From assembly GCA_017510785.1 (NCBI GenBank), contig JAFWMH010000061.1, positions 1 to 64,000 of the forward strand: DNA of 64,000 nucleotides, read 5' to 3'. Every line of letters begins with the position of its first letter. Position 1 is the stretch's first letter. The position numbers were made by a program, and so were the translations under genes. Below are positions 1-64,000 of this stretch, one piece after another. The notes under the pieces are model-generated. The model was not told the origin of the DNA, made no database searches, and saw only the letters and a list, made by a program, of their open reading frames with translations. This stretch comes from Atopobiaceae bacterium. Its GTDB lineage: Bacteria > Actinomycetota > Coriobacteriia > Coriobacteriales > Atopobiaceae.

Positions 1-987
1 CCGCTGCGGGGCGTGCGGCAGCGTCGTCGAGCCGGCCTTCCCGCGGTTCGCGCGCAACGAGGAGAACTGGGGGCCGTCCACGAGGGCGACCGTCTGCTGG
101 CTCGCCAACGGCTGCAACGTCTCGATCGACAACGCGCGGGACCTGCTGCGCGAGCTGAGCGGCGGCGCGGTCGGCGTGTCGAAGGGCGCGTGCTCCGACT
201 TCATGCGCGAGTTCGCCGAGCTCGCCTCGCCCCTGCTGGAGGGCGCGGAGAGGGCGGTGAGGGGCTCGCCCGTGGCGCTCTCCGACGTCACGTTCACCCG
301 CTCGGAGGGCAGGCAGGCCTACATATACGTCTTCGCCTGCGGCGACGCCGCCGTCTACCGGTCCGAGCCCAAGAAGGGCCACGCGGCGCTGAGGGGGTCG
401 CCGGTCGACGGCAACGGCGACCAGGTCCTGGTGCACGACCACGACACCGCCTACTACGCCTACGGCACCGCCCACGCCGAGTGCAACGCGCACGTGCTCA
501 GGTACCTGCGCGGGGTCGAGCAGAACGAGCCGACGTGCGCGTGGGCCGGCCTGGCGTCCCAAGGCGCTCTCGGACGGCAGGCGGCTGCGCGAGGCGTGCC
601 GGCGCAGGGGGAGATGCCCTCGGAGGGGCAGGCGGCCGCGATCCGCGCCCGATACATGGCTGCGCTCGACGTGGCTGACGCCGAGTACGCGCGCGACGGG
701 CCGTTCGAGGCGAGGTACGCCCCGGAGGGCCTGGCCCTCTCGAGGAGGATGCGCGCCTACGCCGACCAGCACCTGCTGTTCCTCGAGCGCCCCGACGTGC
801 CCTTCACGAACAACGAGAGCGAGCGGCACCTCAGGTGCGCCAAGGGAAAGACGAAGCAGTCGGGCGGCTTCCGCTCGACGGAGCGCGGGCAGGCCCCTAC
901 TGCGACTTCCTCACCGTGACGAAGACGGCGAGGCTTCGCGGCATGAGCCCCTATCGCACGGTCGAGCGCGTGTTCGCGGGCGAGTGA
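1..987 (+). pseudogene. IS66-family transposase, 5' truncated by window edge and frameshifted
   Basis: This is the C-terminal part of a DDE transposase of the IS66 type, which would catalyse transposition of its own element. The reading frame is open from the first bases, with a CxxC pair (CGACGS) and then the IS66-like segment HDHDTAYY...AECNAHVLRYL. The hallmark VPFTNNESERHLR, carrying the catalytic Glu, lies near 800-835. The frame ends in a stop at 917-919. The typical IS66 tail (YCDFLTVTKTARLRGMSPY...) continues in another frame from about 898 to a stop at 985-987, so there is a frameshift near 893-898. A second pair of compensating shifts is possible around 557-606, where another frame reads KALSDGRRLREACRRRG, which looks more natural than the in-frame text. 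The element is probably inactive. Family assignment is by motif recognition. Confidence 0.85.
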
Positions 988-1258
988 GCGCCCGGCCCGC
1001 CACGGGATCCGGGCTCGGGCGTACGCTCAAATCGTGGGGGTGTGAACAGTAACCGTCAAGGAATGCGCAGGGGGACGTGGGCGTTTCATAGTGCATGAAG
1101 GGGGACGTAGGTGTTGCACATTACACGTAACCAGGACGTGCACACGGACTTCATGCGTACGGTCCTGGCACGCAACAATAATCCCCGCCCTTTTGTTTCA
1201 TTCCGTGTAGAATGTACGGACTAGTGCGTAGCATCGGAACATTCGAGAGGAGCACAGC
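988..1258. other. IS66 right flank and mrp leader
   Basis: No gene is visible. A direct repeat of AGGGGGACGT occurs twice (about 1070 and 1098), and TGTGAACAGTAACC near 1041 resembles an IS66 end, so the element's right end may lie here (inference). A TAGAAT hexamer at 1208-1213 could be the -10 box of the following gene, but I see no matching -35. Confidence 0.3.
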
Positions 1259-2110
1259 ATGACACCAGAGGAAGAGGAGGCCATTCGCCGCGAGTTCGAG
1301 GCGGCGCGCGGCACATCGCAGGCGCAGCAGCCTGCGCAGGACGAGATTCCAACGTTCGACCTCAACGAATTCAGCCGCATCAAGCACGTCGTGGGCGTTA
1401 TTTCGGGCAAGGGCGGCGTTGGCAAGTCGCTGGTGACGGGCATCTTGGCTCGAGAGCTCGCACGGGCAGGCGCGAAGGTGGGCATCCTCGATGCCGACAT
1501 AACCGGTCCGTCCATCCCCCGCATGTTTGGCCTTGGCGACGTTAAGGCTATGGGCGCGGGCGACCTCATAATGCCCGTGGCCACAACCGGTGGCATAAAG
1601 GTTATGAGCGCCAACCTCGTCCTCGAGCATGAGGACGATCCCGTGTTGTGGCGCGGACCCATCCTCGCGGGAGCACTCAGGCAGTTCTGGACCGAGACGT
1701 TTTGGCAGGAGCTCGACTACCTGCTCGTAGATATGCCCCCGGGCACGGGCGACATCGCACTCACTGCCTTCCAGTCGTTGCCCATCGACGGCGTTGTTAT
1801 CGTGAGCAGCCCACAGGACCTCGTCCAGATGGTCGTGGGCAAGGCCGTGAATATGGCCAACATGATGAACGTACCCATCTTCGGCCTCGTGGAGAACATG
1901 GGCTACCTTGAGTGCCCGCACTGCGGAGAGCGCATCGAGCCCTACGGCCCGAGCCACCTTGCCGAGACGGCCGCGCATTATGGCATCGCCGCACTCGGTC
2001 AGCTTCCCATCGACGGCAGCTTCGCGCAAATTTGCGATAAGGGCACGGCCGAAACCGACCTGCCCGACGGACTTCTGCCCGACGCCATCGCAGCCATCAC
2101 CGGCGCGTAG
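1259..2110 (+). CDS. mrp: Mrp/NBP35-type P-loop ATPase, Fe-S cluster carrier (ApbC)
   Basis: The 283-residue cytosolic protein belongs to the Mrp/ApbC family, which binds ATP and carries Fe-S clusters to apoproteins. The deviant Walker A motif GKGGVGKS lies at residues 50-57, followed by DADITGPSIPRMFG and a Walker B-like LLVDMPPGTGD, both family signatures. The C-terminal pair C219 and C222 (ECPHCGE) matches the cluster-bridging cysteines of dimeric Mrp proteins. The first 40 residues are an acidic, Ala/Gln-rich tail and there is no DUF59 domain. The start is supported by an AGGAG site 6-10 bases upstream. The CDF exporter starts 140 bp downstream on the same strand, so cotranscription is possible. 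Confidence 0.93.
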   Translation: MTPEEEEAIRREFEAARGTSQAQQPAQDEIPTFDLNEFSRIKHVVGVISGKGGVGKSLVTGILARELARAGAKVGILDADITGPSIPRMFGLGDVKAMGAGDLIMPVATTGGIKVMSANLVLEHEDDPVLWRGPILAGALRQFWTETFWQELDYLLVDMPPGTGDIALTAFQSLPIDGVVIVSSPQDLVQMVVGKAVNMANMMNVPIFGLVENMGYLECPHCGERIEPYGPSHLAETAAHYGIAALGQLPIDGSFAQICDKGTAETDLPDGLLPDAIAAITGA

Positions 2111-2251
2111 GGGTTTGCCACCCAGCTTGCAGTGGGTACCTGGGCAACCCGCGCCCGGGCCAGCCTCGGCCACGCGCCCGGGCCCACTGCAGGCTACCAT
2201 TCTAATTGCACACATGTGTTTTGCGCCAACACAGACGAGAAGGGACGCAGC

Positions 2252-3370
2252 ATGCAGGAACAGGAACGCAGCAAGAGCATCGTGCGCACGAGCATTCTGG
2301 GCATCGTGGCAAACGTGGCGCTCGCAGCCTTTAAGGCGGTGATCGGCCTGCTCTCGCATTCCATCGCCATCACGCTCGACGCCGTGAACAACCTCTCCGA
2401 CGCTGCGAGCTCGGCCATCACCATTTTGGGCACGAAGCTCGCGTCTAAGGCGCCCGATCGCAAACACCCCTATGGCCACGGTCGCTACGAGTACCTCACC
2501 ACCATGGTGGTTGCGGCCATCGTACTTTGGGCCGGCCTCACCTCGCTTTGGGAGGCCATACAAAGCATCCTGCATCCGGCAACGCCAGAGTACACGCCCG
2601 TTGGGCTTATCATAATTGCAGTGGCCGTCGTGGTGAAAATCGCGCTCGGACGCTACTTCGTGGCCGCGGGCAAGCGACTGGACTCAGGCTCGCTCGTTGC
2701 CTCGGGAGAGGATGCGAGCTTCGACGCCATCATCTCGGCATCCACGCTCGTTGCGGCAGGCATCTATATTGTGTTCGGCATCTCGCTTGAGGCATGGCTT
2801 GGCGCAGTGATTTCGGCAGTTATCATAAAAAGCGGCATCGAGATGCTGCGCGAGGCGCTCGACAAGGTTCTCGGCGAGCGCGTGGACGACGATCTGGCGC
2901 GCCAAATCAAGGAGACGGTGTGCTCCGTGGACGGCGTGCGCGGCGCCTACGACCTCATATTGAACGACTACGGCCCCCAGCGCCTGTGGGGCTCAATACA
3001 CGTGGAAGTAGACGAGAGCATCGACGCGCGCGACGTGGACCGCATCACGCGCGAGGTGCAAAACTCCGTCCAGCGCAAGCACAACGTGATTCTTCACACC
3101 GTGGGCATTTACTCCACGAACTCCATAGAGGGCAGTGACGCACACGTTATCCGCACGGCACTCGACAAAATCGCGGAGGAGAACCCCTACGTACTGCAGG
3201 TCCACGGCCTGTACGTGGACGAGCACCTCAAGGGCGCTACGTTCGACGTCGTGGTGAGCTTCGATGCCCCCAATCGCGAGGACGTGCGTCAGTCGGTGCT
3301 CGACAAGATGCACGAGCAGTTCCCCGAATACGCCTTCATGTGCGTGCTCGATTCCGACGTTTCGGATTAA
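2252..3370 (+). CDS. cation diffusion facilitator (CDF) metal exporter
   Basis: The 372-residue inner-membrane protein is a proton/metal antiporter of the CDF family (FieF/ZitB type), probably exporting Zn, Fe or Mn. The N-terminal half has about six hydrophobic helices. The family features SHSIAITLDAVNNLSDA in helix 2, HPYGHGRYEY between helices 2 and 3, and DASFDAIISAS in helix 5 supply the metal ligands. The C-terminal half is cytosolic and holds a ZT-dimer domain, followed by about 90 extra residues (SNSIEGSDAHVIRTALD onward) that look like a second ZT-dimer-like unit. I chose the ATG at 2252 because AGAAGGG precedes it at a good distance; the frame is open further upstream but without a ribosome site. 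Substrate cannot be read from sequence. Confidence 0.9.
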   Translation: MQEQERSKSIVRTSILGIVANVALAAFKAVIGLLSHSIAITLDAVNNLSDAASSAITILGTKLASKAPDRKHPYGHGRYEYLTTMVVAAIVLWAGLTSLWEAIQSILHPATPEYTPVGLIIIAVAVVVKIALGRYFVAAGKRLDSGSLVASGEDASFDAIISASTLVAAGIYIVFGISLEAWLGAVISAVIIKSGIEMLREALDKVLGERVDDDLARQIKETVCSVDGVRGAYDLILNDYGPQRLWGSIHVEVDESIDARDVDRITREVQNSVQRKHNVILHTVGIYSTNSIEGSDAHVIRTALDKIAEENPYVLQVHGLYVDEHLKGATFDVVVSFDAPNREDVRQSVLDKMHEQFPEYAFMCVLDSDVSD

Positions 3371-3400
3371 TGCGCTCGCATTCGAATCGCTAGGCCAACC

Positions 3401-3580
3401 ATGGCGTACGAGTCTCTTGCAAAGCTGTTCTACCGCGACCCCTCCCCGGAGCGCTTTTCGCGCAACGAAGCCCTCGCTCATGAGCGACGAAACGCCGACT
3501 CCACGTTTCGCACCGGCGTCCAATCTCCTTACGGCGAGTTCTTTTTGGCAATGCCGCGAGAATTGCAAAGCCAAAGGGTG
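3401..3580 (+). pseudogene. possible N-terminal remnant of a Fic-family protein
   Basis: An open stretch encodes about 60 residues beginning MAYESLAKLFYRDPSPERF and containing STFRTGVQSPYGEFFLAMPREL. From memory this resembles the N-terminus of Fic-domain AMPylase-type proteins, where 'FFLAMPREL' is followed by a conserved helix and the catalytic Fic core. Here the similarity stops after LQSQRVRVP and no HPFxxGNG core follows in any frame before the next gene starts at 3703. I read it as a leftover fragment in the 330-bp gap between the CDF gene and the flavoprotein. The assignment is weak and is not supported by a search. Confidence 0.3.
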
Positions 3581-3702
3581 CGCGTGCCGTGCTGGGCGTG
3601 GATTAATACAGGTGGACAACCCCTCGGGAAACGTGTCCCATGTTGCCAGCAAACCGTAAGCGTGTACCATATACCCTACCATTCGCGAGCGTGGAGGAAA
3701 CT

Positions 3703-5160
3703 ATGGCGCAAAGGGCACAGCAACGGGCTAGGCAGGAGGAGGCAGCGCGCCAAGTTGCCGTTCCCTCCGAGACTGACGTGTGCGTAGTGGGCGGCGGCGC
3801 GGCGGGACTCGTCGCGGCCATCACCGCAGCAGAGAAAGGCGCTCGGGTTGTCGTGCTCGAGCGCAACCTCGAGTGCGGGCACACCATACTGGCAACGGGC
3901 AACGGTCGCTGCAACTTCGCAAATGCTGCACTCGACCCCGCACGTTACAACGCACCCGACTTCGTGCGCTCCGTCGCCGGGCCTTCGTGGCTCGCTGACG
4001 TGCTGGGCTTCTTTGGCGATTGCGGGCTAGCATGGGAGGAGGAGGCCGAGGGACGTCTTTATCCGCTGAGTCGCCAAGCATCCTCTGTGCGCAACGTGCT
4101 GCTTGCGCGAGCGGCGCGCGCCGGAGTTACGCTTGCGGGCGGCAGAAACGTAGCGGGCGCGCAACGCCAACCCAATGGCTTCGCAGTGCGCTACGAGGAG
4201 GTATTCGGCAAGCCCACACGTGGCAAGTGCCCATCTTGCACGATTCAAGCGCACGCCCTCGTTCTGGCCGCGGGAGGTGGAACGAAGCTTCTTGAAAACT
4301 TCGACATTCCCGTCTCGCCGTTCGAACCCGTGCTCTGCCCCCTCGCCTGCGAGGGTCCCCTCCTCAAGGAACTCGACGGAAGGCGCGTTCGCGTGGAAGC
4401 ACGTTTGATGCGCCACGGTGCGGAGGTGTTCCGTGAACGCGGCGAGGTGCTGTTCCGCCCTTACGGACTCTCGGGCATCGTGGTGTTCAACCTTTCGCGA
4501 TTCGCCCAAGCCGGAGACGAGCTGTTACTCGACCTGCTGCCGGGCATGACGCTCGATGAGGCGCGTCGGGTGAGCCACTTGAATGCCTCTTCCAATCGAG
4601 GCAGCCAACGCTTGACCAATATAGAGCGCGACAACGTGCGGCGCAAAGGCAGACAGAACGGTCTCCGCAACCAACAAGAGCAGCATCGGTCCAAAGGCAC
4701 GCGCAATGCGTGGCGCGTGGCCACCACCACACTCGATGGCTTGCTCGATCCCGTCATCGCCCAGGCGCTTCTTTCCCACGAAAGGGACGACGATGCCGCA
4801 CTCTCGCGCGCAAAGGCCCTCCGCTTCCACGTGATGGGTCCCGCCGAAGCGAACCGCGCGCAGGTTACGCGTGGCGGGTTTGCTACCGACGCTTTTGCAG
4901 CGGCCACACTCGAAGCGTATGCCGTACCCGGGCTCTTCGCGTGTGGAGAGGCGCTCGACGTTGACGGGCCGTGCGGCGGCTTCAACCTCGCGTGGGCATG
5001 GAAGAGCGGCATGGTGGCTGGCGCGGCAGCAATTGGAACGTGCGGTGCCCCGGCCGCGGAGGTCCCGGCCCCGTCGGTTCCGGAGGCCTCGGTCGCTGAG
5101 GTCCTGGTCGCTAAAGCTGCGGCCACAAAGCGTGGCGGGCGACGCTCCCACGCAACGTAA
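3703..5160 (+). CDS. HI0933/BaiN-like NAD(P)/FAD-dependent oxidoreductase
   Basis: The 485-residue soluble flavoprotein belongs to the HI0933/YhiN/BaiN group; members reduce C=C bonds or have unknown substrates. The FAD-binding motif VVGGGAAGLVAAI is near residue 28, with the acidic ribose-binding end VVVLERN. ATGNGRCNFAN is the family signature after the first fold. The C-terminal FAD site reads GLFACGEALDVDGPCGGFNLAWAW. Between about residues 290 and 345 the expected Leu/Arg-rich helical region is replaced by a very basic Gln/Asn/Arg stretch (NVRRKGRQNGLRNQQEQ). The last 35 residues are an Ala/Pro/Val tail. The start at 3703 has GGAGG at 3693-3697. It is followed 24 bp later by a second FAD enzyme on the same strand, suggesting an operon. 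Confidence 0.88.
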   Translation: MAQRAQQRARQEEAARQVAVPSETDVCVVGGGAAGLVAAITAAEKGARVVVLERNLECGHTILATGNGRCNFANAALDPARYNAPDFVRSVAGPSWLADVLGFFGDCGLAWEEEAEGRLYPLSRQASSVRNVLLARAARAGVTLAGGRNVAGAQRQPNGFAVRYEEVFGKPTRGKCPSCTIQAHALVLAAGGGTKLLENFDIPVSPFEPVLCPLACEGPLLKELDGRRVRVEARLMRHGAEVFRERGEVLFRPYGLSGIVVFNLSRFAQAGDELLLDLLPGMTLDEARRVSHLNASSNRGSQRLTNIERDNVRRKGRQNGLRNQQEQHRSKGTRNAWRVATTTLDGLLDPVIAQALLSHERDDDAALSRAKALRFHVMGPAEANRAQVTRGGFATDAFAAATLEAYAVPGLFACGEALDVDGPCGGFNLAWAWKSGMVAGAAAIGTCGAPAAEVPAPSVPEASVAEVLVAKAAATKRGGRRSHAT

Positions 5161-5184
5161 CACGCCAAGACGGAAAGGAATTCC

Positions 5185-6879
5185 ATGATTGACGTAAGCG
5201 GTTTGCGCATTCCCCTTGCCCGCCTCGACGGCACCCTTGAAGCCGAGCTGAATGCTTGCCGTGCTGCCACAGCGCGCAAGCTCCACGTGCGCCCCTCGCA
5301 AATCACCGGCATTGAGCTGCGCAAACGCTCCGTGGATGCGCGCAAGCGCAACGCGATCGTTATTCTTTTTACCGCAAGAGTCTCGATTAAGGGCGACGAG
5401 GCGAGCATCGCGCAACGGGCTGGCAACGGCGTGCGACTCGTCGCAGACAAACCCTATGGGTTGCCAACACGTATCAATGTGCCTCTCGCCCCCACGCGCG
5501 CTGGCGCCCGAGCCGCCAACCGCCCCAGCGCACAGAACGTAGAACGCCCCTGCGCGCGAGCCTTGGAACGTCCCGTCGTAGTGGGCGCCGGATGTGCCGG
5601 CCTGTTTTGCGCGCTCTCGCTTGCGAGCGCTGGTCTCGCTCCCCTCTTGGTCGAGCGCGGCGACGATGCGGAGCGTCGAACAGCCGCAGTCAACGCCTTC
5701 AACGCCAGCAGCGTTCTCGACCCCGAAAGCAATATCCAGTTCGGTCTCGGCGGCGCCGGAACCTTCTCGGACGGGAAGCTAGGAACAGGAACCAAGAGCC
5801 CCGCACATCGTCTCATTTTGGAAACGCTCGTAGAGGCGGGCGCACAGCAACGCATTCTGTGGGACGCGAAGCCACACGTGGGAAGCGATGTGCTGCCCAG
5901 CGTGGTGACTCGCATCGTCGAACGCATTCGGGAGCTCGGCGGAGAGGTGCGTTTTCGCACGCGACTCGTCGGCCTCGACCTGCGCGAGGGACGCGTGGCA
6001 GGCATTCGGCTCGAAACCAACGGACGCGAGGAGCGCGTGGCGGCGCATGACGTCGTGCTCGCTTGTGGACACTCGGCTCGCGACGTCTTCGAGCTGCTGC
6101 GCAATACGGGCGTTACGCTTGAGCGCAAGACGTTCGCCATGGGCGTGCGCATCGAACATCTGCAGGCCGACGTGGACCGCGCGCTCTACGGCAGCTCGGC
6201 AGGACATCCCGCCCTTGGTGCCGGCTCGTACAAACTCGCCGAGCATCTGCCTGGCGGCCGAAGCGCGTTTTCGTTTTGCATGTGTCCGGGAGGCTACGTG
6301 GTTGCCGCAGCGAGCGAGACGGGCGGCGTGGTAACGAACGGCATGAGCCTTGCCGCTCGAGCCGGAACGAACGCCAACTCCGGCCTGCTCGCCAACGTGT
6401 TTCCAGAGGATTTGCCCGGAGACGACGTATTGGCGGGCATCGACTTGCAGCGGGCTTGCGAACGCAAGGCATTTGAAGCCGGTGGCGGCTCCTTCGTCGC
6501 GCCGGCGCAGCTCGTCGGCGATCTTTTGTCCAACATGCCCTCTTCGGCGGGCGGACGCATCGCACCCACCTATCCTCGCGGCGTTGCGTGGGGCTTCGTT
6601 GACAAATGCCTTCCCGACTACATAGTACATACTCTTCGCGCGGCGATTCCTCGCATGGAGCACAAGCTCCGGGGTTTCTCTGCTGCGGACGCCGTCCTTA
6701 CCGGCGTGGAAACGCGCTCAAGCTCGCCCGTGCGCGTGACGCGTGGCGACGACCTACAGTCCGTCTCCACGCCCGGACTCTGGCCATGCGGCGAGGGCGC
6801 CGGCTACGCAGGCGGCATAATGAGCGCTGCGACCGATGGCCTGCGCGTAGCCGAGGCACTCGTGACGACGTATGCGTGA
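5185..6879 (+). CDS. FAD-dependent dehydrogenase, COG2509 family
   Basis: The 564-residue protein is a cytosolic flavoprotein of the COG2509 group, whose physiological substrate is not established. Residues 1-100 form the small N-terminal domain typical of the family (RIPLARLDGTLEAEL...RKRNAIVILFTARV). The dinucleotide motif VVGAGCAGLFCALSLA is near residue 131 and ends with LLVERG. The family signature NIQFGLGGAGTFSDGKLGTG is near 180, and the C-terminal FAD-binding segment is GLWPCGEGAGYAGGIMSAATDG. Length is normal for the family. The start at 5185 is preceded by GGAAAGGAA. It lies 24 bp after the BaiN-like gene, so the two are probably cotranscribed. No clear terminator is visible in the 92-bp convergent gap before the minus-strand gene. 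Confidence 0.9.
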   Translation: MIDVSGLRIPLARLDGTLEAELNACRAATARKLHVRPSQITGIELRKRSVDARKRNAIVILFTARVSIKGDEASIAQRAGNGVRLVADKPYGLPTRINVPLAPTRAGARAANRPSAQNVERPCARALERPVVVGAGCAGLFCALSLASAGLAPLLVERGDDAERRTAAVNAFNASSVLDPESNIQFGLGGAGTFSDGKLGTGTKSPAHRLILETLVEAGAQQRILWDAKPHVGSDVLPSVVTRIVERIRELGGEVRFRTRLVGLDLREGRVAGIRLETNGREERVAAHDVVLACGHSARDVFELLRNTGVTLERKTFAMGVRIEHLQADVDRALYGSSAGHPALGAGSYKLAEHLPGGRSAFSFCMCPGGYVVAAASETGGVVTNGMSLAARAGTNANSGLLANVFPEDLPGDDVLAGIDLQRACERKAFEAGGGSFVAPAQLVGDLLSNMPSSAGGRIAPTYPRGVAWGFVDKCLPDYIVHTLRAAIPRMEHKLRGFSAADAVLTGVETRSSSPVRVTRGDDLQSVSTPGLWPCGEGAGYAGGIMSAATDGLRVAEALVTTYA

Positions 6880-6971
6880 CGCTTGAGGCGCGGCCGTTAC
6901 GTGACCGTTGACCGTCTCGATTAAGATCACAGCGACGTATGCCTAAGACTGGGGCCCTTGTCTCCAGCATC

Positions 6972-8135
6972 CTATTCTTGCTTAGGCGCAATCAGCGCCT
7001 TGAGTCCCGAGGCGCCGTTGCCGATGAGCCTGCGCAGGTCGGCAAGCGGAAGATCGGGCATCACCGTGTGCCAAATGTCCAAGATGGCGCGCTGAACAAA
7101 CTGACGGTCCTCGGGAGCGAGCATCGCCACGGCAAGGAGCACCTTTGGCACGGCCAATCGCCAATTACGCTTGACGCCCCCAAACGTCGTTTCGCCCGAG
7201 GCCGCAAGAACGGAGAACACCGCGTCGACGAAGCGCTCGCGCTCGTCCGGCGTCGACGTTTGGAGCCATTCGTTCATTGACGAGTCGAAGTGACTTGCGG
7301 CTACACCAAGCTTCTTCTCGAACACAAAGTCGCGCCACTCAACCTCCCAGCTAAAGGGATCGTGCTGCGCAAATCCAACGCCATGGCCTCGCACGACCTT
7401 GCAGCCTTGCTCCTGATGCTCGAACACCATGCCGATGACTGAGGACTGCGGAATGGTTTTGTCTATGACGTGCGTTGCCTCGGACCAGCGACCTCGCGCC
7501 ATGCATGCCTCGCTAAAGCCTGGTCCGTCATGTGAGAAGCAGCGAACGACACGGCCGAAGGTGGCATCGGAACAATTCATCCCTGCATAGACTGCCAAGT
7601 TGCCGCCTTTTGAATGTCCGCCCAGCCACAAACGCCCCTTCGTTCGTGCGGCCACGCCCTCCACGTAGAGCGTCGCCGATTCCTGCGCGGGGACGCTCTC
7701 GGCAAACGCCATGTTGAAGTCTTCCTTCCAACCCACGATGCTGTTGTCCGTTCCGCGAAACGCCACGTACGTCGCACGCGGCCCAAGGTGAAACGTCATG
7801 GCCGAAAACTGTTGCTCCGCACGCGCGTCGGTATGCGAAACATAGCCGCTCACCCGCACGTCCCGAAAGCGCGGATTCGCCGCTGCGGCTTGGAGCAACT
7901 CGATGGAGCTTTGCGGGTTGAACAGCGACCCGCACATCGTCTCGAACCACTCGGCGCGACACAGGTCCTTGAGCGGAAGGCCGGCCGGCCCGTACGCATC
8001 CTCCGCCTCCTGCGGCAGCTCAAAGTACGCTAACACCGAGAACACAAGGCTATCGGGACGACACACGTCTCGCTGCTCGAACGTGTCGAGCTGCGTGCGC
8101 ACGTAGTCGATTATGTTCTCGAAGGTGCGTTGCAT
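6972..8135 (-). CDS. DUF2974 (Mbeg1-like) alpha/beta hydrolase
   Basis: The 387-residue protein is a lipase-like alpha/beta hydrolase of the DUF2974 family, common in Firmicutes and Coriobacteria and of unknown substrate. The nucleophile elbow GGHSKGG (GxSxG) lies in WLGGHSKGGNLAVYAGM. The upstream strand TYVAFRGTDNSIVGWKED matches the lipase-3-like oxyanion region, and FSHDGPGFSE follows the elbow as in other members. The C-terminal 90 residues are helical. There is no signal peptide, so it is predicted cytosolic. The ATG at 8135 has AGGAGG 7-12 bases upstream; the frame is open further upstream, but that part overlaps the promoter block. Its promoter shares an approximately 40-bp sequence with that of uvrB. 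Confidence 0.85.
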   Translation of the reverse strand: MQRTFENIIDYVRTQLDTFEQRDVCRPDSLVFSVLAYFELPQEAEDAYGPAGLPLKDLCRAEWFETMCGSLFNPQSSIELLQAAAANPRFRDVRVSGYVSHTDARAEQQFSAMTFHLGPRATYVAFRGTDNSIVGWKEDFNMAFAESVPAQESATLYVEGVAARTKGRLWLGGHSKGGNLAVYAGMNCSDATFGRVVRCFSHDGPGFSEACMARGRWSEATHVIDKTIPQSSVIGMVFEHQEQGCKVVRGHGVGFAQHDPFSWEVEWRDFVFEKKLGVAASHFDSSMNEWLQTSTPDERERFVDAVFSVLAASGETTFGGVKRNWRLAVPKVLLAVAMLAPEDRQFVQRAILDIWHTVMPDLPLADLRRLIGNGASGLKALIAPKQE

Positions 8136-8217
8136 AAATACAAGCCTCCTTGCACGCAGGCGCCTGCACGTGCGCGCGTTATTCGCTGTCTCTTGCGGCA
8201 TGGGATGCGCAAGGGTA

Positions 8218-8258
8218 CCAGTATAGCAAGTGTGCTCGGTTTGTTCCGGCGGCATCGC
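8218..8258 (-). promoter_or_regulatory. extended -10 promoter block shared with uvrB
   Basis: On the minus strand the sequence contains CTTGCTATACTGG, with TATACT at 8220-8225 and TGC directly before it, an extended -10 box. The next 30 bases upstream match the uvrB promoter at 27625-27665 with about five differences, although the two genes are unrelated. No TTGACA-like -35 is present. Confidence 0.6.
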
Positions 8259-8577
8259 ACGTTTTTCCGGACGCCAGCCCGCAACCCCTCGGGCGGCCGA
8301 GGGTCGCCCGAAAGGACCCCGGTCGGACGCCGATCGGACGCATGCCGACAATAACGGCACGAGACTTCTCGGCGCAGCGCGGCCCAACAGACGGCGTCGC
8401 AAAGCATTCTTGGAGCGGATCCTCGCACAAACCTGCGGCCGGCAGCCCTCGCCACTGGGAGACGAGGGCCTTGGCGACGCCTCGAGCATGGACGCAGCAG
8501 GTCCCCGCTAGGTGACAAACGCCCGCTCGTAGCCGTCTGCACTGTCAGCCCGACGTGGTGCCTTGACGGGCGAGAAG

Positions 8578-8667
8578 TGTGTCCGCCACGCGCTAAGGGC
8601 ACATGTGGGGACGGCCATAGCCTCCGGATCCTCTGCCACGTGTCCGCTACGCGCTAAGGGTACCTGT
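8578..8667. repeat. two degenerate R2-type units
   Basis: The text TGTCCGCYACGCGCTAAGGG occurs twice, at about 8580 and 8641, 61 bp apart. TGTCCGCTA is the reverse complement of the TAGCGGACA core of the R2 repeat family at 17.5 and 38.9 kb. The region 8136-9294 otherwise holds no gene I can support. Confidence 0.5.
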
Positions 8668-8682
8668 TATGCCATACGTTGG

Positions 8683-8738
8683 AATCAATATTTTTTCGCA
8701 CTTAACGAGCATTTCTTAAGTGCGAAAAAATATTGATT
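8683..8738. repeat. perfect 23-bp inverted repeat
   Basis: The left arm 8683-8705 and right arm 8716-8738 are perfect reverse complements over 23 bases, separated by a 10-base loop. The arms begin AATCAATATTTTTTCGCA and end CTTAA. A variant pair lies at 8817-8949. The AT-rich arms contrast with the surrounding GC-rich DNA. They resemble transposon ends or a recombinase site, not a gene-linked terminator. Confidence 0.85.
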
Positions 8739-8816
8739 TTGTTAGTTATGAAAGGACTTTCTCCTTGACAAAAGCGCAGGTCAGAGCGTCGTACGATTTA
8801 TGATATGTCTTTTCGT

Positions 8817-8949
8817 ATCAACATTTTTTCGCACTTAAGCACGGTCTTTTAAGCGTGAAAATACCACGTCGCATAACGCGCGGGGAAGGCTTTCATGGCA
8901 GAGTCTGTGAGGCCGCGGCCTCGTGAAGCGAAGTGCGAAAAATGTTGAT
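8817..8949. repeat. second inverted pair of the TTCGCACTTAA motif, about 90 bp apart
   Basis: ATCAACATTTTTTCGCACTT (8817-8836) recurs inverted at 8931-8949 with one T missing. Together with 8683-8738 this gives four copies in alternating orientation within 270 bp. No transposase frame lies between them, so this could be a miniature element or a footprint of one. Confidence 0.7.
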
Positions 8950-9255
8950 GTCATTCCTAGTGCGTACCGACATGCGACACATCGTGCCAACGCGTGCGTC
9001 CGGAGAGCCTGCGTCTGGCCCCACTGAGGCAGGCAACAAGCAGGCCCCACCGAAGACTGCGGGACAACACCATTCGGACCACAACAGGTCCATCGCCCGC
9101 GGGAGGCATTTGGCAGAGAAAACCGTGCCAACGAGCCCTTACAACATGACTGGCATCTATCCCCGCCACTATGTGCTGCAGTGTCGTCGTTGAGGTCGCG
9201 ACAAGGACCAAAGGGCGTAACTAGGCCCTGCTCGACTGTAGCAGCAGACGCCGTC

Positions 9256-9356
9256 GGGCGCGGCATCGCCACCCCCCATCCACCACGGCAATCCCTATTT
9301 GCGCGTCGAGCGCGGCATCGCCACCCCCGTCCACCAGGGGCAATCCCTATTTGCGT
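9256..9356. repeat. tandem duplication of about 52 bp at the toxN 3' end
   Basis: The segment GCGCGGCATCGCCACCCCC and the following 30 bases occur twice, from about 9257 and 9309. The second copy overlaps the last codons of the toxN remnant, so part of the toxin's C-terminus appears to have been duplicated downstream. Confidence 0.7.
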
Positions 9357-9864
9357 GCGCGAGCGCCGATTCCAAGCGCTTGAAGTCGCAACATCGCTTG
9401 ACTAGCCCGCGAAACTTCCCCGGCTTCTCCATCACGATGTAATAAAGCTTGTGCGCTTTACGTACAATCTCGCCAGCATGGGCATTACACCATTCGATTT
9501 GGTTTTGCATGAGAATCTTATAAGCCTTGGCGTCCGCCGCATCCGATGGTTTTATCCCAAGGTCCACAGCACGAATGACGCTTTTATCCACAGGAATCAT
9601 ATTGTTGAAGTTTAGGACGGCGATGAGCTTTCTCTTTTGATCAAACACCTTGGTGAAATCGCGGCCATTGCGCATCTGCTCATGCTTCGGCTTCGGAGAT
9701 GAGAGAGGAATTTAGTAGTGCCTATCGCCATTGATTACTACGATTCCCACGAAAGGACGATTCGCCTTCCCCATTTGGGGAGACACCGGCATCACGTTGT
9801 CGTCCACCCTCGAAAGATTGCGGACGTATCTCATATCTATACGATACAGACGAGGTTTTGTTAT
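9295..9864 (-). pseudogene. ToxN/AbiQ-family type III toxin endoribonuclease, interrupted by one stop codon
   Basis: The locus encodes the full length of a ToxN/AbiQ toxin, an endoribonuclease normally held in check by a repeat RNA. Read on the minus strand it gives LYRIDMRYVRNLSRVDD, then NRPFVGIVVINGDRHY, a TAA at 9712-9714, then IPLSSPKPKH, LIAVLNFNNMIPV and CCDFKRLE in the same frame. FVGIV, PLSSPKPKH and NFNNMIPV are family hallmarks. The frame is intact on both sides of the stop, so one substitution explains the break. The expected start position reads ATA (9862-9864), with GGGAG nearby, and no ATG exists before codon 11 (9834). The piece after the stop could be translated from the ATG at 9675, but lacks the N-terminal third. 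Confidence 0.82.
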
Positions 9865-9890
9865 GACGTCAACTCCCTATAGAAGGCGAT

Positions 9891-9914
9891 GGCGGACCGC
9901 ATGCACGGCCCGCC
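9891..9914 (-). terminator. toxI-toxN attenuator-like hairpin
   Basis: On the minus strand a 9-bp stem (GGCGGGCCG with CGGTCCGCC, one G-U pair) and a 6-base loop lie between the toxI-like repeats and the toxN start. This is where type III systems carry a leaky terminator. The T-tract after it is poor. Confidence 0.6.
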
Positions 9915-9985
9915 AAGTCATAATTCCCACTCACAGTAGGGTCCACTGCTTTTTGAGATTCCCACTCGCACTACTATAGTATAAC
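9915..9985 (-). ncRNA. toxI-like antitoxin RNA repeat remnant
   Basis: On the minus strand GAGTGGGAAT occurs twice (plus-strand 9923-9932 and 9958-9967), exactly 35 nt apart, just upstream of toxN. AbiQ and ToxN antitoxin RNAs are tandem repeats of about 34-36 nt in this place. Only about 1.3 units can be made out, so the array is short or eroded. A candidate -10 (TATACT, plus-strand 9978-9983) overlaps the upstream edge, with TTGATG 15 bases further up. Confidence 0.5.
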
Positions 9986-10058
9986 CTCACAGCGAGCACA
10001 TCAAACGGATCCTGACAACAGTGGGGCCTTCGGAGATTGTAGGTGGCCAGGGGTGAAA

Positions 10059-10200
10059 GTGGTAGCCTTGTTGGTGCTCGCACCCGCGGAATATCGCGTC
10101 GATGATGTGGTCAAGGGTGACCAAGTGGTGGCCTTGTTGGTGCTCGCACCTGCGGAATATCGCGTCGATGATGTGACCAAGTGATAGCCTTGCTGGTGGA
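10059..10200. repeat. 2.3 tandem copies of a 56-66 bp unit
   Basis: Units begin at 10059, 10125 and 10181 with GTGRTRGCCTTG. On the plus strand the units stay in one frame and read LLVLAPAEYRVDD twice before a stop at about 10181, but there is no start with a ribosome site. Whether it was ever coding is unknown. No other feature is visible in the 9986-10342 gap. Confidence 0.65.
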
Positions 10201-10342
10201 TTGGCGACCCGTCGGCAAGCTGGTACTTACTGGTGCCGTAGGTAACGCAGGACGAAACGCGCGACACCATTTACCAGCATTGGGCCCGTCTTGCCTCCGC
10301 TTGTTCCATGCCCTTTTTTCGGTTCATACCACGCCGCTCCGA

Positions 10343-10371
10343 TTGACACCTGGCCATTGTTTGTCTAATAT
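10343..10371 (+). promoter_or_regulatory. consensus sigma-70 promoter of the Rpn-type gene
   Basis: TTGACA at 10343-10348 and TAATAT at 10366-10371 are separated by exactly 17 bases, 48 bp before the start codon. It is the best vegetative promoter match noted in the window. Confidence 0.8.
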
Positions 10372-10418
10372 GTATAGTCTCGTATTGCGTCACACATCGC
10401 AGGCGAACGGGGGTCATC

Positions 10419-11276
10419 ATGCCGTCAGCACAGCGTGAGTACCGGGACAGGCTCTTCACGTTCATATTTGGCAGCAAGGAGCACCGCGACTGGACGCTCT
10501 CGCTTTACAACGCCGTCAACAACACCCACTACACCGAGCCCGAGCGCATTGCCATCACGACCATTCGCGAGGTTCTGTACCTAGGGATGCACAACGACGT
10601 CTCGTTCCTCGTTGCGAACGGCATGAGCCTCTACGAGCAGCAGTCCACGTACTGCCCCAACATGCCGCTGCGGATGCTCCAGTACGCGGGCAACCTGTAC
10701 GAAAGGCACGTCCACGAGCGACACATGAACAAGTACGGCCATAAGCTCCTTAGCCTGCCCGCCCCCAAGCTCGTGGTATTCTACAACGGGCAATCGGAGG
10801 CCGCCGAGGAGGAGGTTCTGCGACTCTCCGACTCGTTCCCCGAGGGCGCACGCGCCGACATCGAGGTGCGCGTGCGCATGATAAACATCAATCCCGGAAT
10901 GGGCGAACAGATAAAAGCTGCGTGCGTGCCCCTTCGGGAGTATACTTGGCTTGTAGAGGAGATTCGACGGAACGCGGAGGACGTGGACGTCCTGCTCGCG
11001 ATCGACAAGGCGCTGGCGGCGATGCCCGCCGACTTCGAGATACTGCCCTATCTGTTGGCGCACAAGGCGGAGGTGAGGGACATGCTGCTTACCGAATACG
11101 ACGAGGCCGAGGCAATGGAGCTTTTCCGCGAGGAGGGACGCGAGGAGGGACGCGACCAGACGATCCTGGAGGTCGCGGCGAGCCTCATCGGCGAACTTGG
11201 CTACACCGCCGATAAGGCAATGGAGTTCCTCCGGGTCCCGAAGGCGGAGCGCTCGCGCTACCTTTCCATGCTCTGA
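10419..11276 (+). CDS. Rpn/PD-(D/E)XK nuclease-family putative transposase
   Basis: The 285-residue protein belongs to the Rpn/PDDEXK transposase group, abundant in gut Firmicutes and Coriobacteria; E. coli Rpn proteins are DNA nucleases that promote RecA-independent recombination. Residues 10-90 carry the typical DRLFTFIFGSKEHRDWTLSLYN, then YLGMHNDVSFLV and YEQQSTYCPNMPLRMLQY. D and the E-Q-S strand match the PD-(D/E)XK core, and KLVVFYNG follows. The C-terminal part has the charged helix FREEGREEGRDQTI typical of the family. The gene has its own strong promoter. It is followed directly by the R1 hairpin array, whose first unit begins 13 bp after the stop. Confidence 0.85.
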   Translation: MPSAQREYRDRLFTFIFGSKEHRDWTLSLYNAVNNTHYTEPERIAITTIREVLYLGMHNDVSFLVANGMSLYEQQSTYCPNMPLRMLQYAGNLYERHVHERHMNKYGHKLLSLPAPKLVVFYNGQSEAAEEEVLRLSDSFPEGARADIEVRVRMININPGMGEQIKAACVPLREYTWLVEEIRRNAEDVDVLLAIDKALAAMPADFEILPYLLAHKAEVRDMLLTEYDEAEAMELFREEGREEGRDQTILEVAASLIGELGYTADKAMEFLRVPKAERSRYLSML

Positions 11277-11288
11277 CGTGAAACGGCC

Positions 11289-11822
11289 GTTGGGTGCCAA
11301 AGGGGCACAGATAGATACGCTGGGCAAGCTATTAGGGTGCTTGTGGCACCCATCCCGACGTTGGGTGCCGAAGGGTGCCGGATAGATTTGTCATGCTTAC
11401 TATTTGGGTGCCAATGACACCCATTGTTGCGTTGGGTGCCGATGGGGTACAGATAAAAGCGCCGGGCGGGCTATTCGGGTCCGTTTGGCACCCGTTGCGA
11501 CATTAGGTGCTAAAGGGTGCCAGATAGCTCGGGTTCGTCGGCTATTCGGGTCCCGTTGGCACCCGTTTCTGACGTTGGGTGCCGGAGGGGTTCAAATAGA
11601 AGCGTCGGGCCAGCTATTCGGGTGCCAATGGCACCCATTGTTGCGTTGGGTGCCAAAGGGTGCCGGATAGCTCGGGTTCGGCGGCTATTCGGGTCCCTTT
11701 GGCACCCGTTTCTGGCGTTGGGTGCCGATGGGGTACGGATAGAGGCGCCGGGGGTGCTATTCGGACCCCTTTGGCACCCATTTTCCGTTGGGTGCCAAAG
11801 GGTGCCGGATAGGGCGGGCGGC
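11289..11822. repeat. R1 array: seven and a half tandem 71-nt hairpin units
   Basis: Unit starts (GTTGGGTGCC or a variant) are at 11289, 11360, 11431, 11502, 11574, 11645, 11717 and 11787, a period of 70-72 bp. Each unit pairs GGGTGCCAAAGGG...GATAG with CTATTCGGG...CCCTTTGGCACCC, a stem of about 20 bp with a 13-15-base variable loop. Where the left arm changes, the right arm often changes to match. The array lies between the Rpn gene and the 3' end of the giant surface gene. A single relative lies at 55915-55995. Confidence 0.95.
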
Positions 11823-11841
11823 GCGGCGGGCAGGCACTGGC

Positions 11842-14800
11842 CTACTTCTGCTTCGACCAGTCCACGAACACGGCCTTGGTGGAGGCGCCCGCGTTGGCCG
11901 GGGCCTTCTGGCCCTTCGGCACGAGGACCACCTGGACGGCCTCCATGCGGCGGGAACCCGACTGGCTGCCGGCGCTGGCGCCGTTCTTGGCCCAGGCCAT
12001 CCAGCCCACGCGCTGCACGTGCGCGCGGTAGTACACGTCGTACCTCTTGGCCATGTCTCCGTAGAGGCGGACCTGGATCCCCTCGAGGCGCTTCTTGGCC
12101 TTGGGGTTGCCGGCGACGGCGCCGTCCCTCTTCCAGCCCTTCTCCCAGCCGGTCGTCTGGACGTGGGTGCGGTACTCGATGCCGCCCTTGACCGGGAAGG
12201 GCCTGGCGAGGCTGATCGCGAGCGAGGTCATCGTCATCGACTTGCCAACGGTGCCGCAGGTCTTTCCGAGTGCGGCCGTGGAGCGCCTGCCGTCGAGGAG
12301 CGTCGCCGTCGCCGAGCCCGCGGGCGCGACGATCCGGAAGGTGCGCGAGGCGCTGCCCGAGTAGGCGCCCTTTCCGGTGGCGGTGACGGTCGCGGTGCCG
12401 GCCCTCACATTGGCCTTGTAGGAGTACGCGAAGTCTGTGCCGGCCTTGAGCGTCTTCGAGCCGAGCTTGACGGCGGGCTTGGGCGTTATCGCCTTCGCCG
12501 TGTAGGCCTGGTCGGCGACCTTGGCCATGGCGGCCTTGGCGATGGAGGTGCGATTCCACTTGGCGTGGAGCGTCAGGTTTCCCGTCACGGGCTTCGCGAA
12601 GTCGTAGGCGCTCTTGAGGGCGGCGTCGGAGTACCATCCGCCGAACGTCCAGGCGCCCTTCTTGGGGTTGGCGGGCCTCTTGGCCTGCTTCCCGTAGGTC
12701 ACCTTCTGCGAGGCGACGGCCGAGCCGCCCGCGACGTCGAAGCTTACGGTGTACGTGTTGGCCCTCCACTGGGCGTAGAGCGTGACGGTCGCGCCGTCCT
12801 CGTCCGTGAGGTCGGCGACCCTTGCGCCGTCCGGGTAGGCGTCGCCCTTGCCGTCGGCCTTCGTGTTCCAGCCCGCGAACGCGTGGCCCTTGCGCGAGAA
12901 CGCGTTCTTGGGAAGCGCCACCGGGTCGGCGCCGTAGGCGAGCCGCTGCTCGGCCATGGTGCCGGTGGCGTCCGCGGCGTTCGCATCGAAGGCCACCTTG
13001 TACGCGTTGGCCCTCCACTGCGCGTGAAGCGTCACCGTTGCGCCGTCCTTGTCCGTGAGGTTCTTCACGGCCTGTCCGTCGGAGAAGGACTCGCCGGGCT
13101 CGGCCTCGCTCGGCGCGGCCACGGTGTTCCATCCGGCGAAGTCGTAGCCCGTGCGCGAGAACCCGCAGGCCGTGAGCGCTGTGGGCGCGGCGTCGTAGGT
13201 GAGGTCCATGCCGTCCGTCGAACCCGTCGCGTCGGAGGCGTTCTTGTCGAACGCGACCTTGTAGGCGTGCGCGGCCCACTGGGCGTAGAGCGTGACCGTC
13301 GCCTTGTCCTTGTCCGTGAGGTTCTTCACAGCCTGCTCGTCGGAGAAGGGCGTGCCCGGCTCGGCCTCGCTCGGCGCGGCCACGGTGTTCCAGCCGGAGA
13401 AGCTATAGCCGGTTCGCGTGAACGCGTTCTTCGTCAGCGCCTGCTCCGCGCCGTAGGCGAGGCCCTGCTCGGCCATCGTGCCCGTGGCGTCCGCGGCGTT
13501 CTTGTCGAAGGCCACCTTGTACGTGTGCGCGGTCCACTGGGCGTAGAGCGTGACGTCGGACGCGCCCATCGTGAGCTTGGTTTTGTCTGCGTAGCCCGCG
13601 CCCGTGCCGTCGGCCGCGGTGTTCCAGCCGGCGAAGTCGTAGCCCGTCCGCGTGAACGCGCTCGCGGGAATCGAATAGTCCTTGCCCTTTATTACCCAGT
13701 CGGAGGTATCCATCGTTCCCGTCGCGTCGCCGGCGTTCGCGTCGAACGACACCTTGTGCGCCTCCACGTCGCAAACGCACAGGCCGGTCGTCCCGAAGTC
13801 GTGGTCGAGCTGGGTGGGGTTCCCCCCTGCGTCCTTGTCTACGAGGCAGAGCCCGCATACGTGCGTATGGTACAAGTCGTCATCGACGGGGATGTATTCG
13901 TCGGCAGCATTACCGTTTTGCAACTTGTGGTCGCACGGGGTCACCTTCGCCCAGAGCTTGCGACACCCCTCCACGCGTTTGTCTGCCGCGACCGCCTCGG
14001 CGCCCACGCCGTCGGCCTTGTCGCCGCACACGACCTTGGCCAGGTCGTAGAGCGAAAGCGTCCCGGATCCCGTCGCGCCGGATGCGTGCCCGATGGCCTC
14101 GGCGGGGCCCTTGCCCTCGAGGGCAGCACCCGCCTGCACCGTTACCGTGCCGCCTAAGATCGAGACGGGCCCGCCGTCTTTGCTCGCAATGCTGTTGGCA
14201 CTTGCGCCTTCGGCGCCTCCGCCGATGCCTGCCGCACCAAGGCCGCCCACGGCAACGACATTGGACAAATCGCCGGCAATATACACGTCCGTGCACGCCT
14301 CACCATTCGCACCGCCGCCGATGCCGGCACCGCGTTCGCCACCAATGGCCACTACGTTGCCATTCTCAATTGTGAGCACGCCGCCCGCGCCGCCAATTGC
14401 ATGACCGCCTTCCCAGCCGCCGCCGATGCCGGCTGCGTACTGACCGCCCGTTGCCTTTACGGTGGGCGTACCGTTTGCGTTGCCGCGAATCGTAACTTCG
14501 GCACCGTCCCCTCGTTTGCCGCCACCGATGCCGGCGCAATGCAAACCGCCAATGGCCTCGACCTCGGCGTTGCCCTCGATGACGAGCGCGCCACCGTCGA
14601 GCGCCTTGCTTGTGACGCCACATCCCGACCCGATGCCTGCGCCACCCATGTGCGCATCGTCGTTGTACGTACGGTCGTGTCCGTTTGCATACACCTTGCC
14701 GCCGGTAATGGTTACGTTGCCGCCCGCACCATATTCGCCGCCACCGATGCCGGCGCCTTGTGAGTTACCGTATGCGTACACCTCGCCACCGGAGATAATA

Positions 14801-16617
14801 ACCGTCGGGGGCTCGGCCATAGTGGTGGTGCTATTCTGGCCAGAGCCAATGCCCGCAGCATTGCCGCCCCCCTTTGCGACGACCTTGCCGCCCGATACAT
14901 GCAACAATCCGGCGTTGGGAGCCTCGTCGCCGCTTCCGATGCCCGCACCGTTGAAGCCACCGATGGCCTCGACATCTGCGGTTCCGCTAATCGTCACCGT
15001 TACGCCGTTGCCCTTCAAGCCTCCGCCAATGCCGGCCGAGTTGCGCGCGCCTTGCGCCTTTACCGTGCCGCCGGTAATCGTTACCGGATAGTCTCCATCG
15101 ACCTCGCCTACGTTCCTATCTACGTAGCCACAACCGATGCCGGGGCCATTCTCGCCTTTGCTATCGCATGTTGCGATTACCTCTCCACCAGTAATGGTAA
15201 GAAAGCCACCCATGTTGTTGTGGCAGCCCGGTCCAATGCCGGCGCCCTGCGATCGACTCGTGGCCACAACCTTACCACCCGAGATGAACACGTCTGCACC
15301 GTACGCGCAGCCGCCCTTACCCTTAACAAGATACCCGTTGGAGCCGCCTATGCCCGATGCGCCAGACCCTCCCGTTGCCGTCACCATGCCTCCGGAGATG
15401 GTGACCGTGCCGCCGCCACTCACGGTACCATAGCCGTTGCCACCACCGATGCCTGCGCCGGCCTCTCCGCCTTGCGCTTCCACGGTGCCGCTCTCGATGG
15501 TCACATTACCGGTATACGCGGTGCCTGGATTATCGTCCCAGCCGCAACCGCAACCGCCACCGATGCCTGCCGCGCCATAGCCACCTGTAGCCTCAACGTG
15601 GGTTTTTTCGCCGCGGATAAAAACTGTGCCGCCGTCGTTCTTCTTGCCTCCGCCGATGCCGGCGCCATACTGGCCACCTTGCGCGACGACGTGGGCTCCG
15701 TACACCAAGAGCTCACCACCCGCCTCGCCGTTGTTGCCACCAATGCCGGCGTAGTTATCGGACGCACTCGCATTTAGCTCGCCACTTTGCACTATTGGGC
15801 CAGACTCGTTCCCGGCGAATACCTTGAGCGTGCTGCTCGACGCAAGGTGAACGCCCTTTTGCGCGGTAAGCGTTGAGTCATCGAAGAGGATGATACTCAC
15901 CTGGCCATCGATGTTGAGGCGCTTATCGATGCCCACGTTGCTTGCCAACACATAGGTTCCGCTTGCAAGAGTGGGATTCTGCTCGTTGTTGAGCTCTTCC
16001 GTGATTTCGGAGCTAGGGTCGTATTGGATTGTTTGTTCGCCGCCGTTCTCGTCGATGTACAGTGCCGACATGACTTGTTGCTCCGTAGCTGCAGGCTCGT
16101 CCGACGTGCGTTGGGTGGCGCCTCGCGTTTTTTGGTTGGCGGTTTTTTGGTCGGTCGCATCGCTTGCGCTGGACGGTGCCTCGGCTTCGGTTGGGCCGGC
16201 GGCGGGCGCCTCGGTTGGCTCGACGGACTCGGGTGCATCGGTCGGACCGGCGGCGGGCGCTTCGGTTGGCCCGGCCGTGGGCTCCGACGATACGGCTGAC
16301 CCTATGGCCACGCCCGGTGCCTCGGCTGACCCTGCGGTGGCAGGCTCCGATGCTTCGGCTGACCCTGTGGTGGCGGGCTCCGATGCTTCGGCTGGCTCCG
16401 CGGCGTCGTTCGATGTCACCGAGGGTGATTCGCCTGACCCGAGGCCTGTGAGCCCAGCCGATCCCTCGGCGTTTGTCTCCCCTGCGACTACCTGCCCTTT
16501 CGGCTCGTTAAGCATTTCGGCCAGCGCCTCAGGCGCGGCCGTGCCCAAAAGCTGCAGGGCAAGCAACACGCTCGCCGTCGATGCAAGGACGTTTCTTATC
16601 TTATTCTTTGTTACCAT
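11842..16617 (-). CDS. giant secreted surface protein: beta-helix glycine repeats, InlB repeats, ChW domains
   Basis: The 1591-residue protein is a probable cell-surface adhesin. Residues 1-35 form a signal peptide (LASTASVLLALQLLGTAAP, cleaved after ALA). An Ala/Pro/Glu/Thr linker with SEASEPATAG-type repeats follows to about 220. Residues about 222-860 contain some 20 repeats of the form GAGIGGG..GG.VTISGG.V.A.GG, expected to fold as a right-handed beta-helix. A Cys/His cluster (CDHK...HTHVCGLC...CVCDVEAH) lies at about 875-955. Five InlB B-repeats (FDxN...GY.F.GWNT...LYAQW) come next, then one Ig-like YDG-type repeat (AYTAKAITPKPAVKL) and three ChW repeats (GWMAWAKNG) at the C-terminus. 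There is no LPXTG; ChW repeats probably hold it at the wall. The start at 16617 is chosen for the signal peptide and GAAAGGG site. Confidence 0.88.
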   Translation of the reverse strand: MVTKNKIRNVLASTASVLLALQLLGTAAPEALAEMLNEPKGQVVAGETNAEGSAGLTGLGSGESPSVTSNDAAEPAEASEPATTGSAEASEPATAGSAEAPGVAIGSAVSSEPTAGPTEAPAAGPTDAPESVEPTEAPAAGPTEAEAPSSASDATDQKTANQKTRGATQRTSDEPAATEQQVMSALYIDENGGEQTIQYDPSSEITEELNNEQNPTLASGTYVLASNVGIDKRLNIDGQVSIILFDDSTLTAQKGVHLASSSTLKVFAGNESGPIVQSGELNASASDNYAGIGGNNGEAGGELLVYGAHVVAQGGQYGAGIGGGKKNDGGTVFIRGEKTHVEATGGYGAAGIGGGCGCGWDDNPGTAYTGNVTIESGTVEAQGGEAGAGIGGGNGYGTVSGGGTVTISGGMVTATGGSGASGIGGSNGYLVKGKGGCAYGADVFISGGKVVATSRSQGAGIGPGCHNNMGGFLTITGGEVIATCDSKGENGPGIGCGYVDRNVGEVDGDYPVTITGGTVKAQGARNSAGIGGGLKGNGVTVTISGTADVEAIGGFNGAGIGSGDEAPNAGLLHVSGGKVVAKGGGNAAGIGSGQNSTTTMAEPPTVIISGGEVYAYGNSQGAGIGGGEYGAGGNVTITGGKVYANGHDRTYNDDAHMGGAGIGSGCGVTSKALDGGALVIEGNAEVEAIGGLHCAGIGGGKRGDGAEVTIRGNANGTPTVKATGGQYAAGIGGGWEGGHAIGGAGGVLTIENGNVVAIGGERGAGIGGGANGEACTDVYIAGDLSNVVAVGGLGAAGIGGGAEGASANSIASKDGGPVSILGGTVTVQAGAALEGKGPAEAIGHASGATGSGTLSLYDLAKVVCGDKADGVGAEAVAADKRVEGCRKLWAKVTPCDHKLQNGNAADEYIPVDDDLYHTHVCGLCLVDKDAGGNPTQLDHDFGTTGLCVCDVEAHKVSFDANAGDATGTMDTSDWVIKGKDYSIPASAFTRTGYDFAGWNTAADGTGAGYADKTKLTMGASDVTLYAQWTAHTYKVAFDKNAADATGTMAEQGLAYGAEQALTKNAFTRTGYSFSGWNTVAAPSEAEPGTPFSDEQAVKNLTDKDKATVTLYAQWAAHAYKVAFDKNASDATGSTDGMDLTYDAAPTALTACGFSRTGYDFAGWNTVAAPSEAEPGESFSDGQAVKNLTDKDGATVTLHAQWRANAYKVAFDANAADATGTMAEQRLAYGADPVALPKNAFSRKGHAFAGWNTKADGKGDAYPDGARVADLTDEDGATVTLYAQWRANTYTVSFDVAGGSAVASQKVTYGKQAKRPANPKKGAWTFGGWYSDAALKSAYDFAKPVTGNLTLHAKWNRTSIAKAAMAKVADQAYTAKAITPKPAVKLGSKTLKAGTDFAYSYKANVRAGTATVTATGKGAYSGSASRTFRIVAPAGSATATLLDGRRSTAALGKTCGTVGKSMTMTSLAISLARPFPVKGGIEYRTHVQTTGWEKGWKRDGAVAGNPKAKKRLEGIQVRLYGDMAKRYDVYYRAHVQRVGWMAWAKNGASAGSQSGSRRMEAVQVVLVPKGQKAPANAGASTKAVFVDWSKQK

Positions 16618-16663
16618 CGCAACCCTTTCCCCGAAAAAAACGCATGCTCTTACTTTACCGCAT

Positions 16664-16785
16664 ACGGGGTCGCGCCGAAACACCCTCTCGGCTGGCGAAC
16701 ACATGCGGGGTCGCGCCGAAACACCCTCTCGGCTGGCGGACACACGCGGTGTTGCGGCGAAACACCCTCGTGGTTCGCGGACGCC
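16664..16785. repeat. three tandem 41-bp units in the adhesin leader
   Basis: GGGGTCGCGCCGAAACACCC starts at 16666 and 16707, and a diverged third copy starts near 16747. The array lies 47-168 bp upstream of the start codon of the 11842-16617 gene, where its promoter or leader should be. No clear promoter hexamers are visible. Confidence 0.75.
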
Positions 16786-16847
16786 TACGCAAGCCGTTTT
16801 TGGCGTTTGTCTAAATATGGTTCGCCAAAAGATAGTTCACCTAAAGA

Positions 16848-16939
16848 CTGTCCCTAAAGACCCACCAATCCACGTCTATCGCAGCGCTGGCACCTGTTGC
16901 TTGTCCTTAAGACCTGTCCCCAAAGGCCCAACAATCCAC
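16848..16939. repeat. direct repeat, two copies 63 bp apart
   Basis: ACTGTCCCTAAAGACCCACC (from about 16849) and ACCTGTCCCCAAAGGCCCAA (from about 16912) are diverged copies, each followed by CAATCCACG. This is part of a 1.46-kb gene-free stretch (16618-18079) made largely of repeats. Confidence 0.5.
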
Positions 16940-17140
16940 GAAGCGTCCAGTCAAGGACATGCCGTGCGAGCAGCACCCTATGCAGGCGCTTTATCCAACG
17001 GCAAATCATCGAGCATCTGCATTTTCGCTTTATTCGCGAAATAACGTGCACGCGCGGTAGGCAAAAGTGCCTGTATTTCGGCGTCATGCTCTCCAAGATG
17101 TTTCATAGTCGCAGACGCATGAGGGTGCGACGCCCATACG

Positions 17141-17203
17141 CGTCGGCGCCAGGCGGAATCGCGTCGGCGCCATCCGGAATCGCGTCGGCGCCATGCGGAA
17201 TCG
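17141..17203. repeat. three tandem 21-bp units
   Basis: CGTCGGCGCCAGGCGGAATCG and two near copies start at 17141, 17162 and 17183. No function is apparent. Confidence 0.8.
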
Positions 17204-17251
17204 CAGCCTGTGTTGCGGGCGGGTTGTCGCCGAGGCCGGGCCGAGGGAAAA

Positions 17252-17455
17252 GTCGGACGAAATATCGACTTGTGCAACTGAAAGGTTTGCACAGATCGAT
17301 ATTCCGTCAGATTCCGCCCCCACGATTTGCACAGGTCGATATTCCGTCCGATTTCACCTCGAACGGTACACCGCGAAGACCATCGGGAGGAGAATCCTGT
17401 CAAAAGTGCGACCTGTGCAAATGCCCGATTTGCACAGGTCGATATTCTGTCAGGA
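17252..17455. repeat. R4 cluster: five copies of a 26-nt motif in mixed orientation
   Basis: The motif TTTGCACAGGTCGATATTCC plus GTC occurs forward at about 17286, 17327 and 17429, and inverted at about 17252 and 17397 (more diverged). Two more copies lie upstream of uvrB. Spacing varies from under 10 to about 45 bp. Confidence 0.85.
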
Positions 17456-17513
17456 TTTTCCCTTGGGACGGCCACGACGGTGACCCACCCGAAGCGTAAA
17501 GCATTGGCGTGCC

Positions 17514-17847
17514 GTTAGCGGACAAAAAACAGGCTAAGTGGCACCTCTGGTACACGTCATGGGTTGTGTACCGAGGGGACCGTTTAGCGGACGAAACCGG
17601 TGCTAAGTGGCGCCCCTGATACACGTTATGCATCTTGTGTGCCAGCGGTGCCGTTTAGCCCGCAAAAGCCCGCCTAAGCGGCACCTGTGGTACACGCTAC
17701 GCAGGCTGTGTGCTGGCAGCGACGTTTAGCGGGCGAAACCGGTGCTAAGTGGGTCCGGGAGCACACGGGATGAAGCTGTGTGCCGGGGGGAACGTTTAGC
17801 GGACAAAACCCGGGCTAAGTGGGTCTCCCAGCACACAGGATGAGACA
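17514..17847. repeat. R2 array: five tandem 68-71-nt structured units
   Basis: GTTTAGCGG-like starts lie at 17514, 17582, 17653, 17724 and 17794. Each unit has TTTAGC...GCTAAG as one short stem, then a second inverted pair such as GCACAC...GTGTGC or GGTACAC...GTGTACC whose two arms vary together between units. Two further units lie at 38841-39015. Confidence 0.92.
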
Positions 17848-17848
17848 C

Positions 17849-17977
17849 GCCCCCAAAGGATGGCTGAATCGAAAAGTGGCCCGGAGGAGCAGCCGTGCGC
17901 AGTCCCGCAGAAACGAGGACTGTTCGAGCACGGCTCCCTCCGGGCCACGGAAGAGGCAGTTGACAATTCTTTAGGAG
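17849..17977 (-). repeat. R3 palindromic element, copy 1 (inverted)
   Basis: This is a diverged copy of the 130-bp R3 element. GTGGCCCGGAGGAGCAGCCG and, 45 bp on, CTCCCTCCGGGCCAC form the inner arms. TTCTTTAGGAG and GCCCCCAAAG are the degenerate ends. It lies between the R2 array and the 3' end of the second giant gene. Confidence 0.85.
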
Positions 17978-18079
17978 AAGGCGACGCAGCCGGGCGACAC
18001 GGGCCTCGTCACCCACGACGCCACCGGGCTCGCACCGGCGACGCGGCCGACAGCGCGGGCCCGCGGCGCCAGCGCCCTC

Positions 18080-21000
18080 CTACCAAACAACCTCCTTGCC
18101 TTCGCGGAAGGCGGCGCTGTAGTTCTGGCCGGCGCCCTGATAGTACGCCGGAGGCGCGCCCTGGCCCTTCGGGACCACGACGACCTGGATGGCCTCGGCC
18201 CGCCTCCACTCGGCAGCGGTACCTGCCTTGGCGCCATTCTTCGCCCAGCCCATCCAGCCGATCGTGCGAGCATGGACGCGATACCACACGTCGTAGCGCT
18301 TGGCGAGGTCGCCCCAAAGCCGTATCTGTACTGCCTCTACGCGCTTCTCTCCGGCCTTTCCGCTCACCTTGCCGTCGCGCCTCCAGGACTTCTCCCAGCC
18401 CACGTGCTGCACGTGAGAACGATACTCAATGCCGCCCTTAGCCGCGGAGCCCCGCACCTTGAGCGCGAGTGCCTCGATCCTAATCGAACGCCCCGTCGTA
18501 CCGGCGACGGCGCCGTTGCTCACGCCGGGCAGCCAGCCGGTGCCCTCAACGAAAGCCGAAACTACGGTGGGTGCGCACTCCCACTTGGCGTAGAGCTTGC
18601 GGTTGGCGGTGACGGCCGTCGTGAAGTTATATGCCTTCGTCAACTTCTTATCGGTATACCAACCGAGGAACGCGTAGTCCTTTCTCTTGGGATTCGCGGG
18701 CTTCGTCGCTTTCTTGCCGTGTGTGACCTTTTGCGCCTTCACCTTCGAGCCACCGTTGGACTCAAACGTCACGGTGTAGGTCTTGACCTTCCACTGCGCG
18801 TAAAGGGTGACGGTAGCGCCGGACTTGGAGGTGAGGTTCTTAACCTTGGCCGCGTCGACATATTTCGTGCCCTTCCCGTCGGCCTTGGTGTTCCAGCCAT
18901 AGAACGTGTAGCCAACGCGTGTGAAGGCGTTCTTCTTAATTGCTTGTGCCTTGTCGTAGGTAAACGTTTGTGCCGCCATCGTCCCCTTGGCGTCCTTCGC
19001 GTTCTTGTTAAAAGCAACCTTGAAGGTTATGGCCCTCCACTGCGCAAAGAGCGTGACGGTCGCACCTTCGGAGGAGGCGAGGTTCTTCGCGCTCGCACCG
19101 TTGCCGTAGGCCTTGCCCTTTCCATCGGCCTTGGTGTTCCAGCCCGCGAACGTGTAGCCGACACGCGTGAAGGCGTTCTTCCGGAGGGCCTGGGCGACGT
19201 CGTACTTGAACGACTGCGCGGCCATGGTGCCCTTGGCGGCGGAGGCGTTCTTGTCGAATGTCACCTTGTAGGAGTGTGCCGTCCATTGCGCGTAGAGGGC
19301 GACCGTCGCGCCGTCTTTGGCGGCCAGGTTCTTCACTGCCTGCCTGTCGGAGAAGGACTCGCCGGGATCAGCCTCGCTCGGTGCGGCCACGGTGTTCCAG
19401 CCGGCAAAGTCGTAGCCCGTGCGCGCGAACGCGTTCTTGGTGAGCGCCTGTTCCGCGTCGTAGACAAAACCCTGCTCAGCCATCGTTCCCTTGCCGCCGT
19501 TCGCGTCGAACGCGACCTTGTACGCGTTCACCGTCCACTGAGCGTAGAGGGTGATGGTCACGCCGTCATCGGTCGTGAGGTTCTTCACAATCTCCTCGTC
19601 GGAGAAGGACATGCCGGGCTCCTGGGCGGTCGGCTCGGGCTTGGTGTTCCACCCGGCGAACGCATAGCCCGTTCGGCTGAACGCGTTCTTCGTTAAAGCG
19701 ACGGGGTCGGCGCCGTACGTGAAGCTTTGGTCGGTCATCGTGCCCGTGGCGCCCTCGGTGTTCGCATTGAACGCGACCTTGTACTCATGTGCGCCCCACT
19801 GCGCGTAGAGCGTCACCGTCGGCTCGTCCGCCGTGAGGTTCTTCACATTAGCCTGGTCGTCGTACCCATCGCCCGAGCCATCGGCCTTGGTGTTCCAGCC
19901 GGCGAAGTCATAGCCCGTGCGCGTGAACACGCTCTTGGTCAGCGCATGCTCCGTGCCGTAGACAAAATCTTGGTCATCCATCGTCCCCATACCGCCATTC
20001 GCGTCGAACGCGACTTTGTACGCGTGGGCCGCCCACTGTGCGTAGAGGGTGACTGTCTCCTTGTCCTTGTCCGTGAGGTTTCGCACCTCGGCCTTGTCGG
20101 CGTAGGCCTGGCCAGGCACGGCCTCGCTCGGCGCGGCCACGGTGTTCCACCCCGCGAAGTCGTAGCTGGTGCGCGAGAACGCGCACTCCGTGAGCGCCGT
20201 GGCCGCGGCGTCGTAGGCGAGGTCCATGTCGCCCATCGTGCCCGTCGCATTCTCGGCGTTCTTGTCGAAGGCGACCTTGTACTGGTGCGCGGCCCACTGG
20301 GCGTAGAGCGTCACCGTCTCCCCGTCCTTGTCCGTGAGGTTACTCACGGCCTGTTCGTCGGCATAGGACTTACCGGGCTCGGCCTCGCTCGGCACGGCCA
20401 CGGTGTTCCAGCCCGCGAAGTCGTAGCCCGTGCGCGAGAACGCGCACTCCGTGAGCGCCGTGGCCGCGGCGTCGTAGGCGAGGTCCAGGTCGGACATCGT
20501 ACCCGTCGCGTCCTCGGCGTTCTTGTCGAACGCGACCTTGTACGCATGCGCCGTCCACCGCGCGTAGAGCGTGACGTGCTCCACGCCCGTGAGGTTCTTC
20601 ACGACCTGCCCGTCGGAGTAGGTGTGGAAGGCCTGCTCGGCGAACGGGTGCTGCACGTCCTGCCAGCCCGCGAAGTTGTAGCCGACTCTCGTGAAGGCGT
20701 TCTTCGTCAGCGCCTGCTCCACGTCGAACACGAAGCCCTGGTCGTCCATGTCGCCCGTGCCGCCGTTCGCGTCGAACTCCACCGTGTACGTGTGGGCCTC
20801 CCACTGGGCGTAGAGCGTTACCGTCTCCCCGTCCTTGTCCGTGAGGTTCTTCACGGCCTGCCCGTCGGAGAAGGGTGTGCCGGGCTCGGCCTCGCTCGGC
20901 GCGGCCACGGTGTTCCAGCCGCAGAAGTCGTAGCCGCCCCGCTCGAACGCGCACGCCGTGAGGGCCTTCTCCTCGTCGTAGGCGAGGTCCATGTCGCCCA

Positions 21001-24000
21001 TCGTCCCCGTGCCGCCGTTCTTGTCGAACGAGACCTTGTACGTGTGCGCCGCCCACTGGGCGTAGAGGGTGACGTTAGCCGTGCCCATCGTGAGCGTCGC
21101 CTTGTCGGCGTACGAATCGCCGGGCTCGGCCTCGCTCGGCGCGGCCACGGTGTTCCAGCCCGCGAAGTCGTAGCCAGTGCGGGTGAACGCGCACGCGGGA
21201 ATCGCGTAGCCCTTGCCCTCGATCACCCAGTCGGAGGTCGCCATCGAGCCCTCGGTGCCCGCGCCGTTCGCGTCGAACGACACGCGGTGGGCCTTCACGC
21301 CACACGCGCACACGGCACCGTCGGCGCCCTCGACGAACTCGTGGTCGTGCTCGACGAGCTTGCCCTCGGCGTCCCTCGTGCCCAGGCAGTACGGACAGTC
21401 GAGGACGTGGTGGAGCTTGTCCTGGGTGGGGGTGCGCCTCACGCCCTGGTGCTGGCACGGGCTTATCTGCGCCCAATGGAAGTTGCGACAGTCATCGACG
21501 CGGTTGGCCGCAAGGCTCAGCGTGGCGCCCTGCTCCTGGGCGCCGTGCAGCACCTTGGCCTCGGGGTAGATGGCGAGGCTGCCGAAGGCGCTTGCGACGG
21601 AGTTGTGCTGCTGCAGATTCCCGTGGCCGATCGCCTGCGTAACGCAACCATCGAAGGGGTTGCCAGCCTGCGCCGTCACGGTCGCCCCGTCGGTAACGGT
21701 GACGTCGGCGCCCGAGCCGTTACAGCCTCCACCAATGCCTGCCGCATAATCGCCACCGATGGCCGTGACATCGCATGCGCCGTCAATCGCAACCGTGCCG
21801 CTCTTCCTTGAGGAACCACTCGACACATACGCGCCGCCAATGCCAGCACCATATTTGCCACCAGTAGCCATAACCTTCGGGGCGCCATTCTTCGTGGCGC
21901 GGATGGTGACGTCAATGCCATTGCTGTATATCGTGGCGCCGATACCCGCAGACTCGTAACCACCGATGGCCGTGACCTCGGCTTTGCCTTCAATCACGAG
22001 CGTTCCGGGCGATACCTCGCTCGAGGTGAAGTTAAAGCCCGCGCCTATGCCCGCGCCGCCTCTTTCGACATCGCTACCATTATATCGACCGTCCGCGACG
22101 ACCTTGCCGCCAGAAATGGTGACGGTACCGAGCGGACTGTTGTGGCCTCCGCCGATCGCAGTGCCCTCGTTGCCACCGTACGCGTATACCTCGCCACCAG
22201 TGATGGTAAGGGTAATGGGTTCCACATTGGAAGGACTCCCACCAGTACCTATGCCCGATGCTGCGTAACCCGCTCGTGCAGTAACCTTTCCGCCAGAGAT
22301 GGTGACGGTGCCGGCCTTCTTGCCGCGCTTTCCGCTGCCGATGCCCGCTCCTTCGTTTTTGCCGATGGCAGTGACCTCTCCACCGGATATGATGACCTCG
22401 CCACCGTCGCCCCGTTCGCCGCCGCCGATGCCTGCCGCCAGCTCACCGCTTGTGGCAGTAACCTCACCGCCAGTAACGGTAAGCTTGCCGCCCGCGCCAT
22501 AGTAGCCCGTAGTGGAGCTCGTGCGTCCGCCACCTATTCCCGCAGAACCCGCCCCGCCGTTGGCCGTAACCTTGCCTCCGGAGATGGTAACATCCGCGCC
22601 AATTCCGCTTTCCTCGCCGGCACCAATACCCGAGCCGCCGTATCCGCCCGTCGCGGTGACTTGTGCGGTACCCGAAATTGTTACGGTGCCGCCCTCGGCG
22701 TCGCAGTAGCCCGAACTCCCCGCTCCTATGCCGGCGCCGCCTCGTCCGCCCGTTGTCTCTACAACACCACCTGTCGCCTCGAAGGTGCCGCCGTTACTGG
22801 TGGATTTCGTGGAATAACTGCCTCTGGCATAGCCAGACCCGATTCCCGCCGCACCGAAACCGCCCTGGGCAACCACCTTGCCACCGGATATCTTGAACAT
22901 ACCGCCTTGGGCCGTGAAGCCCTCCTTCGATGCGTTGCCACCACCGACGCCCGCGCCATAGTTACCACCGGTGGCCGTAAGCTCGCCGGCATACACGGTT
23001 ACGTCGCCGCCCGCCGAAGACGTGCAGCCGTCAATGGTTACATCTGACTTATGAGCCGGGCCGCCACCGACACCCGCGCCTCCCTCGCCGCCCTTGGCCG
23101 TAACCTTGCCGCCTGCCAGCACGAAGACGCCGCCATCTTCGTATGCATCGCCGCCGATGCCGGCCGCATACTGCGGACCGATTGCCTCGAGCTCTCCCGT
23201 CTGACCTTTCTGTCCGTACACCCACAGCTCGCTGTTATCAGACAAGTTCACGCCCTTATTCGCTTTGAGCGTCACACCATCGCAAAGGATGAGGTGGACC
23301 TTGCCTTTGATTTCCAGACGCTCGTCCAACTCGGTGCTCTTCAGCACGGCGTACCATCCCGCAGCAAGCGGAGTGAGCGCGGAGTCTGCGTCGATGGCCT
23401 CGTACTCTCCGATCGCACGAAACTGCGGGTCGTTGTTCTCGTCGATGTAGCTCACAGGTCCGAGCTTCTCCCACTTCGCCGCAAGAGCAACGTCGCCCTT
23501 GACGGGTTCGTCGAAGTCGTACGCATCCGCAGCTCCGTCTTCGAACCAGCCCTCGAGCGCGTAGCCAGCCAAGCGCACACCGCGCGGACGGGTCGCCTTC
23601 TCGCCGTGCTTCACCTTTTGCGTGAGCTGGTCCTCGTCCATGGCGGCACCGTTGGGTTTGAACGTTACCTCGTACTCGTTGAGCTCCCACTGTGCGAAGA
23701 GCGTCAGGACAACGGCCTCTTCGGGCCCTAGGTCCTTTACAACCTGCTCATCCGTGTATTCCTGACCTGTGCCATCGGCCTGAGTGTTCCATCCCACAAA
23801 CGTATGGCCAGCGTACCGCAGGGTGTTAGTCGTTAGGGGCTTCTCTTCGCCAGACTTGAACAGCTGGTCGTCCATGGCGCCCTCGCCACCGTTGACATCG
23901 AAGACAACCTTGTACGCACCCCTCGTCATGTATCCCGGAGCGTCCGGACCGCCGTCAACACGCGCGTAGCCACAGTCGTTATTGCCCACCTCTCTGTTGT

Positions 24001-25219
24001 AGACGGTACCCTTGCCGCCAACGAGAGCTTTGCATCCGTCAAAAATCTGAGAATCAGTCTCGCCGAGAGAGGCCACCGTCCAATCCGGACCCACCAGTAT
24101 CGTTTTCAGTTTTTGGTCTACATTGAACATACGATACACGCTCATGACGTTTTTTGTATCCCAGCCACTGAGGTCAAGTGTCGTGAGATTCTTGCAGTAG
24201 GTAAACGTCGTCGCCATACTCGTAACCTGTGAGGTATCCCAATCGGAAATGCCCTCAATCGAGGCAAGAACGTTGCAATCGTAGAACATGTACTCCATTT
24301 TCTTCAGGCCTTGCGGATTCCAACCAGAACAATTAACGGATTCGAGCTTTACGCATTTGTTGAACAGATAGCTCAGGTCGGTCACAGACGACACATCAAG
24401 TCCAGAGGCATCCACGGACACAAGATTTGACATCAGCGAGAACATTTTGTATGCGCTGTCAGTAAGCACCGCACCATCCTCGAACACGACACTCGTCACG
24501 TTGTCCGTGCCGAGTTCGTCCTTCACCGCGTTCCACTCGGAAATGGTGAAGCTTCCCGCATCAACCGTGAGCGCTCCGTTTTCGAACGTGTACGGCGCGG
24601 TGCCGATGGTTCCCGTGGAGTCCGCCTGAGGGGAGGCTTCCGGACCGTCAGCGCCGGTCTTGCTAGCGTCGGCTTCGGACTTGCTGGTGTCTGTTTCGGA
24701 CTTGCTGACATCGGCTTCGGTCTTGCCGATGTCGGATTCGGTCGCTTCGTCCGTCCCTTCGTCCGAAGACGCGCTTTCCTCGGCGACCGGCTCCAAGTCG
24801 TTTCCTCGCTCCGGCTGCTGCTGGGCGACGGGACCCTCTTCGTCGTCGGACACATTGTTTTGCGAGTCACTAAAGCCTTGCGCTTCATTGCGGTTTTGGG
24901 CTTCCCCGTCGGCAGCCTCGCCACCGGTAGATTCCCCGCCAACCACTTCGCCGCCGGTAGTCTCGCCCCGGCTTTGCGCCTCGCGGGTCTCCGCCTCGCG
25001 GGCTGCCTCCTCGCGGGCTGCCTCCTCGCGGGCTGCCTCCTCGCGGGCTGCCTCCTCTTCCGGTGAGTTTTGGTCTACCTGCGCCGCCTCGGCCTGCTCT
25101 TCAATCGCCTCGGCAAGCGCTGCTGGAGCATACGTGCCCAGCAACTGCATGGCAAGCATCAGCGACATAATCGCGCTGACTACAACTCTTGCCCCCTTAC
25201 GCGATTTAGACTCTCTCAT
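18080..25219 (-). CDS. giant secreted surface protein: BspA-like, beta-helix, thirteen InlB repeats, ChW domains
   Basis: The 2379-residue protein is a predicted adhesin of the same architecture as the one at 11842-16617. A signal peptide covers residues 1-40 (VVVSAIMSLMLAMQLLGTYAP). A charged Glu/Ala/Arg linker contains exact EEAAR repeats. A DUF285/BspA-like leucine-rich region occupies about 205-420 (LDLSGWDTKNVMSVYRMF). Two InlB B-repeats follow, then about 20 GAGIGGG beta-helix repeats (about 600-1210), a Cys/His cluster (CQHQG...CPYC...CACGVKAH), eleven more InlB B-repeats and three C-terminal ChW repeats (VGWEKSWRRDG, IGWMGWAKNG). There is no LPXTG. I start at the ATG at 25219, which has AAGGGGG upstream; a TTG two codons earlier is possible. 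Confidence 0.88.
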   Translation of the reverse strand: MRESKSRKGARVVVSAIMSLMLAMQLLGTYAPAALAEAIEEQAEAAQVDQNSPEEEAAREEAAREEAAREEAAREAETREAQSRGETTGGEVVGGESTGGEAADGEAQNRNEAQGFSDSQNNVSDDEEGPVAQQQPERGNDLEPVAEESASSDEGTDEATESDIGKTEADVSKSETDTSKSEADASKTGADGPEASPQADSTGTIGTAPYTFENGALTVDAGSFTISEWNAVKDELGTDNVTSVVFEDGAVLTDSAYKMFSLMSNLVSVDASGLDVSSVTDLSYLFNKCVKLESVNCSGWNPQGLKKMEYMFYDCNVLASIEGISDWDTSQVTSMATTFTYCKNLTTLDLSGWDTKNVMSVYRMFNVDQKLKTILVGPDWTVASLGETDSQIFDGCKALVGGKGTVYNREVGNNDCGYARVDGGPDAPGYMTRGAYKVVFDVNGGEGAMDDQLFKSGEEKPLTTNTLRYAGHTFVGWNTQADGTGQEYTDEQVVKDLGPEEAVVLTLFAQWELNEYEVTFKPNGAAMDEDQLTQKVKHGEKATRPRGVRLAGYALEGWFEDGAADAYDFDEPVKGDVALAAKWEKLGPVSYIDENNDPQFRAIGEYEAIDADSALTPLAAGWYAVLKSTELDERLEIKGKVHLILCDGVTLKANKGVNLSDNSELWVYGQKGQTGELEAIGPQYAAGIGGDAYEDGGVFVLAGGKVTAKGGEGGAGVGGGPAHKSDVTIDGCTSSAGGDVTVYAGELTATGGNYGAGVGGGNASKEGFTAQGGMFKISGGKVVAQGGFGAAGIGSGYARGSYSTKSTSNGGTFEATGGVVETTGGRGGAGIGAGSSGYCDAEGGTVTISGTAQVTATGGYGGSGIGAGEESGIGADVTISGGKVTANGGAGSAGIGGGRTSSTTGYYGAGGKLTVTGGEVTATSGELAAGIGGGERGDGGEVIISGGEVTAIGKNEGAGIGSGKRGKKAGTVTISGGKVTARAGYAASGIGTGGSPSNVEPITLTITGGEVYAYGGNEGTAIGGGHNSPLGTVTISGGKVVADGRYNGSDVERGGAGIGAGFNFTSSEVSPGTLVIEGKAEVTAIGGYESAGIGATIYSNGIDVTIRATKNGAPKVMATGGKYGAGIGGAYVSSGSSRKSGTVAIDGACDVTAIGGDYAAGIGGGCNGSGADVTVTDGATVTAQAGNPFDGCVTQAIGHGNLQQHNSVASAFGSLAIYPEAKVLHGAQEQGATLSLAANRVDDCRNFHWAQISPCQHQGVRRTPTQDKLHHVLDCPYCLGTRDAEGKLVEHDHEFVEGADGAVCACGVKAHRVSFDANGAGTEGSMATSDWVIEGKGYAIPACAFTRTGYDFAGWNTVAAPSEAEPGDSYADKATLTMGTANVTLYAQWAAHTYKVSFDKNGGTGTMGDMDLAYDEEKALTACAFERGGYDFCGWNTVAAPSEAEPGTPFSDGQAVKNLTDKDGETVTLYAQWEAHTYTVEFDANGGTGDMDDQGFVFDVEQALTKNAFTRVGYNFAGWQDVQHPFAEQAFHTYSDGQVVKNLTGVEHVTLYARWTAHAYKVAFDKNAEDATGTMSDLDLAYDAAATALTECAFSRTGYDFAGWNTVAVPSEAEPGKSYADEQAVSNLTDKDGETVTLYAQWAAHQYKVAFDKNAENATGTMGDMDLAYDAAATALTECAFSRTSYDFAGWNTVAAPSEAVPGQAYADKAEVRNLTDKDKETVTLYAQWAAHAYKVAFDANGGMGTMDDQDFVYGTEHALTKSVFTRTGYDFAGWNTKADGSGDGYDDQANVKNLTADEPTVTLYAQWGAHEYKVAFNANTEGATGTMTDQSFTYGADPVALTKNAFSRTGYAFAGWNTKPEPTAQEPGMSFSDEEIVKNLTTDDGVTITLYAQWTVNAYKVAFDANGGKGTMAEQGFVYDAEQALTKNAFARTGYDFAGWNTVAAPSEADPGESFSDRQAVKNLAAKDGATVALYAQWTAHSYKVTFDKNASAAKGTMAAQSFKYDVAQALRKNAFTRVGYTFAGWNTKADGKGKAYGNGASAKNLASSEGATVTLFAQWRAITFKVAFNKNAKDAKGTMAAQTFTYDKAQAIKKNAFTRVGYTFYGWNTKADGKGTKYVDAAKVKNLTSKSGATVTLYAQWKVKTYTVTFESNGGSKVKAQKVTHGKKATKPANPKRKDYAFLGWYTDKKLTKAYNFTTAVTANRKLYAKWECAPTVVSAFVEGTGWLPGVSNGAVAGTTGRSIRIEALALKVRGSAAKGGIEYRSHVQHVGWEKSWRRDGKVSGKAGEKRVEAVQIRLWGDLAKRYDVWYRVHARTIGWMGWAKNGAKAGTAAEWRRAEAIQVVVVPKGQGAPPAYYQGAGQNYSAAFREGKEVVW

Positions 25220-25381
25220 TTCCAACCCCCTTCTCCGCTGTGCATAATTGGTTTAAAGATAACACAGCCGAGGGCTAGCTCAGCGAAGAACGCTCACCAG
25301 CACCGCGTACGAACATGAAAGCAAGATGAACGGATTGGGTTACAGATTGTTTTAAAGCGGTCTCGCGGCCGTCGCCGCGCG

Positions 25382-27601
25382 TCAGTGCTTTTTGCGCCTA
25401 TACGGTCGACGCCGAGCGTAGTCGGAACCCTTGCGCGCGTTCTTCTTGAGGTTGCGCATCACGTCCTCCGAGGACTTCCCCTCGACGAGCGCCTTGAGCT
25501 CAACGAGCTGGTCGCGGGCCTTCGCCGCTCGCTCGAAGTCCATGGAATCGGCAGCCGCAGCCATTTCCTCCTCCAGGCCGGCTATTATCCGCAACACTTC
25601 GTCGCGCGGCAGGGCCTGCAGCTCCTGAGCCACTTCCTCGGCCGAGGCCGGCGTGTAGAACTCGCCGTGACTCCCCTCCCCGCTCGTCCGCTCCTTGCCT
25701 TCGAGCGTCGCGGCAGCGTCCTGAATAAAGCTCGTGATGTCGCTTATCGCCTTGCGCACGCTCTTTGGCTCGATGCCGTGCTCGGCGTTGTAGGCCTCTT
25801 GAATCGAACGGCGCCGACGCGTCTCGTCGATGGCGATGCGCATGGAGTCCGTCACCTCGTCGGCATACATAATAACCTCGCCGCTCACGTTACGTGCAGC
25901 ACGACCCATCGTTTGGATGAGCGACCGTCGATTGCGCAGGAAACCCTCTTTGTCGGCATCGAGAATCGCCACGAGCGACACCTCGGGGATGTCGAGACCC
26001 TCACGCAAGAGGTTTATGCCCACAAGCACGTCGATTTTGCCCTCGCGCAACTCGCGAATGATGTCCACGCGCTCGAGCGTCGCCGTATCGGAATGCATGT
26101 AGTTCACGCGAATGCCCTCGTCGAGCAAATGGTCGGTGAGATCTTCCGCCATGCGCTTGGTGAGCGTCGTAACGAGCACACGCTCCTTGCGAGCGGTTCT
26201 CTCTTTTATCTCGGAGATAAGGTCGTCGATTTGCCCGCGAACCGGACGCACGTCGATTTTGGGGTCCAACAGGCCCGTGGGGCGAATGATTTGCTCGACC
26301 TCGTTTTGCGACACACGCTCCTCGTAGTCGCCCGGCGTCGCGCTTACATATATATACTGGGGCACGCGGCTCTCGAACTCGTCGAAGCGCAGCGGACGGT
26401 TGTCGAGCGCGGACGGCAAACGGAACCCGTGCTCGACGAGCGTCACCTTGCGCGAGCGGTCGCCCTCGTGCATGCCGCGAATTTGGGGCACGGTTACGTG
26501 GCTCTCATCGATGATGCAGAGCATGTCGTCGGGGAAGTAGTCGATGAGCGTGTAGGGCGGCTCGCCCGGCTTGCGGCCGTCCATGTGACGCGAGTAGTTC
26601 TCGATGCCGGAGCAGTATCCCATGGTCTCGAGCATCTCGAGGTCGTACGCCGTTCGCTGAGCCAGGCGCTGTGCCTCGAGCAACATGTTCTCCTCTTTGA
26701 GCTCGGCCACGCGTGCCTCGAGCTCCTCGCTTATGGTGTGCAAGGCATGCGCCACCTTCGGCCGCTCCATTACGTAGTGGGAGGCCGGCCAAATGGGGAT
26801 GGCGTCGAACTCGCGCAGGATCTCGCCCGTCACGGAGCTTATCTCCGCAATGAGTTCGACCTCGTCGCCGAAGAAGCCGATGCGCAGGGGGTTCTCGGCG
26901 TAGGGAGGGAACACGTCCACTGTGTCGCCTCGCACGCGGAACATGCCGCGCTGCAGATCCACGTCGTTGCGGTCGTATTGGATGTCGATGAGCTCGTGGA
27001 TAAGATCATCGCGCTCGAGCGGCTCGTCCTTGGTGATGTTGGGTGCGAGACCGGCGTAGTCCTCGGGGCTGCCGATGCCGTAGATGCAGCTCACCGACGC
27101 CACCACGATAACGTCGCGCCGGCTGAGCAGACTGCTTGTGGCCTGGTGACGGAGTTTCTCTACTTCCTCGTTGATGGAGGCGTCCTTCTCGATGTAGGTG
27201 TCGCTTTGGGGAACGTATGCCTCGGGCTGGTAGTAGTCGTAGTAGCTCACGAAGTACACGACGCAGTTGTTTGGGAACATCTCGCGCATCTCGCTCGCGA
27301 CCTGCGCGGCAAGCGTCTTGTTTGGCTCCATGATGAGCGTGGGCTTGTTCACGGCCTCGATGGTTTTGGCCATGGTAAAGGTTTTGCCCGAGCCCGTCAC
27401 GCCCATGAGAGTTTGATAGCGCAAGCCGTCCTTCACGCCCTTCGCCAGCTTGGCAATCGCCTGCGGCTGGTCCCCGCTCGGCTCGTACGGTGCCACCACC
27501 TGTAGGCGCTCGTCCCCGTGCGTCATCCCGAAGCGCTTGAGCTCCGCCCCCACGCGCTCGTGTATGTTCGACTGTGCGCTGTTTTCTGCCATGTTTGCCA
27601 T
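25382..27601 (-). CDS. uvrB: excinuclease ABC subunit B
   Basis: The 739-residue protein is UvrB, the damage-verifying helicase of nucleotide excision repair that works with UvrA and UvrC. Walker A ([13 protein letters not shown]) is near residue 70, the beta-hairpin region [20 protein letters not shown] follows, and the DEAD-type box is [11 protein letters not shown]. The C-terminal helicase lobe has [15 protein letters not shown] and [13 protein letters not shown] domain ([19 protein letters not shown]) that binds UvrC is near residue 680, followed by a short basic tail. The ATG at 27601 has GGGGAGG upstream; a second Met three codons on is a lesser option. Its leader has an extended -10 promoter; I could not find a GAAC-N4-GTTC type LexA box. 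Confidence 0.97.
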
Positions 27602-27624
27602 GATGCCTCCCCTCGCACGTTGTT

Positions 27625-27665
27625 CCAGTATAGCAAGTGTACTCGGGTTGCTTCGGTGGCATCTT
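27625..27665 (-). promoter_or_regulatory. uvrB extended -10 promoter block
   Basis: TTGCTATACTGG on the minus strand places TATACT at 27627-27632 with a TGC extension. The surrounding 40 bp match the promoter at 8218-8258 with about five differences. Confidence 0.65.
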
Positions 27666-27708
27666 TGGGGTGCGTGCTCGGTGTCGATGCTCGGCTCCGG
27701 GGCAAAAG

Positions 27709-27773
27709 TCTGTCGGAATATCGACCTGTGCAACTCTCCGCGCCGGAATCTGTCGAAAAATCGACCTGTGCAA
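27709..27773. repeat. two R4 motif copies upstream of uvrB
   Basis: TGTCGGAATATCGACCTGTG plus CAA (about 27711) and TGTCGAAAAATCGACCTGTG plus CAAA (about 27751) are direct copies 40 bp apart, of the same family as 17252-17455. Confidence 0.85.
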
Positions 27774-27796
27774 AACTTTCAGTTGCTTTTACACAG

Positions 27797-27833
27797 TAGG
27801 CACGTGATGTTACGACATTTTTTGCAAGAGGGC
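27797..27833 (+). repeat. half copy of the R5 element
   Basis: GTAGGCACGTGATGTTACGA and the following CATTTTTTGCAAG resemble the outer arm of the R5 palindromes at 54998-55175. The opposite arm is not visible, so this is a truncated copy in the 296-bp gap between uvrB and the transglycosylase gene. Confidence 0.6.
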
Positions 27834-27897
27834 GCGCCAAGAGTGGAAATGCCCACCAACGGAAGGCCATGCGTCACAGTCGGCCGTTCCCGCGCCC

Positions 27898-28500
27898 CTA
27901 CACCACGCTCATACCATTAGGATAATACTTCGTGTACTGTCGGATTGCCTCGTTCACGCTGTTGAGGTACTCGCGCGTCTCGGGATACGCAATCGCGTCC
28001 CGGAACTCCCCGCCCGCGGCGTTTTGCTGCCAGCCTTGCACGGCACCGATGCCGGCATTGTACGCGCAGATGATCTCGTCCGAGTCGGAGAACTGCGAAC
28101 CCAAGTACGCGAGGTACGCCGTGCCGTACTCGATGTTCGTCACCGCGTCGGTGAGGCGGTTGGGGTCGTAGGTGTTCGTGTCCACGAGGCCAAGCCCCGC
28201 GACGTTCTTGGCCGTCTCGGGCATGAGCTGCATGAGGCCCACGGCGCCCGCGCCGCTTTGCGCCGTTTCGTTCCAACCGGACTCGCAGCGAATGACAGCC
28301 GCCACCAAATGCGGGTCCACGCCGTGTCGTGCGGCCGCATCATCAATGCGCTCGGCGTAACTCACGGGAAAGAACACGTGCCGCACCATCTCGGTGGGAA
28401 GCACGTCCACGACGAGCGTAAGCGCGAGCATTGCCGTCATGAGCACGATGGGCAACGTGCGATACCAGCGCCAGAAGTGGGCGTTTCGCGTATCGGCCAT
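27898..28500 (-). CDS. membrane-anchored lytic transglycosylase (SLT domain)
   Basis: The 200-residue protein is a soluble-lytic-transglycosylase-like enzyme that cleaves the MurNAc-GlcNAc bond of peptidoglycan. An N-terminal helix (TLPIVLMTAMLALTLVVDVL) anchors it in the membrane with the catalytic domain outside. The SLT core has the catalytic Glu in IRCESGWNE, then GAVGLMQLMPETAKN, YGTAYLAYL and AYNAGIGAVQGW, all family motifs. The ATG at 28500 has GGGGAGAG upstream. It begins one base after the coaE stop codon, so the two are almost certainly cotranscribed and perhaps translationally coupled. Confidence 0.93.
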   Translation of the reverse strand: MADTRNAHFWRWYRTLPIVLMTAMLALTLVVDVLPTEMVRHVFFPVSYAERIDDAAARHGVDPHLVAAVIRCESGWNETAQSGAGAVGLMQLMPETAKNVAGLGLVDTNTYDPNRLTDAVTNIEYGTAYLAYLGSQFSDSDEIICAYNAGIGAVQGWQQNAAGGEFRDAIAYPETREYLNSVNEAIRQYTKYYPNGMSVV

Positions 28501-28501
28501 G

Positions 28502-29125
<624 letters not shown>

Positions 29126-29221
29126 CTCTTCTCCCTACGACTTTGCCTCGAATTTCGCCCTACAATACGAACGTTTCGCTTATGGCCCAACCTTAGCTTC
29201 GCGCCGCATTAGTCACGTGGC

Positions 29222-29638
29222 CTACGACTTCGCCTCGAATTTCGTGCCGCACTTCGGACACGTCACCCTCAGCTTGCCCTTTTTGCGCGGAACGCGCACA
29301 CGCTGCCCGCAGTCCGGACACTGCAGGTGCTTGTATTCCTTAAGCTCCTTCGCCGCCGTGCCCGGATGCCTAAACCACGGAACGATGGGACTCACAAAGT
29401 CCAAAAACACCACGTTCTCGACCTCACGCGCCTCCACGTCGCGAGACGCCATGCGCCAGCACACATATATCATGAGCAGCAGAGAAAAGCCGCTCAAAAT
29501 GAACGTACGCACAAATACATTTATGATGATGAGAATCACTGCAACCACAAACACGCAAATGCCCAGCGCGTCCGCACCGTTGCGACCACTCATCCAGTCA
29601 CTCAGCGAGCGCTTTTTCTTTTTATCTTCGTCGGCCAT
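29222..29638 (-). CDS. small membrane protein with C-terminal zinc ribbon
   Basis: The 138-residue protein has a charged N-terminus (DEDKKKKRSLSD), two membrane helices (ICVFVVAVILIIINVFV and FILSGFSLLLMIYVCWRMA), and a cytosolic zinc ribbon at the C-terminus (CPDCGQRVRVP...TCPKCGTKFEAK). The ribbon resembles the MJ0042/zinc-ribbon domains found in small bacterial membrane proteins. No enzymatic motif is present and the function is unknown. The ATG at 29638 has GGGGGACC upstream, a fair ribosome site. It sits between coaE and the SNF2 helicase, both on the minus strand. Confidence 0.75.
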   Translation of the reverse strand: MADEDKKKKRSLSDWMSGRNGADALGICVFVVAVILIIINVFVRTFILSGFSLLLMIYVCWRMASRDVEAREVENVVFLDFVSPIVPWFRHPGTAAKELKEYKHLQCPDCGQRVRVPRKKGKLRVTCPKCGTKFEAKS

Positions 29639-29806
29639 GAGGTCCCCCTTGTCGATACATCTGAACTTAAAAGTATAGCGTCGTTGCCGACGTCCCGGCC
29701 ACTCCGCAAAAGAACGGCACATCTCAACTCGCCCGACCGGCCCGATAGTACCGACGGTCCAACAATTTGACGGTCGACGGCCAACGACTCGGCCGGCAAC
29801 CACAAC

Positions 29807-32800
29807 CTACCCAAGCAGATCGGCAAGCTCGGCAGGCGACATGGCCGCGAGGCTACCAGCGGCGGCAACGCCCACCACCTGCGAGGCAAGCGCAGCCTTG
29901 CGGCGCTGAAGGTCCTGGATTTTCTCTTCGAGCGTATCGGCGCAAATCACCTTGTAAACGGTAACGTCGCGGGTTTGTCCCATACGGTGGGCGCGGTCGG
30001 TAGCCTGATCCTGCGCGGCGGCGTTCCACCACGGGTCCGCGTGAATCACCACGGAAGCGCCGGTAAGGTTAAGGCCAGTGCCGCCCGCCTTAAGCGAAAT
30101 AAGAAACACGCACGTGGAGCCAACGTTGAACTCGTCCACCAGCTGAATTCGTCGCCGCTTGGGCGTCGATCCCGTAAGCGTTACGTACGACACGCCGTGC
30201 GCATCGAGCTTCTCGGCAATAATGGACAAAAAGCTCGTGAACTGAGAAAAGAGCAGCACACGCTCACCGGCATCTGCGACCCGCTCGACCAGCGTAATGA
30301 TGGTATCGACCTTAGCAGACGGGCCGTCGTAATCCTCGAACACGAGACGCGGATCGCAACAGGTTTGCCGAAGCCGCATGAGTGCGGCCAGCACCTGCAT
30401 ACGCTCGCCACCCGACTGCGTGCCCGACCCGTCACCAACGCCGCCTTCGGCACTCTCGAGCAACCGCGTGCGCAACTCCAACACCTGCGCATCGTAAAGA
30501 GCCCGCTGCTCCGTCCCCATGCGCGCGTACACCACCTGCTCAAGCTTTTCGGGCAAATCGCGCAACACGTCGCGCTTTGTCCTACGCAACACGAACGGAC
30601 CCAGTGCCCTGCCAAGCCGCTCCGCTCGCTCGCCATTCCCCTCCTCCGCGATGGGACGCTCAAAGCGCTCACGAAACTGCTCGTACGACCCGAGGAGTCC
30701 CGGCATAAGAAAATCGAATATGCTCCACAACTCCGAGAGGCGATTCTCGACTGGCGTACCGGTAAGCGCGAACCGATGCATGCAATCCAGCCGTTTTACC
30801 GCCCGCGCCGCCAACGTATCGTGGTTCTTTATGTACTGTGCCTCGTCGAGCGCGACGAGCCACAAACGCCTTTGGGCATAGTCGTCCACGTCGCGCCGCA
30901 ACAAGTCATACGACGTTATGAGCACGTCGCACGATTGTTCGCGAATCAACGAGCGCTCGCCCGCCGCGCCTGCCACGACTTGAACGTCGAGCTGCGGCGC
31001 GAACTTCTCGAACTCCTGCGCCCAGTTGTACACGAGCGACGCCGGGCACACCACAAGTGATGGCCCCACCTTCCTCGCCTCAAGACGTCGTGCCAGCAGC
31101 AGCGTGATGAGCTGCAGCGACTTGCCCAAGCCCATTTCGTCGGCAAGAACACCCGCGAGGCCACGAGCAACAAGCGCACTCATCCAAGCAAAGCCCTCGC
31201 GCTGATACGGACGCAACACGTCCGCCAACGATGCGGGAGGTTCGAACGCGTCCGCCTCGAACTCTCGCACACCCTCCAGGTACTTCTCTAACGAGATGTC
31301 ACGCCACGCGGGCTCTACATCCGCATCGAGCAACAGCGCACGGTAGGCCGGCAACGTTGCCTCGCCACTCGCGATGTCGCGCGCCGAAATGCCGAGGTCG
31401 TCCACGAGGTCTGCGACCTCATCCAATTCGATGGTTTGCATGTCCAAAAAGGAACCGTCGCGCAACCGATGATACCGCTTGCGCAGTCTATAGCTCTCCA
31501 GCAGTTCTGCCAGCTCGTCCGCATCAAACCCATCCGCGCTCAACCGCAAATCGAGCAGGTTCGAGCGCACAACCAACTCCGCACGCGGCTTGGGACGAGC
31601 CTTCGACTTAAGCCGGTCGAACGCATCGGTAGCGTAAACGGTGCCGATGCGCTGAAGCTCGTCCACACCCTCGAACGCGAATGCTGCCATGGTTTGTGAG
31701 TCCGCGTTTTGGATGAGCAGCGTCCCGCTTTCGTCGCGCGAAAAGTAGCGCCGCACCGACGTCCGTCCCGCAGCCTCCACCTGAACATCGCGCACAACCT
31801 CCGCAGGCGTCGACTCGGCACCCATGAGAGCAATCTTCGTGGCTCCGTACACGGCATATGCCTCGCACGTAATCCCTTCCGACACGCGATCGAGATAAAA
31901 CTGAAGCTCGCAAGGCTCTGGTCGCAGCACATCCAGCTCGGACGGAACCCGTACGTCGCCCACATGCTCGAGCCGTGGCAAAATGGCTGCCGCAAACGCA
32001 GGCGCATCCCGCTCGGCAAGCGCAAGCCGCTCGGTACCAACGCCAAACAGGCTCACGAGCGGCACAACGCGCGCCGAAAAGTCCTCGGAACAACAGTACA
32101 GAAGGCGGTCGTCCCAGCCCAAGACACGCCGTCCCGCAACAACTACGCGCGCCGTCCCCTCGCGCACGAGCTCGAACGAGCCGTCGCTGGCGTGCGTCAA
32201 CGTGAACCTCACTGCAGGGTTTTGTTCGATCACGCGGAGTTGCTGCACTACGGGACCGTCGTTGTTCTCGACGTTACAGTCCTCAAACCCGATGGTTTTG
32301 TCATAAAATATGTGAAGCAAATCCCACAGCTCCACCGAAGAGAGGTGCATCGATCGTTGCGGAGCCCCGTTTGTTCCAAGTGGCCCCGCACCAACGGCAC
32401 GGTCGAAGGCATACGCGCGACGGTTGCGCACGGCACGCGCAAGAAACTCCGCCACTTCGCGCCCCGTCGGCGCAAACGCCGCGGGCCTGTGAACGAAGCT
32501 TAGACTTTTGCCGTAACTCACGTATGCGCCCGACTCATAGGCACTCACGAAGTCCGAAATGGACTTTAGCACGTAGCCACCGCGCTCGCCCGCGAGCCGC
32601 AGCCGCAACGAGAATCCCGCCTCGTAGGAAATAATCGGCTCCATGCGCACGGTTCCCGGAGTGCTCTCGCTCACCGGACCGACGGCAGTGGCCTCCTCTT
32701 GCGCGGCCAGCTCCAGCAGGCGTGCAAGGGCACGCGACGTACGCTTGTGACCGCCTGCGTCGTAGCCCTCATACTGTTGCGGGCGCGCGCAAAAGTCCAG

Positions 32801-33082
32801 CACGAGCGCCGCCGCATGCTTGCAGGGACGGTTCGCCCCGCGCGCACTCATGCAATCGCATTCAAAAAAGGTAATCGCATCGGCCTCTTCGTCCACAACG
32901 ACCTGTGGGCGATGCGGTCCGTCCCAGCTCCCCGACGACTCGACGCGCGCATCGAGCACCGTCTCGTCACCCTCGTAGCTGCACCTACGCTTGTGGAGCT
33001 TGGTCCCATCCGCCGCAAGACGCTTCGCCCGGCTGAACACGGCGGGCGTGCAGAGTTTCCTTATGGCCGTTTCGAGCGCCAT
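29807..33082 (-). CDS. SWIM zinc-finger SNF2-family helicase
   Basis: The 1091-residue protein is a bacterial Snf2/RapA-type DNA translocase. The N-terminal SWIM zinc finger (FECDCMSARGANRPCKHAAAL, CxC...CxH) is at about residues 70-95. A long SNF2-associated region fills 100-600. The ATPase lobe begins near 630 with LADEMGLGKSLQLITLLL (Walker A), VALDEAQYIKN (motif II) and LTGTPVENRLSELW (motif III). The second lobe has LLFSQFTSFLSIIAEKL, SLKAGGTGLNLT and the motif VI region QATDRAHRMGQTRDVTVYK. Such proteins remodel protein-DNA complexes; the specific role is unknown. GGAGG precedes the ATG at 33082. Confidence 0.93.
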   Translation of the reverse strand: MALETAIRKLCTPAVFSRAKRLAADGTKLHKRRCSYEGDETVLDARVESSGSWDGPHRPQVVVDEEADAITFFECDCMSARGANRPCKHAAALVLDFCARPQQYEGYDAGGHKRTSRALARLLELAAQEEATAVGPVSESTPGTVRMEPIISYEAGFSLRLRLAGERGGYVLKSISDFVSAYESGAYVSYGKSLSFVHRPAAFAPTGREVAEFLARAVRNRRAYAFDRAVGAGPLGTNGAPQRSMHLSSVELWDLLHIFYDKTIGFEDCNVENNDGPVVQQLRVIEQNPAVRFTLTHASDGSFELVREGTARVVVAGRRVLGWDDRLLYCCSEDFSARVVPLVSLFGVGTERLALAERDAPAFAAAILPRLEHVGDVRVPSELDVLRPEPCELQFYLDRVSEGITCEAYAVYGATKIALMGAESTPAEVVRDVQVEAAGRTSVRRYFSRDESGTLLIQNADSQTMAAFAFEGVDELQRIGTVYATDAFDRLKSKARPKPRAELVVRSNLLDLRLSADGFDADELAELLESYRLRKRYHRLRDGSFLDMQTIELDEVADLVDDLGISARDIASGEATLPAYRALLLDADVEPAWRDISLEKYLEGVREFEADAFEPPASLADVLRPYQREGFAWMSALVARGLAGVLADEMGLGKSLQLITLLLARRLEARKVGPSLVVCPASLVYNWAQEFEKFAPQLDVQVVAGAAGERSLIREQSCDVLITSYDLLRRDVDDYAQRRLWLVALDEAQYIKNHDTLAARAVKRLDCMHRFALTGTPVENRLSELWSIFDFLMPGLLGSYEQFRERFERPIAEEGNGERAERLGRALGPFVLRRTKRDVLRDLPEKLEQVVYARMGTEQRALYDAQVLELRTRLLESAEGGVGDGSGTQSGGERMQVLAALMRLRQTCCDPRLVFEDYDGPSAKVDTIITLVERVADAGERVLLFSQFTSFLSIIAEKLDAHGVSYVTLTGSTPKRRRIQLVDEFNVGSTCVFLISLKAGGTGLNLTGASVVIHADPWWNAAAQDQATDRAHRMGQTRDVTVYKVICADTLEEKIQDLQRRKAALASQVVGVAAAGSLAAMSPAELADLLG

Positions 33083-33351
33083 TTGCCTCCATTCGTCGCT
33101 CTAATGTTGCAGATAAAACCTTTACGGTGTTGCTGGCGTGCACGTGGTTCCGGGTAGGTGCCGGGCGCGGCGGCGACGTGGTGCGTGGTTCCGTGCGCGG
33201 TGCCGGACGGGTTCCGTGCGCGGTGCCAGATGAATGCCACGCGCACCGTTGAGCGCGATTCGACACCCGAACCGGGACGCACATGGGGGGCAGCGCGCGA
33301 GCTTTTATCACCTACCGCAAAACCAACACGGCGGGCGACAACGCAACGGGG
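33083..33351. other. intergenic region with short tandem GC-rich repeats
   Basis: GGTTCCGTGCGCGGTGCC occurs twice between about 33189 and 33228, with a related GGTTCCGGGTAGGTGCC near 33150. No gene, clear terminator or promoter is visible. Confidence 0.4.
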
Positions 33352-34341
33352 TTATCTCATAAAACTACTGCGCATGAGCAACACTGTTGCCGTAAGCGTC
33401 GCCACAACCGAAAGCCCGAAGGCAAAGCCCCACGTGTGGTCGAGCGGCAACGGGGTGTTCATGCCGTAGAAGCCGTATACCATGTTGGGAATCGAGAGCA
33501 CCAGCGTGAGGATGGCGAGCGTACGCATCGTAATGTTCATGTTGTTGTTGATGATGTTGCCGAACGCATCCATCGTTCCGTTAAGAATTCCCGAGTAAGT
33601 GGAGCACATCTCGATGGCCTGGGTCATCTCGATGGACACGTCGTCGAGCAACTCGCGGTCGTCGTCGTAGAGGCGCAGTATGCGGCCGTATCCGATTTTG
33701 TTAAGCGTGGCTTCCGTGGACTTGAGCGATGTGGAGAAGTACACGAGGGACTTCTCGAAGCCCAGCATCTTGATGAGCTCGTCGTTGCGCATGGTGAGAC
33801 GCAGCCGGCGTTCGTTTTCGCGGAATTGTCGGTTAATCGAACGCAGACACACGAGGTAGCGCTGCGAGATGTGCAGGAGCATTTGCAAGAGCACGCGCGT
33901 CCGCTGGCACGTGTTGAAGTTGCGAATCTTGCCTTGCGCAAAGGCGTTCACCGTTTCGGATTCCTTAAGGCTCACGGTAACGAGTATGTTGCGCTCGGGC
34001 AAAAAGATGAGCGAAAGCGGGTGGGTGTCGTACTGGACAATCTCTTCGTCCACGGAGTCGCGGTCGCTCTCCACAAAGGGGCAGTCCACGATTACGAGCA
34101 CTTGACCGGTATCGTCGTCGTAGTCGATGTGGGACGTCTCCTCGTCGTCGAGCGACGATCGCACAAACTCCGGCTCAATTCCCATCTCGTCCTGCAAGTA
34201 TCGTCGGTCGTCGGCATCCGGCGCAACCACGCTCACCCAACAACCCGCCTCCGGAGCGTCCACCTTCCTCGTTATGAGGTGTTCGGGCATAGTCCCCTCG
34301 GAATCCGGCTCACCGACCTCAGTCTTGTAAAACTCGATCAT
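33352..34341 (-). CDS. corA: CorA-family magnesium/divalent metal channel
   Basis: The 329-residue protein is a CorA-type homopentameric Mg2+ (or Co/Ni) channel. The cytosolic funnel domain takes up residues 1-265, with the long stalk helix around LRSINRQFRENERRLRL. Two C-terminal membrane helices (AILTLVLSIPNMVYGFYG and WGFAFGLSVVATLTATVLL) flank the pore-loop signature YGMN. The protein ends with the short basic tail MRSSFMR. The start at 34341 is chosen because AAGGGGGTGG precedes it. It lies alone between the helicase and murJ genes on the same strand. Confidence 0.92.
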   Translation of the reverse strand: MIEFYKTEVGEPDSEGTMPEHLITRKVDAPEAGCWVSVVAPDADDRRYLQDEMGIEPEFVRSSLDDEETSHIDYDDDTGQVLVIVDCPFVESDRDSVDEEIVQYDTHPLSLIFLPERNILVTVSLKESETVNAFAQGKIRNFNTCQRTRVLLQMLLHISQRYLVCLRSINRQFRENERRLRLTMRNDELIKMLGFEKSLVYFSTSLKSTEATLNKIGYGRILRLYDDDRELLDDVSIEMTQAIEMCSTYSGILNGTMDAFGNIINNNMNITMRTLAILTLVLSIPNMVYGFYGMNTPLPLDHTWGFAFGLSVVATLTATVLLMRSSFMR

Positions 34342-34532
34342 GAAATCCACCCCCTTCACGGTGACGCATGACGCATTATTGTAACGCTTTTTCGCGTTTC
34401 GCGTCACCATTTAGCGGCGAGGACTCAGCGAAGTGACGAGCGGCCTCGGATTGTGCAGGCCGGGGACAGGCCACGCGCGGGCCCTGCCCACGCCAGCCAA
34501 GCCCCCGGGAGGGCCCTTCACGAAAGCAGGCG

Positions 34533-37214
34533 CTAACGACGGCGTACCATGGACCTAAAGAACGAAGACTCAGGCGTCTTAAGAAGAATCTGCAAGCCAA
34601 AGCACACAACCAGGGCCGGAATGCCGCCCATGATGCACCAGAGCACCGCGCGGAATGCAGACTCGCCAAGCGGACCGATAACCCTGCTCATCGCCCACAT
34701 CACAGCCATACCGGCCAGCGCTCCCAAAGTGCCGAAGAGCAGGGAACGCACGAGCGCTCCTATGATGGGTGCGAGCTCCAACCTCCCGAGCTTGCGCTTA
34801 AGATACGCAAACGAGTAGAGGTCGACCGCGAGGAAGAACACCAGGGAGCTCAATGCCACAATGGTTAGTCCGCCTATCCGCGCGAACAGCAAACACACCG
34901 CCACTTGCAGCACGCACGCCACCACGTTTGCCATGGCATAGGCCGCCATCTCGCGCAACGACGAGAACACCTTTTGCAAGTACATGCACACACCGTACGC
35001 CGGCAAAGAAACGCTCAGCGCCTGCAGATACGTAGACGTAAGCGCGACGCCCTCGCTGCCAAAGCTGCCCGCCGCCAACAGCGTGACGAGCGGCACCGCG
35101 AACACCACGAGAAACAGCATGAAGGGAACCAGCAAAAACAGAATGCGCGAGGTCCCCGAGGTCACACCCTTGCAAAATGCCTTCTCGTCGTGCGCCGCAT
35201 ATACGTGCGAGAGCTCGGTAAACATGGTCGTCGTAACAGGCACCGCCAAAACGGAGTACGGCAGCGTATACCACAGGCGCGCATAGTACGAAACCGATGC
35301 GCCTACCGGGGTTACCTCCAAAGACGAGCTTGTCATAACCGAAACGGTAACGAACGAGCCAAGCATTACAACAAGCGATGGAATACCAATGGAGAGCGTA
35401 TCTTTGATTGCCGGATCTTTAAGGTCGATGCGCGGCCGCAATCGGATGCCGCGCGACCACATGGCAGGCAATTGGATAATAACTTGCACAAGAACGCCCA
35501 AGGGATTGCCCAAGGCGAGCAGCAGCAAGCCCAACCCGGGATTGGAGACTGCAAGCATGGAGTACGCGATGAACGACGCCGTTACCACAAAGTTGTTAAG
35601 AATGGGCGCCGCTGACGACCACACGTATTCGCGCTCGGCATTGAGCACGCCCGAAAACACCGACGAAAGCGAGTAGAGCAAAACCTCTATCGCAAAGAAC
35701 CTGAAGAAGTATTGCGCCAGCTCGGCATCGAACTGGGCGTCAGCCGAGAATGATTGGGTCCACACGATTTGTGCCGCAAACGCGATGCACACGAGCGTAA
35801 CGATTCCCATGAGCACCAGCACGATGGTCGAGAGGTTGGAGGCGTACGCATTGCCCGCCTTCCTGCCGCCCTTGGCCTTTTCGGCGAGGTACACCGGAAG
35901 GAACGCGGTAACGAGCATGCCGCCAATAACGAGCTCGTAAAGCTGGTTCGGAAGGTTGTTTGCAACCGAGTAGCAACTCGCAATAATCGTGACGCCCAGC
36001 GCATGGGCCTGCGCCCACGTCCGCAAAAACCCCGTCAAGCGTGAGACAATTACAAGACCGGAGATAAGCGCCGCCGAGCGATTGACCGACTGCTCACTTG
36101 CAGCTACCGGCTGGTCGTCCACTTCGTCGGACTCGAGCTCCGCTTCGGTTTCGGCGTCGCCCGCGACGTCGGCACCGCGCTTGGGGCTGGCCTTCGGCTC
36201 GGCGTCGTCCACGCCGTCGACGGGGCGCCTGAGACAGGCAGCTGCGTCGTCCGCGCTCTCGGACTGGCGCTTGGGGCTGGCCTTCGGCTCGGCGTCGTCC
36301 GTGCTCTCGGCCTTGCGCTTGGGGTTGGCATTCGACTCGGACCTACCTGCGCTCTTTGCAGCACGCTGAGACCTAGCATTTGGCTCGGCGTCGTCCGCGC
36401 CGTCGGCGGGGCGATTGGGGCTGGCAGGCGTATCGCCTGCGCCGTCGGAGAGGCGCTTGGAGCCGGTCTTCGGCTCGGCGTCGTCCACGCTGTCGACGGG
36501 GCGCCTGAGACTGGCGGGTGCGTCGCCCGCGCCGTCGACGGGGCGATTGGGGCTGGCAGGCGCTTTATCCGCGCCGTCGGTGGGGCGCTTCGGCCCGGTT
36601 TTCGGCACGGCGTCGGCCTTGCCGTCAGAGGGGCGCTTGGACCCAACTTCTCGCGCGCCGTCGGCTGTGCCATCGGGCATTGTTTCGAGATTGGCTGAAC
36701 GCTCGGCGCTGTACCAACTTCCAGCTTCGACCTCGCGCTCAGCAACGCCCTCGAGCCCGACCTCGACCTCGTTCGCACGCTCGGGCCTGCTCGCAGTAGC
36801 CGGCCCGCCCGCAAACGCAGGCCCGCCCGCGCCGTGCGGATCGCTCGTAGCATGTGGTCCGCTCGCGGCAGCCGGCCCGCCCGCAGCGTTCGATCCGCGC
36901 TCCGCGGGCCGCCTACGCTCCAGCCGAAGCGTGTCTGGCGCCTCCGCCTGGCTTACCGCCCCTGGCTTGACCGCCTCCGGCTGGCTTACCGCCTTCGGAT
37001 TAATCGCCCGACTCGAACCGTTCGCCGCGCGCGAAACACGCGTCCCACTCACCGCCTCCGGCGAGCTTTTGTCTGCTACATTACTCGCATTCCGTCGCTT
37101 CTCGGCCGCACGGCGTTTTGCCTGCGCACGCCGTTTGGTGGCCACGCGATTCTCGTTTGGATACAACCTCTTGATGTCGTCCGGACGCATATGCCTTGGA
37201 CGTGTATTCGTCAT
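34533..37214 (-). CDS. murJ: MurJ/MviN lipid II flippase with a long disordered N-terminal extension
   Basis: The 893-residue protein has two parts. Residues about 385-893 are a MurJ-type flippase of about 14 helices, with NNLPNQLYELVIGGMLVTAF and LALGNPLGVLVQVIIQLPAM; it moves lipid II across the membrane for peptidoglycan synthesis. Residues 1-380 are low complexity: a basic start (IKRLYPNENRVATKRRAQ), an Ala/Pro/Gly-rich section, then about nine units of roughly 20 residues of the type RPVDGADDAEPKASPKR. An extension this long is unusual in MurJ; actinobacterial homologues may carry C-terminal pseudokinase domains, which this lacks. I start at the ATG at 37214, which has GGAGAG upstream; another ATG lies at 37244. 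Confidence 0.88.
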   Translation of the reverse strand: MTNTRPRHMRPDDIKRLYPNENRVATKRRAQAKRRAAEKRRNASNVADKSSPEAVSGTRVSRAANGSSRAINPKAVSQPEAVKPGAVSQAEAPDTLRLERRRPAERGSNAAGGPAAASGPHATSDPHGAGGPAFAGGPATASRPERANEVEVGLEGVAEREVEAGSWYSAERSANLETMPDGTADGAREVGSKRPSDGKADAVPKTGPKRPTDGADKAPASPNRPVDGAGDAPASLRRPVDSVDDAEPKTGSKRLSDGAGDTPASPNRPADGADDAEPNARSQRAAKSAGRSESNANPKRKAESTDDAEPKASPKRQSESADDAAACLRRPVDGVDDAEPKASPKRGADVAGDAETEAELESDEVDDQPVAASEQSVNRSAALISGLVIVSRLTGFLRTWAQAHALGVTIIASCYSVANNLPNQLYELVIGGMLVTAFLPVYLAEKAKGGRKAGNAYASNLSTIVLVLMGIVTLVCIAFAAQIVWTQSFSADAQFDAELAQYFFRFFAIEVLLYSLSSVFSGVLNAEREYVWSSAAPILNNFVVTASFIAYSMLAVSNPGLGLLLLALGNPLGVLVQVIIQLPAMWSRGIRLRPRIDLKDPAIKDTLSIGIPSLVVMLGSFVTVSVMTSSSLEVTPVGASVSYYARLWYTLPYSVLAVPVTTTMFTELSHVYAAHDEKAFCKGVTSGTSRILFLLVPFMLFLVVFAVPLVTLLAAGSFGSEGVALTSTYLQALSVSLPAYGVCMYLQKVFSSLREMAAYAMANVVACVLQVAVCLLFARIGGLTIVALSSLVFFLAVDLYSFAYLKRKLGRLELAPIIGALVRSLLFGTLGALAGMAVMWAMSRVIGPLGESAFRAVLWCIMGGIPALVVCFGLQILLKTPESSFFRSMVRRR

Positions 37215-37382
37215 ATGCTCTCCATCACTCGTCACGTTTTCCATGGTGCCAGAGGCCTGCCATGGAAAACCCATCTCTTTGCAGTCGCCGATGTACTAGG
37301 ATACTATACGCTCTGACGCATCCCGATGGGGACTCGATTGCGAGGGAACACACCCCTCCACATCACGACTACGGAGGTCACC

Positions 37383-38672
37383 ATGCCCGCACCCATGACA
37401 AGCCAAGAGCAGGTACGCACGCAACTCGTGCCCATCGTGCTTGGCGCCGACATTCTGATTTATTCCTACATACGTGCGTTTCACGAGGCGTACGCCCTCG
37501 AGAATCGGCCCATCGTGCTTACGACGATGGACGTAAAAATTGTGTCTTCGAGCAAGCTGTGCGATTATCGCATGATCGAGGGGGTCGATCGCGACGAGGT
37601 GCTCGTAGAGAAACTCATGAGCATTGGCCGCGAGCTGCGGGAGCGCGGATGCACGGGCCTCGTGCTTGGCAGTGGCGACTGGTACGCGCGCACGCTCTCG
37701 CAGTACAAGGACCAACTCGAGGAGCTCCTGTACATTCCCTACAACGATTTCGAGCTGCTCGACATGCTCACGCAAAAAGACAAGTTCCATCGCCTTTGTG
37801 AGCAAAGCGGTTTGCGCAACCCCAAGACGCTCGAACTCGAGTGCGCGGCGGATGCACCCGAGTGGGACCGCGACATGCACGGCATCGAGTTTCCCTGCAT
37901 CGCCAAGCCTTCGAATTCTGCCGCATGGCACTTCGCCGAGTTCGAAGGCAAGCGGAAGATTCACGAGCCGGCTAACCTTGACGAGCTCGAGTGGCTCTAC
38001 ACGACGCTGCGCGAGAAGACCGGGTACGATCGCAAGCTGCTCGTGCAAGATAATATCCCTGGCGGGGACGACTCCATCCTCAGCCTTACCGCCTACATCG
38101 ACGCGCAGGGGACCGCGACCACCCGCGTGCTTGGTCAGGTGGTGCTTCAGGACCACTCGCCACAAGCGCTTGGCAACCCGGTTTGCATCATCAATGCCTT
38201 CCACTCCCCCGCGCTCGCCGAGCGGCGCGAGGCCATGAACGAGCTGGTCGATCGAGCAGTGGAGATGATCGCGCGCGAAGGATACCGCGGATACGCGAAC
38301 TTCGACGTTAAGTACGACGAGCGCGACGGCTCCTTCAACCTGTTTGAGGTCAACACGCGCCCGGGTCGCAATACGTACTACGTGAGCCTTTCGGGCATGC
38401 CGTTCGTGCGGCCCATCGTGGAGGACGTCGTGCTGGGCAACGCCCTTCCCGCGGCTCCCGTTCCCGAGGAGTTCTGCTTTACCTGCATTCCGCAGCAAGT
38501 CGTACGTCGTCATACGACCGACCCCGTTCTGCGCGATTACGTTTTGCGCGCATACCACAATGGGCTCGCAACTAACCCCTTGTATTACCGTGCCGACAGC
38601 GTTAAGCACACGCTGTGGGCGCGCGCCACAACGACGAACCAAATTCGGAAGTTCCGCCGCTATCTGGGATAG
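37383..38672 (+). CDS. ATP-grasp carboxylate-amine ligase
   Basis: The 429-residue cytosolic protein is an ATP-grasp enzyme of the carboxylate-amine ligase type, which joins a carboxylate and an amine through an acyl phosphate. Residues 16-120 form the N-terminal Rossmann-like domain (VPIVLGADILIYSYIRAFHEAYAL). ATP-grasp motifs include FPCIAKPSNSAAWH, LLVQDNIPGGDDSI, YANFDVKYDERDGSFNLFEVNTRPGRNTYY with the metal-binding Glu/Asn. It resembles D-aspartate ligase-like proteins that build peptidoglycan cross-bridges, which would suit its position beside murJ (divergent) and an NlpC/P60 gene, but the substrate is inference. GGAGGT at 37373-37378 supports the start. Confidence 0.85.
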   Translation: MPAPMTSQEQVRTQLVPIVLGADILIYSYIRAFHEAYALENRPIVLTTMDVKIVSSSKLCDYRMIEGVDRDEVLVEKLMSIGRELRERGCTGLVLGSGDWYARTLSQYKDQLEELLYIPYNDFELLDMLTQKDKFHRLCEQSGLRNPKTLELECAADAPEWDRDMHGIEFPCIAKPSNSAAWHFAEFEGKRKIHEPANLDELEWLYTTLREKTGYDRKLLVQDNIPGGDDSILSLTAYIDAQGTATTRVLGQVVLQDHSPQALGNPVCIINAFHSPALAERREAMNELVDRAVEMIAREGYRGYANFDVKYDERDGSFNLFEVNTRPGRNTYYVSLSGMPFVRPIVEDVVLGNALPAAPVPEEFCFTCIPQQVVRRHTTDPVLRDYVLRAYHNGLATNPLYYRADSVKHTLWARATTTNQIRKFRRYLG

Positions 38673-38683
38673 CACGGATTGGG

Positions 38684-38838
38684 CACGCTCCCGGGCGCAG
38701 GGCGTGCTTCCGGCCTTGGGACGTGCGCCCGGCCCCGGGCGTGCTCCCGGCCCCGGGCGTGCTCCCGGCCTTGGGTCGTGCGCCCGGCCTTGGATCGTGC
38801 TCCCGGCACCAGGGGTGCTTCCGGCCCCGGGCGTGCTC
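38684..38838. repeat. about eight tandem 17-18-bp GC-rich units
   Basis: Variants of GGGCGTGCTCCCGGCCCC follow one another directly after the ATP-grasp gene. The array runs into the R2 units. No function is apparent. Confidence 0.8.
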
Positions 38839-38840
38839 CC

Positions 38841-39015
38841 GGTACACGTTATGCGCGGGTCGTGTACCCACGGGGCCGTTTAGCGGACAAACGGACTTAA
38901 GAGGGAAACGCGCCTAAGTGGGTCTCTCAGCACACAGGTCGGAACTGTGTGCTGGCGGGGACGCTTAGCGGGCAATGCCGCGGCTAAGTGGGTCTCCCGG
39001 CACACAGGACGCGAG
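38841..39015. repeat. R2 repeat units, two copies plus a half unit
   Basis: GTTTAGCGG (38878) and GCTTAGCGG (38963) start two units like those at 17514-17847; the first carries an extra 14 bp or so. GGTACACG...CGTGTACC (38851-38868) is the second hairpin of a preceding half unit. Confidence 0.88.
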
Positions 39016-39042
39016 AGCACACAGGTCGCAAGCAAACAAAAC

Positions 39043-39071
39043 ACCCCCGCAAGCGTATTGCCTGCGGGGGT
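39043..39071. terminator. bidirectional hairpin terminator
   Basis: ACCCCCGCA (39043-39051) pairs perfectly with TGCGGGGGT (39063-39071). A run of A residues lies on the left and a T-rich run on the right, suiting termination in both directions between the convergent genes. Confidence 0.75.
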
Positions 39072-39224
39072 ATTCTTGTCTTGCACTGGGAACGTTTTTG
39101 TCACAGCCAACTGTGGACGCTTTTGTCACAGCCATCCGCGCAACAGCATTTCTAGACGTTTGCGCAAAACGTTTGCGCGTTTCCATCTGCACGAACGACA
39201 TGTTGAAACGCTAGAAACGCTGGG

Positions 39225-39257
39225 GCGCACAGCCGTCTGGCACGGACGGCTGTGCGC
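39225..39257. terminator. perfect 13-bp hairpin after the NlpC/P60 gene
   Basis: GCGCACAGCCGTC and GACGGCTGTGCGC flank a 7-base loop, 22 bp beyond the stop codon of the minus-strand hydrolase gene. The T-tract is weak. Confidence 0.6.
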
Positions 39258-39279
39258 CTGAAATCTCGTTACAAACCAG

Positions 39280-40812
39280 CTACGAGATGCTACCGCACGA
39301 AGTGTAGCTATCGGAGAGCGTACCGATAGCAACCTCGGTACCGTTGGCGTGGATGATCTGACCATCGCCAAGGTAGATAGCTACGTGGCTGCCCGACGCG
39401 CTGCCGCTTGCCGTACCCTCCCAGAACACGAGGTCGCCAGCCTGGAGCTCATCGATGCTGGTTTTATCTGCCATGCCTGCCTGACCAACCGAGGAGTGCG
39501 GGATGTCGATGCCGGCCTGCGAGTAGCAATACTGCGTGAAGCCGGAGCAGTCGAGCGCCTCACCAGGAGACTCAGCGCCATAGACGTAAGGAACGCCAAG
39601 CTGAGAATACGCGGCAGCAAGAATCGCGGAACGAACGCTGTCGGTATCCGACGAAGTGGCCTCGGAATCCGAAGTCTCAGAGACTACCTGCTCGGTGATT
39701 TGCTCCACGAGCTCGGGCGTTACCTCTTGGTCGGTGGAGTTGGCAATCTCCTGAACGGTGTTTGCAACCTCGTCCGCAATGGCCTCCTCCTTTGCGGGTG
39801 CGGGGGCCTCTTCCGTGTTGGCGGGAGTGTGCTCTGCAGGAGCGGTCTCGGCGGGAGTGTGCTCTGCAGGAGCGGTCTCGGCGGGAGCCGACTCGGAGGC
39901 GCCGTTCTCGTTGGTGTTCTCTGCGGCGTTCTCGGCAGGAGCCGTCTCGGCAGGCGTCGTTTGTGCGGGAGTCTCCTCAGCCGGAGCAGCCTCGGCGGGC
40001 GTGGCTTCAGGAGTCGCCGGAGTGGCCTCGGTAGGCGTGGCTTCCGAAGTCGCCGGCTTTGCAGCCTCGGTAGCTTCCGACTTCTGCTCGGCCTTCTCCT
40101 CTTCCCACTTAAGAGGCGCCTCGACCTGCGGCTTTGCGTCCTCGCTCACCGTAATGGCCTTTGCAGCAGCACTCTTTTGCGCAGCAATCTCGGCGGCACG
40201 GTCGTCCTCAATCTGCTTATACACCTGGGGCTCGAGCCCGTCGATGTACTCTGAAACCTCAGCCTGAGCCTCCTTGAGAGCGGCTGCCTGAGCCTCCTGC
40301 TGAGTTGCAAGCTCGGTTTGCTCCTTCTCGAGCTTCGTGAGCTCAGCCTTCTTCGTTTCGAGCTCGGCCTTGGTCGTCTTTACCGCATCGATGGCAGCAG
40401 TATCGCCCTCGACGGCCTTATCGGCGTAATAAATAGCGCCAACAAGATCCTCTACCGTGGAGCTGCCCATCATCATGTCCAAAACAGAACGATTGCCTGC
40501 GCGGTAGCTCGCGGCAATGCGATCGGACAAGACCTTCTTGGCAGCCTCGAGCTCCACCTTCTTGGCATCAATCTCACCCGTCACGTTCTTAATGCTGGAG
40601 CGAGTTTGGTCGAGGGCATAGTACGTGTCGTTGAGCGCCTCGCCCACCTCGGCAGAAGCCATGGCAAGCTCCTCGTACGTTGCACGAGCGTCGGCAATGC
40701 TTGATTGCAGCGAATTCGACTTCGCAGCAAAGGCAACGCCCGGAACGCCGGCCGTCATCAGCGAGGCCGAAACCACCGCCGCAACAAAACCGCTTTTAAT
40801 TCGTCCGTTCAT
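39280..40812 (-). CDS. secreted NlpC/P60 peptidoglycan endopeptidase with coiled-coil N-terminus
   Basis: The 510-residue protein is a PcsB/RipA-like peptidoglycan hydrolase cutting peptide stems. A signal peptide covers residues 1-30 (FVAAVVSASLMTAGVPGVAFA). Residues 35-200 form a coiled coil (DARATYEELAMASAEVGEAL...) resembling FtsEX-activated hydrolases. A Pro/Ala/Glu/Thr linker with exact ETAPAEHTPA repeats follows at about 240-350. The NlpC/P60 domain is C-terminal: catalytic Cys in LDCSGFTQYCYSQAG, His in SGSHVAIYLGDG and the third polar residue after IIHANG. The strong site AAGGAGG precedes the ATG at 40812. The linker repeats are also DNA repeats and could vary in number. Confidence 0.93.
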   Translation of the reverse strand: MNGRIKSGFVAAVVSASLMTAGVPGVAFAAKSNSLQSSIADARATYEELAMASAEVGEALNDTYYALDQTRSSIKNVTGEIDAKKVELEAAKKVLSDRIAASYRAGNRSVLDMMMGSSTVEDLVGAIYYADKAVEGDTAAIDAVKTTKAELETKKAELTKLEKEQTELATQQEAQAAALKEAQAEVSEYIDGLEPQVYKQIEDDRAAEIAAQKSAAAKAITVSEDAKPQVEAPLKWEEEKAEQKSEATEAAKPATSEATPTEATPATPEATPAEAAPAEETPAQTTPAETAPAENAAENTNENGASESAPAETAPAEHTPAETAPAEHTPANTEEAPAPAKEEAIADEVANTVQEIANSTDQEVTPELVEQITEQVVSETSDSEATSSDTDSVRSAILAAAYSQLGVPYVYGAESPGEALDCSGFTQYCYSQAGIDIPHSSVGQAGMADKTSIDELQAGDLVFWEGTASGSASGSHVAIYLGDGQIIHANGTEVAIGTLSDSYTSCGSIS

Positions 40813-41104
40813 GCTCTTTCAACCTCCTTCTTTCCGCGTGAAGTGCGGAATTTGGTTCCTATTATTCTTGTTTGCGTTGGAAAAAGTCGCAATACTCGTG
40901 CGCGCGTCTCAACACGAACGACAGAAAGCATCAAGTCAAACTTAAAGGTTTGCATATGTCGTAAAGCAACATACATTCTCCGCAATTTCGTGAATGACTA
41001 CCGACCGCTCGCAACGACTTCGTACAAACTGGACGCCCGCCAAAACCCACGGGATGGTCGATTCCACTAGGTCCAAGACGAGCCGCCCGACCCCGGTGAA
41101 CCTG

Positions 41105-41231
41105 CACCTAAAGATTAGTGAAATGTCCCGCAAGCGACCCGGAGGGCGGCGACTCTTGCAGCCCTCGTTCCCACGGAACTGCGCGCAGCTGGTCCTCCGG
41201 TCCACTTTCCGATTTGATACTTCTTTAGGGA
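41105..41231 (+). repeat. R3 palindromic element, copy 2
   Basis: Ends read ACCTAAAGATTAGTGAAATG and (right) GATTTGATACTTCTTTAGGG; the inner part has GACCCGGAGG, GGAACTGCGCGCAGCTGG and TCCTCCGGTCC. The element is flanked by a 12-bp direct repeat GGTGAACCTGCA (41095-41106 and 41235-41246). It lies in the 869-bp gap between the NlpC/P60 and surface-protease genes. Confidence 0.85.
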
Positions 41232-41513
41232 CAGGGTGAACCTGCATCTGGGCCCGGAGCCCTCGCAGCTGCCTGCGCCGATGGAGGAATGCCCACCATT
41301 ACATCCATCCCATAAGGGTTCGAGTTGTGACGCAGCGAACAAATACTTGCTCTTCTTTTATCAGTTGACAAGTCGTAAGTCTACCCGCGCTCGTCGCCGA
41401 ATATACCTCGGCAGGAAAAAACGTTCATCCATCTTTGGCCAACAAACCCAAAGCCCGCCCGCGCTCGTCACCACCACACCTCGGCAAACGTCATTTCCAT
41501 TTTCGCGCATAAC

Positions 41514-41602
41514 GTCGGCTGCGCATCTGCTCGGCCATTCATCAGCGTCGGCCGCGCATCTCGGCCGCGCATCTCGGCTGCGCATAGCATCAGCTGCGCA
41601 TC
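41514..41602. repeat. short tandem GCGCATCTCGGC-type repeats
   Basis: Variants of CGGCCGCGCATCT occur five or six times upstream of the surface-protease gene. The rest of 40813-41681 outside R3 shows no supported gene. Confidence 0.55.
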
Positions 41603-41681
41603 AGCTTACGCAAAACGCGCTTTATCCACCCCATATCATGGTAGGCGAACGTTAGAATCTGGCCTGGAAGGGGATGCAACA

Positions 41682-44600
41682 ATGGCTAACAAACGGCACC
41701 AGACACTTGCACAGAGGGTTATTACGGCAGCGCTCGTCGCGGCACTCGCGCTCGATGGTGTCCCCGCGCCCGCCTTCGCGGAGGCAATCGCAGAGACAAA
41801 CGCGCGGGAAGCGATTACACTTGGAACGCAAAACAACGAGGATTTTGCGCCCACGGATACCGAGTCCTACGAAATCGATTTCGCGGACGGAATCGAACTT
41901 GCGGACGAGAACGTCGCCACTAACGAGCAGCCTCAAATGGACGAACAGCCACAAACGGACGCGACAAATCAAGCCGGCGAGCAGGCGCAAACGGACGGTC
42001 AAGCCCCTGCCGACCAAGCCCCCGCCAACGAGCAGGCGCAGCCCAGCGATCAGGCGCAGGCGAACGAGCAGCTCGGCGATCACGCAAGCGCCGATGCTAC
42101 CGCCAACACCGATGACAACAACGACAGTACGGATGAGCGTGCCGAGCTTGACGCGCTTGTTGCCAACGCCGCCAGCGACGTACGCGCCCAAGCAACCGCG
42201 ACCGCGGGAGACGAGCAGGTGAGCGAAGAAATGTTGGTTTCTCTGGTTTATCAACGATTCGCAAAGCTCGACATCGCCGATGCGAACGCAGAGAATACCG
42301 ACGACGCACGCGCAGCACTCGAGGGCAAGGAGTCCAGTGCAAAGGGCATTACCCGCGCCACGACGCTTGTCCTTCGCGAGCTCGGCTTCGAAGTGGTAGA
42401 GGTTGCGTCTGAAAACGACATCACCACATGGAACATGGTACGTCTCGCGAACGGAGCATGGTACCACGTGGACGCCGTGGCAGCAGCACGCGATCGAATT
42501 GCAAAGAGGAACGCGGGCACGACCGGCGAGGGCACGACCGAAATCGAGACCACCGCAGTTACCGAGGCAGAGGACGCAGCCGAACAGGCCACCAACCCCG
42601 AAACCAACGCCAGCGACGAGACGGCCGCCACCAAGGACGGCGCCAACGTAGCAGAGAACGCAACCACACAGGCCACCAACCCCGAAACCAACGCCAGCGC
42701 CAACGAAATCACCAACGCCTGGCTGTTGAGGTCCGACGCAGCCATCGCGCAAGCCGACGAAACACGCGCGCCCTGGCACGTAATGGAGCCGGCCGACGCG
42801 GAGCTGCCCATCGCCGAGAACGACTTCTTCGCCAGCAAGGACGCCGAGCAGGCACCAGCCGAAAGCAGCGAGACGACCTCCGCGGAAGAGGCCCCCGCAC
42901 AGGCTCCCACCGAGGAAGCAACCGACGGGCAGGCCAGCCCTGAGGGAGCGGGCGCCGAGAACACCGACGAGCAAGCCCCCGCAAAAGAGCCCGCGGCTGC
43001 GAAGACATCCGACGCGGAGAAAGCGCCCGAGGCAGAAGCCGCCAAAGCGCAGGAGCCCAAGCAAGCGGATCGCAACGCCACTTCGGCCCTCAACTCCACG
43101 ACGGCCAAGCAAAACCTGAACAGCGCCGAGTGCACCGCATCGTGCAAAAACCAAACCTACACCGGCAAGGCCATCAAGCCCTCCCCCACCGTCAAAGTTG
43201 CAGGACGCACGCTCAAGCTCAACACCGACTACACGCCGAGCTATCCCAGCAAGGATTACGTGAACGTGGGCAAGAAGACGATCGTCATTGCGGGCAAAGG
43301 CAGCTTCCAGGGTAAGCGCACCATTAGCTTCAGCATCGTGAGCCGCAGCATCAACAACGCGTCCGTCTCGAACATCGCCAATCAGCCTTACACCGGCAAG
43401 GCAATCCAGCCCAAGCCCACCGTCAAGGTCGCTGGACGCACGCTCAAGCTCAACACCGACTACACGCTGAGCTACAAGAACAACGTCACGGTTGGTACCG
43501 CAACTGCAATCATCAAGGGCAAGGGCAACTACACTGGCTCCGTCAACAAGGCGTTTAACATCATCGGCATCGCGATGTCCTTGTCTGTGTGCAGAAAATC
43601 GATTTCGAAGGCAAAGGTCACAGGGTGCAAGTCCTCCTACACGTACACTGGCAAGGCCATCAAGCCGAGCGTAAAGGTTAAGTACGGCAACACCACGCTC
43701 AAAAAGGGAACGCATTACACCGTGAGCTACGGCGCCAACAAAAAGGTCGGCAAGGGAACCATAACAATTAAGGGCAAGGGCAAGTATTACGGCAGCAAGA
43801 AGATTAGCTTCAAGATCGTGAAGCGCAGCGTATCCAACGCGTCTATCTCGAATATTCCCAACAAGACCTACACCGGCAAGGCCATCAAGCCCAAGCCCAC
43901 CGTTAAGGTTGCTGGACGCACGCTCAAGCTCAACACCGACTACACGCTGAGCTACAAGAACAACAAGAATGCTGGCACGGCTACCGTCGTCGTTAAGGGC
44001 AAGGGCAACTACAAGGGCAGCAAGAACAAGAATTTCAAGATCGTCCGCAGCTCCAGCAACTCGTTCTTCAAGATTAAGCGCGACACCTGGAACTTCGAGA
44101 ACCCCGAGGTCAGCACGCCCCTCAACTTCTGCACCGATTTTTACGGCATCGTTCAGGGTTCCGCCCTCTACACCAATCAGCAGCTGTTTATTCCCGCCGG
44201 ACAATGCTATGGCATGGCAGCGACGGTTGGCGCCATTCGCAAATACTCGTATCCGTCCGCCACGAGCTATCGTTCCGGAAGCACAAGGGCTACGAACCTT
44301 TACCAAGTCGGCAAGTCGTGGACCAGCACCAGCAACAACCTCACGGCTCTGGACTACGTGCGCTATGGACAAATCGCTCAGTTCGAGACCAGTCTTAACC
44401 AAGAAATGGCCAAGAACGAGGGTAAAGCCGGCCTGGGCCGCCTCGTGCAAGCCGTCCGCAGCGCAAGCACCGGCACGGGACAGCCCGTAGTAATCGGCAT
44501 ACTGGGCAAAAACGGAGGCCACGCAATACTTCCGATGAAAGTTACCGCCAACACGACGAGCTACACGACCATGTCCATTTACGACTCGAACCATCCGCAG

Positions 44601-45260
44601 CAAGCTCAAACTCTCAAGCTCATGAAGTCGGGTGGCAGCTATACGGGCAAGTACTGGTATTCTGCGAATCACTGGGGCCTCGACCAAATCACCTGGGGAA
44701 CGCCCTGCGACTACCTCGACGACCTCTTCGCAAGCACGCACAAGCCCGTGGGTGGCATTCCCTTCCTCAACTCCTCACGCTACACCCTCTACTCCCTCTC
44801 CACCGACATGAAAGCGACCATCGGCGGCATCGAGTACGACCTTTCGAAGGACGCGAATTACACTGACGACCTCGTGATTCCGGTCAACAACTTCGACGGC
44901 AGCTTCGACGATCAGGGCAATAGGCTCTTCTGGATTCGCGACGACGCAGGCGAGGTTAGCTTCACAGACATTCCCGAAGACGCAAACATTACCGTAGCGG
45001 CAAAAACCGGCGGCATCGAGGCAAAGGTTGAAGCCGGCAGCGAAGTAGCCGTGAACGTCGAGAACTTCGACGACAATACCGTCCAGGTGGCTGGCGATGA
45101 GGGCGACGAGTTCAGCGTGCGCTTCTTCGAAGACAACCACCGCGGTGGGCTCGAAGAGGTAACGGTGAGCGGTACCGTAGACGAAGGCGAAACGGTTGAG
45201 GCCGCGCAGGCTGGCAGCGACATTGCAGTAACCGGCGCCGAGGATGTGGTTGAGCAGTAG
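41682..45260 (+). CDS. large secreted surface protein with Ig-like repeats and a papain-like Cys-His-Asp domain
   Basis: The 1192-residue protein starts with a signal peptide (VITAALVAALALDGVPAPAFA). A Gln/Asn/Ala/Glu-rich disordered region runs to about 460, enclosing a transglutaminase-like patch (FEVVEVASENDITTWNMV...GAWYHVDAV, about 225-270). Four Ig-like YDG-type repeats follow at about 485-785 (TYTGKAIKPKPTVKVAGRTL). Residues about 790-1040 look like a cysteine peptidase: C842 in AGQCYGMAATVG, H947 in NGGHAILPMKV and D968 or N970 in IYDSNHP are in catalytic order. A beta-rich acidic C-terminal domain ends the protein. The start has GGAAGGGG upstream. It could process surface proteins or bacterial/host polymers; the substrate is unknown. 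Confidence 0.78.
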   Translation: MANKRHQTLAQRVITAALVAALALDGVPAPAFAEAIAETNAREAITLGTQNNEDFAPTDTESYEIDFADGIELADENVATNEQPQMDEQPQTDATNQAGEQAQTDGQAPADQAPANEQAQPSDQAQANEQLGDHASADATANTDDNNDSTDERAELDALVANAASDVRAQATATAGDEQVSEEMLVSLVYQRFAKLDIADANAENTDDARAALEGKESSAKGITRATTLVLRELGFEVVEVASENDITTWNMVRLANGAWYHVDAVAAARDRIAKRNAGTTGEGTTEIETTAVTEAEDAAEQATNPETNASDETAATKDGANVAENATTQATNPETNASANEITNAWLLRSDAAIAQADETRAPWHVMEPADAELPIAENDFFASKDAEQAPAESSETTSAEEAPAQAPTEEATDGQASPEGAGAENTDEQAPAKEPAAAKTSDAEKAPEAEAAKAQEPKQADRNATSALNSTTAKQNLNSAECTASCKNQTYTGKAIKPSPTVKVAGRTLKLNTDYTPSYPSKDYVNVGKKTIVIAGKGSFQGKRTISFSIVSRSINNASVSNIANQPYTGKAIQPKPTVKVAGRTLKLNTDYTLSYKNNVTVGTATAIIKGKGNYTGSVNKAFNIIGIAMSLSVCRKSISKAKVTGCKSSYTYTGKAIKPSVKVKYGNTTLKKGTHYTVSYGANKKVGKGTITIKGKGKYYGSKKISFKIVKRSVSNASISNIPNKTYTGKAIKPKPTVKVAGRTLKLNTDYTLSYKNNKNAGTATVVVKGKGNYKGSKNKNFKIVRSSSNSFFKIKRDTWNFENPEVSTPLNFCTDFYGIVQGSALYTNQQLFIPAGQCYGMAATVGAIRKYSYPSATSYRSGSTRATNLYQVGKSWTSTSNNLTALDYVRYGQIAQFETSLNQEMAKNEGKAGLGRLVQAVRSASTGTGQPVVIGILGKNGGHAILPMKVTANTTSYTTMSIYDSNHPQQAQTLKLMKSGGSYTGKYWYSANHWGLDQITWGTPCDYLDDLFASTHKPVGGIPFLNSSRYTLYSLSTDMKATIGGIEYDLSKDANYTDDLVIPVNNFDGSFDDQGNRLFWIRDDAGEVSFTDIPEDANITVAAKTGGIEAKVEAGSEVAVNVENFDDNTVQVAGDEGDEFSVRFFEDNHRGGLEEVTVSGTVDEGETVEAAQAGSDIAVTGAEDVVEQ

Positions 45261-45384
45261 GGTTGCCACAATGCGGACGGGCGTCCGCGATTGAATAACG
45301 TGCGCGAAGGCCGGCATCGAGGACACTCGGGTCGGCCTTCGCGCGTGCCGTTCCTCCCAAAAGTCGGCCTTCGCGGGTGCCCCC

Positions 45385-45514
45385 GCCCCTAAAGAATAGT
45401 CAAATGTCCCGTCCGTGGCCCGGAGGGCGCCGTGCTCGAACAGTCCTCGTTCCTGCGGAACTGCGCGCGGCTGCTCCTCCGGGCCACTTCGCGATTTGAC
45501 GCTTCTTTAGGGGC
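45385..45514. repeat. R3 palindromic element, copy 3 (best preserved)
   Basis: The 130-bp element has perfect 12-bp ends, GCCCCTAAAGAA and TTCTTTAGGGGC. Inside lie GTCAAATG/GATTTGAC arms, then GTGGCCCGGAGG/CCTCCGGGCCAC, then a central GTTCCTGCGGAAC palindrome. It lies 125 bp after the surface-protease gene. Confidence 0.92.
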
Positions 45515-45702
45515 AGGCGCGTGCCGGCCCCCAGGCTTTCACCAGCGGATTGGCGACTTATGCCGCAATTTCGACTTTTTTCGACCGATTGCCGAGTGTG
45601 GAGCGCTGTTTCCGCAGGTAAATGGCGCCGATACTTCACTCTGGGCCGATTTTAGTCGAAATTTCGGCATAACTAACCACACGGAGACGCGAAGGCCCCC
45701 AT

Positions 45703-45857
45703 TGCTTCATCCCCGCGGGCGCAAATCCGCCGAGAAGCTCGGAGGCGTGACGGCTGCGGGCGTGGCTTCATCCCGGCGGGCGCAAATCCGCCGAGAATCC
45801 GCCGAGAAGCTCGGAGGCGTGACGGCTGCGGGCGTGGTTTCATCCCCGCGAGAGCGA
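45703..45857. repeat. two and a bit tandem copies of a 61-72-bp unit
   Basis: Units begin TTCATCCCCGCGGGCGCAAA at about 45706 and again near 45767, the second with an internal 11-bp duplication of AATCCGCCGAG; a third partial start is at about 45839. The array sits just upstream of the hydrolase gene. Confidence 0.8.
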
Positions 45858-45905
45858 GTCCGTATGGTACCCTTAGGATTCAACACTCGAACTGGGGAGA
45901 TGCTC

Positions 45906-46922
45906 ATGCCTAACATTAGCTGGATAGCACGCAACCGTACCCTCGCAACCGCTGGCGCCAGCGCCATCACCGTGCCATTCGCCGCGTGGGCAGGTTTTTC
46001 GGCCATATCGCACTTCGTGTTTCATAGGTCCAACTTTAGCACCGCTTCCGAAATGTACTTCAGGCTCACGAGCAACCGACGTCGTCTCGCCGACCCCATC
46101 GCGTTCGATAACTTCCTCCTGGGACGCGCAAAGAAAAACGAGCAAATCGTAGACGTGCCGGAACACATGCCGTTTAAGGTTTCGGTAGAGTCGCTCGATA
46201 ACGAAGGGATGCATACATTCCTGCTCAACAGGCGCGACCGCAACGACCGCGCAGTAATATATTTGCATGGCGGAGAATATCTTCTTCAGCCAAGCACGTA
46301 TCACTGGAAGTTCGTGGATACTATCGCACGGCGCACCCGTGCCGAAATCTTCTTCCCACAGTATCCCCTCGCCCCGGTGCATACGCACGAGGAGGCATAC
46401 GAGAAAATCATCGCGCTGTACCGTTCGGTCGCCGAAGAATATGGTCCTCGCAACGTGACGCTTATGGGCGACGACGTGGGTGCGACACTCGCCGTCGGCC
46501 TTGCGCAGCAGCTCGAGGAGTTGGGGCTCGAGCAACCTTCGCATCTCATCCTCATTTCGCCGTGGGCCGACATAACGCTGCACAACCCACGAGTAGACGA
46601 GTTCGAGGCGGTCGACCCTCTTCTGGCGGCATACGGCATGCGCAAAGTTGGCACCTTGTGGGCTCACGGCGCCGACCCAACCGACCCAAAGCTCAGCCCC
46701 GTCAATGGCGAGGTGCGCATGCTGCGCAACGTAATGATGTTCGTCGGCACGCGCGAGTTGCTTTATCCCGACGCCCGTTTGCTGTTCGACCGCATCCAGG
46801 CCACCGGCACGCACGCCCACCTCGTGGAGGGACGCGGCCTCAACCACAACTTCCCGCTCTACCCCACGCCCGAGGCGTCGCGCGCAATCGACCGCATCGT
46901 GGACGCCGTCACCGAGGACTAG
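45906..46922 (+). CDS. alpha/beta hydrolase of the HSL/acetyl-esterase type with Asp at the nucleophile position
   Basis: The 338-residue protein has an N-terminal membrane or signal helix (ATAGASAITVPFAAWAGFSA) and a hormone-sensitive-lipase-like alpha/beta hydrolase domain. The oxyanion motif HGG lies in VIYLHGGEYLL. The expected nucleophile elbow GDSAG reads MGDDVGATLA, so the Ser is replaced by D190. The acid (FVGTRELLYPDA) and His (GLNHNFPLYP) positions are kept. The protein may use Asp, as some dehalogenases and epoxide hydrolases do, or may be inactive. Two ATGs lie at 45900 and 45906; GGGGAG at 45893-45898 favours the second. A strong terminator follows. Confidence 0.85.
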   Translation: MPNISWIARNRTLATAGASAITVPFAAWAGFSAISHFVFHRSNFSTASEMYFRLTSNRRRLADPIAFDNFLLGRAKKNEQIVDVPEHMPFKVSVESLDNEGMHTFLLNRRDRNDRAVIYLHGGEYLLQPSTYHWKFVDTIARRTRAEIFFPQYPLAPVHTHEEAYEKIIALYRSVAEEYGPRNVTLMGDDVGATLAVGLAQQLEELGLEQPSHLILISPWADITLHNPRVDEFEAVDPLLAAYGMRKVGTLWAHGADPTDPKLSPVNGEVRMLRNVMMFVGTRELLYPDARLLFDRIQATGTHAHLVEGRGLNHNFPLYPTPEASRAIDRIVDAVTED

Positions 46923-47132
46923 CCGGGAATTAAAGAGGCGCGAGCGTGCGACGAAATGGACGGACGGGCACGCCGAAACGGACGGGCGACGAAACGAACG
47001 AGCCGCGCGGCGAAACGGGCGGGTGCGACGTAACGGACGCGCGGCAAAGCGACGGGTGCGCGACGAAACGCACGGGCACGCCAAAACGGGCCGCACAACG
47101 AAACGTGCCGCGCGGCAGGCAAGAGCCAAAGC

Positions 47133-47165
47133 AAAAGAGACACGGCCTCATGCCGTGTCTCTTTT
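47133..47165. terminator. strong bidirectional terminator
   Basis: AAAAGAGACACGGC and GCCGTGTCTCTTTT form a perfect 14-bp stem with a 5-base loop, A-rich on the left and T-rich on the right. It separates the convergent hydrolase and ABC exporter genes. The preceding 46940-47110 is low-complexity GCGACGAAACG-like sequence. Confidence 0.92.
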
Positions 47166-47201
47166 TGTGAAGGCGATTGTCCATTGCCCCTCGCGCGGAC
47201 T

Positions 47202-49124
47202 CTACTCCGCTTCGATTTGGTTGCCGGTGTAAAGCTCGAAGTACTTGCCACGGGCGGCGATGAGCTCGTCGTGCGTACCGCGCTCGATGATGCGTCCTTG
47301 CTCCATAACCATAATGCAATCGGAGTCGCGTACCGTGGAAAGACGGTGCGCGATTACGAACGTGGTGCGGTCGCGCATGAGGGCGTCCATGCCCGCCTGC
47401 ACGAGCTGCTCGGTGTGGGTGTCGATGGAACTCGTGGCCTCGTCGAGGATAAGCGCTGGCGGGTCGGCAACGGCGGCGCGCGCAATCGTGAGCAGCTGTC
47501 GCTGACCAGCCGAGAGGTTCCCTCCGTCGCCCGTAATCTGCGTGTTGTAGCCATCGGGCAAACGGCGGATGAAGTCGTCGGCACTCACGAGCTTGGCGGC
47601 CTCGATGCACTCCTCGTCAGTCGCATCAAGCCGACCATAACGAATGTTCTCCATCACGCTGCCGGTAAACAAATGCGGATCCTGCAGAACCATGCCCAGC
47701 GAACGACGCAGTTCGGGCTTTCGAATCTTCGTGATGTTAATGCCATCGTAGCGAATCTTGCCGTCGTCTATGTCGTAAAAGCGATTTATGAGGTTCGTGA
47801 TAGTCGTCTTGCCGGCGCCAGTCGCACCAACGAACGCAATCTTTTGTCCGGGCAACGCGAAGAGCCGGATGTCGTGCAGAATTTGCTTTTCGGGCACGTA
47901 GCCAAAGTCGACGCCGTCCATCACGAGCTCGCCCATAAGCGGCATGTACGTAACGGTGCCCTCGGCCTCGTGCGGATGCTTCCACGCCCAACGACCGGTA
48001 CGCGAATCGCTCTCCACCAACTTGCCATTCTCCTCGCGCACGTTAACGAGCTCCACGTAGCCCTCGTCGGACTCAGGTTGCTCGGCAAGCAGCGCAAGGA
48101 CTCGTCCCGCGCCGGCACTCGCCTGTGTAATGGCGCTGAGCTGCTGCGAGATTTGCGTGATGGGCTGCGTAAACGACCGGTTGAGCGAGAGGAAGCTCAC
48201 GAGCGTGCCGAGCGAAACGAGGCCCATCCCTACCGCAATCCACGAACCCACGATGGCGCAAAGCACATAGCTCACGTTGCCGAGGCTCATCACGATGGGC
48301 ATCAATACGCTGGAAAGGCGGTTCGCGCTCGTCGCAGAGTCGCGCAGCTCATGGTTGAGCGCTTCGAAGTCGTCAATGGAGCGTTCCTCATGGCAAAACA
48401 CCTTAACGACCTTCTCGCCCGATATTGTCTCCTCAATAAAACCGTTCACCTTGCCAAGGTTTTGCTGCTGGTCCGAGAAGTGCTTGGCGGCCGACGTTCC
48501 GATGCGCCCTGTCACCATCATCATAAGCGCAACCATCACGAGCGTAAGAGCCGTCAAAGGCAGCGAGAGGACGCACATACTAATGAGCGTCATCACGAGG
48601 GTGACGCCGGAATTCACAAACTGGGGAATGGTTTGGCTGATGAGCTGGCGCAGCGTGTCGATGTCGTTGGTGTAAATGGACATGATGTCGCCATGGCTGT
48701 GCGTATCGAAATACTTGATGGGCAGCGACTCCATGTGCTCGAACACCTCGACGCGCAGGGTGCGCAGCGTGCCCTGGCTGATGGTTACCATCAAGCGGTT
48801 GTACAGGTATGCGGCCCCCACGCCCACGGCGGCCACGACGCCAAGCCGCCCGATGGCAAGCGCGAGGGGACGGTAGTCGAGCGTAGTGGCGCCCGCGTCG
48901 CGCTGAGCGAGCATGGGGGTAATGTACTCGTCGATGAGCGACTGCATGAAGAGCGTGGATTGCAGCATGGCCCACGCACTCACGAGAATGCCCACGATCA
49001 CCAAACAAAAGAGGCCCTTGTAGTGGTCCCACATCACACGGAAAATGGCACCCACGTTAACAAGGCTCTCCTTCGAGAACTTCGCGCCCGGCTGGCGAGA
49101 TCCACGCGATTCTGGTCCTGGCAT
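47202..49124 (-). CDS. ABC exporter subunit with canonical ATP site
   Basis: The 640-residue half-transporter has six membrane helices (residues about 30-340) and a C-terminal ATPase. Walker A is VGATGAGKTTITNL, the signature is GNLSAGQRQLLTIARA, and Walker B is ALILDEATSSID, with the catalytic Glu present; the H-loop is FVIAHRLSTV. An insertion of about 50 residues between the membrane and ATPase parts (ENGKLVESDSRTGRWAWKHP) is unusual. It begins one base after the stop of the partner gene at 49126-51048, and the two probably form a heterodimeric exporter of drugs, lipids or peptides (LmrCD/BmrCD type). GGGGAGAG precedes the ATG. Confidence 0.93.
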   Translation of the reverse strand: MPGPESRGSRQPGAKFSKESLVNVGAIFRVMWDHYKGLFCLVIVGILVSAWAMLQSTLFMQSLIDEYITPMLAQRDAGATTLDYRPLALAIGRLGVVAAVGVGAAYLYNRLMVTISQGTLRTLRVEVFEHMESLPIKYFDTHSHGDIMSIYTNDIDTLRQLISQTIPQFVNSGVTLVMTLISMCVLSLPLTALTLVMVALMMMVTGRIGTSAAKHFSDQQQNLGKVNGFIEETISGEKVVKVFCHEERSIDDFEALNHELRDSATSANRLSSVLMPIVMSLGNVSYVLCAIVGSWIAVGMGLVSLGTLVSFLSLNRSFTQPITQISQQLSAITQASAGAGRVLALLAEQPESDEGYVELVNVREENGKLVESDSRTGRWAWKHPHEAEGTVTYMPLMGELVMDGVDFGYVPEKQILHDIRLFALPGQKIAFVGATGAGKTTITNLINRFYDIDDGKIRYDGINITKIRKPELRRSLGMVLQDPHLFTGSVMENIRYGRLDATDEECIEAAKLVSADDFIRRLPDGYNTQITGDGGNLSAGQRQLLTIARAAVADPPALILDEATSSIDTHTEQLVQAGMDALMRDRTTFVIAHRLSTVRDSDCIMVMEQGRIIERGTHDELIAARGKYFELYTGNQIEAE

Positions 49125-49125
49125 G

Positions 49126-51048
49126 CTACTCTCCCCTCTCCTGGCTGCGATAATCGCTTACGGCTGCGTCCTGCGCAGCAGCGTCCGCCACGGCCGCGTC
49201 CGCCGCAGCAGCGCCCGCCACGGCAACGCCCGCCGCAGCGAGCTCGGACGCGAAGGCAGGGTCGTACCTCTGCGAGAGAGGGTCGACCGCCCCGCCCTCA
49301 AGCGGGTCGAAGTCGGCCTCGGAGCCGGCCTTGTTTTGTGCCTCGTACACGTCGCGGTAGATGTCGCATGTCTCGAGCAACTCCGCCTCGGTGCCGAATG
49401 CCGCAACACGTCCGGCATCGAGCACCAGAATGCGGTCGCACGCGCCGAAGCTGCTCACGCGCTGACTAATGATAAGCTTCGTCGTAGAGGGAATTTGCTC
49501 GGCAAAGGCGCGCTGAATGCTCGCGTCGGTCGCTGTATCCACGGCGCTCGTCGAGTCGTCGAGGATGAGCACGCGCGGCCGCTTGAGCAGCGCGCGGGCA
49601 ATGCACAAGCGCTGCCTCTGACCACCACTCACGTTGGTGCCGCCCTGCTCGATTTGCGTGTCGTAGCCATCGGGCATGCGATCGATGAACTCGTCGGCGC
49701 AGGCCGCCTGACACGCCGCAATGCACTCCTCGCGCGTGGCGTGCTCGTTTCCCCAACGAAGGTTGTCCAAAATCGTGCCGGAGAACAGCGTGTTTTGCTG
49801 CAGCACCACAGCCACCGCATCGCGCAGCACCTCGGTATCGTAGGCGCGCACGTCGTTGCCGCCCACCTCCACCTTGCCCGCGCTCACGTCGTACAGGCGG
49901 CTGATGAGCGCCACGAAAGTCGACTTGCCAGAGCCAGTCGGCCCCAACACGCCCACCGTCTCGCCGCTCTCGATGTGAAGGCTAAGGGAGTCGAGCGTGG
50001 ATTCGCCCGTACCCGTTCGGTAGCTAAAGCTCGCGTTCTCGAAGTCGATGGAACCGTTCGGAACCTCCATAATGGCGTTTTCGGGACTCACGATGTCGGG
50101 CTCTTCCTCGAGCACCTCCACAATGCGGTTGGCACTCGCCGCGCTAATGGTGAGCATCACGAAGACCATGGTGAGCATCATGAGCGACATAAGAATATTC
50201 ATAATGTAGCCAAAAAGGCTCGTGAGTTCGCCCGTGGTGAGGTTGCCGTTCATAATGGCATGTGTGCCAAACCAGCTCAGCGCAATAATGCATCCGTAAA
50301 TGGCGCACATCATGACGGGGTTGTTCCACGCGAGCATCGACTCCGCGGCAACGAACAAGTCGTGCAGCTCACCAGCCGCGTTGGCGAATTTCTTGTTCTC
50401 GAAGCGCTCGCGCACGAACGCCTTCACCACGCGAATGGCATTCACGTTTTCCTGCACGCTGGCGTTGAGGTCGTCGTAACGCTCGAACACCTTGCCAAAC
50501 ATGGGAAGCGTGTGGAACATAATGCCAAAGAGCGCCGCACCCAAAAGCACCATGGCCACCACGAAGACGAGCGACATCGACGGGCTAAGGAACACGCACA
50601 TCGCCATGGAGACTATAAGCGTAATGGGCGCTCGCGTGGCAATGATAAGACCCATTTGGAAGGCGTTTTGCACGTTGGTGACGTCCGTCGTCATGCGTGT
50701 AACGAGACCCGCCGTGCTGAATTTGTCTATGTTCGAAAACGAGAAGGTTTGCACCTTTTTGAACTCCGCATCGCGCAGGTTAGTGGCAAGTCCCACGGCC
50801 GCCTCGCTGCCGAACACGCCCGAAAGCGCGCCCACGACGAGCGCGACCGCCGCGCACACAAGCATAACGATGCCCCACAGCACGACCTGCCCCATGTCGC
50901 CCGCACTAATGCCCCGATCGATGAGAATGCCCATCACAAACGGAATGGCGACCTCAAGCGCGACGCTCGCCAGCGTGAACAGCGGGGCGAGCAGCGTTTG
51001 TTTTCGATACTCGCCTAGCTGAGAGAATATTTTTCCAATCGTATCCAT
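49126..51048 (-). CDS. ABC exporter subunit with degenerate ATP site
   Basis: The 640-residue half-transporter has six membrane helices and an ATPase domain with Walker A GPTGSGKSTFVAL and signature TNVSGGQRQRLCIARALL. Walker B reads VLILDDSTSAVD, with Asp in place of the catalytic Glu, the usual sign of the degenerate site in heterodimeric exporters. The H-loop His is replaced too (KLIISQRVSSF). The last 55 residues are an Ala-rich tail (AVAGAAAADAAVADAAAQ). The start at 51048 has GGAGAGGG upstream; the frame is open further upstream, but without a site. It is the first gene of the pair with 47202-49124. Confidence 0.93.
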   Translation of the reverse strand: MDTIGKIFSQLGEYRKQTLLAPLFTLASVALEVAIPFVMGILIDRGISAGDMGQVVLWGIVMLVCAAVALVVGALSGVFGSEAAVGLATNLRDAEFKKVQTFSFSNIDKFSTAGLVTRMTTDVTNVQNAFQMGLIIATRAPITLIVSMAMCVFLSPSMSLVFVVAMVLLGAALFGIMFHTLPMFGKVFERYDDLNASVQENVNAIRVVKAFVRERFENKKFANAAGELHDLFVAAESMLAWNNPVMMCAIYGCIIALSWFGTHAIMNGNLTTGELTSLFGYIMNILMSLMMLTMVFVMLTISAASANRIVEVLEEEPDIVSPENAIMEVPNGSIDFENASFSYRTGTGESTLDSLSLHIESGETVGVLGPTGSGKSTFVALISRLYDVSAGKVEVGGNDVRAYDTEVLRDAVAVVLQQNTLFSGTILDNLRWGNEHATREECIAACQAACADEFIDRMPDGYDTQIEQGGTNVSGGQRQRLCIARALLKRPRVLILDDSTSAVDTATDASIQRAFAEQIPSTTKLIISQRVSSFGACDRILVLDAGRVAAFGTEAELLETCDIYRDVYEAQNKAGSEADFDPLEGGAVDPLSQRYDPAFASELAAAGVAVAGAAAADAAVADAAAQDAAVSDYRSQERGE

Positions 51049-51185
51049 CCCTCTCCTTTCGCGCGGCTTTTTCTTTCCTCCAGAATAACCCTTTTGTGGG
51101 ACACAAATCGAGATAAGATTCACGCCGAGGTGGTTTGCGTTACGCCGAGACTCCTCGACCGCAGTCGCGAAGCCGAATCCCGCCA

Positions 51186-51300
51186 AAAAAGCAAATGCTC
51201 ATCCGTGACCAGTGGCCCGGATGACGCCGTGCCCGAACGATTCTCGTTCCTGCGGAACTGTGCGCGGCTGCTCCTTCAGGCCACTTCCCGTCCCTGATTT
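51186..51300 (+). repeat. R3 palindromic element, copy 4
   Basis: The inner part is well kept (AGTGGCCCGGATGACGCCGT, TCGTTCCTGCGGAACTG, CTTCAGGCCACTT) but the TAAAGAA ends are degraded. It lies in the 373-bp gap between the divergent ABC and lipoprotein genes. Confidence 0.8.
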
Positions 51301-51366
51301 CGTCCCGATTTGGCAAGGCATTTTTGACAAGGGCGTGAATAACTCGCGCCAGGCGCCGCACAACGG

Positions 51367-51372
51367 TATAAT
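51367..51372 (+). promoter_or_regulatory. perfect -10 hexamer before the lipoprotein gene
   Basis: TATAAT lies 50 bp before the start codon. I see no good -35 at 16-18 bp; the only TTGACA (51324-51329) is too far away. Confidence 0.45.
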
Positions 51373-51421
51373 CCCAATACCAATGCACGCCAAACGCGAC
51401 AAGAACAAGGAGAAACACGCC

Positions 51422-52093
51422 ATGAAAACCAAGTTTGCCGCCCCGCTCGTAGCGGGTGTCCTCACGCTTTCCATCGGCCTTGCTGGCTGTGGTGGCAACG
51501 CAAGCACCGACTCCGCGGCATCCTCAGACGCCGCCTCCGCCACCGAGACTGCCGCTCCCGCCGAGTCCACCGCTTCCACTACCGCTCCCGTAACTCCGGC
51601 TGCGGTGCAAGTTGCATTTTGGCAGGGCGACCTCAGCTCGGGCAAAACTCTCGTTTGGAAAGATGACGCCCCTGCAAAGACGGCAATTATCTACCTCTTC
51701 GATAATCAGACCCCAGACATAGCGCCCCTCAAGGTTGAAGGCCCGGTTGCCGATTCCGCCGACGCAACCGAGGTCACCGTTACCGATGCCGCGTCTGGTC
51801 AAACGTTCAGCTTCAAGATTACGGCCATCAACGAGGCCAACAAGGAAATCGACGCCGGCGAGCATGGCACCGGAGCCCTCATGCCCATTGACGAGACGCA
51901 GTTCAACGCCACCGTCCAAGCCTTCGCCGATCAAAACGCCGACAACGGCGAGGAAGTGTTCGTCGAGGAGTACGAGGTCGAGCCCGAGCCCGAAGCCGAA
52001 GCAGAGCCGGTTTACGAAGAAGAGGGTGACGCCGAGGGCGAGGGCGAAGAGGTCGTCGTGTACGAAGAAGAGGGCGGCGAGGACGTAGAGTAA
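51422..52093 (+). CDS. lipoprotein with acidic C-terminus, function unknown
   Basis: The 223-residue protein has a lipoprotein signal (AGVLTLSIGLAGC, lipid-modified C23). A Ser/Ala/Thr/Pro linker follows to about residue 60. Residues 60-175 form a folded domain (QVAFWQGDLSSGKTLVWKDDAPAKT) with alternating strands and no motif I recognise. The last 45 residues are strongly acidic, rich in EPEPEAE and YEEEG, and could bind cations or a basic partner. It would be exposed on the outer face of the membrane. AAGGAG at 51404-51409 supports the start. Confidence 0.8.
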   Translation: MKTKFAAPLVAGVLTLSIGLAGCGGNASTDSAASSDAASATETAAPAESTASTTAPVTPAAVQVAFWQGDLSSGKTLVWKDDAPAKTAIIYLFDNQTPDIAPLKVEGPVADSADATEVTVTDAASGQTFSFKITAINEANKEIDAGEHGTGALMPIDETQFNATVQAFADQNADNGEEVFVEEYEVEPEPEAEAEPVYEEEGDAEGEGEEVVVYEEEGGEDVE

Positions 52094-52263
52094 CCCATTT
52101 CGTTCGGCTGTTTTTTGGAATTGTGCGCTTGCCCGACTGCGGGCGGGCGCATATTTTGTTCGCGGGCCGCTACGGAGTTCGAGCCCATGCGAAAGAACGG
52201 ATGGGTGCGCCTTTCGTGTGGCGCGCCTTTCGTGTGGCGGGGCCTTTCATGCGGACCCATTAA

Positions 52264-52305
52264 GCCCCCTTCCTGCGCGCGAGTCGCTTCGCGCAAGAAG
52301 GGGGC
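52264..52305. terminator. hairpin terminator after cysK
   Basis: GCCCCCTTC (52264-52272) pairs with GAAGGGGGC (52297-52305), with an inner TGCGCG...CGCGCA stem. It lies 32 bp beyond the cysK stop and between convergent genes. Confidence 0.75.
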
Positions 52306-52336
52306 ATCCCATCCCGACCTGCAGAGCTCTTCTCTG

Positions 52337-53248
52337 CTACAGGTCCATCGAGAGGTACCGCTCGCCCGTGTCGGGCAGCACGGCAACAATCGTCTTGCCA
52401 GCGAACTCGTCGCGCGAGGCCACCTGCACCGCAGCGGCAATGGCAGCGCCCGAGGAAATGCCCACGAGCAGACCGGCCTTGCGCGCCAAGAGCTTCTTGG
52501 TGGCGATGGCATCGTCGGAGGCAATGGGCACGACCTCGTCAACCACGTCGGCGTCGAACGTATCTGGCACAAAGCCCGCACCGATGCCCTGAATGCGATG
52601 CGCGCCGGCGGGCTTCCCGGCAAGCACCTGGGACTCGGCCGGCTCGACGGCAATTGCCTTCACCGACGTGTTTTTATCTTTGAGGAAGCGCCCGGTGCCC
52701 GAAATGGTGCCGCCCGTTCCCACGCCCGCAACGACCGCGGCAACCTCGCCCTCAGTGTCGCGCCAAATCTCGGGCCCAGTCGTCTCGTAGTGCGCCTGCG
52801 GATTCGCAGGATTCACGAACTGCCCGGCAATGATGGCGCCCGGCGTCTCCAACAACAGCTCATCGGCACGCGCGACCGCCCCCTTCATGCCCTGCGAACC
52901 CGGCGTGAGCACGATTTCGGCTCCGTAGGACGCCGCGAGCTTGCGCCGCTCGATGGACATCGTTTCGGGCATAACGAGAATCATGCGGTATCCACGCGCC
53001 GCCGCGAGCATCGCAAGGCCAACGCCCGTATTGCCACTCGTCGGCTCAATAATGGTGCCGCCGGGCTTGAGCGATCCGTCGCGCTCGGCCGCCTCGATCA
53101 TCGCCTTCGCGATGCGGTCCTTTACCGAGCCGCCGGGATTCGTCGCCTCGTACTTTCCCAAAATGCGCGCCTTGCCATCCACCAAAAACGAAAGGTCCAC
53201 GAGCGGGGTACCCCCCACCAAGCTATCGATGTGATTAGCCGCGTTCAT
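52337..53248 (-). CDS. cysK: cysteine synthase A (O-acetylserine sulfhydrylase)
   Basis: The 303-residue PLP enzyme makes cysteine from O-acetylserine and sulfide. The PLP lysine lies in NPGGSVKDRIAKAM near residue 40, the substrate loop is EPTSGNTGVGLAML, and the PLP phosphate loop is VGTGGTISGTGRFLK. The Ser/Gly-rich C-terminal loop LLVGISSGAA is also typical. Two in-frame ATGs lie at 53254 and 53248; AGAGGAG abuts the first, so the second is the better start. A perfect 8-bp inverted repeat lies 52 bp upstream and may be the operator of a cysteine-responsive repressor. Confidence 0.96.
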   Translation of the reverse strand: MNAANHIDSLVGGTPLVDLSFLVDGKARILGKYEATNPGGSVKDRIAKAMIEAAERDGSLKPGGTIIEPTSGNTGVGLAMLAAARGYRMILVMPETMSIERRKLAASYGAEIVLTPGSQGMKGAVARADELLLETPGAIIAGQFVNPANPQAHYETTGPEIWRDTEGEVAAVVAGVGTGGTISGTGRFLKDKNTSVKAIAVEPAESQVLAGKPAGAHRIQGIGAGFVPDTFDADVVDEVVPIASDDAIATKKLLARKAGLLVGISSGAAIAAAVQVASRDEFAGKTIVAVLPDTGERYLSMDL

Positions 53249-53299
53249 TTGCATCTCCTCTCATTGATTGCACCTGACGAATGGTAGGATGCCACGTTT

Positions 53300-53322
53300 A
53301 TTCCTACCAATCAAGTAGGAAT
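53300..53322. promoter_or_regulatory. palindromic operator upstream of cysK
   Basis: ATTCCTAC-N7-GTAGGAAT is a perfect inverted repeat, extended by one more imperfect pair on each side. A further half site, GGTAGGAT, lies at about 53284-53291. The site sits between divergent cysK and the UPF0371 gene. Rrf2/CymR-type cysteine regulators bind palindromes of this kind; the link is inference. Confidence 0.55.
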
Positions 53323-53433
53323 TATCGATACCTCGTTATCGGTTTGGCAATTGCAACCCCCTTTCGGATGTGAAACATGTGCGGAAAGCCGCATTTTGTG
53401 CGAGACTTAACACAAACAACGTCGGGAGGTTAT

Positions 53434-54915
53434 ATGCGCATCGGCTTTGACAACGACAAGTACATCTCCATGCAGGCGGAGCGCATCAGGCGCCGAATCG
53501 GACAGTTCGGTGGCAAGCTCTACCTTGAGTTCGGCGGCAAGCTGTTCGACGACTATCACGCCAGCCGCGTGCTGCCCGGCTTCGAACCCGATTCCAAGGC
53601 GAGGATGCTCGCCGAGCTCGCCGACGACGCGGAGGTGCTCGTCGCGATTAACGCGGCCGACATCGAGTTGAACAAGCGCCGCAGCGACCTCGGCATTGGC
53701 TACGCAGAGGACGTGCTGCGCCTTATGGACATGTTCCGCGGCATGGGATTGCTCGCCAACAAGGTGGTAATTACGCGCTACACGGGACAACCCCACGCCG
53801 AGGCGTATCAGCGCAGGCTCGAATCGATGGGCGTGGAATGCTATCGCCATTATCCCATCGACGGATATCCCTCCAACACGCGCCTCATTGTAAGCGAGGA
53901 TGGATTCGGGAAAAACGACTTCGCCATAACGACCCGTCCGCTCGTGGTGGTAACGGCACCTGGCCCCGGTTCGGGCAAGCTTGCCACGTGCCTTAGCCAG
54001 CTGTATCACGAACACAAGCGGGGCGTCGAGGCGGGCTACGCCAAGTTCGAGACGTTCCCCGTGTGGAACCTTCCGCTCACGCACCCGGTGAACATTGCCT
54101 ACGAGGCGGCGACGGCCGACCTCGACGACCGCAACATCATCGATCCGTTCCACCTCGAGGCCTACGGCGAGGTGTGCGTGAACTACAATCGCGACGTCGA
54201 GACATTCCCCGTGGTTCGCGAGCTATTAGAGAAAATCCAAGGCGAAAGCCCGTACCAGTCCCCCACCGACATGGGCGTTAACATGGTGGGCAACTGCATC
54301 TCGGACGACCGCGTTTGCCAGGAGGCTGCCACGAGCGAAATCGTGCGGCGGCACTTTTGGACGGCGGTCCAGCTCGAGCGCACCGGCGTTGGCGGTGCGG
54401 CACTTGCAAAAATCGACCTGCTCATGGGCAAGGCCGGCGTGAGCGAGGACTTCTCGCCCGCTCGCGCGGCGGCACTCGCCAAGGAAGAGGAGACGGGCGC
54501 ACCTGCCGCAGCCATGGTGTTGCCCGACGGCTCCATCGCGACCGGCAAAACGAGCGACCTGCTTGGCGCCGCCTCATCGCTTTTGCTCAACGCGCTCAAG
54601 CAGGTGGCGGGCATCGATCGCGAAACGTACATCGTGAGCGACGAGGCGCTCGAGCCCATTTGCAGGCTCAAAACCGAGCACTTGCGCAGCAAGAACCCGC
54701 GGTTGCATTCCGACGAGACTCTTATTGCCCTTTCCATTAGCTCGGCAAGCAACCCGAAGGCCGCTCGTGCAATCGAGGCCGCCAACGAGCTACGCGGCTG
54801 CGACGCATACTTCAGCGTGATCCTTTCGCCCACTGACGAGAAGCTCTACATGAGCCTCGGCATCAACGTGTGTTGCGAGCCCAAGTACGAACGACACACG
54901 TATTATCACCGGTAA
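53434..54915 (+). CDS. UPF0371/DUF1846 protein
   Basis: The 493-residue cytosolic protein matches the UPF0371 (DUF1846) family over its full length, starting with RIGFDNDKYISMQAERIRRR. Family features include FGGKLFDDYHASRVLPGF near residue 30, TAPGPGSGKLATCLSQLYH near 175 (a loop rich in Gly, resembling a phosphate-binding loop) and TDMGVNMVGN near 280. Structures are known for the family but no reaction is established, as far as I recall. The start at 53434 has GGGAGG at 53422-53427. It is divergent from cysK and shares its regulatory gap, so coregulation by the palindrome is possible. Confidence 0.9.
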   Translation: MRIGFDNDKYISMQAERIRRRIGQFGGKLYLEFGGKLFDDYHASRVLPGFEPDSKARMLAELADDAEVLVAINAADIELNKRRSDLGIGYAEDVLRLMDMFRGMGLLANKVVITRYTGQPHAEAYQRRLESMGVECYRHYPIDGYPSNTRLIVSEDGFGKNDFAITTRPLVVVTAPGPGSGKLATCLSQLYHEHKRGVEAGYAKFETFPVWNLPLTHPVNIAYEAATADLDDRNIIDPFHLEAYGEVCVNYNRDVETFPVVRELLEKIQGESPYQSPTDMGVNMVGNCISDDRVCQEAATSEIVRRHFWTAVQLERTGVGGAALAKIDLLMGKAGVSEDFSPARAAALAKEEETGAPAAAMVLPDGSIATGKTSDLLGAASSLLLNALKQVAGIDRETYIVSDEALEPICRLKTEHLRSKNPRLHSDETLIALSISSASNPKAARAIEAANELRGCDAYFSVILSPTDEKLYMSLGINVCCEPKYERHTYYHR

Positions 54916-54997
54916 AAACGAGCTGGCCCCGGACGGCGCCAGCGCGGCGCAGTTCGGGGCCAGTGCGACGCTGTCCGGGGCCACAGGCCGCCCAATA

Positions 54998-55078
54998 GTG
55001 GGCACGTAGTTTCGACCATTTTGCAAAGCCCCAGTTAGCCGACGTTTCACCATAAATTCTGAAATGTCACGTGCCCAC
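54998..55078. repeat. R5 palindromic element, copy 1
   Basis: GTGGGCACGT at the left end is inverted as ACGTGCCCAC at the right end, 81 bp overall. The interior contains GACCATTTTGCAAAGCCCCA. It is homologous, in inverted orientation, to the next element. Confidence 0.85.
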
Positions 55079-55093
55079 TGTGTATTTTAGCCA

Positions 55094-55175
55094 GTGGGCA
55101 CGTGATGTTTCGATACTTATATTAAGGCAGCCACTAGCTGGGGTTATGCGTTTTCACTCATAACTACGTGCCCAC
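55094..55175. repeat. R5 palindromic element, copy 2
   Basis: The 82-bp unit has GTGGGCACGT and ACGTGCCCAC ends and a diverged interior (AGCTGGGGTTATGCG against AACTGGGGCTTTGC in the reverse complement of copy 1). The two copies are 15 bp apart in opposite orientation. Confidence 0.85.
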
Positions 55176-55188
55176 AATAATTTATGAA

Positions 55189-55226
55189 GCGGGGGCGGCG
55201 TCCCTTCTTGGATTCGCCACCCCCGC
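55189..55226 (-). terminator. GC-rich hairpin terminator
   Basis: GCGGGGGCGGCG and CGCCACCCCCGC form a 12-bp stem with one mismatch, 30 bp beyond the stop of the small minus-strand gene, followed on that strand by an AT-rich tract. Confidence 0.7.
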
Positions 55227-55255
55227 GCCAGAGGCATCATTGAGGACAATACTTC

Positions 55256-55414
55256 CTAAAACACGAGGTACTTTCCAAAAATGAGATACGCAATGATGCC
55301 CAACGCGACCACGATGCCACCAATAATGAGACCTACCACGAGCGAACTCCTGCGGCCTTCCTCGATTTCCTTTTCGGTTGGAAGCTGCGAGCTATATTCA
55401 GAGTCGTCGGCCAT
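55256..55414 (-). CDS. 52-residue single-helix membrane protein
   Basis: The protein has a polar acidic N-terminus (ADDSEYSSQLPTEKEIEEG) and one membrane helix (SLVVGLIIGGIVVALGIIAYLIF), ending in GKYLVF. AGGAGG lies 9 bases before the ATG at 55414, so translation is well supported. It follows the 100-residue gene with a 4-bp gap, so they form a small operon that ends at the hairpin at 55189-55226. Function is unknown. Confidence 0.75.
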   Translation of the reverse strand: MADDSEYSSQLPTEKEIEEGRRSSLVVGLIIGGIVVALGIIAYLIFGKYLVF

Positions 55415-55418
55415 AGCG

Positions 55419-55721
55419 CTAGGCCTCCTGCCTCGTGCCATGCACGTCGAACTTAAACTTCTTCGTACGGCAAACGCCTGTGAGCTCATCGCCCTCCACC
55501 GTGCCGCTCAGCACGAAATTCACGTTACCAAAGGGGAACGGCATGTGCACGCTTCCCTCAAACGTAACCTCTTCACCCTCGATGGCTCCCTCAAGACGCT
55601 TCGTCTTTCCCGCAATCGTAAGGTCGGCAATGCACGTATCGCCCTCCGTGGTGAGCACCAAACCACCACGTCTCTTTCCGAGCGGCGTTTTTGCCTCGAC
55701 CGTATATGTACCATCAATCAT
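55419..55721 (-). CDS. 100-residue beta-rich protein of the MIDGTY type
   Basis: The small cytosolic protein (IDGTYTVEAKTPLGKRRGG...) alternates polar and hydrophobic residues and has repeated Gly turns, as in a single-domain beta-barrel. Similar short domains starting MIDGTY and containing 'KTPxG' occur alone or fused to flavin reductases in Clostridia and Coriobacteria, by memory. AAGGAG precedes the ATG at 55721. It is cotranscribed with the membrane peptide gene 4 bp downstream. Function is unknown. Confidence 0.75.
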   Translation of the reverse strand: MIDGTYTVEAKTPLGKRRGGLVLTTEGDTCIADLTIAGKTKRLEGAIEGEEVTFEGSVHMPFPFGNVNFVLSGTVEGDELTGVCRTKKFKFDVHGTRQEA

Positions 55722-55914
55722 ACATGCGCTCCTTGGCGTCGGTTGCAGTTAAAGCTTGATTCTAGCACATTGCATACATGTAGCCCAAATTACAGTGTCC
55801 GTACACAGGACGTGCGACCGCAAGGCTGTGCTCGCGCACTTCGCCTTTCAAACTACGATGGAGCAAGCGCTCAACCGCGCAGCCGACCTGCGTAGCAACC
55901 AGTGAGTCTTGTTT

Positions 55915-55995
55915 GGCACCCATCCCCAACAATGGGTGCCGTTTGGGACTTTTCGGCCGGGCAATCGGGCCCCAAATGTCCCTTTTGGCACCCAG
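55915..55995. repeat. single R1-type hairpin unit
   Basis: GGCACCCAT...ATGGGTGCC (55915-55940) is followed by a unit pairing GGGTGCC...GGGAC with GTCCC...GGCACCC (to about 55995). It is the only copy seen away from the 11289-11822 array and lies upstream of the first kup gene. Confidence 0.75.
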
Positions 55996-56039
55996 CCTGG
56001 CTGATGGGTGGCATCCGTGCCGTTTCGCACACCAGCATC

Positions 56040-56097
56040 TTTATGCTACGATAAGGCGTCTTTAGTTTGTCTTTATCCTCTTTTTGTTCTCTTTATG
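56040..56097 (+). promoter_or_regulatory. 11-bp-spaced TTTA direct repeats before the first kup gene
   Basis: TTTAGT (56061), TTTATC (56072) and TTTGTT (56083) are exactly 11 bp apart; TTTATG occurs at 56040 and 56092. The E. coli KdpE site has two TTTAYA half sites in an 11-bp register. A KdpE-type gene lies next to this transporter, so this is a candidate operator. Confidence 0.45.
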
Positions 56098-56113
56098 CGG
56101 ACGGGTGGTAGAC

Positions 56114-58273
56114 ATGGGTCAGCAAAAGGTCGATTCGCCAAAAGCAAGCAGCATCCCCCTTTCGGCGGGAATGCTCTTGGTAACCCTCGGCGTCGTGTAC
56201 GGCGACATCGGCACCAGCCCGATGTACGTAATGAAGGCCATCGTAAACGGCAACGGCGGCATAAACTCCGTAACGGAGGAGCTCATCCTCGGCGCCCTCT
56301 CGCTCGTCATATGGACAATCACGCTCGTCACAACCATAAAATACGTTGTAATCGCTATGAAGGCCGATAACCACGGCGAGGGTGGCATCTTCGCCTTGTA
56401 CAGTCTCGTGCGGCATTGCGCCCGCTGGCTCATTTTGCCCGCCATGGTTGGCGGCGCGGCGCTGTTGGCCGACGGCATCCTTACGCCCGCCGTCACCGTA
56501 ACCACCGCCATCGAGGGCTTGCGCAGCATCGACTTAGGCTACGCGCTCATCGGCGACAGCCAAGCAAGGGTCGTCATAATTACCATAGTCATTATCTGCG
56601 CACTCTACTTCGTTCAAAGGGCCGGCACCTCAAGCATCGGCAAACTATTCGGACCCATCATGACGCTATGGTTCCTCTTTTTGGGCATTGCCGGCCTCGT
56701 GCACTTCGTAGACAACCCCGGCGTGCTGCGTGCCTTCAACCCGCTTCGCGGTCTCATGTTCCTCGCATCGCCGCACAACCACGCCGGGCTGCGCATACTC
56801 GGCTTCGTGTTCCTGTGCACCACCGGCGCGGAAGCGCTCTACTCCGACATGGGCCACGTGGGCAAGCCAAACATCTATGCCAGCTGGCCGTTCGTCAAGG
56901 CCTGCCTCATCCTTAACTACTTGGGCCAGGGCGCCTGGCTTTTGCAAAACGCCGGGAATCCCGAACTTGCCGCCATCACAACCCTCAACCCGTTTTATCA
57001 AATGTTGCCCGAGGGCATGCGCCCCTTCGCCATCGTTCTTTCTGCCGTGGCGGCCATCATTGCAAGCCAGGCGCTCATTACCGGTTCGTTTACCCTCGTG
57101 AGCGAGGCCACGCGCCTCAACCTCATGCCCCACCTCAAAATAACCTATCCCAGCGAAACGAAGGGGCAGCTCTACATCCCGCTCGTTAACAACATTATGT
57201 GGGTGGGCACCGTGTTCATCGTGCTGCTGTTCCAAAACTCCGAACGCATGGAGGCGGCATACGGCCTCGCCATCACCGTAACCATGCTCATGACATCCAC
57301 CTTGCTCATAAGCTACCTTGCCGGCGTGCGACACAAGCCCCTGCTCGCCGTCGTGTTCGCACTCGTGTTCGGTGCCATCGAAATCTCGTTCTTCGTTTCG
57401 TGCTGCACGATGTTCTTCGACGGCGGCTACGTAATGATCATTCTTTCGGCCGCACTGTTCTGGATAATGTTCGTGTGGCGGCGCGGCACCGCCATCGAGC
57501 GCTCTCAAACGGTGTATTTGCCCGTGAGCGAATACAAGGGTCAGCTCGACGAGCTGCGCAAAGACAAAGACGTGCCCCTGTTGGCCGATAACCTCGTGTT
57601 TCTTACCAACGACGCCTCGTGGGAGCGTCTCGATCGCGACATTTTGTACTCCATTCTTAACAAGCGTCCCAAACGCGCTCAAGCATACTGGTTCCTCACC
57701 GTGCAAGTTACCGACGAGCCGCACACCCTTGCCTATACCGTTAACGACTTTGGCACCGACTTCCTGTTTAAGGTGCACATCCGCCTGGGCTTTAAGGTGC
57801 ATCAACGCGTCAACATTTATTTGCGCCAAATCGTGGCCGACATGATAAACACACGCCGGCTCCCGCCCCAAGAGCATAAGTATTCAATTTACCGCAAGAG
57901 CGGAGCCATCGGCGACTTTAGGTTTTGCATGATTCGAAAGCTCCTCGGCGCCGAGGCGGGGCTCTCGAACATCGACGAAGCCGTAATGCACGCGAAGTAC
58001 TCAATCCGCAATTGGTGCGGCAACGCGGCACGCTGGTACGGCCTCGAAAACGCCAGCGTAATTTACGAGTACGTGCCGCTGTTCTCGCAGATGGGCAACG
58101 CCTCGCAACCCAAGCTTGCCTATGAGGAACCCTCGGTCGCGCGCCTCGAGGCAGCCGCCGAGGAAGACGTGGACGACATCATTTCGGGCAGCACCTCGCA
58201 CAACTCGCACGTTGCCTCGAACCTCATAGGCGGTGATACCGCACGCTTCAAGCCGCTCGACGGTGAAAAGTAG
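56114..58273 (+). CDS. kup: Kup-family potassium uptake transporter
   Basis: The 719-residue protein is a K+/H+ symporter of the KUP/HAK/KT family. The signature GVVYGDIGTSPMYVMKAI lies at residues 26-43, with about 12 membrane helices to residue 460 and conserved GGAALLADGILTPAVTV and TTGAEALYSDMGHVG. The last 250 residues are a cytosolic domain (LVFLTNDASWERLDRDILYSI). The ATG at 56114 is the natural family start; its ribosome site (GGGTGG) is weak. It ends 21 bp before the convergent kdpE stop. It is about 60% like the second kup by eye. I saw no ydaO-type c-di-AMP riboswitch in the leader. Confidence 0.95.
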   Translation: MGQQKVDSPKASSIPLSAGMLLVTLGVVYGDIGTSPMYVMKAIVNGNGGINSVTEELILGALSLVIWTITLVTTIKYVVIAMKADNHGEGGIFALYSLVRHCARWLILPAMVGGAALLADGILTPAVTVTTAIEGLRSIDLGYALIGDSQARVVIITIVIICALYFVQRAGTSSIGKLFGPIMTLWFLFLGIAGLVHFVDNPGVLRAFNPLRGLMFLASPHNHAGLRILGFVFLCTTGAEALYSDMGHVGKPNIYASWPFVKACLILNYLGQGAWLLQNAGNPELAAITTLNPFYQMLPEGMRPFAIVLSAVAAIIASQALITGSFTLVSEATRLNLMPHLKITYPSETKGQLYIPLVNNIMWVGTVFIVLLFQNSERMEAAYGLAITVTMLMTSTLLISYLAGVRHKPLLAVVFALVFGAIEISFFVSCCTMFFDGGYVMIILSAALFWIMFVWRRGTAIERSQTVYLPVSEYKGQLDELRKDKDVPLLADNLVFLTNDASWERLDRDILYSILNKRPKRAQAYWFLTVQVTDEPHTLAYTVNDFGTDFLFKVHIRLGFKVHQRVNIYLRQIVADMINTRRLPPQEHKYSIYRKSGAIGDFRFCMIRKLLGAEAGLSNIDEAVMHAKYSIRNWCGNAARWYGLENASVIYEYVPLFSQMGNASQPKLAYEEPSVARLEAAAEEDVDDIISGSTSHNSHVASNLIGGDTARFKPLDGEK

Positions 58274-58294
58274 CAACGCCAGCCAAAAGGAGCC

Positions 58295-58981
58295 CTACAC
58301 GCGAACCATGCGGTAGCCCACGCCCACGTGGGTTTGTATGTAGCGCGAACCAATCTTTTTGCGCAGCGTGCCCATGAACACGCGAAGCGAGGCCAGGTCG
58401 CCCTCCTGCGCGCCTTCCCACGCCTCGCGCAGCAAAAACTGATGCGTAAGCACGCGGCCCACGTTGCGCGCGAGCAGGCACAGCAGGCGAAACTCCTTCG
58501 GCGTGAGGTGCAGGTCCTCCCCCGCCAGTTGCACGACTCCCGCAACGTAGTCGATGTACAGGTCGCCGTTCGAGAAGGTCACCTCGCGAGGCTCCTCGCG
58601 TACCTGATAGCTTAAGTGACGCTCGGCCGTGCGAATGCGCGCCAAGAGCTCTCCCACCGAGAACGGCTTGGAGAGGTAGTCGTCGGCACCGGCGTCGAGC
58701 GCCTGGATTTTGTCTAAATCGTCGGAGCGCGCCGACACCACGATGATGGGCACCTGCGACCATGCGCGCACCTTGGTTATAACGTTTTGGCCATCAATAT
58801 CGGGCAAACCAAGGTCGAGCAACACGATGTTGGGCAACGACGCGTTAATGGCAACGATGGCCTCGGCGCCCGTTGTGGCCGACGTCCACTCATAGCCATG
58901 CGAGCTGAGCGCCGTGGTAATGAGGTTTCGCACCGCCGCATCGTCCTCGACCACCAAAACACTCGTCTTTTGTTCACTCAT
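58295..58981 (-). CDS. kdpE: KdpE-like OmpR-family response regulator
   Basis: The 228-residue protein has a receiver domain (VLVVEDDAAVRNLI; phospho-acceptor D56 in IVLLDLGLPD; Lys in YLSKPFSVGEL) and a winged-helix DNA-binding domain (LTPKEFRLLCLLARNVGRVL...VGVGYRMVRV). It resembles KdpE, the regulator of high-affinity K+ uptake. Its start overlaps the 3' end of the kinase gene by 8 bp, so they are translationally coupled. No kdpFABC genes are in view; the transporters on both sides are Kup proteins, making them the likely targets. Confidence 0.9.
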   Translation of the reverse strand: MSEQKTSVLVVEDDAAVRNLITTALSSHGYEWTSATTGAEAIVAINASLPNIVLLDLGLPDIDGQNVITKVRAWSQVPIIVVSARSDDLDKIQALDAGADDYLSKPFSVGELLARIRTAERHLSYQVREEPREVTFSNGDLYIDYVAGVVQLAGEDLHLTPKEFRLLCLLARNVGRVLTHQFLLREAWEGAQEGDLASLRVFMGTLRKKIGSRYIQTHVGVGYRMVRV

Positions 58982-60029
58982 CTATTGACACCTCCTCCAA
59001 AGGAAGGATAAACCAAAACACCGCACCGTGCGGATGCGCGTCGGAAAGCTCCAGCCTACCACCATGCGCCTCCACGATGCTCTTGCACAGCGGAAGGCCA
59101 AGCCCTATGCCTCTACGGCCGTCCACGACTTTTCCGCTCGAAGTATAGAACTGCTCGAATACCCGCGCCTTTTCCTCGTCCGCAACACCCGGGCCATCGT
59201 CTGCCACCGAAACCCGCACCGACGAACCGTCGCGCTCTACCCGCACCTCGATGGCCGACCCTTGGGGCGTGTGAGCAATAGCGTTGTTCACGAGGTTCAC
59301 AACGACCTGAACCATAACGTGGGCGTCCATCCGAACAAGTAACAGTTTGTCGGAAGGAACGTACGAAAGCGTGTGGTGGCGCACGTCAGGACTCACGTGG
59401 CGCAACGCCTCCTCCACCACATCGTCCATTACCTCGATGTTGCGCTCAAGCCGTACCTGTCCATCGTCAAACCGCGTGATGGTAAGGAGGTTCTCCACGA
59501 CACCCGTCAGCCACGTTGCGTCCTCGTAGATGTCGCGCGTAAGCGTCATGCGCTGCTCCTCGTCGAGCGTTACGCTCTCGTCGAGCAGCATGTCGGCATT
59601 GCCACTTATGGCCGTAAGCGGCGTGCGCAAGTCGTGGGAAACAGAGCGGAGCAAATCGGCGCGTAGTTGCTCGTTTTCCGCCCTCATTTGCGCCTCGGCC
59701 GAAAGACGCTCGCTCGCACGGGCCCGTGTTACCAGGTAGCTTGCCACGGATGCCACCACGAACATAACGACGATGGTGCCGGGCACGTCGGCACCTTGAA
59801 TGCGAAACGAGAAGCGGGGATCCACCAAAAAATAGTTGAAGTTAAGAATCGAGAAAACCGCCGCCGCAAGACAATACCCAACGAGCGTGGTGAACACCGC
59901 CGTAAGCAACACGCTCAGCACGAACACGATGGCGACCGTCGCCTCCGAGAACCCCATGGCGTCGAGCGCCATGGCACACAGAACGGCGCCGATTTGCAAC
60001 GCCAGCGTAATGGTGACGTTTTTTGCCAC
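58974..60029 (-). CDS. KdpD-like sensor histidine kinase lacking the N-terminal KdpD and Usp domains
   Basis: The 351-residue membrane kinase matches only the C-terminal half of KdpD. Four closely packed helices of the DUF4118 type (residues 5-115, with FNYFLVDPRFSF) are followed by the H-box SVSHDLRTPLTAISGNAD, N-box VVNLVNNAIAHTP, and G-boxes VADDGPGV and GIGLGLPLC. The KdpD and universal-stress domains, some 390 residues in E. coli, are absent, so K+ or c-di-AMP sensing must differ. The GTG at 60029 is chosen because GGAGGTGA lies 7 bases upstream; another GTG lies 24 bp earlier. It is divergent from the second kup gene. Confidence 0.9.
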   Translation of the reverse strand: MAKNVTITLALQIGAVLCAMALDAMGFSEATVAIVFVLSVLLTAVFTTLVGYCLAAAVFSILNFNYFLVDPRFSFRIQGADVPGTIVVMFVVASVASYLVTRARASERLSAEAQMRAENEQLRADLLRSVSHDLRTPLTAISGNADMLLDESVTLDEEQRMTLTRDIYEDATWLTGVVENLLTITRFDDGQVRLERNIEVMDDVVEEALRHVSPDVRHHTLSYVPSDKLLLVRMDAHVMVQVVVNLVNNAIAHTPQGSAIEVRVERDGSSVRVSVADDGPGVADEEKARVFEQFYTSSGKVVDGRRGIGLGLPLCKSIVEAHGGRLELSDAHPHGAVFWFILPLEEVSIDE

Positions 60030-60175
60030 GGTATCCTCACCTCCCCTTGCCACGACCCGCCAGCCCGCCGCCCGCTAGGTCGCTATCCCCTCGCGTGCGT
60101 TGCAGGAACCATTCCCCAACGACCCAAACCATGTCTCGCACAATTGTACGTGATGTGTGGTCTACTACATATGGG

Positions 60176-60192
60176 CATAAAGATGGCATAAA
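60176..60192. promoter_or_regulatory. CATAAA direct repeat, 11-bp spacing, between kdpD and the second kup
   Basis: CATAAA occurs at 60176-60181 and 60187-60192. Read on the other strand it is TTTATG-N5-TTTATG, close to the KdpE two-half-site pattern. It lies in the divergent gap 60030-60254, so it could act on either gene. Confidence 0.5.
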
Positions 60193-60254
60193 GGCGAACA
60201 GAAGGCGCAAAGAGGGTTATTCTGTTCCGTACGTATTTGTGGGAAGGGACAAAG

Positions 60255-62276
60255 ATGTCTGAAAAAACTAAATCGCACGGCGCGATTCCCCTGAGTATGG
60301 GCATGATCCTTGTCACCATGGGCGTGGTATATGGCGACATCGGCACAAGCCCCATGTACACGCTTCGCGCCATTATGCACGGCAACGGCGGCCTGGCCAC
60401 CATGGAAACCGAAACCATAGTCGGCGCGCTTTCGCTCATCATTTGGACGATGACGCTCATCACCACCGTTAAGTACGTGCTCATCGCCATGCAGGCCGAC
60501 AACCACAACGAGGGCGGCATATTTGCGCTTTACAGCCTCGTACGAAAGTGCGGCAAGTGGCTCATAGCACCGGCGATGATAGGCGGTGCGGCCCTCTTGG
60601 CCGACGGCATCCTCACCCCGGCCGTCACCGTAACCACCGCCGTCGAAGGCCTGCGCAGCATCGATGCGGTACATAGCATAATTGGCGACAAGCAAACCTA
60701 TGTGGTGCTCATCACCATAGCCATTATCTGCTTGCTCTTCGCGGCGCAGCGTGCTGGCACGAGTTCCATCGGACGGGCGTTTGGCCCCATCATGTGCCTG
60801 TGGTTTGGCTACCTGGGCGTCGTAGGTCTCGTGAACATCGGCGCCGACCTTAACGTGCTGCGCGCCTTCAACCCCGTACACGGCATAACGTTTTTGTTCG
60901 ACGGCAAGCTCAACCACGCGGGCATCATGGTGCTTGGCAACGTGTTCTTGTGCACGACCGGTGCCGAGGCGCTCTACTCCGACATGGGCCATGTGGGCAA
61001 GTCCAACGTATACGCCAGCTGGCCCGTCGTAAAGGCCTGCCTCATTCTTAACTACTTGGGACAAGGCGCGTGGATTCTCGCCATGCGCAACAATCCCGAC
61101 CTCATCGCCATGGGTTCTTCGCTTAACCCCTTTTACGAAATGCTCCCCGCACAACTGCGCGCGTTCGCCGTGGTGCTCTCGGCACTTGCGGCCATCATTG
61201 CAAGCCAGGCACTCATTACGGGCAGTTTCTCCATCGTGAGCGAGGCCATCAGCCTCGACCTCATGCCCCACATGAAGATTATGTACCCCTCCGAAACGAA
61301 GGGCCAGCTCTACATTCCGCTGGTGAACAACATGCTTTGGATTGGCTGCGTGGGCGTGGTGTTGTTCTTCCGGAGCTCCGAACGCATGGAGTCGGCGTAC
61401 GGCCTGGCCATTACCGTCACCATGCTCATGACGACGATTCTGCTTACCATCTTCCTCGCACGCATAAAAAAGAGCATCGTCGCCGCCATCCCGTTCGCGC
61501 TGTTCTTCGGAGCCATCGAGTCGCTCTTCTTCTTCTCGAGTCTCACCAAGTTTTCGCACGGCGGTTACGTAACGGTATTCTTGGCCTTCGCCATTTTCTG
61601 CGTGATGTACGTGTGGCATCACGGAACGGGTCTCGAAATGCGGCAGCGCATCAACCTGCCCGTTCGAACCTACGTCGACCAACTGCGCGAGCTCTCGAAT
61701 GCCGACGACCTTCCGTATCTTGCCGATAACCTCGTGTTCCTCACCAACGACCCGAGCATCGATACGCTCGACCGCGACATTTTGTATTCCATACTCGACA
61801 AGCGCCCCAAGCGCGCGAAGGCGTACTGGTTCCTGAACGTTTCGGTTACCGACGAACCCGACACGACCGAGTTTTGGGTTAACGACTTCGGCACGGACTT
61901 CGTGTTTAAGGTTCAGCTACGCCTTGGCTTCCAGGTGAATCAGCGCGTCAACGAGTACCTGTACCAGGTTGTGGAGACTATGGTACAGCAGGGGCGGCTT
62001 CCGTCGCAGGACCACCGGTTCTCGATTTACGAGCGCCGCGGACACGTGGGCGACTTCAGGTTCTGTTTGGTACGCAAGGTACCCACCGAGTCGACGGACA
62101 TCTCGTCGTTCGACCTCGTTATGCTTCATGCCAAGTATCGCATCCGTGGGCTTTGCGGCTCGCCCGCCCATTGGTATGGTCTCGAGAACTCGTCGCTCAT
62201 GTACGAGTACGTGCCTCTGTTCGTGGGCCAAAAGAAGCAGCATAAGCTTACGTTTGTTGACATGCCCCACGAGTGA
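60255..62276 (+). CDS. kup: second Kup-family potassium transporter
   Basis: The 673-residue protein is a second KUP symporter, with MGVVYGDIGTSPMYTLRA at residues 21-38, GGAALLADGILTPAVTV and TTGAEALYSDMGHVG identical or nearly so to the first copy. About 12 membrane helices are followed by the cytosolic domain (LVFLTNDPSIDTLDRDILYSI). The two proteins look like an old tandem duplication into which the kdpDE pair was inserted or around which it was kept. GGGAAGGGAC precedes the ATG. The stop codon overlaps the possible GTG start of the DUF218 gene, so that gene is cotranscribed. Confidence 0.95.
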   Translation: MSEKTKSHGAIPLSMGMILVTMGVVYGDIGTSPMYTLRAIMHGNGGLATMETETIVGALSLIIWTMTLITTVKYVLIAMQADNHNEGGIFALYSLVRKCGKWLIAPAMIGGAALLADGILTPAVTVTTAVEGLRSIDAVHSIIGDKQTYVVLITIAIICLLFAAQRAGTSSIGRAFGPIMCLWFGYLGVVGLVNIGADLNVLRAFNPVHGITFLFDGKLNHAGIMVLGNVFLCTTGAEALYSDMGHVGKSNVYASWPVVKACLILNYLGQGAWILAMRNNPDLIAMGSSLNPFYEMLPAQLRAFAVVLSALAAIIASQALITGSFSIVSEAISLDLMPHMKIMYPSETKGQLYIPLVNNMLWIGCVGVVLFFRSSERMESAYGLAITVTMLMTTILLTIFLARIKKSIVAAIPFALFFGAIESLFFFSSLTKFSHGGYVTVFLAFAIFCVMYVWHHGTGLEMRQRINLPVRTYVDQLRELSNADDLPYLADNLVFLTNDPSIDTLDRDILYSILDKRPKRAKAYWFLNVSVTDEPDTTEFWVNDFGTDFVFKVQLRLGFQVNQRVNEYLYQVVETMVQQGRLPSQDHRFSIYERRGHVGDFRFCLVRKVPTESTDISSFDLVMLHAKYRIRGLCGSPAHWYGLENSSLMYEYVPLFVGQKKQHKLTFVDMPHE

Positions 62277-62278
62277 GT

Positions 62279-63385
62279 ATGGCAAACGACGCAGACAAAA
62301 GCGCACGGAGGAACGCCAGCCTGAGCGCTGGCGTTCGCGCTGCGGATGGCGCTGCGAACGCTGTCGCTGGCGTCTATGCCTCTGGCGGCGGGAGCGATAA
62401 CACGGATTTCCGTGCCCACGCCAGCACCGACGGTCACGCCGTTTATGCCGCCACTGCCACAGGTGATGCCGACGCGCAATCGAGCACCTCGCTCGCCATT
62501 GCGCGTCGGCTCGCGCCTTTAACGGCTTTTGTTTGCATGGTGTGCAGCGTCGCCGGCCTTGTTGCGCTCGTGGCTTCGGCATGGTGGCTCGCCACGAGAA
62601 CAGGCACACCCATTCGCTGGGGCCTTTGGGTGCTCGACCTCGTGGTGTGGGGCATGCTCGTTGCGTCCAACGCTCGTTACTGGGTTACACACAGTAAGCT
62701 TGCCGTGGGCATGATTCCTCCCGTCATCATGTCGCTCGCGCCCTCCATGGCCAGCGCACTGTACTTCATCCGATTCGATATGCCACTTTGGCTTCGCTGG
62801 GTGTGCTGGTTGCTTTTGATTGCGGCGCTTCTTTTTATGGCGCTGTTTGCCGCATACTTCCTTCAGGTGCGCATCACGTACGCGCGCAGGGATTCCGTCG
62901 AGCCCGATGCCACAGTCATTGTGCTGGGAGGGACCGTTCGAAACGGCAGACCTTGCAAAACCCTGCTGCTGCGCCTCGACGAGGCCGTGCGGATGTGGCA
63001 AACGTCGCCAAGGCACATGTTCATAGTGACGGGCGGCCCCGTGCGAGGCGACTCGCGTTCGCTGTGCGAAGCCGATTACATGGCGCAAACGCTTGCGGCC
63101 GCCGGCGTGCCGCGCGATCACGTCCTGCTTGAGCGGCGCGCACGCAACACGGCCGAGAACATGGAGTTTACGCTGAAGATCCTCGAACAGCAGGGCATCC
63201 GCACACAGCTCGTCGTACTCACAAGCGATTATCACCTGCACCGCGCCCTGCGCGAAGGGCGTCGTCTTGGATTGGAGCTCGTGCCCGTCGCAAGTCCCAC
63301 CCCACCAAACAGCCGCCTTCAGCAATGGAGCCAAGAGGTTCTTGCCCTCCTTGCCAAGGTTTTTCGCCAGCCTCGCGCAAGGTGA
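62279..63385 (+). CDS. DUF218 (YdcF/ElyC-like) membrane protein
   Basis: The 368-residue protein has a poorly conserved Ala/Asp-rich start, about four membrane helices (FVCMVCSVAGLVALVASAWW; LLLIAALLFMALFAAYFLQV among them) and a C-terminal DUF218 domain. The domain shows ATVIVLGGTVRNGRP, MFIVTGGPVRGD, SEADYM-like LCEADYMAQTL, NTAENMEF and VVLTSDYHLHRAL, the family motifs. ElyC and SanA members influence envelope assembly in E. coli. An ATG at 62279 and an in-frame GTG at 62273 are possible starts; the first lies 2 bp after the kup stop codon. No separate promoter is likely. Confidence 0.88.
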   Translation: MANDADKSARRNASLSAGVRAADGAANAVAGVYASGGGSDNTDFRAHASTDGHAVYAATATGDADAQSSTSLAIARRLAPLTAFVCMVCSVAGLVALVASAWWLATRTGTPIRWGLWVLDLVVWGMLVASNARYWVTHSKLAVGMIPPVIMSLAPSMASALYFIRFDMPLWLRWVCWLLLIAALLFMALFAAYFLQVRITYARRDSVEPDATVIVLGGTVRNGRPCKTLLLRLDEAVRMWQTSPRHMFIVTGGPVRGDSRSLCEADYMAQTLAAAGVPRDHVLLERRARNTAENMEFTLKILEQQGIRTQLVVLTSDYHLHRALREGRRLGLELVPVASPTPPNSRLQQWSQEVLALLAKVFRQPRAR

Positions 63386-63387
63386 GA

Positions 63388-63567
63388 CGCCCCTGAAGAA
63401 TAGCCTATAGCGCCAGGCGAGATGCCTGCCAAGAATAACCAAGTGGCCCGTCCGTGGCCCGAAGACGGCGAATCCTGCGGTTCTTGTTTTGCGGAACTGC
63501 GCGCAGCCGGAACCGCGCGGTTGCTCCTCCGGACCACTCCCCGATTTGATCATACTTTAAGGGCGGG
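63388..63567 (+). repeat. R3 palindromic element, copy 5, with an insertion
   Basis: Left end CGCCCCTGAAGAATAGCC (63388), inner GTGGCCCGTCCGTGGCCCGA, TTGTTTTGCGGAACTGCGCG and CTCCTCCGGACCACTC, right end GATTTGATCATACTTTAAGG. It is about 50 bp longer than copy 3, with an approximately 40-bp insertion near the left end. It lies in the 290-bp gap before the GH2 gene. Confidence 0.85.
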
Positions 63568-63675
63568 CAAGACCAGGGGGTTTCTCTAGGGCGAGCAAGG
63601 CGAGAGGGTTTCCCGGGGAGCTTGCCTTGTCGTGGAGCAGTGCCCCGAGACAGTGTTTCATCACTACAGACCTGA

Positions 63676-64000
63676 CTAAGCGTTCAACTTGTTCACGCGA
63701 CGGTCGTAGGTAACGATGCCGTTGGTTTCCTCCTCGACGTCGCTCACCTGCGTGTATACGAAGCCGGCAAGGCCTTGCGACTCAAGCGCATCGACCTCGG
63801 CCAACAGCGCACGGAAAGCCTTGCGCCACTCGCCGAGGTCCTCGAAGGCGTCGTAGCCGTACGTGATGTTCGGCACCGAAACGTGACCTTCCACCGGACA
63901 CGTAAGTCCACCGAACTCGTCGATAATGAATGCGCGCGACGTGCGACGCCGCAGTGGCCCAGCGTTGGGATCGCGATACACGCGCATGCTTCTAAAGTAG
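63676..64000 (-). CDS. glycoside hydrolase family 2, C-terminal fragment (cut by window edge)
   Basis: The visible 107 residues are the end of a TIM-barrel glycosidase resembling GH2 beta-galactosidases or glucuronidases. AFIIDEFGGL carries the likely nucleophile Glu; FEDLGEWRKAFRALLAEVDAL and GFVYTQVSDVEEETNGIVTYDRRV are typical of the barrel's last strand and helix. The frame is open to the right edge (YFRS before the internal Met), so the gene starts beyond the window. It is convergent with the DUF218 gene. Substrate cannot be told from this part. Confidence 0.75.
   Translation of the reverse strand, partial: YFRSMRVYRDPNAGPLRRRTSRAFIIDEFGGLTCPVEGHVSVPNITYGYDAFEDLGEWRKAFRALLAEVDALESQGLAGFVYTQVSDVEEETNGIVTYDRRVNKLNA

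Follow-up and report, generated by a model that had tools for sequence, protein, structure and literature searches.

An intergenic palindrome of an Atopobiaceae genome is very probably an IS1595-family miniature element with a host 3'-end hairpin at its centre

A nested palindrome that recurs in a window of 64 kb (the whole stretch of Atopobiaceae DNA analysed here, 64,000 nucleotides) is very probably a miniature transposable element (MITE) of the IS1595 family, built around a hairpin that the host carries at the 3' ends of its own genes. With less assurance, we consider it probable that the hairpin belongs to a previously undescribed RNA element found after stop codons throughout the order, in which a long stem, quick to change in sequence yet always paired, bears a conserved internal-loop tip that is likely read by a dedicated factor for mRNA 3' ends or stability, and that an IS1595 MITE took up this element and spread it through the genome.

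The original prediction placed the repeat at five positions in the window, and all five were confirmed (Table 1). The two well-preserved copies, at 17849 and 45385, are 86% alike and lie in opposite orientation; the copy at 41105 is diverged, and those at 51186 and 63388 are decayed or carry extra sequence. The genome from which the window comes (G000) is a MAG of 3.56 Mb in 81 contigs, 96.4% complete, and at least 40 copies were detected in it by BLAST, 40 of 122 candidates having been scored. The pattern of the inverted ends occurs there 87 times at up to 3 mismatches, compared to a single occurrence of a reversed control. The element has no transposase gene inside its 136 bp, and the copy at 45382-45517 folds with -82 and -90 kcal/mol on the two strands (z = -8.4 on the plus strand and -10.3 on the minus strand, relative to shuffles).

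Table 1. Positions of the miniature element, its parts and the transposase-bearing elements with the same ends. Rows without a genome label refer to the window.
Feature	Position	Strand	Length	Remarks
Best-preserved MITE copy	45382..45517	+	136 bp	alignment of 43 copies; strong fold
Left terminal inverted repeat CCCGCCCCTAAAGAATAGTCAAAT	45382..45405	+		in G012 and G013, an IS1595 transposase gene has the same ends on either side
Right terminal inverted repeat CCTGCCCCTAAAGAAGCGTCAAAT	45494..45517	-		end-pattern searches
Left target duplication CGGGTGCC	45374..45381	+		7/8 identity to right duplication
Right target duplication CGCGTGCC	45518..45525	+		pairs with CGGGTGCC
Tip motif at palindrome centre, common to host 3'-end hairpins	45429..45471	+		covariance model R1, 68 bits, E 1.1e-17 (window)
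MITE copy 1	17846..17981	-		86% identity to 45388-45514; tip 59.9 bits
MITE copy 2, diverged tip	41101..41235	+		GGTGAACC at flanks; tip 23.8 bits
MITE copy 4, decayed, most of ends gone	51183..51318	+		tip 36.1 bits
MITE copy 5, decayed, extra internal sequence	63386..63567	+		end matches at 63389 and 63564
G012 transposase-bearing element	G012:C11:130574-131874		1301 bp	GCCGTGAC both sides; inverted end CCTGCCCCTAAAGAAGCGTCAAAT
G013 transposase-bearing element	G013:C194:74753-76078		1326 bp	GAAGAGGTA both sides; ends similar to CCTGCCCCTAAAGAAGCGTCAAAT

The boundaries of the element were derived from an alignment of 43 copies with their flanks. Direct repeats in the flanks begin 3 bp beyond the ends noted earlier; the mean flank identity at this true offset is 0.54-0.55, and none of 200 shuffles exceeded 0.39 at any offset. 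Furthermore, a target duplication with at least 7 of 8 positions identical is present in 18 of the 43 copies, whereas 1000 shuffles averaged 0.66 such copies and reached 5 at most. This gives the element a length of about 136 bp, the termini CCTGCCCCTAAAGAA...TTCTTTAGGGGCAGG and 8-bp target duplications, and while the palindrome of the original prediction stands, its 130-bp extent does not, each true end lying 3 bp further out. The 12-bp direct repeat reported around copy 2 proved to be part target duplication (GGTGAACC) and part bases shared with the end of the element itself.

The same ends were found around a transposase gene in two sister species. A search of the 16 genus genomes with the end pattern yielded two complete transposase-bearing elements, in G012 and G013, whose proteins score above the cut-off for Pfam DDE_Tnp_IS1595 and for the NCBIfam IS1595 transposase model; the G013 protein additionally has a zinc ribbon. 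IS1595-family insertion sequences are related to the eukaryotic Merlin elements, and 8-bp duplications are usual for them (PMC8101967). A transposase with matching ends, which had been proposed as something to look for, is thus present within the genus. The MITE shares nothing with the two autonomous elements beyond the ends of about 25 bp, which rejects a simple internal deletion of either of them as its source. Searches of the window's genome with the transposase protein and with NF033547 gave no IS1595 transposase, and a collapsed transposase copy could be missing from this 81-contig MAG. The unpaired ends fetched from that genome did not lead to a full transposase-bearing partner either, those that were read being decayed or truncated MITEs. 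Other centres between the same IS1595-type ends were also seen in short palindromic elements (L082, L083, L084, L085 and L091; L082, L084 and L091 are in sister species), several of them with 8-bp duplications.

An empty site in a relative had also been suggested as a sign of mobility, and one was found: both flanks of the copy at G000:C51:4518 match one orthologous place in G010 (L153) from which the element is missing, with a junction too diverged to be read to the base. A further MITE is common to the close pair G001 and G002, with TTACGTTT on both sides in G002; its flanks, examined for an empty site, are not syntenic in other genomes. The matching ends, the duplications, the sister-species transposase and the G010 empty site together identify the repeat as an IS1595-family MITE, and the earlier suggestion of a miniature transposable element is further upheld by the copy number and the lack of an Rfam match. 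An IS1595-type transposase acting in trans would recognise the inverted ends of about 25 bp and insert the MITE with an 8-bp target duplication; the lineage of the window may have lost that transposase, or the assembly may miss it. As a separate observation, one locus of the window's genome (L023, G000:C19:2360-3084) and one of another species of the genus (L145, G014:C35:100-746) are 99.7% identical over 647 bp with the MITE included, as a result of either recent transfer or mistaken binning.

The centre of the palindrome has a history of its own. The GTTCCTGCGGAAC centre is a separate and much older hairpin common to the order, a fact that is invisible from the window alone. Its 43-nt tip, GUGCUCRRACAG-(variable stem)-AACUGCGC, occurs outside MITEs too: in relatives, only element positions 43-91 find matches at many places, and these places are hairpins in which the same tip sits on other arms, the tip and the adjoining base pairs being what they share with the MITE. 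Run within the order, the covariance model R1 of the tip has matches in all 16 genus genomes (up to 105 in one genome), in 75 of 140 genomes and 15 of 35 genera of the family, and in 144 of 299 sampled genomes and 34 of 107 genera of the order, distributed over at least five families. Twenty regions of two other families display the same architecture as the genus hairpins.

The original prediction held that a match in Rfam would remove the novelty of the repeat; the window and 13 loci of three families gave none at gathering score. The matches that appear at a low threshold are eukaryotic microRNA hairpins and were taken as an effect of the long stems. Two tip patterns had zero matches in viral contigs, and an exact 20-mer in a Pyrinomonadaceae contig is without hairpin arms and was taken as chance. 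No description of the motif was found in the literature covered, which excluded supplementary tables and subscription papers. Two arrangements of the tip hairpins were noted in passing. At L122 (G012:C2:222621-223265) they are nested, one full hairpin lying within the tip of another, and in family f10 (L312-L316, L319) they often come as two hairpins that face each other from opposite strands at a distance of 100-400 bp, as expected if two convergent genes each had their own hairpin.

Outside the MITE, the tip caps long hairpins behind ordinary genes (median stem 26 bp, n=83). The clearest series lies at the 3' end of groEL, where the tip on its long stem starts 37-46 nt past the stop codon in 12 of the 12 genus genomes from which the place was recovered, the window's own species being among those with the hairpin. 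The 5' arms of these hairpins have a mean identity of 59%, and when arms are combined by the same offset search, 93% of the first 22 positions pair within a species as against 69% between species; thus each arm follows the changes of the other while the tip stays fixed. Behind htpG, the tip is present in G003 and G006 (the G003 contig ends inside the hairpin), a MITE lies about 76 nt past the stop in the window's genome, and G007 is without a hairpin. Upstream genes confirmed by Pfam include those for anaerobic ribonucleotide reductase, glycyl-tRNA synthetase beta, phosphoglycerate kinase, GAPDH, IF-2, TypA/BipA, dUTPase, SRP54, Hsp90 and formate-THF ligase. Some groEL loci have further features: second half-hairpins repeat the tip and the 3' arm with a differing 5' arm (L246, L245, L250), as if tandem duplications had been broken at the tip, and in another family (L257, G033) groEL is followed by a long paired hairpin with the tip GCTCGAAC...ACTGC, which may be a distant variant.

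Codon-trained gene calls are unreliable for orientation (antisense shadow frames), and gene ends were instead assigned by a rule that treats both strands alike, namely 100 or more codons without a stop, ending 15-120 nt away. By this simple rule, and in a set where related copies are not independent and many genomes are MAGs, 63 of 90 non-MITE tips have an upstream sense gene end and 33 of 90 an antisense one, as compared to 22% of random positions. The cases with a gene end on one side only divide into 41 sense and 11 antisense (p = 4e-5), and many of the sense stop-to-tip distances fall at 39-48 nt. The sense bias, the proximity to stop codons and the conservation of the tip, while the stem only needs pairing, argue that the host hairpin works in RNA; it would most likely act in 3'-end formation or mRNA stability, by way of a factor that reads the tip.

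It is possible, if doubtful, that the host hairpins are instead plain transcription terminators in which the tip is simply a stable loop. They do lie directly after the stops of housekeeping genes, and in actinobacteria there are proposals of hairpin terminators that lack a U-tract. However, a U-tract follows the stem in 0 of 83 host hairpins, which led us to reject classical terminators, and a distinct classical terminator lies within 160 nt downstream of 7 of the 83, against 0.5% of random positions. The tip is also conserved across families while the arms change, which is more than a loop needs.

The direction of borrowing must be considered as well, since the tip and its adjoining base pairs are common to both kinds of hairpin and G000 and G007 have many MITEs with the tip: the MITE might have come first, every tip-bearing host hairpin being a decayed or domesticated insertion. 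We find this improbable, because tip hairpins occur in families and genera that have no sign of the ends, because the position of the groEL hairpin is shared by 12 of 12 species, and because the host hairpins are sense-biased. In families f2 and f10, a loose end-like match accompanies 3 of the 32 hairpins read, all three in f2, and these may be chance. In the preferred reading, the MITE would most likely have originated when a host hairpin became bordered by IS1595 ends. Immobile REP-like host hairpins, spread by duplication and kept for function, would fit the occurrence of the central motif behind genes across the order and the conserved long stems, but they are a very improbable explanation of repeats that have fixed ends identical to those of IS1595 elements, 8-bp duplications far above chance, an empty site in G010 and, unlike the host hairpins, no orientation preference towards gene ends (25 vs 26 of 43 copies in the window's genome).

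Each part of this structure resembles a known system and departs from it. The IS1595 family provides the transposase domain, the zinc ribbon in one partner and the 8-bp target duplication, whereas the MITE is without a gene and has only its ends in common with the transposase-bearing elements. Like other bacterial MITEs it is short, non-coding and present in many intergenic copies with inverted ends and target duplications, but at its centre lies a hairpin motif of host 3' ends, which also occurs outside the element across the order. REP and BIME sequences, too, are many-copy palindromes between genes and frequently lie close to 3' ends; in the present repeats, by contrast, it is the tip that is conserved, with arms free to vary, and mobile copies have IS1595 ends and target duplications. 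Intrinsic terminators are also hairpins behind stop codons, and differ from the present ones in the U-tract, the stems of about 26 bp, the conserved tip and the separate terminator that follows some of them. The Collinsella-1 RNA motif (RF01700) is listed from Actinobacteria and the human gut (PMC2864571), but the host hairpins match neither it nor any other Rfam family at gathering score.

Taken alone, the MITE adds a new family to a kind already known. The hairpin tip offers a concrete, searchable handle on the marking of gene 3' ends in an order that includes gut bacteria, and a mobile element with a host 3'-end structure at its core could have insertions near gene ends tolerated or could alter the transcripts there. 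The window also holds two repeats of other kinds: a 71-72-bp unit with TTGGGTGCC and CTATT in seven tandem copies (11282-11782), and, at two places (17274-17462 and 27701-27786), a separate family of inverted repeats around ATTTGCACAGGTCGATATT.
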